From Glandiceps talaboti (taxonomy: Eukaryota > Hemichordata > Enteropneusta > Spengelidae): DNA of 64,000 nucleotides. The notes below the pieces were generated by a model. The model was given only the letters and a program-made list of their open reading frames with translations. It was not told the origin of the DNA and did not search any database. Made by a program: the position numbers and the translations under genes. The stretch spans positions 5,202,322 through 5,266,321 of the forward strand of contig NC_135570.1 of the NCBI RefSeq assembly GCF_964340395.1. Reading direction: 5' to 3'. Positions 1 to 64,000 of the stretch are shown here, one piece after another; position 1 is the stretch's first letter; each line of letters begins with the position of its first letter.

Positions 1-46
1 TGTCAACATGTCAAGACAGACAACAATGTTAGTACTCTAATAGTAA

Positions 47-260
47 GACATTTGTCGATGACAGATGGTACTAAAACTGTAAAAGAAACAGTGCAAGATT
101 TTGGTAAGACATTTGTCGATGACAGATAATGAAAAGAAACAGTGCAAGATTTTGGAAAGACATTTGTCATTGACAGATGGTAGAAAGAAGCAGTGCAAGA
201 TTTTGGTAAGACATTTGTCATTGACAGATGGTAAAAAGAAGTAGTGTAAGATTTCTGTCA
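47..260. repeat. 51-bp tandem repeat, about four copies
   Basis: Copies begin at 47, 108, 159 and 210, each starting gacatttgtc(g/a)(a/t)tgacaga and ending cagtgcaagattttgg. The second and third are 51 bp. The first is 61 bp, with an inserted ctaaaactgt-like block. The last is diverged at its end. Confidence 0.9.
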
Positions 261-1344
261 TGCCAGACAACTATAGCACACAGACATTGTATAACAATGA
301 ATATTTTTGTAAGGACAAATGACATTCTCTTGGTTAATTAACTGCTTTCTATTGTAAACTTATTTAAAATTTGTTTTATGAATTACACTTATTATATAGT
401 AAATACCATGATGCCTAAATTTCAAACTGACTTACTAATACAGATTTACTCCACTTTAAATGTTTGTAACTTGTTACATGTGTAGGTAGCATTGTCTTTT
501 TTGAAATCTGCTAGTTAAAAAATTCTATTTTTTAGTACATATTTATTCCTTTTCTTGTTTTCTGTCCATTTACATGTGTAAGTTATGGGATATTGTATCA
601 CAGGTCTTGGATCTAAGATCAGGATGTATTGAGTATTGTTGTGTTCTTTCATTTTTTTCCCCAAAAGAATTTTACTGGTAATGAAATCTATTTTAATCAA
701 AATCAGAGTCAATACAGTGTATTGCTCCATTTCCATTTCCCCTGTAAGCAACAAATACTTCAAATGACAAATGGATTGTACGTGTACAATGTATGCCAAT
801 ACCCTAAATGCAAACAATATACATATAGGCTTTTAGGCCAAGTTATTTAAAGCCATGCAGTACATACAACCTGATGATAAATGGAACAGAGATAACAACT
901 GTAAATGGGAAATAAATAGAATACTGTCTATTTAATATTGGAACTTAGTCATGATTTGTACAAACTGTCACAGTTTAAAGAGAACTTTCAGAGCACTTGG
1001 CTATTGATGTTTATGTCTGCATCAGCATTAGAAAAGGACAAACCAAACAGTTTGTCTAATTTTAGATGCTCTAATTGAAATAATGTCCTTGGATAAAAGG
1101 ATGGCTATTAAAAAGTGCTATCCAAAAACCAATTTTTCATCCATTTTAACAAAAACAAAGCTATAAATGTGTATTTGGTATGCAGATTGATACTTTACTG
1201 TAGTTTATTCAGGTAGAGGTGACAGAGTTCCTACTGTTTATATGATTGTTTACATGTATTCAATATCAAGTCATGATTGAAACATGGTTTGAGTAACTGA
1301 TGTGTGTGTGTATCATGTATATCTGAGGGATGTACAATGACAAT

Positions 1345-1625
1345 GTTGGCTCAGGCCGTGCCACTGGTGTTTGTTTCTGAATGACGAAAGTCATTGAGAT
1401 TTGAACCATGGTTGTGCCCCAGCCAAGCTGTACATTTAGAGACTTGGTAGCTTGCTATGCCAAGGATTGAATCCTATATGTGTTTAGAGTGGCAGCAGGG
1501 ATAGTATGCTTTCAAGCAACTTGAATTTGAAGTCAGGCTGCCCGGGCTTGTGTAGCTATAGGTCCATGCCTGGAGTTATTGTAATAATCATAAAGCTCTT
1601 TGAGCAGTGTGGGTACACAGCTACT
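1345..1625 (+). repeat. SINE-like interspersed repeat, copy 1
   Basis: It shares an ordered series of blocks with the copy at 3.93-4.25 kb: tttgtttctgaatg, gatttgaaccatg(g/a)ttgtgcc, an agctgta block, then (g/a)cttggtag, and further on ggtccatgcc(t/a)gg. Near its end the 'ctctttgagcag' block corresponds to 'cgccttgagctc' in copy 2. That kind of block is usual close to the 3' end of Deu/core-type SINEs. The family assignment is inference; the homology between copies is visible. Confidence 0.55.
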
Positions 1626-3829
1626 CAAAAACAGAATTTACAAATTAATACATTTTTTAGTAATAAATTACATAACATTATTAGGACTAGTACAGTCTAA
1701 TAATATAATTTGTATTTCACTATTCCTAGGGGGTGAGTGTGTTGAGTTTACCAGGTTTTTTTTAGCAGTACATGATGTTCAGATCACAGTTTGTCATGGT
1801 TTGATACACATCACAACTTTGCTGCTCTGAGGGACCAATATGTGGATGTCAGTGAAAGAGGTCAAATGCAAGAAAAGTTCCAAAACAACTTGTACTTACA
1901 AACTGTTCCTGGCTGTCATATTCTCAAACAGTAACAGTGTATGATCGCCTCTTTAAAGACAGTTTTCCCATTCAATGGAATGTCACAATAATAACAATCT
2001 CAATGAATATCCTGACCATCTGCCCAATAAAATCATCATTACCTCCATAAGAAGTTGGCACACTCAAGTGTTTATACACGAGGCTTTTTAACTAAAACAG
2101 GGTGCTGCTTAAAATCAACAAGCCAGCAGCCATACTGATGGTCCTAAATTGATGAAGTCAATGACTGCAAAAAACGTCAACAAACATTGATCTCAGTAAA
2201 AGAACGTCTACTCCAACTCCAGCATATTAGGAAATCGGATGACAGACAAAGTTATAGTTAAGATGTCATGGAGTGTATCCATGAAAAATCAACAGCTGTG
2301 GACTGATGGAATCCTTGTCACACACACACAGGTACTAAAAAACTCATACCGGCTCTCTAAGTTGCTGCACCACCACCAGGGGTTTTTAAGTATATAACGA
2401 TCCCATATAAGTTCTAGAAATTAAACAGCCATGTGTCCCTGATCATATACATAAAACACCAGCATTGGATATCAGACCGGCAACAAGTCTTTACAAGTAC
2501 ACTGAATCAATTGACATAATACGTAACAGAGTTCAGAGACTGCTATGGTAGGAATCCAACCTCAATCTCCAACAGCTATATAAGAGCACAATCATCCTGC
2601 TACAAACTATGCGCTAGGCCTTGAAACAAACCAATCAAATTGGTCATTATCATTACCATGGTGATGACCTTTGAAGACTATAAAAACGATATTGTATTTG
2701 CCCAGAAGCCTTTTTTGTTGATAATCATTATTTTTTTCCAATTTCCCTTTTGCATTTTTCACAATCAGTCATAACAATGGTGTACTAAAAATAACTATCA
2801 GGAGAGTTGTTGCGACAGTCGGCCTATATTTCAGCTGGCCTAACCACTATTTAGTTTATGGTGTTATTTACGATATTGTTGTACGATAATTTTGTACGTG
2901 TGCATAGCAATATTACGGTTACCCTAGAATTCATTGTTTACTAGGTGTGTTTCATTTCTTTTCTTGATAGTAGAGGACAATATTATGGGCGCCACATTTA
3001 CAGAAGGTAAAAAACATACACATGAAACTAAAGATGCAGTTTCAAATTTCATATACTGGTAATTTGGTACATACTGCAAACCTACATATATTTGCTACGA
3101 GAAAATTAATTTTGTTATAGTCTTCAGCTAGTTCTTAAAGATTATTTTTTTACTAAATACTAGATTGGTACATTGTGCTCATGTACAAGAAGGCATTTTA
3201 GTCACTACTAATTTTCATAATTTTGTTTTCAAGAAGTATGTTAAAATAATCTTTAGTGAAAATTTCCAGGTTTACATGTAAAATGTACCAATTGATCGAT
3301 ACAGAGTATACTTGTCATATTATTTTATCAATAAAGGGTTTTAAAATTCATGACTCATTTCCATAATAAATGATTTTTGGAAATTAGGCACTAAGTTAAA
3401 AATGCAAGCTTTAAAATAAATTGGTATATACATTGATGATAACAAAGTGTATAAGTTCTTTACATCTTGTAAATGAAGATGTTTTTGCAAATTTAATGAT
3501 TCATTTCAATAATTGATGATTTTTGGAAATAAAATGTAAGCGTTATATTATAAATGCAAGACTCAAATTTCATATAATTTGATACACACAGTGATGATAA
3601 CACATTAAGTATAAGTGTCTTCTATATAACTGGTTGATGAAGTTTTATAAATTTTAATTTGTTATTTGCATATTTAATGGGATGAACAAATTAACTGATA
3701 TACCATGCATGGTAGCAAAGAATATCAAGGGACTAATTGAAAGGCCTTACAGAAGTCATTATGTGTAAGCTTATATCTGGTTGTTACTTTGTCTCTCATT
3801 GTAATACCTCAGAAATGATGGGGTTATTG

Positions 3830-3904
3830 ATTGGTTGGTTGATTGGTTGATTGGTTGGTTGGTTGGTTGGTTGGTTGGTTGGTTGGTTGGTTGGTTGGTT
3901 GGTT
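3830..3904. repeat. (GGTT)n microsatellite
   Basis: Roughly 75 bp of GGTT repeats, with imperfect (gatt) units at the left end. Confidence 0.95.
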
Positions 3905-3924
3905 AAAAATAAGAAAAAAAATAA

Positions 3925-4250
3925 AGCGTGACACTGTGTCGTTGTCATTTGTTTCTGAATGGCTAAAGTCCCTGGGCAAGATTTGAACCATGATTGTGCC
4001 TCAGTCAACCCAGCTGTATAAGTGGGGACCTGGTAGGATAGAGGTTGCAATGTGAATGCTTTAATCATATGCATTTATAGAGGCTGAGAGGCTGCAATGG
4101 ATTGTATGCTCCCCAGGTTGTTAAGGAAGTATAAAGGGTCGTTGCACTGCTATTGATCCATGCCAGGGGTAATAAATGTGAGCGCCTTGAGCTCTCAGGA
4201 GGAAAGGCACGTTATAAATTCACATTATTATTATTATTATTACTATTTAT
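3925..4250 (+). repeat. SINE-like interspersed repeat, copy 2
   Basis: This is the fullest copy in the window. It has the tttgtttctgaatg and gcaagatttgaaccatg blocks, tcaacccagctgta, a 'ggtaataaatgtgagcgcc ttgag' block, then cacgttataaattcac and a 3' (ATT)n tail at about 4226-4246. A tail of this shape is typical of SINEs that borrow a LINE 3' end. Confidence 0.6.
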
Positions 4251-6924
4251 ATCATATGTTTCTGTTTGTTGGTGAAATTGCAATCTGAAAGTTCATTCTC
4301 CAATTATGCAACCACTCACTGAGTTGGAGCATATAAGTGGAAACCATGACGGGATCTTTTAGGCTACAGAAATTGTCATTAACAAATTTGTATCTGGATG
4401 CCTTGGAAATGACAATTGAAGTCAGAAATTTACTATGGACCTTTGATTCATGAAATGTCTTAATTTCAACAGAATTTTTTTTTTCAATCAGATGGTCACG
4501 AATTTCAGCAATAAAACATTTTTTTGTCCAGATACTTGCTTTTGATGTCACCATCTTAACATCAGTGATGTCTCTTATTCAACCATAGAGGGCGTCATTT
4601 GATCAAATCTATAATAGGTCAGTCAGGTCATGAGAAATAGAGAAATAAATAGGAAATCTGACGGATTTGACGGATTTGTTATGTTAATCATGAAACTAAC
4701 AACTTCAAATAAAAACAAGAAACAATATAATGAAGGGGGGGGGGTATTACACCCTGACAATGCAGATGAGGCATCATGGGAAAAAAAACATTCCTCTATG
4801 AAGAAAAAATGTAATTTAAGAATATTAATTAAGTGATACAAACTAAATTCAAAAGAGACTTTACAATACACAAAACTGAATACCTTACATGTAAATTTGA
4901 CAAATACAGATTATATGTAACATCCACTGAGCTTTTTTTAAAAAAACAGTGCTTATCCTTAATTTTCTAATTTTCTGCATTGCATGAGATAACACATTTC
5001 ACATTTAGGATTATTTTGTCTTTATTACAATAGAAATAACATTTTCATTATGAAATGATGAAAAGACATGTTGACCTCTTTAATTATAAGTGATTTTATA
5101 GAACAAAGACTAAATGCCATCAATGGCAGAAAGGGATTTTACTGTCAGGAAACAAACCAAAATCCCACAAGACTTGACTCTAGGCATTGACAGTTTCTTC
5201 TCCACTGCCTATGCTCTAGTGTACTAAAATCATGGATCAGTTCAATGGCATTGAAAGGGTCCATCCATACTGCTTGATTGAACAAATGCATCTTCACTTT
5301 GCTCTTGAAAATGTCTTACCCAGTGATTTGAAAGTTTAAGAGTACAGTTTGAAAAAGTGCAGCCACCATATGCCTTGTTTCTTAATTTTTACAGCTTTTT
5401 TGTAATTACTGTAGGAACTACCATTAGTTCAAGTTCTTAAAAAATGTTTTAAAAGTTAATTGCAATTGCTGAGGTGCAGAGATAACTTGCAGTGATTCTT
5501 ATTTCGAATCATATGCAATAGTTTACAGTAAAATCATATGCAATAGTTTACTGTACGAGTCATGATGTTTAGACATATTGTATATATGCCCTAAAAACAT
5601 CTCCCTGTGACTCACGTTTTCTTATAGGTCATATGTCTTAGTAAATAATCAAAGCTTGCTTTGTTGTTTTCACTGGTATTTGTCAAATGTCAGGTCACAT
5701 TGTTAAAGGTCGGTACTTGACATGATCAAAGAAACCAGTGTATAATGATATTAAAGTGCCTGCTTAAAATGGACTGAGAAAGCTTTGTTGTCAAGTGCTT
5801 TAAAAGTTGTGTACCAAACTCAGTATATTTCACATATTTCTGCCAGACCTATGAGAATGTGACATGGAATTGATGACCAAACAATCTTTGCTATTGTTTA
5901 CACATTACATGTGTAAAGTGACTTTATCATTTATGGACTGGGTTCAGTGTTGAAAGACCCTTGAATGCAACAAATTTTGTCACATGCATTTGACAATTAA
6001 AAAATAATCATGACATGTTTTGCTTTGTAATCCATGACTGGATAACAAACATGTATCTGGTAGTGACAGATACGATGACATAAGTCAAGAGATTTACACA
6101 AAACAAGTCCTGTCTGGACACAATAACACATAACACAATAGAGATAGTAATCACTCCATTGCATAATTGTAAATCTATTGTTATTGTTAGTTATTTACTG
6201 TGTTCTCCTTGAACAATGTAATTTACATGTAACAAGGACACAAGTCCTCTAGTGAAAATTATTCTCAAACTCCTCATTTTATACACAAATGACCTCAAAA
6301 TTGCCACCATACACACTATTGTCTACCCGATCTCCAACCACAGGAGTTACTGGTCTCTTAGTCTTCTAGTGAAAAACTTACAAGTAGACGGAAACACTGT
6401 ATACAAATTACAAACACACTGTTTGTGCAGTCTTTGCTGAATAATGTACATGTATACAGTTAAAATAGTATGTGTCTCTGATATTGCACAAAAAATAAAA
6501 AAATTATTGTGTTAATGTCATTGTACAAATCAAGTTACCTGACTTGTACACTAAATTATGTGTAAATCACTCGTCATTCCTCATTGTATAAGCTACAATA
6601 AGAGAGCTTGACCAGTGTAACTACAATTTAATCTATCATCATCATTATTATTATTATTATTATAATACATAAGTCATAACCCTATGTTGCAGTAAACTAT
6701 GCTATTCACAAGAATACTCACTGCATTATGGTAAACATACACTGCACACAAAAGGTCCTTCAAGATCTGACAATCATGACCTTTCTTCTACTAAGTTCTA
6801 GAGTCTAGCCAAACACAATGGGTTATTGTTGTTATGGTTCCTCATTGTGTATGTATACAATGTCTGAAGTCACTCATCCAAAGCTAGACTTTTACATAAT
6901 TTTGCCACTGTCTATTTGATTGTC

Positions 6925-7025
6925 TGCTGATTAAAGAATAAAAGCCAGGGTTTCAATCCCAGGTTCTCATATTAGTATATATAAGTATTACGATCATTCT
7001 TTTGTTCAGGCACAACTTTTCCTGT
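6925..7025 (+). repeat. tRNA-like interspersed repeat, copy 1
   Basis: It contains gccagggtttcaatcccagg, which looks like a Pol III box B (GGTTCRANNCC), followed about 45 bp on by tattacgatcattcttttgtt. A related copy lies at 49.47-49.57 kb. I could not fold a full tRNA cloverleaf, so I treat it as a repeat and not a tRNA gene. Confidence 0.4.
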
Positions 7026-7439
7026 AAACTCTGTAAACTGTTTTTCTTATTACCTATTCCCCACCACCACCCCACCCCACTGGTTATTTGAAGGGTGTGC
7101 TAATCAAGTAACCCATGTAGAATATTCATTTACTGACAAACAGTGTGGTTTAGACTGTCTATTGGAATGTTTGTATTGTTTAGTTGTTTGTTTGTACTGT
7201 TTATACATGGACATCAAACCAATACACATCCAGTTAGTAGAATGTGCCATGTAATACAAATAGTAGCCTCCATAGTAGGCTAGATAGTAATCCTGGCAAG
7301 CATTCTCTCTATCATCCAGCCTCATATGGAGCCTAGCTAAGAATAGAACTGTTTCCATGCAAGGTTTGGTACATTTTTCAACAGGAAAAAATCAATGAAA
7401 TTATACAAGGGTTATGTACAAAATTGTACATATAATATA

Positions 7440-7580
7440 CTGATCAACAGAAAGAGTATGCATCTAGGTAGTCTAGTTCCTATATCATGGTATCATTACG
7501 ATTTACACCTGCACCTACTGGTTTACTTAGCGACCACGTTGGCATCCAGACTCAGACTAGCATCTAGGTGGATTTTAGCA
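7440..7580 (+). repeat. Fragment related to the 55.6-kb hairpin repeat
   Basis: Shares ttacgatttacacct, gaccac(g/a)ttg(g/a)catccagact and a tagtctagttcc block with the hairpin element at about 55.64-56.06 kb. This indicates a dispersed repeat family. Only part of the element is recognisable here. Confidence 0.5.
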
Positions 7581-9054
7581 CATCCCTGATATATTTACAT
7601 TAGTTGGAAATTTTTCATCTGAAACTGACTAGCTGGTGTCAACTTTTCTCCAAACTTTTCAGGAATGGGAGATTTAAAATTCTTACACATAATTCAAGTT
7701 TTAGAAATCAGGTAAAGGTTTAGGAAATTCATTATCATTCCCTTCCTGTGAGCAGAAACAATGAAAGGCAGTCTACAAGTGACTGCTCAAAAGGGATTAT
7801 CAACTGTCATACAAGTTTTTAAAGAAAAATTCATGTGGGCAGCTGTGGTGGGGTGTCACACATTGTAATGTGATCACCAAGGGGGTTTCCCATAAACCCT
7901 TGCAGGAAATCTCCAAAATGTCTGAACACATGTCAAGTACGATAGGGCTTCTGTATAAAGTTAATCTTGCTTTTCCCCAATTTAAAGGACAAATACAACC
8001 CCCACCCTGGTAGAAAGAGGATGTAAATATAGTGACTGAGGTGCTATTTTATCACCCAAATTCACCTTGTGTTCAAGGTACATAGAGTCATATTGCATTT
8101 CAGGTTCTGTGTTTTGTTTCACTTTTATAACAATATGCACAACAGTATGAATGACAATTCATTTTTATAGTTTGTTCCTCTCTTCATTTATGCTGCTAAC
8201 TTCCTTCTAAGTTCTAAGATATGCAACCCCATGTATATGTCTATCCACTGCTGTGTATGTATACAGGTATGTTAAAGGTAATCAGAAGAGTTGGTATATT
8301 TTGTAATTAAGTAAATTTAGGTAAGTGTAATTTCATTCATGAGTGTTTGCTAAATCATGGAGGGATAAGGCACCAATACTTCATGTACTTCATAGTAGAA
8401 ATGACTAGAATGGCATATGAGTTAAATTCTGCCTTTCCACCTTTGTAATTAAATCAAGAAAATATGCAATATCACTGTGTTACTCTTAGAGTCTTACTGT
8501 GACCAGCAATTCACAAAGTACTGTCGAACACTACGGTAGTTACGCTGTACTATTTCTGTAATGTGTGATAAACCCTATTACAGTAATTGTAGATTTCAGT
8601 GTCTATATTTCAAAGGAAAATTACACTATGATATATTACACTACTCCGAGTACTCGACCAGCGAGAGGAAATGGGGCATTGTGTAGAGTTCCGAGTAACC
8701 AGTCTCAGTGCAAGCAGCCATGTCTATTTCCACCAAGTACTTTGTATTCATATACAGGACACACGAGATAACATTTCTGATACAAAATTGACGAGGCCTT
8801 GAGTTCATTTCTACCAGTCTCAACATAGGTGAGCAATAAACAAACACTCCAAGGTTCAAATCTGTGAAGAGCCTTGATTCGATCGTAAACACTGAACGAA
8901 AAGCACGACCTGTGTGCACTCTTACATCAAGTTAAAATACACGACTGGTCAAACAATCACCACAAACTTACATTTGTAAATTCAAACTGACCGAGCCTAA
9001 CAGACAACAAGTTATCTGTCAAGCACTACTGCACTAGTACGGTAAATTTTCTGA

Positions 9055-9397
9055 GTCAGACTCACAGGCATTTGTTTCCCGAGTTATGGCTCAGAATATT
9101 TGTATCAGAATATAATAAAATGACGATAATATCGTTAATATTGACGTATTAAACCAACACTATATGAAAGGGGTAAAATTACACATGTTTCTGTGATCGC
9201 GCAGTTTCACTAAATGCGAAGGGTGTCTTCCTTCGCATTTAGTGAAACTGCGCGATCACAGAAACATGTGTAATTTTACCCCTTTCATATAGTGTTGGTT
9301 TAATACGTCAATATTAACGATATTATCGTCATTTTATTATATTCTGATACAAATATTCTGAGCCATAACTCGGGAAACAAATGCCTGTGGTCAGACT
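9055..9397. mobile_element. Perfect palindromic MITE with 8-bp target-site duplication
   Basis: Two 160-bp arms (9063-9222 and 9230-9389) are exact reverse complements, base for base, separated by a 7-nt loop (gtgtctt). The element starts cacaggcatttg and ends caaatgcctgtg. It is flanked by the direct repeat gtcagact at 9055-9062 and 9390-9397, an 8-bp target-site duplication. There is no coding capacity, so it would be mobilised in trans. An 8-bp duplication is the hallmark of hAT-type (also P or Merlin-type) transposases. The terminal sequence is not the classic hAT CAGRG, so the superfamily stays open. Perfect arms and a perfect duplication point to a recent insertion. It sits about 560 bp upstream of the start codon of the next gene. 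Confidence 0.9.
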
Positions 9398-9949
9398 GGT
9401 CGACTACATGTACATGTACTACATTCATGATTCAAACTTTTTGTAAAGTTTACATTCAATAATATTTTCTAACTGGGTTATTAGAATGTAAATTGCAGTC
9501 CTGTATATCTTCTGAATTCATCTAAGATGGAAATCTGGTGATTGGCATCTAGTGTTTATAATAAATTTTAAAGTAATTCACTTACCCACCGACAACACTG
9601 TCTGTACAGATAGCAAGTTTTTCAAAAAATTTCTTGTGGTAATCATGCAACCAATCAACAAAGAGACTCTCTTCATAGAAAATGGATTATTCGTAGGGGT
9701 GGTCGCCTATATTTGTGATGTCAATGCTCATTGGATAAAGTAGATGCAGTTAGGTTGACATCAATTTATTTATTTCCTGATCACTATGCAGTAAATATTA
9801 TTAAATATATATATTCTGCAAAAGGAAAATACAAGCTGTAACTCAGATAGCTCCGTATGCATCTCCATGTGTTTGTGTCAGCCATCCCTACTAATGAGTG
9901 GGATCATACTTCCTCCAAACGGGACTATGGGTAGGCTGAAAAATACAAC

Positions 9950-12900
9950 ATGGCGTCTGACGAGGAGGTATGTGTTGTGTTTTTGTAAATGTGTCAAGTA
10001 GTTTTTCGTCGTTACTTGAAATGTTGTTGTGAGATATACGTGTCTAGATGTAGTTACATTATTTACGTATTAATTTGGCCCCACATTTTCACCTGAAACC
10101 CTCCAACTGACTGACAGAAGTAATCTGAGTGAGTTACGCACATCACATTCAGTTCACAAGCAGTCACTCCATTCTGCATTTTGACAAAAGAAGGGGGGTA
10201 ATAAGTGTGTTTGGACAGCACATGCAAAGAAAGTGACTGCGTACAAGGGGATAAAAATAAACATGTAAATTCGTTTGAAAGTGTAATGGAGGTTGTGGCT
10301 TAGAAACATTTAAGTTGGGCTGAATAGCAACGGAGACTTACGCAGCACTTTTGTCAGAATTGTTGTGTTGCGTGAGTAGTTTAGTTACTCTTCGGATTTG
10401 ACGTGCAACCAAGATGTTTGTGATGGCGGTAGAATCCCCTCCCATGGTTTGTATAAGCATGGACCATTGGATGTATTAGTGAACTCTCATTAATACAGCC
10501 ATGGTATAAGCAAATTGATAGTTAACATCAAAATGATTGTGTTCGAAGAAAAAGTCTAACAAAACAAACTTTCAAATTATCAATGTTTTGAAATTTTACT
10601 CTTGTCTGAAGGCTTTGGCTTATATATGTGTACTTGTATGGTCTTTGCCATGTCCACATCAAGACATGTCAAATTCACACCACTATAACCAGTGCTATCA
10701 GTATGTGTGCAGAGCATGAAAATTGAATATTCTTGTGATGTATGATGTAACATAGTCTGGTTATTGGATATATACAAGATTGCATGGTTCAGCCACTACA
10801 ATGTAGGTGTGTTTTACAGAAATAGCATTTGTAGGAGACTGGTATTTACATGTATTTGAAAAGTGCAGTAGTTATATTCTAAATAAGTTTCGAATAGTTC
10901 TTCTCATTTACTTTCTGGTGACATTTTTAGGACCACATGAAATTGTTTTAGACACATTTAAGGTTCATGACTAGTTTTGTTTACCTTAAGTTAAATTGTG
11001 GATGTTTCTGTGTGACACATCCAATACTGACTAGGTGACCTTGAGCTGTAGGGGATATTCCATCTTGGTGTATTTGGTAAGGGTGCTAAGTAGGTAAAAT
11101 ATTTCTGAGTTGCCCAGTCACATTACCAAGGATCCTTGCCACAATAATATTACAAGTTGAAGACATGAAAGTCAATATGTGTTAAGTAGATTGTCACCTT
11201 TACCTGACTTTACCTCTGTTACCATGGCAACTTTAATGCTGTTACCACAGTGCTTAACTTCATGTTGTACATGTACTCTTTTGCAAGTAGGGATGATAAT
11301 AAACAATCAAATTTCATTTGGTATCAGTTTTCTGCTATGTTCATGAAAAAGAGAAAGGAAATAGTAGTCTACCATTTCTTTTCATGTTTTTACATATTCA
11401 CCTATACTATGTTTTCTTGTGTTGCTACCAAGGATGAAGAGTTGAAGAATTTGAGGTCAGCTGTGCTTGCATCTCTAAAAACAGTAAGTATGAAATGTAG
11501 AAAAGTAACTATCGACCTGACAAAGTTCACCTTCCTTCCATGTTTGACTAGTGAACTTTTCCCAGGATTCCCGAATGTACCAATCAAGAAGTTAAAGTCA
11601 ATTGCAAGACATAGAACCCCCAGGACAAGCAAGTGACAGCTTGGTGTGGAGACTCGGGTATTTTCACAGGTGCTAACACTACCGTGAAAGTGCAACAGAA
11701 AACTCTGCAAGCACAAGTGCAAATACACCTTTGTGGTCACCATTTTGTGTGCATAGAACAATCACAAGTTCAGTTACATACAGGTATGCAGTAGTGTTCT
11801 CTGAAGAGATTTTAGCAACACTTTAATATTTTAGGATGTAACATCATTATGTGTTTCTATTTCATAGAATACAAACTCCAAATCAGGATGTTCTAATGAT
11901 GAACAAGAAAGTGGAGATGATGCTGATGACGAAGACTTGGAAGCCCTAAGATTAGCGGCATTAAAAACAAAGAAGAAACAGGCCAGACTAGAGAGACTTC
12001 AGGCATCAGAACCTCATAGAAATCGATTCAGGAAGGGTCCACACCAAGTGAGTACACATTGCATGCAGAGTTTCTGCCAATGAAGTAATGATAGAGTTTT
12101 AGTAAATTTAGAATTGCTGTGTATCAGTGGTACATCAAATTGGAACACTGATACAAAACAACTTAAACATGTGTATTTTATATTTCATCAAAAATGAGTT
12201 TATGATTCTACTCCGGTGTTAGTAAGGACTGTCGTATCTTTACTGCTCTTTAAAGAGGCCTCATTTGTCTTTTTCAGAGAAACCAAAACATTAACCAGAG
12301 GCAGAGCAACTCACCTGTGGCGTTTCCAAAAAGAAGCAATTTGATCACCATACCCTTGCAAGACTTTGGTTCTTCAGAAAAAAGGGAACACGAGCAATTG
12401 ACTTTTGATGGCAAATTTCAATCAACAGCACCACCAAGAAAACAAAATATCATTGTACCACAGAAGGACCTTAATAAAGAACAACGGAATGACAAATTCA
12501 GTCGATTTGAATCTGAATCTGATTCCGATTTAGAAGATTGGCTGAATAGTAGTAACAGTGATCAAAGTGACAATGAAAGCAATCATTCTGATATAGCCTT
12601 GGATTCAGATGAGGATTTGTCTGGAAAGGAAAATGAAGAATCCGTAGAAGACATTGAGCAAATTGAGGAAGATATATCAGAAGATGATGGTAGTAAAGAT
12701 GACAATGAAGATGGGGAAATGTCTGATCCCAACGAAGATGAATCCCTGGATAAAGCTCAATCAGGAAGCGATGATGGAAAAGATGAGGCTGACGAGGAAG
12801 TAGAACCACTAGAAGAGAAGGACGAGGAAGGAGATGGAAATGATGATGATGAAGTAGAAGAAGAAGAAGAAGAAGGAGTAGAAGAAGAAGACGAAGGAGA

Positions 12901-15825
12901 AGTAATAGAAGATAATGATGGGGATGATGTTGATGGTGGTGATGGTGGTGGTGATAGTGATGAAGAAAACCAGTCCAGTAAGTCATCAGAAATAGGGGAA
13001 ATAGAAGAAAAAAGTGATGCCTTGGAAACTGAAGATGATGAAAAGGACAGTGAAACAAATGAACAGTCTTGCAATGAATCATCTGGGGATGAAATTGAAG
13101 TAGTTACTTCAGACAGTGATTCTGACCTCATTTCAAGTCCAAGGAAAGTTGAAAGTGATAGTGATGAAAAGGAATATTCTACTGATAACAAAAACATTCT
13201 CCCAAATAAGGAATATGAGGATCCAAAACCTTCATATAGAAGACGATTGTCAAGAAGTCATTCCCCCAAACGAGACAGAACATCAAAGACACGTATTGTC
13301 AACCAGGATAGGTCACGGTATGCATCAGATACGAGGCTTGTGATGCAAGATGATTTGCTCGTAGACCAAAAAGTTTTAGAAGCACGTCGGCAAAAATTTG
13401 AACAGAAGACAACTGTGAATGTTCAGAATGCAAAACGGAGGACGATATCTTTAAAAAACATTTCAACTGCCAAAAGGAATCCGAATAGGGATGAACAAAA
13501 TACAAGGACGAGTAATGAATCCAGGATAAATATTGAATCAAAAACTTTTGAAAATGAGAGATCTAACTCGCCTTCAGATTCCAACTCAAGTTCAGAAGGA
13601 AGCTCTTCTGAGAGTAGTTGCAGTGACTCATATGAAAGTGATAGCGACTCTGAGAAAGATTCAACACATCCTTTAGAAGACAGTGATAGTGAATCTGAGT
13701 CGGAAGCATCTAGGTTCCGCCAGACAGGAACAACAGAAAGGAAAGACATTTTCAGGACAAAAATTACTATTGAGAATAGAGACATGAGGCGTGATCGCCG
13801 AGGCGCACGTAGACCTAATCTCAGGAATGATCAGGATTTGCGAAGAGAAGTGTTTTATAGAAACCGAGAAAGAGACAGATATAGGCCGAGAAGTCGGAGC
13901 CTGGAGAGGAGACGAAATAGTAGTCATAGTCCAAGGAGGGAACGATACCGAAGCAGAAGTCCAGGAAAAGATCGGTATAGGCATCGAGATTCAAGAAAAG
14001 TACGAAGGAGTTTGAGTCCAAGGAGACCAAGAGAACGGAGTGTAAGCCCTAAAAGGGAAAGAAGGAGAACTCCACAAAGTGATAGCCACAATAGCCTACA
14101 AAAGATTGAATATTCTTCAAGAAAGAAAGATATTATTTCAAATTCAAGGACGCCAAGCCCACCTTTGAGATCCATGGCAAGTAGTATAGTTAAGGTGAAT
14201 TCCAGGAATAATAGTCCGAGTAAACATACCAAGTCTGAACACTTGCCAGTCACAGACAGGACTCATCAACTAACTACCAATATTGTGGTTAAAAAGAAAA
14301 TAGACAGTTTTGATTCTGATCAGAGAAAGATTATCAAGTCCTCTGAAAAGGTGAGAGATTCTAAGAGTAAGGTGCATAGGAGCAAAGAGAGGGATGGTTC
14401 TAGTGAAAGACACAGTCCTCAGGTACAAGTAACATTTGATGAAGGTGAGTTAATACTGTTTATATTTTACAATTCATTTCAAGGGAGTAACAAGCAAAAA
14501 TATATACATTATATTGCTAGATTACTAGTATTGGTTTCCAAGTTTGTCTCGAAGTTTGCCTCACTTATTGAAGTGTAGTGGAAACTCGTAGATTGATTTT
14601 CTATTATCTATTTCAGCGGGGTACTGATAAACTAACTGTGACCAGAATGTGGGTGGGGAGGGCTTGCAAAGATTTTGATTTGCACCTCAGTAACGAAGTC
14701 AAAATCTGGTAAAATGAACAAAAAGTTACATAGATTTCCACACCTTGTTGAACCTAAAGTGTGTTTAACTTAGGGCCTGTATTAGGAATAGGGGAACAGA
14801 CTCAAACTCAGGTAAAGTTTACCTACCTGCCACCCTGCACTGCGCTAGCATGTGGTCTTGCCATGTACATTGTTATAATGGAGGGAATGTGATAACATCA
14901 ATGAAAAGTTCACTTACAGTTTTAGTTTACCTTCCTACACCATGTTGTTGCCACAGTTGTTGATTTGGCAGATACATAGCAACAGTTTTTGATTTGGCAG
15001 ATACATAGCAACTGTTTTTCTGAAGCTATTTGTACACAGACTACACTAAGAACAAGTTCCAGATACAGTCAACCCAAAACAAACATTTACAACTTTGATG
15101 ACAACTTGGTATTTATTTTGGATTTTTCAGTTATAAAATAACTGTACTACGTTTATCTACTTGAAAAAACAATGAAAAAGCATCAACCAAGTCCCAGTTT
15201 GTGCATAAATAAATTGCAGAAAACTAGAAAATGTCTGAAAAGTTTGTTCTCACACTTGGTTACTACATAACTACAAAGTACAAAGTATCATTGGTCAATG
15301 TTTTTTTTTTCAGAACTAGAACTTGAAGGTTCATCAAAGCGAGTCTCCGTTTATGATCGCCTTGGAATACCTGGCAAAGAACCGCAAAGAAATAACAATA
15401 ATTCAAACATTGCATGTTCTGTCAAATTGAGACTTGGGCCAAAAGTTAGCGACAAGAGAACTGTGATGGTTGACACTGACAAACCAGAAAGTACAAGTGG
15501 AAGTACAAGTTCAAGTTCAAAGGACAATAGCACAAGTGTAACAGTGAAGAGAACTACCGTCGAGTCTGAACCTGAGGAGGCACCAGAGAATAAAAAGAAA
15601 AAAGTACACCGCCCAAATGTGTGGTCTCGCCGAGAACAGGATGTAAGCGTACCTCCAGTCAGAGAAGAGAAAAAAGCCAAGAAAGTGGTGGTAGTGGAAG
15701 AGAATGTCGTAAAACCATCAAAAGAAGACGAGCTTGAAGCAAGGATTAAGAAGATTAAAGAGAAAAATGCTGCCATTTTAAAGAGACAGAAAGAAATTGA
15801 AGCTGACAAGCAAAAATATGGATGA
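9950..15825 (+). CDS. Acidic, RS-rich nuclear-type protein, 975 aa, five coding exons; function unknown
   Basis: Coding exons: 9950-9967, 11433-11483, 11868-12047, 12278-14444 and 15314-15825. All junctions are GT..AG and the phases match (0,0,0,1). The start is ATG in 'acaacATGGCG', giving MASDEE. Residues 7-23 and about 44-60 carry related short motifs (DEELKNLRSAVLASLKT and DEDLEALRLAALKTKKK). Residues about 155-370 are extremely Asp/Glu/Ser-rich. Residues about 580-680 are Arg/Ser-rich with repeated RSRSP-type units. The C-terminal exon has VSVYDRLG, VKLRLGPKV, a KKKK patch followed by VHRPNVWSRREQ, and a final charged helix (ARIKKIKEKNAAILKRQKEI). That helix resembles the N-terminal helix of CCDC9-family proteins. 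RS and acidic composition suggests a nuclear mRNA-processing role, which is inference. I do not recognise the orthologue. A possible polyadenylation signal is at 17053. Confidence 0.85.
11433..11483 (+). CDS. Small coding exon 2 of the acidic/RS gene
   Basis: Fifty-one nucleotides, phase 0 on both sides, encoding DEELKNLRSAVLASLKT. The acceptor is ctaccaag and the donor gtaagt. Because it is symmetric, skipping it would keep the frame and remove one of the two related N-terminal motifs. Confidence 0.8.
12278..14444 (+). CDS. Main exon of the acidic/RS gene
   Basis: A 2167-nt exon, starting after ttttcag and ending gaag before gtgagt (phase 1). It encodes residues 84-805 plus one base: a basic linker with 'SNLITIPLQDFGSSE', the acidic domain (long Glu/Asp runs from GAA/GAT repeats near 12840-12970), Ser/Asp clusters that look like casein kinase 2 targets, and the RS domain. 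The open frame runs on past the donor to 14578, but that extension is intronic: the next exon restores homology-like motifs in the matching phase. Confidence 0.88.
15314..15825 (+). CDS. Terminal coding exon of the acidic/RS gene
   Basis: It begins after a T11-cag acceptor. The leftover base from the previous exon completes a Glu codon, giving ELELEGSSKRVSVYDRLG. It ends ...EADKQKYG then TGA at 15823-15825. It carries the VYDRLG motif, a basic nuclear-localisation-like patch (ENKKKKVHRP) and the C-terminal helix. Confidence 0.85.
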
Positions 15826-17052
15826 TATTGCAGGGATTTTATTGTTACGTGATACAATTTTTGCTCTGTTATGAAATTGATTCACTGTGTTTAACATCTA
15901 TGGATATCATTGAGATCGAGAGCAAACTTCTCCCAAGTCAACTCAAACTAGATGTTAGTTCAAACTCTTAGAGAGCAAGATGTGTGTCTACCTCTAGTTC
16001 AGTCTAACAATGTGATAGTGAAGTACATGTCTTCAGTGAATATCCAGGAAGTGTGACAAACAAATAATACCATTATCAGTACAACAAGGCTACACATTTG
16101 TGTTTGCTAGCGCCCTCTATCATCCCGTTTAAGTCAGTCTCCTTTTGTCATAAATCACCTGCTTCCATATTCCAATAGTCAGCTGGTTGGTGATGTAGGA
16201 CTCGGAGTTTGTTTATCTCTATTCGTCTGTTCAGTTTAGTGTCTTTGAAAGATAATGTGTAATGATATACCAACTTAGAGGTGATTTGAATCCGTCTAAA
16301 CTTGATATTCTGTGGTAAATTTCACCTGATATCAACTGTTGTGAGATAGCAGCAATACATTCTTGTACCAAGAAAGTACTAGGTATATCCAGTCTACTTT
16401 GCCATCTTTGACTGTACAGTGTTGATAGAGTAACAGCTTCAAATTCAGTGTTTTTGTTGATTTGTTTCAGCAGAGTTCCGTATACAAATTATACAAAGGA
16501 AAAGTAAAACAGCAGATCTTTTCTATGAATAACTGTTTTGTTAGTTCACTTTGACAGTCAAAACAATTGTTATCACACCTTGCAGACCAACACTTTAAAA
16601 TCACTGAAATAATCAATGATAGCTGACTTGCTAGACTTGTACTAGGATGTTTGTTTTGTATATATAACGACAACAAGCTGAGTTGAATTGTATGGTTTAG
16701 GAATCTAGAAAATGATCTTATGAGAGGATTTCAATAGACTTGGTATAACGGTAAAGATTACCCTGTGAATTCACTATAAAAAAGTGGATGTAAACAAGAT
16801 AAAATGTGTTGGTATCACTCACTTTCACTTCTCAGTACAGAGCTGGCATTGATTAGAATCTAGGCAGAAGTGGTGGCTAGGCCTTGATAGGCAACATTCG
16901 TTAAACATATCAACTATTTCCATCATTATTGTATAACATTACCAGTAGCCAACAATATGTTTAATGAAATCGAGTTCCCTTGCTAGCAAAACTTGTACAC
17001 CACTTTCTCCTAAGTTCTCATCAATGCCAACTGTGTACTGATGATAGAAGTG

Positions 17053-17058
17053 AATAAA
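17053..17058 (+). other. Candidate polyadenylation signal, acidic/RS gene
   Basis: AATAAA, the first clear hexamer found downstream of the stop at 15825. It implies a 3' UTR of about 1.2 kb. No transcript end is available to confirm it. Confidence 0.4.
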
Positions 17059-18392
17059 ACCAACACATTTCATCTTTACTAAAACCCTTTTCAGGTCAAT
17101 TTCATGTAAAAGACAATGGCTGTGGCAGCATTAGGGACTCGGGCACAAGCTGAGTTTGTACAAATTTCGGTGTAGTTATTGCAGCATATTTCAAAGATAC
17201 TCGCAGTATTGTACTTACTGAAGCACACTTGAGCACCACTCCCAATTAACTGAACTCAAACAAGGTATTCAGATCCGATGATGAAATTTATCATACGTAT
17301 CAAAAAATGTTCAGGAAATCCCTTTTTTTCAATCAGCTGTTCTAACAATGGCAGAAGACAATCTTAATGCTATACAAGACATACACTAACATTAACATCA
17401 TTTAAGTATTTCACTCAAGTAAAAAGAATAATATAAATTCAGCTTGTGCCAATTTAAAATCCAAGTTTTTATCAAAACATAGTGAATTCACAAGGTATCC
17501 TGCTTTTCAGTCAAACAGTAGGATGACTACAAGGTAAGCTTTGTCTAACAAATCAATATCAGCTTTATTTCAAAATAATCCATAAAGCCTGACAAATGTC
17601 AATGCATGGCTCGAAATTAACAGTAGTCTCGTGTCCACAGACTACTAATTCTTGTCATGGGGCTACCATAATTTGCAGCTGGTAGCCCACTCAGGCTACC
17701 ACTCATTATGCAAAGATAAAAAAGATGGAAGATTTACTGACAAAGAAGTACTTTAGGAACACACATATTTCCTATAGAAGAACTCATTCATTTCAGGAAT
17801 ATAGGACTATTGGTCACCATTCTTGGGCTACCAATTTCTGAAATTGGTAGCCCACTAGAACTAGCAAAGAAAAAGTTAATTTCAAGCCCTGCTATGGGAT
17901 GTGAGTTCCAAAGTTGTGGAGCAATATTTGTGAATGAACAACCTCTATATCTCATTTGTATTTGTAAGTTGTTGTTTCAAACAGATTCTTGTTTGTAGTA
18001 ATTAGAGTTTGATCTGATGTAAATGGCTGAAGAAGATCACAAATTGAATGTATATTGGAGTCAAGTGATGAAAATAATTGTACAGTTTGGTCTTTAATCC
18101 TGAAGTGAACCAATGTAGATTTATGAAGACTAAGAGACATTGATACAAATTCAACCCTTTATCAGTGGTCTATCAATGTCCTATACATCACAACTCATAT
18201 AACTGTTTATGGAGTACTTTGATCTAGAAAGACAACGCACTGAATGAATTGACTTTAATGAGGCAATAAGAAGGATGGAAGTGGAAAGTACTTTAATTTT
18301 GGCTATGAGTAGAGGTACATCTCCATTTGTCTAAACCATGTAGATGTTGTTAAAATTGTCTGCCATTGCGAACATAACTGAAATAGACCCTC

Positions 18393-18687
18393 TAAGGCCT
18401 AAAAAAAAAATTGTTTGGTTCCGGTTTACCCGACCCCCACCTAGTTTTGCACTGCCGACCCTGACATCAACTTAAAAAGACAATATAAAACTATTCTTCC
18501 AATCTGTAATGGCTGTACATCTGATGAGAAGAAACCAACAACACAGGCCAATTGGAAAACCATGAAAAACCAGAACTGGACACTCGCATAGAAAAAAAAT
18601 ATAATAAAATAAAAAATCTACCTCCCCCACCTAATCAAAAATTGAGCATAATCGGAACCACACAATTTTTTTTTATTAGTCCTAATC
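18393..18687 (+). mobile_element. TIR element (MITE), internally deleted copy
   Basis: The termini are imperfect inverted repeats: left taaggcctaaaaaaaaaattg then tggttccgg; right, read as reverse complement, ttaggactaataaaaaaaaattg then tggttccg. The interior matches the copy at 59450-59825, including aatctgtaatggctgtac and tgatgagaagaaacc. It lacks about 80 bp that the other copy has. No open frame. Confidence 0.75.
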
Positions 18688-20487
18688 CTATAATTATAAC
18701 AGCAATACTCTGTATATTGTTAGAGATAGTTACAAGTGTTTGAGAACTGTGGTAACATGTTGAACATTTTGTAAGGGAAAGCCCCATCCTCACTACACTG
18801 TAATATCCATCCATGGTGAAATTGTTGAAAGGGAGGGGGGGCTCTCACCGAGAAAAGGGTTAGTGAGATGGGGGACCCCAGCCAAGATAAATTGTATTTA
18901 TCCTAATTATTTGGGGGTGAGGATGGGGGTGGGGCTGTCACCAAGAAATGTACTGTGGTAAGGATGCTTGAAAAAATGTAAATTGTTGTAGAGGGTTATC
19001 CAATGTGAGATTAGGATTCCGTTAATCCATGCTTGAACCCTGATGATCAAATTATAGTCACTACATTGTTCAACAACACTCATTTTTGTTGAGTCTGTAC
19101 TGAACTGCAATTGTAAATAAGATGACATTTATATTGCATATTTTGATAAGTATTTAGTTGTAATTTGCCACTTCTAGTAGCTCTCTGCAGTCATGGAGGA
19201 GTGTAATAATATATCGGTAATCCACCTTTATGTAGTAAGACTCCCACCCCCCACCACCCCCCTCAATTGGTCATTGGCTGGTAATAGATGAAACATTGGG
19301 CAGCCTATTGAAAAGTTGTGTATGAATTTGGTTGCTGGTATTTCAACTGTGGAAGTTGAGTTTATCTCATGAAACCAGCGGACATAACAACAATGCATGT
19401 CAAAGGTGAATGTTCATATACATGCCAGAGGTCAAATGCAGTCTATGTCAAAGATTAATGTGAGTGAGCCATGTCAAAGGTCAAAAATAAGACACTTGTT
19501 AACTTACAGACTGCAAAGCTATGAGAAGCAAGAATTCAATATGCAATAGTTAGACTGCAATTTATTTGTAAAGTTTATTGACGTCGTTAGTGATCAGATA
19601 TTTGTTTTCTTGCAGGCATTTATAATACACTTCATTGTCTACAATATGAGACACTTTATTTATGTCATGGTGTTCTCCAAATTAGTGTTTCAGTTTTTTC
19701 CCCTCATTAATAAACAATTTTCAAACCACTTTTGCATTGATGTTGTCATTGTCGGTGTGTGTGTGTGTGTGTGTAAATATTTTAATATTAATGATAAAGA
19801 AGTGAAATCACAAAGCCCCAAAATGGTGGGTGTGTATTTGAGTAATGTTTAATATGAACGACCTAAGAGACATGCCATGATTGGAGGGGGAGGGGGGGGG
19901 GGGGGGTTGGCTTGAAAGATATCCTAAATCTTTCCATAAATGTGTGTTTAAAGAAATATGGTCAAACTAGAATTATTTTGAATGAAATTAGAATAATGTT
20001 GACATTTACAGTGAAAACTGGGTCACCTTGGCATTTCAATTATGAGGCATTACATTTTTAACACAGACAACTTCGTATTCAACATAAACCATTAGTGATA
20101 TACCATGAACAGGTGGGAATGTAGAAGCAGACATAATATCTGTTGTGTGTCAGTATGTTGTCAACACAGTATGGTAATATGTATGTTTGATTATTTTTGT
20201 TCTGTGCTCCCTTTATTAAAGTTAACCATACCGATCAAACAGGCAAAATACTTGATAAGCCCAATGCTCAGCCAGGTGGTTAGTTTATAATTAAAAACAA
20301 CCTCTATGTTGAAAACAAACTTTTTCATATACGCGTGTTGGGCCAAATACCGCCCTCAAGTGGTGGGTTGATGATAACTGACAGAGAAACACATCAGAAA
20401 TAAATTACTGCAAGCCGTGAATACTATAATGAATATATTAGGGTAGACACGTCCAATTGCAACTATTGTCACTTCATTTCATTTGGT

Positions 20488-20659
20488 TTGGTTTGGAAGT
20501 GCTCTCAAATCAAGCAGTTTTCCCTTTTTAAAGCCGCCGTGTCAGTTTTGAGGACATTAACAACGAACACACGTACAGGTCAGAGGTTAATCTGCAGTGA
20601 AGACGCCAGTGACTGTGGACAGAATCATAAACTGAAAGTTTATCGTGAATATTGTAGAG
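20488..20659 (+). other. Candidate 5' non-coding exon of the zinc-finger gene
   Basis: The stretch around 20.49-20.66 kb ends tattgtagag before a consensus donor gtatgt at 20660. It pairs with the ctatag acceptor at 21250-21251 just upstream of the first coding ATG. The left limit is unknown. This is a splice-consensus guess only. Confidence 0.35.
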
Positions 20660-21276
20660 GTATGTACTCTTGCACTGATTATTTATGAATGCTTAGAGTG
20701 GAAACTATTATCTTTTGAGTCAACTCTTCCAAGGCATTTTGGCACAGAGGCTACGGGTAGATCACAGAGGCATGTGTCATAATGAGCTTTGTTTAATGTT
20801 GTATCAACAACTATCATGGAAGTATCACCAAGTTGGTGATTGAATTGAAAATTGTCAATGTGGACATTTTAACTTTTAATTTACTATTATTATTACTTGT
20901 CCTGCTTGTTGAGTGTATGTGACATTGCAATGTGTATTAATAAAATAAATGTGTGGCAAGTGATTTATACTGAAAATATAACAAATGCAAAGGTTCTGAG
21001 AAGAAGGTAGGGTGCTTGGTGAAGGGCACAGCCTACTGTATGTACATCAATTGAAAGGGTCTCTGGCTCTAAACAGCACAAGTACAGGGTGCGCATGTGT
21101 GTGTGTGTTGGACATTTATAGCTGGTCACACAGCTGTTATAGCCGGGCGTTGTGACCGGTAACCGGCTTTTATCTACATCACTGAACAAATTATTATTAA
21201 CACTAAGCACTACCCAACGTTCATTTCATCAATACTGTTTATATTCTATAGGTAAGACCACGTCCTGAAATATAAT

Positions 21277-24200
21277 ATGGATCGAGGGTTTTCACACCTT
21301 GTACATCAAGACCCTGTCAGTCTGCGTCAACAGTTGTTGGCTAATGAGGCTGACATTCGGATGTTACAAGCTCTGAAACAGGAGGTTGAAACAAGAGAAT
21401 TGAACCAGCTCATGCATCAAATAGATAGCACACTTGGACATGAAAGAGGTCGGTATGGTGGTCGAGACTATGAGTTAGATGACCCATACTTTGAACCTAG
21501 AAGTGCTGCAGCTTTTCACCGAGACAGATCACCACATGACAGATGGTCCAGACATCGGGAAGATGAAATCTATCAGGGCTATGAAGATTACTATAGAGAT
21601 GATGAGTATTCCAGAAACAGATGGCATCCAAGAGATGATTATCCTGTAAGAGAAAATACTGAACTTTGTTCAAAGTATAATGATAATACCAGAAAACATA
21701 TAGAAACTTGTTGAATGGGGAGGAATCATGTTCAACACTTGGGGGGGGGGGTCAAATTTGTGAGGGGGAAAGGAAGGGGCGCACATGTAATAAACAAAAG
21801 TCACACTGGACACCCATAGCCCATGCTACTACTGATGGTAATTTGTGTGATTCTTAGGAACCATCACCTTCTAAGATAGGGTATTTTCGCCATATCATTA
21901 TGTAGAGTGTTTATGCAAGTGCTAGTGTTTAGGAACCTTGTAACAGAGGAAGGAAGTCTGGTAAAACTAGACGTATTTGTACTAAGATTTTGGTGGGGAC
22001 CCCAGTAACAGGGTGAAATCTGGAAAAGTTACATAGATTTGCAGACATTGTACTATTATAGTTTTGGTCTGGTATGGGATTCAGTTAACATTCCTGTGGA
22101 ACTCTGGTAGATTGTATTTACTTACCTGACCCTTGCTTTCAAAGAGAATAAATAAAGATATCTGAATTGAACATTTGCATTATGTTTGACAGTATGACAG
22201 ACAGCCAGGATTTTCACCTAGAGGTCGATCCGGGAGAGGGCGAGGTCAAGAAGGTAGGAGATCATTACCAGGCAACCAGAGAGACCGTGGCAGGGGTAGA
22301 GATAAAAGATTTAGTGGTAGACCAGATAGCACAGTCACAAGAAGACCTCAGCAAACCAGAGGAGGAGGAAGTGGAGGTGGTGGTGGTGGTGGTGGTGGTG
22401 GTGGTGGGGGAGCAGCTAAGGAAGGAGGAGGAGGTGCAAGTGACAGACAACAACGTGATAGTAAGAGGGTAAGTCTGATTAGCATTGCAATAAATCCCCT
22501 CTAATACATTTACAGCTGATTATGCACAACCTAAGTTATTGTCTTTAAACAGAAAATATGGATTTTATACCCGAATCATTCTACATCTACACAACATGTG
22601 TCCACATCACTGGTTCTGTAGTGCTTGAAGTATGAAAGCATTCCAAACGGACATTATTTTATCCAATTGTTCATAAATTATGTATGAGGAGATATAATTG
22701 TGTTATTCTCCAAATTCATCCATTCCTGTCATTCAGATTTTCCTTAGCTGAATAAAGGAAAATATTTGGGAATAATATATAATTATAATTATTATATTAT
22801 GATTTGATTATAATGTATGTGTAAATAAGTGCACCAAGTTCATATCGGCATATACATAAATCACTGTCATATATGTATGTTAACACACATATGTATGTAC
22901 ATAAGTATCTATCTACCTACAAACCTACATGTACCTACACACATGCATGCATACATACATACATACATACATACATACATACATACATACACACATACAT
23001 ACATACATACATACATACATACATACATACATACATACATACATACATACATACATACATACATACATACATTGTCATTCACATACCTTTTATTGTATGT
23101 TTTCACCTTGTTTTTGTAGATGTTTTATTGTAAACCTTGTGACATAGAAAAGATGGGAACACAGGTAAGTTCTTTATTTACATAAAATGCAGCAGACAGA
23201 TGCACTACCCTAGAAGTAGACAGAGTGGTGCTTGAAGTATGAACAGAAACAATTTACAAGAGGGTTCAGTACCCCTGTTAGCTTGTTCATGGAGAACATA
23301 GAAATTGCAAGAGGACCACTATTAACTTCTTCAGGGAGAGCACTGATGGATCAGTGTTGCTGTTACCTTGTTCAGAGAAAACACAGAAATTACAAGTGGG
23401 CTCAGTGACCACCATGTTCAGGAAGAACTGGAGCATTATTTCAAAATATTTCTCTCTGTTCAGGCGAGAACAGAGAACTCCACAAATTTTGGTTCAAAGT
23501 TCCTAATTTTCTGTGCATGTCTAACGGACAAAAATTACTTTCTTTCTTTTCCTAGTCCTACTTCAGTCATATTCTAACCAGCAGACACAAAAATAAAGTG
23601 AAGCTCTTACCCAAACACAAAGAGGAGGACAAGAAGGTCATATCAGAGTACCCAAAAGGTAAATACATATTTGTTTCATGACTGTTTAGCAGGGACGTAG
23701 CCAAGTTTAACAGTAGCTGGTAAATTGTAAAAGTAGATGGTAATGTTATAGTTTGAGAGGTCCATCACAGTACTGTCAACTTATGTGTGATTTTCATTCA
23801 TAGTACATTGTTACATACTAATAAACTACCAAGTCAGCTCCCAATAAGGGATTTTACATGTTGTTTATACAGATCTTGTGAGATATGCAAATATGCCTTG
23901 CAACAATGGTTGTCAAACGTGATCATGGTCAAGCTTTTGCCGTGACTATGTGTGATGATGATGAGAACAATAGTGTTGCTAAGCGTTTGACACTTTCTGC
24001 TTTCACGTGGTTGCTATGAATGCAATGGCTCACCCGGGATCTTGTGAGATCTGCCGTGAGACGAAAAATGATTTATTATACAGCTGGGTTGACTGGTGTA
24101 CAATCACAGTTCAAATCTTGCCCATAAAGAAATGGTAGTGATGTGGCTCAAACTGGCAGATTCCGAGTTTTATCACTTTAACAGTCTGACCATAATAACT

Positions 24201-25123
24201 TTACTAAGTAAGTTGTTATTTGTGTACTTGCAGGACAAGACTACTTGGTGCAGGCCTTCCAGTGTTCAGTCTGTAATTGGGTTGGATACAATCCACACCG
24301 GGCATTGAATAGCCATTGTAAATCAAGATCACACTACATAGCAGTCAAGGTAAGACAGAGCCTTGACCTTCATATTTATAATCGATTAGCAATTTACTCC
24401 ACATTTTGAATTTCTACACATCGTACTCGACTGTGTTAGTGCCCTCACTTGGTCAAGCACCCACTCCCTTTGTTTACAGCAGACTGTTTTGTTCAGCATT
24501 ACATTCTGGTAATTACAAGTAATTCAACAGTTTTTTACATATGAGCATGCTCAGTGATACCAAAAACAAAGTTGTTAAAACAAAAGTACTGGTCCCTTGC
24601 TTGAGTGAGGGCGCTAATAGTATGGTATAAGTTGGCTGTTGCAAACTACATGTTCTTTTGTATAATTTTCCAGAGACATCTTTACAATATGGAGAAAGAC
24701 AAGAGGGAGAAAAAAGATGACGGTGATGTAGTCATGGATACCGAGAACAATGATAAAAAGGATGAAGAAACAAAAGACAATGATGGAGAAGTGGAAACTG
24801 TTGAAATAAAGGAGGAAGATAAAAGTGAAGACATAGAGAAAAGTGAAGACATAGAGAAAAGTGAAGACATAGAGAAAGAAGAGAGTGAGACTGCCGAAGG
24901 TGAAAAGACTACTGATGCAGAAACTGAGAAAGATAAAAGTGAAGACATAGTAGATAAATGTGAAGACATAGAGAAACAAGAGAGTGAGACTGTCGAAGGT
25001 GAAAAAACTACTGACGCAGAAACTGAGAAAGATGATGAAGAGAAAAAACAAAGTGATGAAAACCAAGCAACAGAAACGGAAGCAGTGACAAAAACGGAAC
25101 TAATGGAAGCAATGGAAAACTGA
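21277..25123 (+). CDS. Two-finger U1/matrin-type zinc-finger protein, 452 aa, six coding exons
   Basis: Coding exons: 21277-21645, 22193-22468, 23120-23164, 23556-23658, 24234-24349 and 24674-25123 (phases 0,0,0,1,0). Residues 1-50 form a likely helix (SLRQQLLANEADIRMLQALK). Residues 60-123 are rich in Arg, Asp and Tyr. Residues 124-215 are an RG/RGG and poly-Gly block. Finger 1 has Cys219, Cys222, His235 and His241 (C-X2-C-X12-H-X5-H). Finger 2 has Cys275, Cys278, His292 and His298 (C-X2-C-X13-H-X5-H). Residues about 308-452 are a highly acidic Glu/Lys tail. U1/matrin-type fingers with an H-X5-H spacing often bind double-stranded or structured RNA, and with the RGG block a nuclear RNA-binding role is likely. 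The exact orthologue was not identified. A polyadenylation signal lies at 25783. Confidence 0.85.
22193..22468 (+). CDS. RGG/poly-glycine exon of the zinc-finger gene
   Basis: A 276-nt exon in phase 0, encoding YDRQPGFSPRGRSGRGRG followed by further Arg/Gly-rich sequence and a run of at least ten Gly from a GGT repeat at about 22375-22406. The GGT tract is a length-variable microsatellite within coding sequence. RGG segments commonly bind RNA and are arginine-methylated (family knowledge). Confidence 0.8.
22950..23072. repeat. (CATA)n microsatellite in the intron before the 45-nt exon
   Basis: About 120 bp of CATA repeats with one CACA interruption. It ends 48 bp upstream of the small exon that encodes the first half of finger 1. 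Confidence 0.95.
23120..23164 (+). CDS. 45-nt exon carrying both cysteines of zinc finger 1
   Basis: Phase 0 on both sides, after tttttgtag and before gtaagt. It encodes MFYCKPCDIEKMGTQ, so it supplies Cys219 and Cys222. The two histidines of the finger are in the next exon (SYFSHILTSRH). Skipping would preserve the frame but destroy finger 1. Confidence 0.82.
24065..24140 (-). repeat. SINE-like repeat fragment, minus orientation
   Basis: The reverse complement reads gggcaagatttgaactgtga ... tcaacccagctgta. This matches the gcaagatttgaaccatgatt ... tcaacccagctgta block of the copy at 3.93-4.25 kb. It lies in an intron of the zinc-finger gene, 90 bp or more upstream of the finger-2 exon. Confidence 0.6.
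24674..25123 (+). CDS. Terminal acidic exon of the zinc-finger gene
   Basis: Starts after ttttccag in phase 0 (RHLYNMEKDKRE) and ends EAMEN then TGA. It encodes 149 residues dominated by Glu, Lys, Asp and Thr. It contains KSEDIE repeated three times and a 75-bp in-frame tandem duplication (24862-24936 against 24962-25036). Confidence 0.85.
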   Translation, partial: RHLYNMEKDKREKKDDGDVVMDTENNDKKDEETKDNDGEVETVEIKEEDKSEDIEKSEDIEKSEDIEKEESETAEGEKTTDAETEKDKSEDIVDKCEDIEKQESETVEGEKTTDAETEKDDEEKKQSDENQATETEAVTKTELMEAMEN

Positions 25124-25782
25124 AATTAGTACAGAGTACTTTTCACCCAGACTTATTGTGTATTTTGATACAAGTAAATAGCTAAGTACAATGAAATCCC
25201 ATAAAAAAATGTAGAACTGGTTTCTCAATATTATATGACAATGTGAAACCTGGTCAACAAATGCAGAATGGGATGTGGAAACAGTAGTATTCAGTGAATT
25301 CTAGTAATGACAATATACATGTACATTGCATAACATTCTTCTCATTGACACACTCGTGGAAGACAAAAAATACTTTTGTGTACATGCCATAATAACTTCA
25401 AAGCACTTGTAATTACAATAAGAATAACCCAAACCAATGGTCTCTGTGTCCAATGTGTATTTGTATCGTAATTTGGACAAGATAATAAGTTATTTCAGCA
25501 ACGGACCACATTTTGTGTTGGAGCCAAGGACTGCCATGTTTATATAGCGCCCTCTATAGTAGTTTCTTTTGTTTATACCTTATCTTTTTGTCCCTACATG
25601 TAAAACCCATTGAGGAAGGTGAGACGATCAGAATGTTTTGTAGAGGATCTCTTCTGTGGTGAATGATGTATGGTAGAGGTTATTCACTGAAATGCCACAA
25701 TAGTTACAGACTTATTTTGTGTAATTTCTAGTTTAGTTCATTACGAAGCAAGAAATGTTGATGTTCTTTCTGTATCCATTTT

Positions 25783-25788
25783 AATAAA
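25783..25788 (+). other. Polyadenylation signal of the zinc-finger gene
   Basis: AATAAA in ttttaataaacatttg, followed within about 55 nt by GT-rich sequence (gtgtgtctggg), a good downstream element. It gives a 3' UTR of roughly 0.68 kb. Confidence 0.6.
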
Positions 25789-25843
25789 CATTTGATAAAA
25801 CATTTCCATTTCAAGTGTTTGACTATTGAATTTTAATTGTGTG

Positions 25844-26259
25844 TCTGGGAGATTGTCAAACTGAATATACACTCAACCATGCACAGACTATATACACTCA
25901 ACCATGCACAGACTATATACACTCAACCATGCACAGACTATACACTCAACCATGCACAGACTATACACTCAACCATGCACAGACTATACACTCAACCATG
26001 CACAGACTATATACTCAACCATGCACAGACTATATACACTCAACCATGCACAGACTATATACACTCAACCATGCACAGACTATATACTCAACCATGCACA
26101 GACTATATACACTCAACCATGCACAGACTATATATACTCAACCATGCACAGACTATATACACTCAACCATGCACAGACTATACACTCAACCATGCACAGA
26201 CTAGTATATAGTCTTACTGTGCATGGTTGAGTGTTTATTCAGTTTGATAATCTCCCAGA
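25844..26259. mobile_element. Hairpin element with an internal 23-25-bp minisatellite
   Basis: The left end tctgggagattgtcaaactg then aata(t)acactcaacc reappears inverted at the right end (reverse complement tctgggagattatcaaactg then aataaacactcaacc), giving arms of about 43 bp with two mismatches. Between them is a tandem array of a 23-25-bp unit (ctcaaccatgcacagac plus a TA-rich spacer), about 14 copies. Length varies only by TA or TATA steps. I saw no clear target-site duplication. The arms contain the first unit of the array. Confidence 0.8.
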
Positions 26260-26699
26260 TAAGAGTTAAAGCAAACTGTTCATGTAATCGATCCCCTGGT
26301 AATTACAAGATTAGGGATGGAGAAGAATGGACAATGTGTCTTTATTTACTCAATAAATAGTGTGAATTATATACAGCTGGAAAAGAGAAACCTACCCAGG
26401 GAGAGAAGAAATTTTTTTTATATCACCACAAAACAGTCAATTCTTGGTACCAGAAATAGAATATTACTGCCTAGGTGCATCATAAAAATAAAAAATATTC
26501 ATCTTCTTGGTTGACACTCTTCACATGCACTCCATAACTATCTTTGTTGTGCTGAAGATGTACAGACACCGGTGACCATATTTTCTGAATATTCGTAAAT
26601 ACATAATAACGTGAATGTCTTGTACTAGCTCTGGATATAGTAGTACACGCTGCAGGGTTCCGACTCACTAGGACCATCTTTGAATAGGGTATTGGCCCA

Positions 26700-26907
26700 C
26701 AATTTAGCACAAGTGACTGATTGAACAGAGTTATTGAATGTAGTGGTCGGGCAACATTTCTGACATTGGGGGCGCACACATTTGAGGAAATTCCCCTCGA
26801 ACAAACTGTACCCGGTATTTCACCACGCTTCCGTATTGTGATTGTGAAAGCCTCGTGTGCTCCGTTTTCAGTCCTTCCAGTCAAATCCTATCAACTACAC
26901 ACTACAG
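26700..26907 (+). other. Candidate 5' non-coding exon of ZCCHC7
   Basis: It ends cactacag before a strong donor, gtaagt, at 26908. The matching acceptor (tctatcttgcag) is at 27861-27872, 151 bp upstream of the ZCCHC7 ATG. The left limit is not defined. Local CpG content is slightly raised (gcgcacacatttgagg, ccacgcttccgta), as expected near a promoter. Confidence 0.4.
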
Positions 26908-27388
26908 GTAAGTAACATTAGATGTACATTTATACAGCAGTAAATTTGATTTGCGATTTGTAAAGTTAAAAGTACAGTTAGAAACTGTACATCACCAACA
27001 ACAGTCACCTGGTGTTTTCACGCCTGATCATAGCTCCTACACAGTACACGAACGGGTCTGGTTAGATAATATAGCTATTACATTGTCTTGACACGCGTCA
27101 CCTGGTCTCCAGACCATTTTGAAGCTACTAATTTGTTTAGATTTAATATGCCGGATGACATATTGTTGTTATATGATAACAACAGTATGCATTTAGCCAC
27201 ACACACGCAAAGGACATGTGATGTAATAAAAATCACTTTTGATGAAGTGTATAACAATCTGTTTACAACATACATATAGCCTGTACAAACATGTACTCTA
27301 GCGGGTTCCCTATCCCCAGTGTTACTTGTCTTCTTCGTTTTGTTTTGGTTTCAAAGTTTGAAAACAGGCTAGGATAAATAATACATTA

Positions 27389-27760
27389 GCCCAGAGACTT
27401 AGTTATCTGTCAAACCTAGTCAGAATATGAGTCAGATAACCCAGTCTCTGTGCTAACACTGTATAGGGTCGTGATAACTGCTGTCAGTCCAACTACAAAT
27501 TAGGAGACTTGGACTGAGATTGGTAAAATTTAATTTTGATGAAAGAGGTTGACAAGTCCTTTAGGGGCCTAAGTGGCCTTGTTACTACAAGTTACTAGAC
27601 GAGTAGTGACAAAATCTCAGGTCATGACAAGTATTTTTCAGCTGAATGAGGACAAATATCGGGGAACAATTATGGATTATACCTCCTCGACATTAATTCA
27701 TGAAAAATCAGGAAAATAACGACAATTTGGAACATTCTGAACACCACAGAAGCAGTGATG
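27389..27760. repeat. Dispersed repeat with inverted ends inside the ZCCHC7 5' intron
   Basis: The start, agcccagagacttagttatctg, is echoed inverted about 45 bp downstream (cagataacccagtctctgtgct). The following stretch (ttgttactacaag ... cgagtagtgacaaaat) resembles 44.32-44.49 kb (ttattgctacaag ... gaagagtagtgataaaac), where inverted cagagatttggct / agccaaatctctg copies also occur. It is probably a degenerate TIR family. Confidence 0.45.
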
Positions 27761-28023
27761 TAGAAAAAGGTTGTTGTGATGTAGAATAACCAGGGTATAA
27801 AATTCATATTTTCTGTTTGATGACAATAACTTGGCTTGTTCATGATATCATAATCTTTATTCTATCTTGCAGGTAGTTCCCGTGACTTGGTCTGTTAACG
27901 ATGAATAAACATCTTGTGTTCTTCTCTTTGTTCATTTGTGCCTGTTTCCCTAAAACTTAACACCTGTGAAGTGTGTAAGAAACAGTGCAAGTGTCACCTT
28001 GAGTAAGACAAATAACCAGCATC

Positions 28024-35114
<7,091 letters not shown>

Positions 35115-35714
35115 ACAAAAGTAATCAATTAGAATGACCAAATGGGGGCGCTGTATATTTTGAATTTTATCACTCTGACACTTGACACCAAAATTCTTAA
35201 ACCACCCCACATCTACAAAATCCCAGCAGAATTTTATGGATTTGGGAAATCAAGACAATAGTCAGATTATTTTTATTACAGTAAATGAGTGTGAGTTGGT
35301 TTGAAACCATAAAAGATTTTAATGCAATCATCACAACTATAGAAATGAAACACAGTGTAAGTCGACAACAAACAGAAACTCCTATAGTGGGCACTAGCAT
35401 GTATTATCAAAAAAAACATTTCCTAGCTTTGACATAGAGGGCACTAGTTATGTCATCCTCAATACAGCATAAAAAGTTACTTCAGAGGGTGCCAGGAGAT
35501 ATTGCAATATGGCATCAAACCATGAAATTTTTTTCTTGTAATGGTCATTTCTCTTGTCAGTGTTTCTTTCCTGTTTTTGCTGCCTGTAATACTTTAAGAT
35601 GACTTCACCATTTGCCTGACTCGAGTCCAAGTACAATATGGTCATTGCATGACTTGTCAAATGCTCTCTTTATATTCAAGATCAATTTTCAGCACTTCAA
35701 ATATATCTTAAATT

Positions 35715-36302
35715 TGCATATATTATTAGCTCTCTGAAGTCAAATACCTACCTAATATTGGAAATTTGAGCATACATAATTAGTTTTCTAAGTCAAACAC
35801 ACACCTTATATGGGAAATTTTGCATGCATAATTAGCCCTTCGAAGTCAAACACCCACCTCATATGGGAAATTTGTGCACGCATAATTAACTTTTTGAAGT
35901 GAAACACCCACCTTATATGGGGAATTTGTGCATACATAATTAGCTCTGAATTCCAGCACCCACCTTATAGGGGAAATTTGTGCATACATAATTAGCTCTG
36001 AATTCCAGCACCCGCCTTATATGGGAAATTTGTGCATACATAATTAGCTCTGAATTCCTGCACCCACCTTATAGGGGAAATTTGTGCATACATAATTAGC
36101 TCTGAATTCCAGCACCTGCCTTATATGGGAAATGTGTGCATACATAATTAGCTCTGAATTCCAGCACCCACCTTATATGGGAAATGTGTGCATACATAAT
36201 TAGCTCTGAATTCCAGCACCCGCCTTATATGGGAAATGTGTGCATACATAATTAGCTCTGAATTCCAGCACCCACCTTATATGGGAAATGTGTGCATACA
36301 TA
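35715..36302 (+). repeat. 52-bp tandem repeat, about 11 copies
   Basis: The unit is cataattagctctgaattcc plus agcaccc(a/g)cctta, then tatgggaaat(t/g)tgtgcata. The seven rightmost copies (from about 35.93 kb) are nearly identical and exactly 52 bp apart. The left copies are diverged (gaagtcaaacacccacc in place of gaattccagcacccacc). Divergence falls from left to right, so the array grew at its right side. Confidence 0.92.
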
Positions 36303-36890
36303 TTAAACACTTGAAACCTCATATTCGCATTGCCAAATGCCTAATTTATTTATAAACTGTCTTTCAAAATTTGGGATTCCACACTTGACGTACCAAACCA
36401 TGTAAATAGAGTAAAGTCATTGCATAATTTGAATATGATAATATCAAACTGAATACTAATTATTTAATTTGCATAATTTAAATACTGAAAAGTGTTATTT
36501 GAGCTAAATTGTACCAATTACCAATCAGAAAGTGCAGTCTTTAGTTTTAACAGTTCAGTGAGAATGGTTGTAAGGTCTATTATTGAGAAGCAGTATACAA
36601 TTATAGAATCCGTCTATCTGTAAAACTCTATTGCCACAGTTTTTACAGATTATTTAAGGAAGCTGTTATGAGTCATGAATATTCAGTGTGCATCTAATGA
36701 ATATTAATAATCTCTGCTAAGGCCATATGACCCATGATGCAATGGTGTTTATCTGAAAGAACAATAGAGTTGGAAAAGAGTTTCAATTTGGCGTTTCTTG
36801 GTAACTGAGCAAAAATTATGTAATGTGAAATCATGAAATGAAGTTTATGAAAATACCTATATTTCCTTTATTTTCCCCTTAATAAACATC

Positions 36891-36896
36891 TTTGTA
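36891..36896 (+). other. Candidate distal polyadenylation signal, ZCCHC7
   Basis: AATAAA in ccccttaataaacatctttg. If used, the 3' UTR would be about 1.8 kb and would contain the 52-bp array. An unrecognised nearer variant signal is possible. Confidence 0.3.
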
Positions 36897-39800
36897 ATTC
36901 AAATAATGGCCAATGTAGCTGGTACAAAGAGACATTTTCCCATACTTTAAGTTATTTCACATTTGCAATCTACATTGTTATTTTCTTGTATTGAGTTAAT
37001 GAAATCTTAAACATTAAATGAGAAATACGATATTGCAGTAATTTGTGATGTCTGTTTGTATGTTGATGGAATAACGGATCATGCAGTCAAATCTGAAATA
37101 TTATCATTTAAAAGGAAAAGAAAGTGTTCAAAAAAAAACAAGAAAAATGTATATTATTGTGTTTGTGCCATATTTTTATGTTTTGTTATTGATATTCAGT
37201 TGAAGTCATAATTTGTTCAATGTTATCATCTATTTCAACTGAAATCTCAAAATATGATGTTAATAGTTTGCGTCCTTGTATTTGCCTTGTGATCTTTTCA
37301 ATATGCTGAAAGCTGGGTACCTACCAAATTTTAGACGCTGTCGTTTTTTGCTTATTTGTTACAGTATCCGACACGAGAGGGCGCACTTCATTATGCGTAT
37401 GCGATATGCCGTATGGCCTCATTTGAGCGTTTGTACCAGGATCCATAAATTTCTATGTGAATGCTCTGCTCATTTTAATCTTTCTATCACCATGTATATA
37501 AATCATTTACTTATTTTTTTCCGTTTCTTCGTATTTTTTTAAGCATTAAAGAAATCAGTCAGAAAAAAAGTCACATACTTGACAAAGGTAGAACTCGCAA
37601 CCCGTCTTACTGGAGCCAATGATTCATATCCCGGATCGATTCTCGCATTAGTGTTATCTTATCAATGAAGCCATAATGATTACATGAGGTCATTCTTTTG
37701 TTAACGACTATACTTTCCTATAGCTCAGCCAGACAACTGTCTTTCACACATTTTTTTTTATAACTGAGCTTTTTCCAAATAAAATCATTTGTAAGACGAA
37801 GTTTGCTTCAGGACGATTGTGCTGAAACGATGGTAAACTTTTCAGCATCAGTATCACCATAACAGTTTTACGATGCTATCAGAGTTTTAACATCAGTTGT
37901 GTTCTCAGAACAGAATGATTGCCATCAAGGTGTGAAAGAGACTGACCCGCATCTACAAGACATGATAAAAAATAGGTCAGGGTCAAATCCTGGACCTTCG
38001 AGGGGGACATCCAGTAAGATTCCCACACTACATCTATACGATCCATACATGCATGGCTGTTTTGTGAAATCACTCAACGTGGCAAAGGTGTAAACAAATG
38101 CATTTTTAAAAGGGTGAGGGCGTGTCAGGGAGGAGGGTTGATCTGACAGTTTCTTGTTGTGTATGGTAATACCTTTGGGAAACCATCCCAGCATAAAGAC
38201 ACGTGTCTGTGATGTCTACGTTTTACATTTCATCACAACAATACCGTTATCTATAGTCTAGTCCTTATACGTTATCTATTGAGAAATCACTTGTTTATTT
38301 TTTACGATATCTGTTTAATTTGGCAGTCTATGTCACGGTACAGCACGATCATTGTCATTCTACCTTACCGAATGATATATAGCAGTATAGAGGGATCACG
38401 CGTTCGACTCCAAAATACGGCGGTCCGTGAGCTCGGGGTCATCGAAGTTAGAATCCCCAGGATTGCCATGCCGTGGGCTGGGTCGAATATACAGAAGGTT
38501 GATTGTATAAAAAAGATAAGCGTAAAACGATTGACTAGTTTACACACAAATGGATTTTTCGTTGCACGATGTAGTCGTGTTACTATGTAGTTATACGCCT
38601 TTATGATTGTTTGATAGTGTGTCTTGTAAAATTGCTTCACCGGACAGTTATTTTGACGACAACGTTAACGATGTCACCCACAGAGATAAGAGAGCGGTTA
38701 ACGAAAACAAACCGGTAGAATTTGAGAATGGTAAACTTATGAGCAAAACAAGTTGACAGTGTTACGTAATAACGACTTGTTATCTTGTTGAGAAATATTA
38801 TTTTGTATTTGAACGCCAAGTATTACATATATTAAGATTGGGCTAACTTTCGGCGCATTTATACTATCAGTGCAGGCTGACGCAAAACGATGCCCCAAGA
38901 ATCCTTCCAAGGACCTCGCACGCGCTAATAGAAGTGTGTTATAACTTTAAATGCATAAATAAACAATCTTACAGCAAGTAAAGAATATTGGTATTAAAAC
39001 TAAAGTGTTTTTCTTTATACATAAAGTTTTGCGTCCTTCGCTAGTACGCCCGGGGAGACGATGGAATTTATCTATGCTGGTCCGCCCACTATAAATTACA
39101 CCCTGCTTTCCCACGGTTGCTGATGAGTCTATTTACCTGGATACAAAAACACATTCCCCGCAATCGCTTGCGGTATGCCAGCATAGTTTGTGCGTGACGA
39201 CATCCCCTGAGCAACGATGTGGGAAATACTTTTTTTAGAAGAGGAGGGGGGCTGGAGGTTTAGAAAATTAATACAAAATGGAACCCTACAACCACCTGTT
39301 GATACGGACGCTCAACCATGTTCATATTTGAATTGTTCGTTCCATTAGGAGATAACGGGTATTCAAAGGGGGATATGATTTTTTTCTCAAATAAACAGTA
39401 TTTTTCAATAATTGCCTTTTCATTCAAACATTTCAAAAAAATACGAGCTTCTTGGCAACGCTATGATCTATCAGCCATAGCCACCCGGTCGATCTCGTGT
39501 AATTCTCGCCTAACCCTGACGAGATCTCGTTTGTTCCGTTCTATTCATGAATGTCAACACAAGATTTTAAGTACGAGATTTCGAATTGTAGGACCGTCCT
39601 AATATGTCGATATAGCAACTTCAACGACATTTTGACAACTCTATTAAATTTTCTCCTTGCCAAACGAGCATTTTTGTGTCCAAATATCTTTAGACATAAC
39701 ATACATAAACCTGTCAACTTTCTACATAAGCCTCGGTGGATCCGGATTACGTGACCTTAGTCTTAGCTCGCCATTTGTAGCACTGATTTTTTCGCAATAA

Positions 39801-40470
39801 AAGCTTACTTAGTTTTCATTTTTTTTACGATGTACTTTTGCTCTTTTTAAATAATTGTTCTTTTTTCTTAATGGCGAAAAATTAAAACTGGGGTCTATCA
39901 ATTTAGTAGAAAACGGAGCGAAACCCGGTATAATTACTGTCGCAGATTTGAACACGTACACGTGAATCACCAAAGCTTTACATGAATCACCAAAGCTTTA
40001 TAAAGTGTTTGATTTATTCCATTTGAATACATATACGGTTTATTTCGTTTGTTTTGCCCATTTTTGAAAGTTGATGGTATTTTTCTTAGTCATCATATTG
40101 TTGTTCATTGTTTGCAACCCAACTCTCTCTTCTTCATGCTCACGTTCTGTTTACGTACAATGGAAGTCTTTAGAATGGATATACGCTGTGAAAACTTGCA
40201 CTAGAAATGAAAATTTGATACCATTAATACAACGTCGTTAGCTACACCAATAATCGGCGATGTCTGACACTGCCTCATTGTTTACACCAAGGTGTGAAAA
40301 TCACAGTCGTCAGTCGTACCTAACTCGCCCTGCAGGTACAAGACATGGCGACAACAAGGAATACACGGCGTAACACTCTGTCTGTTTTTTGACAGCTACC
40401 GTGAAATGGCGGGATGGTCATAGTTGATTTTTTATTTGAAAGTCCATGCTAACAATGTGTGTTGTGGGGG

Positions 40471-40640
<170 letters not shown>

Positions 40641-40782
40641 CTTGTACAGCTAATGGCACTCTCCAGTTGCAGATTGATTTGAGCCGCCATGTCGTATTTT
40701 AATGCGCACAAAACGGCGGAAAATAGAAACACAACAACTTTGAGAGGGTTGCGAGTCAGTATTCGAGTCTTTTCAAAAGTGT

Positions 40783-40785
<3 letters not shown>

Positions 40786-40840
<55 letters not shown>

Positions 40841-40850
40841 CGCGCGCGCG
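40786..40850. repeat. (TG)n(CG)n alternating tract
   Basis: 65 bp of strict purine-pyrimidine alternation: about 23 TG followed by nine CG dinucleotides. Confidence 0.97.
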
Positions 40851-41042
40851 AAGGAGAGAAAGGGAGACGGAGATTCAAGACAAAAAATGCGATTAATATT
40901 GTCGATGGTGATCTTTGTATTTCAGCAACGTGCATGTTACGACCCCTTGATCGGGTTGTAAGTATTTGCACGACCAATTGACTTTATCAATATACCCGCA
41001 ATATCCTTTCTAGCAGAACAAAATGGTTGAAGGAGATTGTTG

Positions 41043-41074
41043 TGACGTCAAGAAAATTGACGGCGGTGACGTCA
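41043..41074. promoter_or_regulatory. Two perfect CRE palindromes (TGACGTCA), 24 bp apart
   Basis: TGACGTCA at 41043-41050 and 41067-41074, on the same helical face (24 bp is about 2.3 turns, so roughly so), in a CpG-retaining region 1.05 kb upstream of the DOK7-like ATG. CREB/ATF-type bZIP factors bind this octamer. The regulatory role is inference. Confidence 0.5.
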
Positions 41075-41836
41075 AAAATAATTTGAACAATGATTCACAG
41101 GGATGAAAGTTTTTCTTTATGTCTTTTACATTATTAAAAAAGCCTTGAAGGATTTAGATAAATGTGTCATGTCTTGCAGTCCATCATTTCAGTCCTTTGT
41201 TTTTTGTTGAGCTCTCCAATTTCATTGACGTTCTGTTTTGCACGTTTCACTTTCCACAGTTCGTAACGAACAAAGAGAATTGTTGGTCGAAAATGAACGA
41301 ATGCAAAAGCTTTGTAGTTGATATAGGCATTTCCACGTTTCTTTTTCGAATTGTCTGGTTTCTCAAAAGATATACCTAAGCACGGATCTCTTTGACAGAA
41401 AAAAAATGTGAGATTGCTATCTCGTGAAATTTACCCGATGAAAAAAACGCGAGGAAATAAAATGAAAATACCTTCAAGGTCACGACGATAGAGTTCAAGC
41501 CGTGTCATCATGTCGTCAAATTTGGAAACGTGCGCTTTAACATTTGTTTATTTGCGGCATGTCGCCAACCTCATCAGTTTTCAACTTTCGAAAAACCTTT
41601 TTCGTTGTTGTCAGGATTTTCCCCATCGATCGTTCCGCCCACTGTAGACTTCGCTGTTTCTCCTCCCACTGACTTTCGTTTGAAACAGTTCAGATTGGTC
41701 GCGAGGAAAAATTTGAAACGACTAATATTCAACGACACATATTCAAAACAGTCGCCAAGTCTTCATAAACAAGGCTGCATGTCTTTGTTCATCAGTTTGT
41801 CGCACCGCACTAAAAACGGCGGGTTTGTTTACCCCA

Positions 41837-41844
41837 TGACGTCA
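41837..41844. promoter_or_regulatory. Third perfect CRE palindrome
   Basis: TGACGTCA within ccatgacgtcatgtgg, 268 bp upstream of the DOK7-like ATG, a usual distance for a promoter-proximal CRE. Confidence 0.45.
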
Positions 41845-42081
41845 TGTGGTTGCTACAAACTCGTTTCTCCGTAAAGGTTAATTTCTCTTCTCGTTCAGTA
41901 ATCGCAGAGCTTTCATTTATATTCATTATAAACCGACATTTGTCTTCCTTGTTGGCACGCAGTTGCGAAACGGGAAATGAATTTAACGAAATGCGAGCCA
42001 ACTTTTTGGGAAAAACAACTCAATTACGTCGATGAGAGCGCCCTCTCGGCGCCGACCTGTCTGGAAAAGTTCGCTCAATCC

Positions 42082-42102
42082 ATGAATGATGGGAAACTTT
42101 GA
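42082..42102 (+). other. Short upstream ORF before the DOK7-like start
   Basis: ATG AAT GAT GGG AAA CTT TGA encodes six residues and ends 9 bp before the main ATG. A second upstream ATG pair at 42086 opens an out-of-frame reading frame that overlaps the main start. These matter only if transcription begins upstream of 42082, which the sequence cannot show. Confidence 0.35.
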
Positions 42103-42111
42103 AGTGACAAA

Positions 42112-42302
42112 ATGGCGGACCATCCAAATATACTCATGCAAGGTTTCGTCAAATATCGCGATGGCAAGAAGGTAGGATACGTTAAAAATCTTCATTTATT
42201 TGCTAATTTGAAAAACGGGAAGTACTTTTGCTGACTGTATCGTTCTTTTTCCACAGTGGAAAACGAGATGGTGCGTTTTGGAGAAGTCAAGTCCCGTCGC
42301 AG
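42112..42302 (+). CDS. DOK7: DOK7-like PH-domain adaptor, first two coding exons only
   Basis: Exon 1, 42112-42171 (phase 0): ATG in caaaATGGCGG, a strong initiation context, giving MADHPNILMQGFVKYRDGKK. Exon 2, 42257-42302 (ends phase 1): WKTRWCVLEKSSPVA plus a G, which would complete Asp or Glu. Joined, the segment QGFVKYRDGKKWKTRW is the first two beta strands of a PH domain. It matches vertebrate Dok-7 closely, including the SPVA(D) at the exon end. In vertebrates Dok-7 binds and activates the MuSK kinase at neuromuscular junctions through PH and PTB domains. The invertebrate role is less defined. The remaining PH, the PTB and the C-terminal region are not in the window. Another DOK/IRS-type PH protein is the alternative. 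Confidence 0.72.
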
Positions 42303-44319
42303 GTAAAGTGCACTGTAGTGTAGTATGCGGCACGGTGTGTGTGGGTCGAGTGTGTGTGAGTTTTCATTCACATGCATTCTTGGCTTTGTTGTGCTTTTGT
42401 GTCATGGTATTCACACGCTCACATTTTCGTTTGAGTACTATTGTCTCAGAATTACACTCAGACAGCGCTTGTTTTCTTGATTTTCTCTCGACTTCGATAA
42501 TCCGTAAGGACTTCTTACAAATTCAAGTCGCCAAAATTAGACAGATTGACCAGGTGTGCTATACGTTGTTTACTTAAAATACCTGACCGATTATGAACGA
42601 ATGTAACTGACATCCGGTCGGTCTCTGCGTACCAAAATTTGTAGTAAACACCGCATTCGAGGAAGAGGCGTGTGCCAGACACGTTAATCACCTCCAACGT
42701 GAAAGCCGTGCCCTATTTACCAACGAATACTTGTTCAGTTTTACCCTGAAGTCTCCACCCCGAAAGAGTAGCAATACTAAATAATGTTTAATGTTAGCTA
42801 CATTTTGTTATTCTGTGACTGACGGTTATCGCAAGTGTAGAAAGGCCACGCTCGGCATTGAAAATTGACAATGTTAACTTGTTTTGATGTCTGGGGATGT
42901 GTTTTTAGGAAGATTTACTGGCATCAGCACCCATGTTTACATATGTAAACATTGAGCAACATATAAATTTGTGAAAAACAGATTGCCGTCAAATTTTACG
43001 ACTGATGTTTCATTCTAGTGCCCATGCAAAATGCGGAAAAAAAACCTGAATATTTCTTAATGTATGCATACAACTGGTTGATTATATGCTGCTGTCAGGA
43101 GCTTCCATGCTTCTATTCAGTAATAACACTGCACCTCTTTTCAATCACAGTAAACAACATTGTGATTGTGTACGCTTAGCATGGCTGGCCTGCTACCATG
43201 TAAATTACACACACTTCCAATCTATCACAGGATAAAGGCCGCCTCAGATTAACACACCCCATTCCAGTAACGGCCAGATATCAGGACCTCGAACTTGATG
43301 TTTTCAAAGCGAAAGTAAACACTTGAGAAAAATGCACAAATAGTGGCAACGAACTGCACACAATAGCCATTAACTTAAGACAGCCAAGGTGTGTTGAAAC
43401 TAAAAACTTCTTGAATTTTAATGTGCTTGTCAAAGGCATTGAGATAGTGGCTAACCACATCCTGCTGCAAATGCTCAGGGAAGAATAATGCTGTTGTTTT
43501 TTATTTTTCCTGATGCAGGAAAAAATAAAACGATAAGAGTAGATAAATTGTCACTGTCAAAACATTTACTCACTCAGAAGGAAATGTAATTAAGATCCAT
43601 CTGATTAAAAAAATGACAACAGAAATGAAAAATGAGCAGGAACTCAAATTTCGTGTTCATATTTAGACAACATAGTATGAACAAAGGAAAAATTGGCTAG
43701 GGACAGCTGAAAGTGGTAGATTCACAATCACCTGCTTAGAAACACGATATTCATAAGTTTGAAAGTTCAGCTTTTCTTGTAGGTTGTAAAATCTGTAACA
43801 TTTTTTTTTATTAAAAAAAGAAATGTCATCAAGGTACTCCTTAAGCAAAATTAGTTTTTTTTTCTCCAAGATTGATAAGAGCATTCATCACATGACGGAC
43901 AATGTCATTTATTAGCCCTCTTGTCAGTTTATCCCAGGACAATACAATTCACAATGTTTGATTTATAGCAACAGCATTGAAATTTAATGTTTCTCAGCAA
44001 GATTAATTTTGTAGATTTGGCAGGAAAGCTTTGCTAGTGTCTGTTCTCTTGTAACACATCTCCCTGTTGTGCTGACCTCAAGTACTTAATTTTTAGGGTT
44101 ATTTTGAAATAAATTAGTCTTTGTTGATATAAAAAGAAACAAAAACACTACAAAATGTTAAATCCAGTTCCTGTCATTGTAATAACCAATTATCCCCCAA
44201 AAGGCAAGGTACATTTAATGCATTCAAAAATGAGATGAGAAAGAACACAACCAAATAAAAACCTGAAATGTATGAGAGAATTAGATATTATTCCCTGATA
44301 TTTTTTGCTTGTCAGGACT

Positions 44320-44650
44320 ATGAAATATGAGTGACTTAAGGAGTCTTATTGCTACAAGTCGAAGAGTAGTGATAAAACTGTGATGTCACCCACTAAATTA
44401 AGAGCAATTTTGGAAAAACGATTCAATCATGTATGAAAAATCAGAAAAAATAATGATTCTGTTGAATGATTTAATTCATATTTTGAGTATGGCAGAACTG
44501 ATGACGTAGATATGCATTGTCGTCAGTTAACCCAGAGATTTGGCTTTAAAATGTTATTCACCAGAACATATGCTGTCAAGCCAGTATGTCAAGTTAGGTA
44601 GCCAAATCTCTGAGCTATCATAACGCATAAAGACAGTGCATAAATTGTGT
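44320..44650. repeat. Dispersed repeat related to the one in ZCCHC7's 5' intron
   Basis: ttattgctacaag ... gaagagtagtgataaaac and an inverted pair cagagatttggct / agccaaatctctg at about 44532-44617 mirror features at 27.39-27.76 kb. Confidence 0.4.
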
Positions 44651-45353
44651 ATTATTTGTTCAAATACGTTCATGTTGTCTTGCACATTGTGATCCTGAAT
44701 GGAATTGTAGAACTAGTAGATTGCTTTAACTACATTGATAAAGAGATATGATATTAGAGTACTGTAGTGGAAGTATAAATGGTGAAAAGATATTACTATG
44801 TCAAAATAAAAAAACCTTGGTAGAAAATCAAGGCTAAATATATTGAAGTTACTGTATCACTTTTTCTCCAGTTATAAAAGTACAACACCTGAAAAGAAAA
44901 GATAGACACATTGAGTTATATTAAACCTATAATAGTACGCCCAGACACTTCATACATTCAATATTTTCTTGGGGAAGTTGCAGAGCTATAAGAGTGTAAA
45001 AAATGTTATCAACTTAATATCTTTGGATGGTGCCTACTGTGACAATGTGTGTATATGTTTGTTAGTTGATCAAAGGCGGCTTGAACTCATACAGATTAAG
45101 TGAGGACACCAAGGGGGAATAAAAAAGCCACCCTGTGAGATCCAATAACAATGAAGACATCGAGGTTATAGAGTAAGAATTGATTTATCTGTAAACTCAA
45201 GCCTTTGTCGGAGCCTTTTCATTGGGAGATGAAATCCCGAAACAATAGGTATTAACACAAGTAGTATCTGTAGTAATGTTGCTACAAGAATGATATGGTT
45301 CAAGCTGTATGCCACTTTCATCTAATTTGACCGTAACAGAGTAATCTGGCTCT

Positions 45354-45389
<36 letters not shown>

Positions 45390-47865
45390 ACTGACTATGT
45401 TGGTATGTAAGCACTTGGTTCAAAGCCAATAACCAAACACTTCGTTGTAGCATGCATGCCTGCACACCTTGTCTCATGGTGTGTCTTCATCTACATAAAT
45501 AAGGCAGTGACAGGAACAACTCTCACCTTTGTAAACAACCTGACTAACCAAGGTTACACCCTCATCATGCTGCTACACCTATCCCTAAAATTTCAAAATA
45601 TGATTTTAATATGACAGGGTGTGATGAAAGCAAAGTGATTACTTCTCAGAGGTTAAAGTCCTAAAGATGTAAACATGCAAATTACCTGCATTATGGATCC
45701 AGTGACCTTTAATACAAAACCAGTAAACAAGTTACTCCCCGGCCCACCTTATACCAGGTATTCCCCTATCACAGAATTGCCATTGATTAAGGAAGTTGGG
45801 GCTAAAATTTTGGAAATTTTAGTTGTCAAGTTTATAATGATAAAGGAATAGGGATATTTCTATCGGGTAGAGAGAGAGGTCAGTTCAGTCTGAAGTACAG
45901 AGAGAGAGAGCTGTTTTTTGTGCCATTTAAATTTTACTGTAGGAGTAATTTCCATAAAATATCATAGTAATATTGTTGAATGTTTTTTTTTTCTAGTAAT
46001 AATATTGTTAATCCAACGTACCAGTACCTGCTTTGACCACACGTATTCTAATGATTTGAATTTGCATAACTCATGTTTTCTGATGATTTTTTCGAATACT
46101 GGTAAAAACCCCTTTCCTGTACTCCAATGGCATGTTATTTTGCTGAACAATAGAGTTTGTGAAATATATATATTAACTTGACGAAATATGAAAATTTGGA
46201 TTTTTATATGGGAAAGGGAGGAAGGGAGGGAAGGGGCGGAATAGGCTAGAATCCAAGCGAATGGGGATTTTGATGAGGAAATAGCGACTTCAAAACCCCC
46301 ATGGTTCGGGGGGGGGGGGGGGGGTTAATGTTGCAAGTAGGCAAGTCTATAATTGCTTTTTAGCCATTTTGTCAAACAAGCAGTGACACTTTAAAATATG
46401 TGGTGGATATTTTATTTATTTGGTATTAGCATGATGGCTAACAAGGTTTGTTTTCTGGTTGGGTGTTTAGATGTTGCAAGTATGTTAATGATTACGATTT
46501 TCTGTTTCAATGACTATTAACTTAAGGATTACGTGACATTGGAAGTAGGCGTGTTATTGTAAAAATAAAAATTTAATTGATATTTAACTCCAGGATCGAT
46601 CATGCGGATTTCGTTGTCACGATGCTTGTTTTGATGTTGGTAGGTGTGTGTGTAAATTGAATATTTTAAGAAGTTGTGTTAGTTTTCAGATTGATAATGC
46701 AGATTTTTTTTTTATCAGGGTGGTTGTTTTGCTGTTGGTAGGCGTATGATTGTTTTTCTGTTTGGATAAAAAGTTGTGAAATGAGAGAGAATAAAAACTA
46801 GGTGTCCATTAGTTTCAGGTATAAAAGATTTCTACAGATGTGTGACCAGGGGCGACTGTTAGATTGTTTTACATTAGACTTGTTTGTAGCAGTACTCATT
46901 AAGGCTGCCACTTAGAGTTAACATACTTGAACGTTTGCCAGAAAATACAAATAATACTGGATAGACTAGTCTGATGGTACTGGGCATATATAGTGTTGAA
47001 AATAGAAATTTCTGAAAACACACCATCGTGATATCGTTGATGTAAATTGTGAGTTTTTTTAACCATGTTTGAATTGAAGCTAAACAGAAGAGTTATTGAT
47101 TTAATGGACTCGGTAAATTTATTGCTATGGAAAGAGTATTTTTAATTTTTGTGTATGATCTAGCATACTTTGCCATTGTTTTGAATAGGTAGCACCACAT
47201 CTTGAAAAAAAAAAGAATTTGTAAAAAAAAGAGGCTAAATCGATTATCCATAGGTGAACAAGTATCGTGTTTTTTAGTGTTTGAAGACTGGTCAGTGTTT
47301 ATGTACACAGCCTGAGGAACTGTTATGAGAATTTTACCTGCTTACAACCCTGAACAAGCCAGTTAGGAGTATATAACTTGCTTCTGTGTATGTCTGCGGG
47401 TAGTGAGTTAAGGACATATTGAGAGAAGGCCAGACTGATAATCCAGGGCAGCTAAGCCGGCTAGCAGTGCAATACATTATAGTTTTATTTATGTTGTTAG
47501 CAAGATGTGGCCTACCTTCACAGAGTGTTGTTACCTTGCCGGCTTGGAGTTTGGAAATCAGCCAAATTAAGATTGTTGACAAAAGTCAAGAATGCTTAGT
47601 ATTGTCTGCGACTTAAATAAAAAGTGGGCCACACGCCAAGTATGCTCTGTAGATTTTCAATTTTCCCACACTTTTGATGATTATTTCGGTCTTCATAATG
47701 ATGTCATGACGTGGGTATCAAATCTACATTCACAGAAGGCCTCACCAAAGACATGTAAACAAGATGGGGGAGATGTGAGTCATTCGGCACTGTGCATGTA
47801 TATGATACACCATCCCACTACTACGCTGGTAGCAACTACCATAACATGTATGACTCAGTCACACA

Positions 47866-48018
47866 TGATATTGCAATAACAAGTCACGGTTTTCATAATA
47901 TATGATATAGTAATATCAAGTCATGGTTTTCATAATACATGTATATAATATTGCAATAACAAGTCATGGTTTTCATAATATATGATATTGCAATAACAAG
48001 TCATGATTTTCATAATAT
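47866..48018 (+). repeat. Tandem repeat of about 37-40 bp, four copies
   Basis: The unit is (c)aataacaagtca(t/c)g(g/a)tt then ttcataata(ta/ca)t(g)atat(a/t)g. The four copies show small indels. Confidence 0.85.
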
Positions 48019-48736
48019 AAACATTTTCATCTAGTAAAATAGACAATAATCACACCAGTAATACAAATATAAAAAATTGAAATTTATTTTCAAAATATAT
48101 AATATATAAAAAAAGATGAAATTTAATAAATATTCTATTTCAATAACAGACTTTCCAAAAAAAAACTATGTTTCATGTATATTTTCCACCTGGTACACAA
48201 AATATGTTATCGTAAATATAGATTTCATTGCACATATAACTCTCTTCATATTTGTGAAGCCTAGGGGCAAGAAATTCCAGAACTGTTTATAAAAGCAAAA
48301 TGTATGGACACAATTACAGTATATCATAATTTGATGAATGTGCTTTGGTAAATACATTTAAATCAGACAGTTGTGGTGAGCAAAGCCCTTTGTCTAGAGA
48401 TGTTATTGAAAAATAACAATTGCATAACAAGGCTTGTTACAGCCATATATAGATGAACATGCGTCAATTAAGCCTGTGTAGAATTTATTTAGAACAACAG
48501 CTCACCAAAATAAGTTTCGCGATCATAGTTTAACCATTACCTTTGTACACACACTAAAATAAGGATACTAATCTCCAATGTGATAGCAAGATTAGGGTTA
48601 TTATGAATGTTGCTAGTAGATAGCATAGTAAAGTTTACTAATACTTAATGAGATTAGTAGTGATATAAAGCTGTGAACCTAGGACAAGTTTATTAATTAA
48701 ACATACAGTAGGACATACTAACTGGTTTACATATAC

Positions 48737-49182
48737 GGTTTGGATAGCTTAGAAGTTAGACGGTTTGGATAGCTTAGAAGTTAGACGGTTTGGATAGCTT
48801 AGAAGTTAGACAGTCTGGATAGGATAGCTTAGAAGTTACAACTAGTTTATACATACAGTTTGGATAGCTTAGAAGTTAGACAGTTTGGATAGCTTAGAAA
48901 TTACAACTGGTTTACATATACGGTCTGGATAGCTTAGAAGTTAGACAGTCAGGATAGCTTAGAAGTTAGACAGTTTGGATAGCTTAGAAGTTAGACGGTT
49001 TGGATAGCTGAGAAGTTAGATGGTTTGGATAGCTTAGAAGTTAGATGGTTTGGATAGCTTAGAAGTTAGACGGTTTGGATAGCTTAGAAGTTAGACGGTT
49101 TGGATAGCTTAGAAGTTAGACGGTTTGGATAGCTTAGAAGTTATAACTGGTTTACATACAGTCTGGATAGCTTAGAAGTTAG
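48737..49182 (+). repeat. 25-bp tandem repeat with higher-order structure
   Basis: The unit is ggtttggatagcttagaagt then tagac, about 16-17 copies. At four places the unit is joined to a second module (acaactggtttacatatacggt-like, near 48720, 48840, 48903 and 49142), so the array is organised in blocks. It is direct and head-to-tail with no unique spacers, so it is not CRISPR-like. Confidence 0.9.
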
Positions 49183-49471
49183 TTTAGTGCGATCCTTCAT
49201 GAATCTCAAGAACTGTCTTTAAGTAGAGGTTAGACATATGGCCAGGTTAAGTCTGACATACACCTTCCTTGTTAACGTACTGCTCTTAACATAAACAACA
49301 TCTGTTATTCTCTTACATGTAGTGAGTAAAAGACCGCTCAGTATGTGCAGAAAGTGAAAAGACTCGCACAAAATCCACTAGTCTAAGCAATGCTGTGAAC
49401 TTAACCTGGTATTTGAACCAATCAACCATGAAACAGTCATAGGATACCCCAATATGAAGAACCCTTTAGGC

Positions 49472-49570
49472 ATGACTCCATTTTAAAGGCCAGGGTTTCA
49501 ATCCCAGGTTGTTGTAATAGCGCTATTTAGAGATAAGAATTACATAGGATTATTCTTTCGTTGTGGATTA
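49472..49570 (+). repeat. tRNA-like interspersed repeat, copy 2
   Basis: ggccagggtttcaatcccag then gtt, followed by gaattacataggattattctttcgttg. It parallels the copy at 6.93-7.03 kb and carries the same box-B-like core. Confidence 0.4.
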
Positions 49571-52500
49571 ACTTTTTTCAAGCTTTATCTGAACAGAATG
49601 TATAAATGAGTAAAATATACGTAACAACAATTTATAAATTATATTGAATAAATCAAACTATAATGGCTATTTTATTGTATCTCATCATTACATTATTTTG
49701 TGCACATCATCCCAAAGATCCAGACATTTGATTTGTTTAGCAGGTGGTCGTTTGATAAAAGCCGCTGCCCGCCTCTGTATTGTTCTACAAGATATACATT
49801 ACAAAAAACACTGTCATAGATACATATTTAACCTAGAACCTGTTTGTCATTTAAGTTTAAGGAACAGCCATTAATAACAACCTTGGAAATGTGGTACTAC
49901 CGTGAAGGTCTCCATTTGTTCAATGAGAACAGTTTTGTAATGTGTATATGTGAGATTTTGGAAACCTTGGGTGAAGGTCATTTTTGGGGCTGTTTGGTGT
50001 ACACAACATTATCAAGTTCATGTGTTCTTCTTCAGTGGCTTAGGCACTGAATTTTTCAAATTTACGTATGTTTGAAGTTTTGCATGCACTTTAATGTATA
50101 TGAATTAGTCTGGTAAACTTTGATATACACTAAATTTGTATATAGTTTTAGCCTTGCAATTATACTTATCCTGGAACCCAGACTCAGTTTTCCAGTAAGC
50201 TGCTCACCAGATCATAGGGATAACTCCAAGAGATCACCTGTCTGGCATTATGTATGCACTATCAGACCTATGATGGGACTGGGTTGTCTTCAAACCTCGT
50301 AACTTTCATTCATGAGTATACAAAGAATTTTAATATATTTTGTACTTGCAATACAGAAATTATTTTCTTCTGCAATACAGAAAGCTAAAAACTTTTGCTA
50401 TGAAGTTAAACTTCAGAATATTTATACATGTGTGCTCTTTCTAAATTGCATACTGTTAATATACAACCCAAGTTACTTTATTTCATGTGTATGTTTCGGT
50501 ACTGTGACTGCTGCCTTCCCCAGGACAAACTGATGATGATTACTGTGGTTGATTACCACTAGTAGGTAGATTGATAATTGGTGCTATTTGTGTATTATGT
50601 GTCATAGTGAAATGGTACTACTGTCATTGTATTTATTACTGTGTGGTCCTTAGTTTACATACATACTGTCAAATTATCATCACATCATTGTCCAATATTG
50701 TAGTTATAAATATATCAGGCTATGTTTTTGGAAAATAGTCTCGTCCACAATGAAAAGTATCACCTTATAGCTAACTATTTAGAGTTGAACTCAAATTTGG
50801 CAAGTTGCCAAATTACTTGCCCTGGTTCTGGTACTACATATCTAGTGTTGACCTGGTAAGGATAACACCATTTTGTTTTGTTATAGTAGAAAGGTGGCAA
50901 AATCTATGTTAGATTCCATGCCCTAATTCCTGGTGTTCCTCAGGGCTATAAAGAAAATTCTCAGGGTCTTTGCGACTCTTTATCAATATGTCTTCCTGTA
51001 TCTGTTTTTGAGATCCAAATTATGATATCTATAGAACTGAGAAAATTCAACCAGATTTCACCTTGTTTGTTATCAATGTTGTAAAATTCTTACCTGGTGA
51101 AAATGATAACAGTGTACATACCATACGCAGTACGCATCACAAGCAGTTAATCAACTTAATGTGAATGCATTATTAGGAATACTAAATGCTTTCTTCAAAT
51201 ATCTGTATGATTTAGAATATGAAACTGAAAAATATATGTATAATCTGATGTGCTACAACTACTATTTGATTATTATATATACATGTAGTAAAAGTATTAT
51301 AGGAGGAGCCAGAGATGTAAATAAGGGCCAGTAGCTGGCTAATTTAACCACCTACTTGAAATATTTTGCCGGCTACATTTTCACTAATTTGCTTTGAGAT
51401 TCTTTGCATTATTGGACAGATTTGTGAGTTTCAGTCATAGATATCACTACCTACTTTTACTGTTAAAATTAGCTACATCACTCAGGAGAAAGAAGGCTTA
51501 AATGGTGTAGTAAATTGTAAAATAAATAGGATACATAATACTAGGTAGAACATGTATGTATTTCTCACCACCAGTTTGAGATTTTAATAGTGTTTTCTGA
51601 ATCTTAGTACAACCAGTGACAGATAAGCAGTTACTAAGGAAACTTGTTACAACCAGGGAAATGAATTGGCTTCATAACACTTAGCATGTTGGATGTGCAG
51701 AGACTTATATTACAATTCATGGTTTGATAAGAATACTTTTACATGTATGGCCGCTTTACCTGAAAGCTCACATTCACAAACAATTTTAAGTTCTCCTGGC
51801 ATTTCATGTACACAAAAAGAAGCCATTAAACTGTCTTTAGCTATCTCTGAAATCCTGACACAGATCTCTTTAGTTACAACATGCTGTGCTAAGTGTGATT
51901 AATCCATTTCATATGTACTTTCCTTGACTGTGACAAGTTCTTGTAAATGCTTACATATCGCTGGTTGTATTGATGTGCATGTTTGAAATTATAGTGGATT
52001 TACTAAGAGGAGGCCAGAAAGCTGATACAAATTATATTAACAGTCAGTGGTGCCCTCTAGTGATAGCCAAATTTTGTTGTTATGAGTCAAAATGATAAAA
52101 AACTGGCATTTCTTGTGAGTCACCACATAGTAAGAGATAGGGGAACACCAAATTTTTGTGCGTCGCTATAAATCGTGTACGTCAGTGGCACATCAAATTG
52201 GCACACAGTATTTGGAAAGAAGGGAAACCGTCGTAGGAAAATACATGTACAACACAGTTAAATAGAGAAATACTATGCAAAAATACCGGCAGCCAGTATA
52301 TTGATGTAAAATAGAGAGTGTAGGTGGTTGTGTTTACTATTTGGTGACAGTTATCTAAAAAAAAAAAGTAAAAATGGGCCAGTACGCCAGACAACAACAA
52401 AAAAATTTCTGACTTCCTCCTTTGCATATAGAAACTTATGCAATGCAGGAATATATTGTTTGAGTTTTTCATAACACTATGTAAATGAACGATTAAATTT

Positions 52501-55500
52501 TTGGTAAACAAGTCTTTATGTTGGTGGCAGTCGCGGTTCATGTCTGAACTGAATCATGTAACAAAATAGGATGTTAATGATGTGTATATTATCATATAGC
52601 CGATGGGGCTTAGTGTTATGTATTTGTGCAAGCGTTAGCTTCAGGCTATTCAACACCAAAATACTCCATGAGATGCAAAAAAAGTGGTACCTAAAGTTTT
52701 TGCTATGTGTGTGGTTACTCAGTATAATAGTAAACATTATTATTTGAAACCTACTTTTTGCATGTAAATTTTTTATACTTTTGTAATAGCATCCATTTCT
52801 GACAAGATGTCTGCAAAGTGTTCATGTTTCAGGGAACGTAACAAATATCCAAATATAATTAAAATTAAAAGTATTTTACAATGTTCATACTTATGCAGGA
52901 AAGCGCAACAAAATAGAATTTTGGGAGTCGCTTCTCGTACTCTTATTTCTGCTGATTCATTCATTGTTTTCACATTTCTGACTGTTCAACTTTTGGCGAC
53001 GTGACAGCATAATACTTGACCGAGGAGGTGAAATGGAATTGACAATATCTCAGAATTCATGTTGGAAGATCCATCTTTGACTTTCTTAAAACTGTTATCA
53101 TCTCATGAGTAGAAAATAGTGAGAAAACAGTGACATATTTCCTACTGGACAACAAAGACGTGTGACCCTTGACCTGTGACCATTGACCTTTAAGACACCT
53201 GGTACATTGTGTTATGGGTGCAGACTTCCGGGGTTGACTTGTGTGACCTCAGTGACTATTGCTAATACATAAACAACTAGGCATCGAACTATTAGCTAGG
53301 CCAGGTAAAAAAATCACTATTTGACAATCTACTTAACCCGATTCTGGTTTTTTCTCAGAAAAAAAAAATCTTTCAAAACAGCTTTGATGAGAGGTTACTT
53401 GTCACTCCAATACCTCATGATCGTGATGATAAGTTTACCCTTTGTAAGTACTCGGCAAACTGTAGGTTTGCAGGCGTGGCCAAAAAACCACCAAAAACAG
53501 TGTTCTGCTTAATTTAAATTGTAGCAAATTCATCTTTATTATCTGTAATTGAAATGTTTAGAATTTAGTCAAAATCATATTTTTCAAACGTTTTTCTATT
53601 TAATTATAAACGTGTGAATTTTTCAAAAATAGTCCTTTTTCTATTATTTTACTCAAGCTTACAAGAAAACTGTGTTTAACGAGGAGATTAGGTATTCAAG
53701 TTTTGCAATCTGCATTTTGGAAATGTTTTTGTCATAAAGGTTACCTTTTAAAAGCTGTTTTACATGCATCACACATGAACATTCCACTGTTTGGTATCAA
53801 CACTGGAATGAAAACACTTGCTATTCGATGTTTTCATGAGATAGTAACATCACCCCTCACAATTGAATACCTATATCGTGCAAAGAATGCGGAAAACACA
53901 AATAAAAGATCAACACCTCTCAATCCACTTCCGACAGCATGAAAAGCCAACTTGCAACTCAACCCAACTATTCTATTCCAAAGGTAGACAACTCTAAATT
54001 CCAGTAAAAACATCCTTTGGTCTATTAAAGGAAAACAAACAGTGCTGGAGCATAGCTGTGATGCTGTGTTTGCATTCCATCGGTGTAACCAATACTTTGT
54101 AACTGATCTTAGCTATGTAACAAATTGGCATGCTGACTGGCTGCGTTTTGTTGACAGCATGCATGCAACTGTTCATTTACATGTATCCTGTAGGTGGCCT
54201 GAATCTCACACATGGATAACACTGTGATAGCTCCAGCTTTCAGCCACTATGAAAACATCCTAGCTATACATTTCTCAAAGAATAGGTTTTATGTAGACCT
54301 TTTCCCACAGGAACCCACTATAAAGCAATTATACAGGATACAATTGCATAAGATATGATATTGTCAAAGTTGAACTTAATTAAAATAAATCTTGAAAAAT
54401 ACAGAAGCAAACCTTTCATATTTGATATATAGATACCCATGGGATAAAACCTAGTTCAGTAACAACAAGTTGCAACAATTATGCATATTAGCTTAATATT
54501 ATGAAAAAATTAATAAGCTATCCACACTCCACACTCCCCTGAAATGACTAGGTGAATCACTGCAAGTAGGCATATGTCTCATTTGCGTAGCATGAGAAAA
54601 CTGTCTCGGAGGGCATATTTATATAGTCCCCAATTTTTTTTGTTCGTTCAGCTAAGAAAAATTTTCAGCTAAAGAAAATGTGAATGACCTCAGTTGCCTT
54701 GCTACTTTGCATCAAAAGGCAAGTAGAAACATATCCTCACCCTCGGGTCACAAATACTTTCTGGATGAATGAAGAAAAATATTAACGATTAATATAATTG
54801 TACCTGTACAAGTATAATTTATGAAAATTTAGAAGAATAGTGGTGAGTACTAAAACTACTGACATGGTATTTTGAAGTAGAATGATCTGGGTATAAATCC
54901 TTTTTTTTTCTGAATGTGTTCAACTTGGCTTGCGATCTGTAGTGTGCCATGTGCAAGATCCTTTACAGAGAGGTAATTGCCATGCAACTGATAAAAGAAG
55001 AAACAATTCACATAGGTTGTAATATGTAGAGAATGAAAGGTAGAGAAAGCTTCAAAGTTTGACCCTAGTATGCTTACATACCTGAGAAGAAAGGGTAGGG
55101 TGTTCAGACGAACAAAATACTGTGGTGTTTTATTACAACCTACTAGTGAAAGAAGTTGAGACAGGGGTCAAAAGACATGGGGAAGGAGAAGGAAGGGTGT
55201 CACATTATCAACTATACCACTGTCTTCGTTTGCTCAACTCCAAATCTTTAGTTTCTAAAATTAAGGAAGAAGGGAGAGGGAGAGAACTATTGGAATAGGA
55301 AGGAGGGATGGGTGGGTTTGACACTGGTTTGTCTCAGGTTTGACACTTTCTGAACTGGAGGAGACAGAAATTTTGAGAGGCAGTTCTTTGACTTGTTTTT
55401 TTTTTCAATTTTCTTTTTCAATTTTAGATGTGTATTGCATGAGAGTAATAATGTTGTTTTATTACCAATATCCTATCTAATATTGATATATCTGCAATAA

Positions 55501-55531
55501 TTTATTGCATTTGTTCAAATAAATGATCATC

Positions 55532-55535
<4 letters not shown>

Positions 55536-55607
<72 letters not shown>
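55536..55607. repeat. (CA)n microsatellite
   Basis: About 36 uninterrupted CA dinucleotides. Confidence 0.97.
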
Positions 55608-55608
<1 letters not shown>

Positions 55609-55638
55609 TTGGAGTGTTTGTTGGACTGTACCATATTG

Positions 55639-56060
55639 CTAGTCTAGTTTCTAGTCAATTATGATACCAGTTACGATTACTACGACCATCTCCACTCACT
55701 ATGTCTATTCAAAGTTGAACATTTTACCATTAATCTGGCTAAACCCCATACTGGGTGAAGGGTAAACGGAGCATCTCAGTAGCAATTCATAACAAATTGA
55801 CTGGCAGTTGTGCCTTTAGACAATTGCTCATTAATATTCAATTAGTATAGTTTTGACTAAAATTGTGTGGGACCCGATAACGTCATCACATTTATATGAA
55901 CATTGTCAAGGGTAGAGCAACAACTTTGACTAGACGTAGTGATTGGAGATGATCGTAGTAATTGTAACTCGTATCGTAGAGGAACTAGTCTAGTCCGAAT
56001 ACGATATCGTTACGATTTACACCTCTAGAGTAGAGACCACATTGACATCCAGACTACCAT
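55639..56060. mobile_element. Hairpin (TIR) element
   Basis: The left arm 55639-55717 (tagtctagtttcta ... gttacgattactacgaccat then ctcca) recurs inverted at 55921-55992 (reverse complement agtctagttcct ... gttacaattactacgatcat then ctcca). The arms are about 70 bp with roughly 85-90% identity by eye, and the interior is about 200 bp. The right flank shares a block with 7.44-7.58 kb, so it is a dispersed family. No coding sequence. Confidence 0.65.
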
Positions 56061-57126
56061 ATTGTATATAACATATTGAATTTCTACATTTATAAAGTAC
56101 GATGCCACTACTTAAATGAAGTAGCTATAATTCACCTGGTATCCAAGGTTTATCTGTAGGGCTTCTTTGCCACATTATTTGTAATATTTATAATATACTT
56201 CCTCCAAGTCTTCAGAGTGAAAATGATGGATAAACCACAAATAAAATTTATAAAATGATACATGAATGATGAACATTGGTATAACTGGTATAATGCTACT
56301 CGAGTGATAAATGCAAATAAAGTTGAAAGAATGATGGGGAAAAATGCAAGTAAAATTGATAAATAGATACACAAGAGAAAAATGCGAGTGTCGTTGATGT
56401 CACAGTATAAAAAATGCAGGTAAAAGCTAATAGAACAATGCAAATAGTGCAAGTATAGATATTAAAATGATTAGTAAAAATTTTTTTTTTTTTTAAAGGG
56501 GGGGGGGGGGGGGGGTTGGGGTTGAAAAAACAACAATTTTTACCCGGGTTCATAAATACAGAATATATCTTTAGAAATGCCAGTACAAGATACACTCGTT
56601 CAAGAGCAAAGTTCAAAGTTACGATAGTTCTTACATTTCTTAAGTTCTCATTTTGGATGAGGTAGTGGCCCTTAAAAAGAGCCATTTGGTAAATATCGCT
56701 GGCAAAACAACATCAAACCACACTGCTAGAATTGTGAAGAGAGAATTCAGCAAGGAAGAAGAGAATTAATCTCTTCCTGTATTATCATTACGAGTGAGGG
56801 CGTACACAAAGCAATACAGTTTTACATGTATCCATTTCTATGCAGAATTAAAGCGAAAAATATCACTGTTGAATTTCCAGGTTTAATGTGATTCATGATA
56901 TGCAGTGAATATCTAATAACAGTGTTATTGAATGTTATGTGGTAGTTATCACTAACAAGTATATTGGATTGTGTAGGGTTTCGTGAATGTGTGGTACCTC
57001 TCAAACAATATGCATATCGGAACTAACATTTCACTTGATGTATTGGAACTAGCATTTCACTTGATGTATTGGATATGAGGTTCTTTAGAAATATCTGTAC
57101 ATTGATCACTTATGAATGATCTCAGA

Positions 57127-57600
57127 CTGATGCAATACAAATACTAGATTTCACAATGTACCGATGAGGTCATCAAAACATGCAACTCAGCGTTCTCACT
57201 TGAATGTTTTCACAAGGCAGCTCAGTGATGTGTAAAGGTTTCTGTACTAGCTAGTTAGAAACCAGGAAGAGGGAGAATCTTTGGTTTTGTGATCTAATTC
57301 AATACAAATACTAGATTTCACAATGTACCGATGAGGTCATCAAAACATGCAACTCGGCGTTCTCCCTTGAATGTTTTCACAAGGCAGCTCAGTGATAAGT
57401 AATGTTTTGTGTACTTCTTGTTAGAAACCAGGAAGAGAGAATCTTCGGTTTTGTGAGTGATTGGATGCAATATAAATACTAGATTTCACAATGCATCGAT
57501 GAGGTCATCAAAACATGCAATTTAGCGTTCTCTCCAGAAAGTTTCTACAAGAGTGCCCGGCAATCAATAACATTCTATACTTGCCTGTTAGTGATCAAGA
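57127..57600 (+). repeat. 168-bp tandem repeat, three copies
   Basis: The anchor tagatttcacaatg occurs at 57145, 57312 and 57480, spacing 167 and 168 bp. Each copy contains gatgaggtcatcaaaacatg then caa, a gcgttctc block and a tagaaaccaggaagag-like block. The third copy is the most diverged. Confidence 0.9.
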
Positions 57601-59449
57601 AAAAAAATTGTAAAAAGTTTGTCATTGTACGTACATTAACGAACATTTGAAACATTTTCATAATGTTTTGCAATTTATTGAGTTACAAACATGGACTTGG
57701 TATATGTTATTTCACATTACATTTTCAAGTAGGTGGACATCTATTTTAGTGAAGTTGCTTAAATAATTAAAAATCCAAAATAAATACCGAATTCTCGTCC
57801 ACATTGCCACTTTAAACAAGGTACATTGGATTATTGAGATGAATTCACCAGTTGGGGAAAGTGTGCGTGTGATGTAATCGCAATTTAAGAAATGTGGCCG
57901 GGGAAATGGTGACGCTGAACGTGGGGCTATGTGATAGTACTTGGGGAGTGTCTGATTTCAAGGTCAAACCAAGACAAACAAGTTGGTTATGAAGGTCAGA
58001 CAGGAAGGTAGCCTAAATGGAATATAATTAGCAAGTCACCATAAGGAGAATTTAATGAGAAAGGGAAGAACTGAGGCAGGGAATTATGTATATGCTTTCA
58101 TGTCTCGGAATTGTCTGCGTGCTCAAGGCCGACTGGAAAGAGGCTGATTTCCGATAAGCAGGTGGCTGGAAGATATTTATTAGGTTTTGTGTTAGTATTA
58201 AAACTTAATGGTGAGGTGTCCTCATCGTAGATGAAAATAAACAGTATTAGAAGCATGCTAATATTTCCTTTATGCATAATAAAGGGAGAAAACCGGCTGC
58301 ATCGATGCAATAAATTTGTACAATAACCTTGAGTTAGATGGGTAATTTTTCATCATTGTATCCTAGCTAGCAATAATGAATAGATTAATGAGAAGTCTCA
58401 CACTGAACGTGATGCTTTCTCCTACAATAAGGAGCAATGAAACAGTAATTTCCTGGTTACAGATCATGTTTTTTTCATTCTTTTTAAAGTCATTATTTTC
58501 AGTCAGGCGTAGCTATTTTTTTAAGTGAAACAGCATTTTGTGTTTAGTACATATATAAAGGACAATCATAGCTCGTGGCTGATATTCAATTAATGCATCT
58601 GAGCTAAAGATGACTTCACAGTGTATAAGATAAGGAAGTAGGTATTCAATAAACTCTACCTGAGTTCCTTATATACATTTTGCAGGAGTTTCTCAGTAGG
58701 GAGGTGGGGTAGGATAGGATGGGGTGGGGTTTAGAGGTGATTTGATACCATTGATGGCATCCAAACTAGTGTCCAAAAGATGTACATAGAAATGAAATTT
58801 GGACAGTTGGCTCTGAAATCCACATTCAAACACTATGGTATTACTTTCAGATGAATGTATTTTCTACCTAACCAGGCTATGATATCACGTTTACACTGTC
58901 AATGCCACTGGAAATATGAAGGTATTCATAAAATAAAATGCTAGTATGTGTAATAAAAATATTTTATTTTAAAAATTGACCTTTAAAACATATGTACCAA
59001 TAGCATCTTTTACAGGGCTTTTGCTAAAGATAGCAAACACATAAAAATCTACCTTTGACATTTACACAGGAATGGGTTAGCCAAATAACATACTATACAG
59101 GTGCAGGCTGTGAAACTTCAGAAGTGCAAAATGGCATACCCCTGGTACAGAACAGTATGTAATGATTATAGTTACTGCGCCATGTGTAGCAGTGTATGCA
59201 CCAAATTCACAATCCAAAATTGTACAGTGAAAACCTTGGAATTGTTTTTGTAACTGAAGGCCATTAAATCAACAACAGAGTCATAAATATAAATCATCGT
59301 AAAAAATTAGAATAATAATATTTAAAAATAAAACAATATATGTTGGAAATTTCAGCCAAATTAAATAACCATGTTTGGCATTTGGACATAAATTGCGATA
59401 TTATTAGTATAGTATGTTAGAATATGATATGGAGAAAATTATCTCATGC

Positions 59450-59825
59450 TAAGGCCAAATTAAAAAAAGTTGTTTGTTCCGGTTACCTGACCCCACCTAG
59501 TTTTTCACGCCGACCCTAAACTTTTTTTTTACATATTGGAGAGAAAAAATAAGAAAACTGCGAAAATTGTATTGTGAAGTCTCGCAAGAAATAGTGGATG
59601 CGGAAACTGACATCAACTGAAAAAGACATTATAAAACTGTTCTTCCAATCTGTAATGGCTGTACATCTGATGAGAAGAAACCAATAACACAGAGACCATA
59701 TGGAAAACAACAGAAAAACATAACCAGCAGAACTAGACACTCACATAAGAAAAAAAATAAAATAAAAAATCCACCGATTCTAAAATTGAGTTATCGGAAC
59801 CACACGGTTTTTTTTTACGCCTAAT
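59450..59825 (+). mobile_element. TIR element (MITE), longer copy
   Basis: Same family as 18393-18687. Left end taaggccaaattaaaaaaag then ttgtttg(g)ttccgg; right end, read inverted, ttaggcgtaaaaaaaaaacc then gtgtggttccg. It includes an extra internal block of about 80 bp (tacatattggagag ... gtggatgcgg) absent from the other copy. No protein. Confidence 0.75.
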
Positions 59826-62445
59826 GGCTGTCCTTTTCCATTGCATCACTTATGTAAGACATCCATGTTGTATGATGCTTTAAATGACCCAAAATTGTAC
59901 ACTGTTATTGCAACATCGTCCCATACCAAACTGTCACAATTTGCTTCTAATTCTGAGACTAGTATTTTTCATAAACCAGAGACTATGGTGGCTGTCTGGT
60001 TTGACTGTCAGTCAACCCAGTATTGTGGAGAATAACTTTATTTAGCCATATGATATAGCCAAGTCTTTGACTAATCCAGACTGCAAGATTCGTGGTTGCC
60101 ACCTGTGTGACATAGCAAAGCATTGAACCTTAAAAGTGAAAGTGCTTGTACTGTTGTTCATAGCACCAGACACCCCAGAGACATGGCTCTTTGGCTTGCC
60201 AAAGTCATTTACCTGAATATTTGGGAGAAGAACGTTGTTTAGCTAGATAGCTAAGTCTCTGGGCTAAAACCAGACACAGCAAAGCGTTGAACCTCAAAGT
60301 GAAAGTGCTTGTATTGTTGGTCATAGCACAAAGTATATCTTTGTTGATAATGAATACCACCCTATGGTAAGATGACAGAAATAGAAACACAACACTTAGA
60401 ATCACAGTCTCAAATATGTACCCTCGGGTCTCCTTCTTTTCTGTCATGATCCTCAGTGATGTAACACCCTCTTACACTTTGTTTATATTTATTTCAAAAC
60501 AAGACTTAAGAGTGTGATCAATAGCGTGGCATTGATACAAAAAAATCAGCCAGCCATACAAACCAGACATGCAGCCAGAAAGAAAAAAAGGACGAAGAAA
60601 AATAGGTAAAAAATGATCAAGTAGGAGACAGAATTGACAGGGACTTCGGTTGACAAGTCAGTGAATACTCAAGTAGATGTCGATTCTTATTATTAGATAA
60701 TGCAAGGAATGTGTGGGAAAATGCCTTGAAAACAAACAAAGGCGTTGGAGGTGTAGGTGTTTTGTTGAATTGGCTCCGACAAAAACACAAAAAAGTGGAC
60801 TTCTACTAGCGTGCATTTAAACTCTTGCATATTAGTAAGTTGATGATAAGTCATCAGGTGTAACAATAGATGAAATGACATCATCACTTGGCAATTGTTG
60901 AATCTCCATAGTTTGAATAGACACTGAAGAATTCCTAATAAATTAGGAATACACCTGAGAAGGCATTTGTTACCAGGCTCATTAGTTAAGTATCCTAGAG
61001 AGAAAGCAGAAACTTGATGCTACAGTTTCATGATTCTTAATGTTGAAATTCTTCAATATCTGATCCACAACTTTCTGCATCATGTATTTCTGTCTGCGCT
61101 ACCAGTCATGCCAGACTTCAAACATTTTAAGGATCTTTTAGTGTTAGTTGCAAAATTATTGAAACTTTTAAAATGAAGTAAAAGTACAATAGATTGCATT
61201 TTAAAAGACAGATTCAAGTTGAGTCTCGTTTTTGTAGACAGCCTTGGCTGTGACTGGTTTTCGTCCTTCACACAGACAAGAATATGTTACTGTATAATTA
61301 GCATTACCGCTACATTTAGATACTAGCTGTCTACCTGTACAGGTACAGACATGTGATGTAAACAGTCTTTGGTAAATACACTGGTTGCTGTAGTTTCTTG
61401 TCAATATATTATCAGACGTTACTTCAACATAAATACATTTTGGAGATTTATATACAAATTAGGGAAACCCAGGCAAGCATGTGAGTAGCCCAGCCAGAAC
61501 ATGTGACACAATCACTCCAGGGAACTATAGTCGTAGTTAGCTGTTTTTCTAAAGACCTCGGAGTGGGTGGCCCAGTTAATATTAATGAGCAAAGTTGTAA
61601 ACAAGTTGAAAGGAAAGTGGTAGCGCTGTCGTTGAGACATGCATAGGTTGCCAACCCAACAAATGACCTCTCACCATGGCCTGCTTCTTTCCTTCTCTCT
61701 AGTATGTATCTTGTACTGCAAAACTGACCAGAGGAATGTTCAAATGACACATACTCGTGAATGCTTGTCAAATCCAAGTGTTTCTATCAAATCTAACACC
61801 ACATGTTATTTTAGCCAGTAGTGAGAATAGAGTAAGATTGATTTGGAAGTGTTTTAATAACGTCACGTTAAGTATTTTTGTAGAGCTCTGAGGCTCAGTA
61901 GAGTTTTACTGTTAAATGAGAAATGAGGTATCTTGTCCATTTGTTCTGTAAATACACTGGAAGAGAGAAGTTTTGGCATCTCTTAACGTAGACTAATAGG
62001 CCCATAGGGCTACTACACTGCTCCCTGATACTGCTTATTTTCAACATCCTTACATCATCGCAGATAAAGTTGATGAGGATGAGACTGTTTTTCTCATCAG
62101 CCTTCTGTTGCTGATCAAGTAGGAGTTGATTTTATGAAGGCATGCTAGATGGATACAAGATGTGTTTTCAGAGAAGTAGCAAATTGAACATTGTGTTTGA
62201 AGTAAGAATGGCTATAGTTAATTTGTTCATATTTCTTTGGAGTCTTTTTCAGTGGTCCACCAAGGAACACCCAAGTCCTAAGCTAAGGTCAAAGGTCATT
62301 CTCCCACTAGAATGTCACAGAACGATACATGTAGATGTACAATCAGTACATTGTTTTTATAGTTAAGGTGATGATTGTTGGACTTGCAATGGAAAGTGTC
62401 ATTGGATGGTGGTGATATGTTGACTAGGATGGTGGTGATGATGAC

Positions 62446-62498
62446 GGTGGTGGTGGTGGTGGTGGTGGTGGTGGTGGTGGTGGTGGTGGTGGTGGTGG

Positions 62499-62562
<64 letters not shown>
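62446..62562 (+). repeat. (GGT)n(GAT)n compound trinucleotide repeat
   Basis: About 18 GGT followed by about 20 GAT units. Apparent poly-Val/Met and poly-Thr/Ile open frames are repeat artefacts. Confidence 0.96.
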
Positions 62563-64000
62563 ATTTAGTATGATGAAGATGATCGATATCATGTCATGAT
62601 ATTGTCTTGTGTGGGAAGATGCCTTTAAATAGTTTCCTATTGGCATTCAACCAGGTATTGTGGTTGGAGCTATCTATATGATTCTTACAAAGTTGTTGTT
62701 TACTGCTTTAACGCAGTTGAAGATTCTGGCTAAACCATCCACTGAAGAAGCCACTTAGATTGCATGACGTAACAGGTGTTGAAGTTTACTTAAGCAATTT
62801 CCTTAGTTTCAATGAAAGTGGAATTAATGAGTTCTGAGGTATTGTACAGTGATTGTCTTAATAACCAATTACTGAAGTACTTGCAGGTGTTGCCAAATAT
62901 GTTTTGAAATATACGTGGAATCAGAACTCATTTTGGCATTGTGATTTTTCATGATGCAAGGTGCTGTTTTTGTCAAAACCGAAGCGTTATTTGTTTGCTT
63001 TCATGATTATTGGCCTCTGAGGCTCTATTTATAGCCAAGAATGCCTTGTGATAAGGAACTAGAAAAACAAGCCCATCTTAATAATGAATAGAAGCAGTCA
63101 CATGTACCCTCAGTATACTTGTCTAACACTAGGACATTAGCATGAGAAAAGAATAAGGACTTTTCAGTGTTGACCACAGCTATGTGTGGAACGTTACCAT
63201 AAACAAATGGTTCCCACACCAACCCTGGTTGATTCACTTTCCACTCAGTACATTTGGAGTGCAAAAATGAAATAGATGGAATATTTACCAGATGACTTTT
63301 CCCCAATAATTGACTGAGAAAGTACCGGAATTTGGTGTGCGTTTTGTAATTCTTTCTTTGATGGGATATTGTATAACCAATGCACAGTTAATTACGCGTC
63401 AAAAGCAGTCAATTCGAACAGTATTCAAGCGTTGTGTGTGTCAAAACATCACAAGACTGCCCCCATTTTGCAGCATCCTTCATGCAGTCATTGAGTGTCT
63501 GTAAAAGCCGTAGGTTTCTGTGTGTATGGTACAATGAGAAGTGTATGGTGGCATTAATTAATAAGTAGATATTTGTTATTGTTGCATTATGTGCCATGGG
63601 ATATTTAAGTACGCTTTGAGGTCGTACAATTGTATAATGAGTACACTGATTTCACATCATGTTGGTACATGCTAGAGGAGTGATGTTTGTCCAGGAAACT
63701 TCACTACTTCAAAAAACACTCCTTGAAGATCAACCACACCCATTCTCAGCCTCATCACTGTCTGTTGTTTATCCTCCCAAATCAAAATCAATCCTTAAAG
63801 TACCTGTCATGATTACCATCAATTAATCATTAGCGGTGAATTTAAGACTTTTGATTTAAATAGCCACATTGATTAAGATTGGGTATTTACGTTGGATTTT
63901 TAATTTATAAAACAATTTTATACGGCTTCCTACTTGAAAAATAAATAACTCAATAAATTACAAAAGATTGATAAAAATATGTAAAATGTTTGTTAATGTA

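Follow-up and report, generated by a model that had tools for sequence, protein, structure and literature searches.

Palindromes that have been introduced into cultured cells and animals are reportedly broken at their centre and rejoined with small changes, a process that Cunningham and co-authors are said to have described as rapid stabilizing palindrome rearrangements. Coding joints in V(D)J recombination form by the opening of hairpins, followed by small losses and short fillers that give individual junctions, and RAG-type target duplications are 5 bp long. In humans, PATRR8 and PATRR22 are natural palindromes of a few hundred bp that break at the centre of symmetry and for which asymmetric alleles exist; their central deletions are symmetric, and they are single loci that mediate translocations (PMC4255720). 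Among transposons, Galileo, a member of the P superfamily in Drosophila, is foldback-like: its terminal inverted repeats are long and vary in length, and some copies are made up of the two repeats only (PMC3573991, PMC4168063). These two-repeat copies average 1.7-2.2 kb, the target is GTANTAC, and the target duplications are 7 bp long, with 8 bp in three D. willistoni copies (PMC3573991, PMC4168063). The terms "gene conversion" and "homogeni" do not occur in the main text of the Galileo paper (PMC3573991).

Here we report a family of palindromic transposons, one copy of which lies in the window (the whole 64,000-nt stretch of DNA that was analysed), and whose unusual part is the combination of arm identity within each copy with centres that are mostly particular to the copy. 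Like Galileo, as portrayed in those two accounts, these are foldback-type elements with inverted repeats, here with a target duplication of 8 bp; unlike Galileo, the window copy measures 327 bp rather than 1.7-2.2 kb, nearly all of it is palindrome, and the targets are other than GTANTAC. The resemblance to PATRR8 and PATRR22, as the cited work presents them, lies in a natural palindrome of a few hundred bp with an altered symmetry centre, whereas the elements described here form a mobile family and their central losses are mostly unequal on the two sides. The individual junctions, with small losses and short fillers, may be likened to V(D)J coding joints, but no RAG-type enzyme is implicated and the duplication is 8 bp against 5 bp. 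Small losses or fillers at the centre (19 distinct junctions in 22 copies, spacers of 1-11 nt) are also what links the family to the revision of introduced palindromes, from which it differs in being a natural transposon family and in having some spacers, of 1-2 nt, that are smaller than expected for stabilisation. By analogy, palindrome revision by centre breakage would be the nearest known process. Palindromic MITEs with copy-specific centres were not found with a few word combinations in the titles and abstract beginnings of the open-access literature, and we make no claim that they are absent from print.

The window palindrome occupies positions 9063-9389 (327 bp). Its left arm (9063-9222, forward strand, 160 nt) begins with the tip CACAGGCATTTGTTTCCCGAG, CACAGG starting at 9063, and its right arm (9230-9389, reverse strand) is the exact reverse complement of the left, with CCTGTG ending at 9389; between them lies a 7-nt spacer on the forward strand, GTGTCTT (9223-9229). 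This spacer corresponds to the inner end of the right arm in other copies, and the partner 7 nt are absent from the left arm. The element is flanked on the forward strand by the target site duplication GTCAGACT (gtcagact), present in the same letters at 9055-9062 and 9390-9397. A first-pass annotation of this DNA had described a 327-bp palindrome with exact 160-bp arms, a 7-nt loop and gtcagact on both sides, and our coordinates and the 100% complementarity of the arms bear this out. The predicted RNA fold of positions 9063-9389 has an energy of -281.3 kcal/mol (z = -46.6), and 0/100 shuffled sequences fold as stably, which excludes a chance origin of the palindrome; the RNA fold otherwise only restates it. 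No second match to the arm was found in the 64,000-nt window at E <= 0.01. Elsewhere in the window, positions 25830-26230 hold a repetitive stretch that is open in three frames, with peptides of repeated HSTMHRLYTQ-like units in the list of open reading frames.

The genome searched comprises 590 Mb in 47 contigs. The 21-nt tip, with at most one mismatch, occurs at 613 genomic places, and a reversed-pattern control at 0. A search with the whole element gave 87 match rows from the 40 candidates, of 834, that were scored, and placed copies on many contigs; a palindrome can match on both strands, so that a place may be counted twice. Parsing of 58 loci yielded 23 distinct palindromes with lengths of 307-339 bp. 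A perfect 8-bp target duplication flanks 21 of the 23, and these 21 duplications differ from one another; the exceptions are L007, with a 7-bp duplication, and L028, a palindrome nested within an array of five arms whose two outer flanks read CTGTGGAC. The element is short, with terminal inverted repeats, many copies and a target duplication fixed at 8 bp, as in MITEs, and belongs to a high-copy non-autonomous transposon family, a palindromic MITE of the foldback type. The first-pass annotation had called the window copy a foldback MITE with an 8-bp duplication and had proposed a genome search for further arm copies flanked in this way; the 613 tips and the 21/23 perfect duplications now support its reading.

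Two pairs of paralogous copies of the same insertion (L019/L020 and L024/L025), whose elements are identical up to strand, were each merged by dropping one member. Left out of the 23 were a palindromic copy at C1:33993676-33994023 (L017, the same place as L046/L047), in which part of the right tip is tandemly repeated and a target duplication is lacking, and L055, whose right arm is short, whose flanks are alike at 7/8 positions, and near whose middle a perfect stem of 10 nt was looked for and not found. Comparisons between copies used 22 elements, that is, the 23 minus a member of a diverged subfamily (L053) with arms differing at 10 columns. Their selection rested on resemblance to the window copy or, on C1-C2, on an exact tip, and they are a non-random and small part of the 613 tips.

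When the left arm of each of the 22 copies is compared with its own right arm over 145 columns, the mismatches total 16, and the arms are identical throughout in 12/22 copies. Permuting the right arms among copies gave a mean of 69.1 mismatches and a minimum of 50, and 0/2000 permutations were as low as 16. Arm identity is a family trait. Variants private to one copy, in the sense of this sample, are found in both arms in 10 cases and in one arm in 10; the mirrored ones include a C>T at alignment column 50 in the window copy and an A>G at column 19 in L026. Independent drift of two arms would rarely produce such mirrored variants. The alternatives are in-place conversion between the two arms, or a stage in every lineage at which one arm serves as template for the other. 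The target duplications are too short to tell equalisation before insertion from equalisation after it. Arm homogenisation had been offered in the first-pass annotation as an alternative, and the mirrored private variants and the 16 mismatches against 69.1 argue for it. The same annotation had otherwise taken perfect arms, together with the perfect duplication, to imply a very recent insertion; this needs correcting, since throughout the sample the two arms of a copy resemble each other, and their perfection alone is no proof of recency.

The centres present a different picture. The inner end of the arm reads GAAGGAAGACAC, from which copies depart through small losses, one-sided or two-sided, or through short fillers (ATAAA, T, GGGTA, C, A and A in the six copies where fillers were read). 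Among the 22 copies, 20 centre sequences can be told apart, or 19 junctions if the comparison is confined to the 10 nt beside the spacer; losses on each side were entered by hand, while the test for full ends, the symmetry test and the spacers were computed. No copy has a spacer of 0 nt, three have 1 nt and three have 2 nt, and copies with spacers of 1-2 nt are still almost perfect palindromes. The full inner end is kept on at least one side in 14/22 copies, two of which keep it on both sides with a filler between. Centres differ within four groups of copies that have the same left-arm sequence. Some junctions are common to separate insertions, namely those of L013/L020/L026, of L008/L044, and of L010 and the dropped copy L046.

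Paralogues of single insertions bear on the time at which centres change. In L019/L020 the aligned pieces, element included, are 99.5-99.8% identical, and in L024/L025 identity is 98.9%, again including the element (1151 columns, 3 of them mismatched and 10 gapped); within each pair the centre is the same. Once inserted, the centre is stable over the span of divergence of these paralogues, an indication that changes to it occur with transposition or close to that event.

Broken copies were seen as well. At one locus on C1 (L042), a single arm stops exactly at the inner end (GACAC) and is followed by flanking DNA. Its flank recurs on C20 (L075) with no arm and a single 8-bp target, and by BLAST and side-by-side comparison this paralogue holds 100 bp that are absent from L042; a further locus (L076) has, by eye, the same neighbourhood with no arm and a single target. 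Set against the empty site, L042 has undergone a loss that began at the centre of the palindrome and took away an arm, a target copy and 100 bp of flank. Inspected by eye, 6/9 single-tip loci (L032, L042, L045, L048, L051 and L052) end at the centre or no more than about 30 nt beyond it, L035 and L039 stop earlier, and L036 retains a short second tip together with the perfect duplication CTGCAGTA. At L051 (C2:1471242), the 8 bp flanking the single arm, GGCGGAAC, recur 179 nt from the tip, and the second tip is absent.

Other members of the family are larger. An 830-bp element at C6:3918302-3919131 (L027) consists of five arms (>> >> >> << <<) with CTGTGGAC on both outer sides; its arms, each at 97.5% identity with the window arm, by eye have their variants in common. 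Longer relatives span 562-1256 bp. L077, a palindrome of 903 bp, has TTCCAGTC on both sides and a self-complementarity of 92.8% from end to end, and the 1256-bp L078 has ends that are 79.8% alike over about 500 bp, with flanks alike at 7/8 positions; L031 and L049 have interior sequence in common with L077. The short element would most simply be a central-deletion form of an L077-like palindrome, because L077 runs on past GACAC with AAGGTATG.

Which transposase moves the family can be approached from its termini and targets. P elements have termini of the form CANRG and insert at a GC-rich palindrome like GTCCGGAC; hAT elements have termini of the form YARNG and 8-bp duplications of the form nTnTAnAn. 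The element end CACAG would fit CANRG rather than YARNG. The symmetrised consensus of the 21 target sites is G(G/T)(C/T)NN(G/A)(C/A)C, a weak preference, with G at position 1 in 23/42 counts and 0.13-0.55 bits per position within the duplication, and it departs from the hAT pattern, with T at position 4 and A at position 5 in 8/42 symmetrised counts each. From the 8-bp duplication, the first-pass annotation had proposed a hAT-, P- or Merlin-type transposase; the 21-site consensus speaks against hAT and is weakly P-like. In the P superfamily the target duplication is 8 bp, 7 bp being found mostly in Galileo, and an ANAGT/ACTNT motif lies across the target boundary in P and 1360 elements (PMC4168063). 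This boundary motif is not seen at the 21 sites, where A stands at position -1 in 11/42 symmetrised counts.

The P-type transposase domain PF21787 has 13 hits in the genome and 0 in 14 control genomes. No arm was found within about 1.5 kb of the 13 hits, nor did the 13 loci have inverted end pairs with at least 7/8 matching flanking bases; the search for an autonomous element sharing the termini, which the first-pass annotation had recommended, thus found none over that distance. Two of the P-type loci, L061 (C14:24546894) and L062 (C19:16472492), are 99.97% identical over the 3444 bp compared, and their ends must lie further out because the identity spans all of this length; such near-identity marks a recent copy or duplication. 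A further P-type transposase locus is at C24:18354572. The palindromic MITE is possibly served by a P-superfamily-like transposase.

ISL2EU-type genes (DDE_Tnp_4, HTH_Tnp_4, THAP, YqaJ) and a RING ORF beside L042 were considered as an autonomous partner and rejected, since L075 has the same neighbourhood with no arm. Membership in ISL2EU itself was also rejected, its target duplication being a 2-bp AT (PMC4482050) against the 8-bp duplications here, and the ISL2EU-type genes adjoin the L042 insertion rather than being its cargo. The RING-finger ORF (L042:562-1341, reverse strand; also C20:13360338-13361090) adjoins a THAP-like ORF and an ISL2EU-type gene and has two further close matches on C20. 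At C1:29358882-29368082 (L072/L073), an ISL2EU-type region lies in an inverted duplication with 99.84% identity over 4390 aligned bp, and its domains are DDE_Tnp_4 with HTH_Tnp_4 and YqaJ with a weak PHD match.

In this sample, then, copies are dispersed and flanked by 8-bp duplications, one target is seen empty in a paralogue, and arms are alike within each copy while centres mostly differ from one insertion to the next. We consider it somewhat more probable than not that this is a palindromic MITE moving by cut and paste, that hairpins equalise its arms, and that its centre breaks and is joined anew around the time of transposition. A transposase supplied from elsewhere would recognise the tips and insert the element with an 8-bp duplication, the short element being descended from a longer palindromic relative. 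The arms would fold on each other, and a mutation in one arm would be copied to the other or erased, by hairpin or cruciform repair or by template switching, which would hold the arms of a copy alike even as copies drift apart. The centre would be broken, either in the course of transposition or shortly afterwards, and rejoined with the loss of a few bases or with a short filler, and failed rejoining would take away one arm and some flank and leave a half-element. A hairpin nuclease and end joining may be involved. Recurring junctions and 1-nt spacers lower our confidence: inheritance, and not new formation, may account for some centres, and spacers of 1-2 nt hardly make a palindrome asymmetric, so that stabilisation by asymmetry is not obvious. 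Perfect palindromes may also drop out in sequencing, and the absence of uninterrupted centres may in part be an effect of sequencing or assembly. A bolder form of the proposal, which we consider unlikely, is that transposition proceeds via a hairpin form in which the arms are re-matched and each jump opens and reseals the tip, the centre of an insertion then being a "coding-joint-like" mark of that event.

Several other explanations deserve to be weighed against breakage and rejoining of the centre. Alike arms and new centres would be accounted for together by snap-back copying, in which, at transposition or during repair of the donor gap, the 3' end of an arm would snap back close to the centre and serve as its own template, giving arm identity and a new centre in one step. 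Fold-back priming allows for the overlaps of 1-2 nt seen at 8/13 junctions that were resolved without filler by exact matching, and the variants common to the arms of the five-arm element suggest repeated copying of an arm; however, 1-nt overlaps are common by chance and every fold in the sample would have to fall near the same inner end, and we hold this process to be rather unlikely. The clustering at that end is also a difficulty for an ordinary MITE, in which copies would be independent internal deletions of a longer palindrome through abortive gap repair, with no special equalisation of arms. Longer relatives do exist (L077 and L078, and L031 and L049 with related interiors), but the breakpoints of all 22 copies lie near one inner end and the copy-private variants in both arms need equalisation anyway, which makes this quite unlikely in our view.

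Inheritance offers another route to differing centres. If a few master palindromes had different centres and passed them on, the copy-specific look would come from the few copies read, and the three junctions that recur in separate insertions, together with the small part of the 613 tips that 22 copies represent, would be expected; that 19 distinct junctions occur in 22 copies, and that centres differ among copies with the same left arm, leaves such masters very unlikely. Perfect palindromes are, finally, a known product of fold-back reads, and hairpin reads could give rise to them through sequencing or assembly. This artefactual origin is strongly disfavoured, to the point of being exceedingly improbable, by the 21 different perfect 8-bp duplications, by the spread of copies over many contigs, by off-centre spacers specific to the copy and by the target that is seen empty in a paralogue.

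For elements of this kind, perfect arms should not serve to date insertions. If what we describe here holds genome-wide, breakage and repair of palindromes in the germline would be recorded in many natural near-perfect palindromes with marked centres, and the family would show how foldback transposons keep their arms alike.
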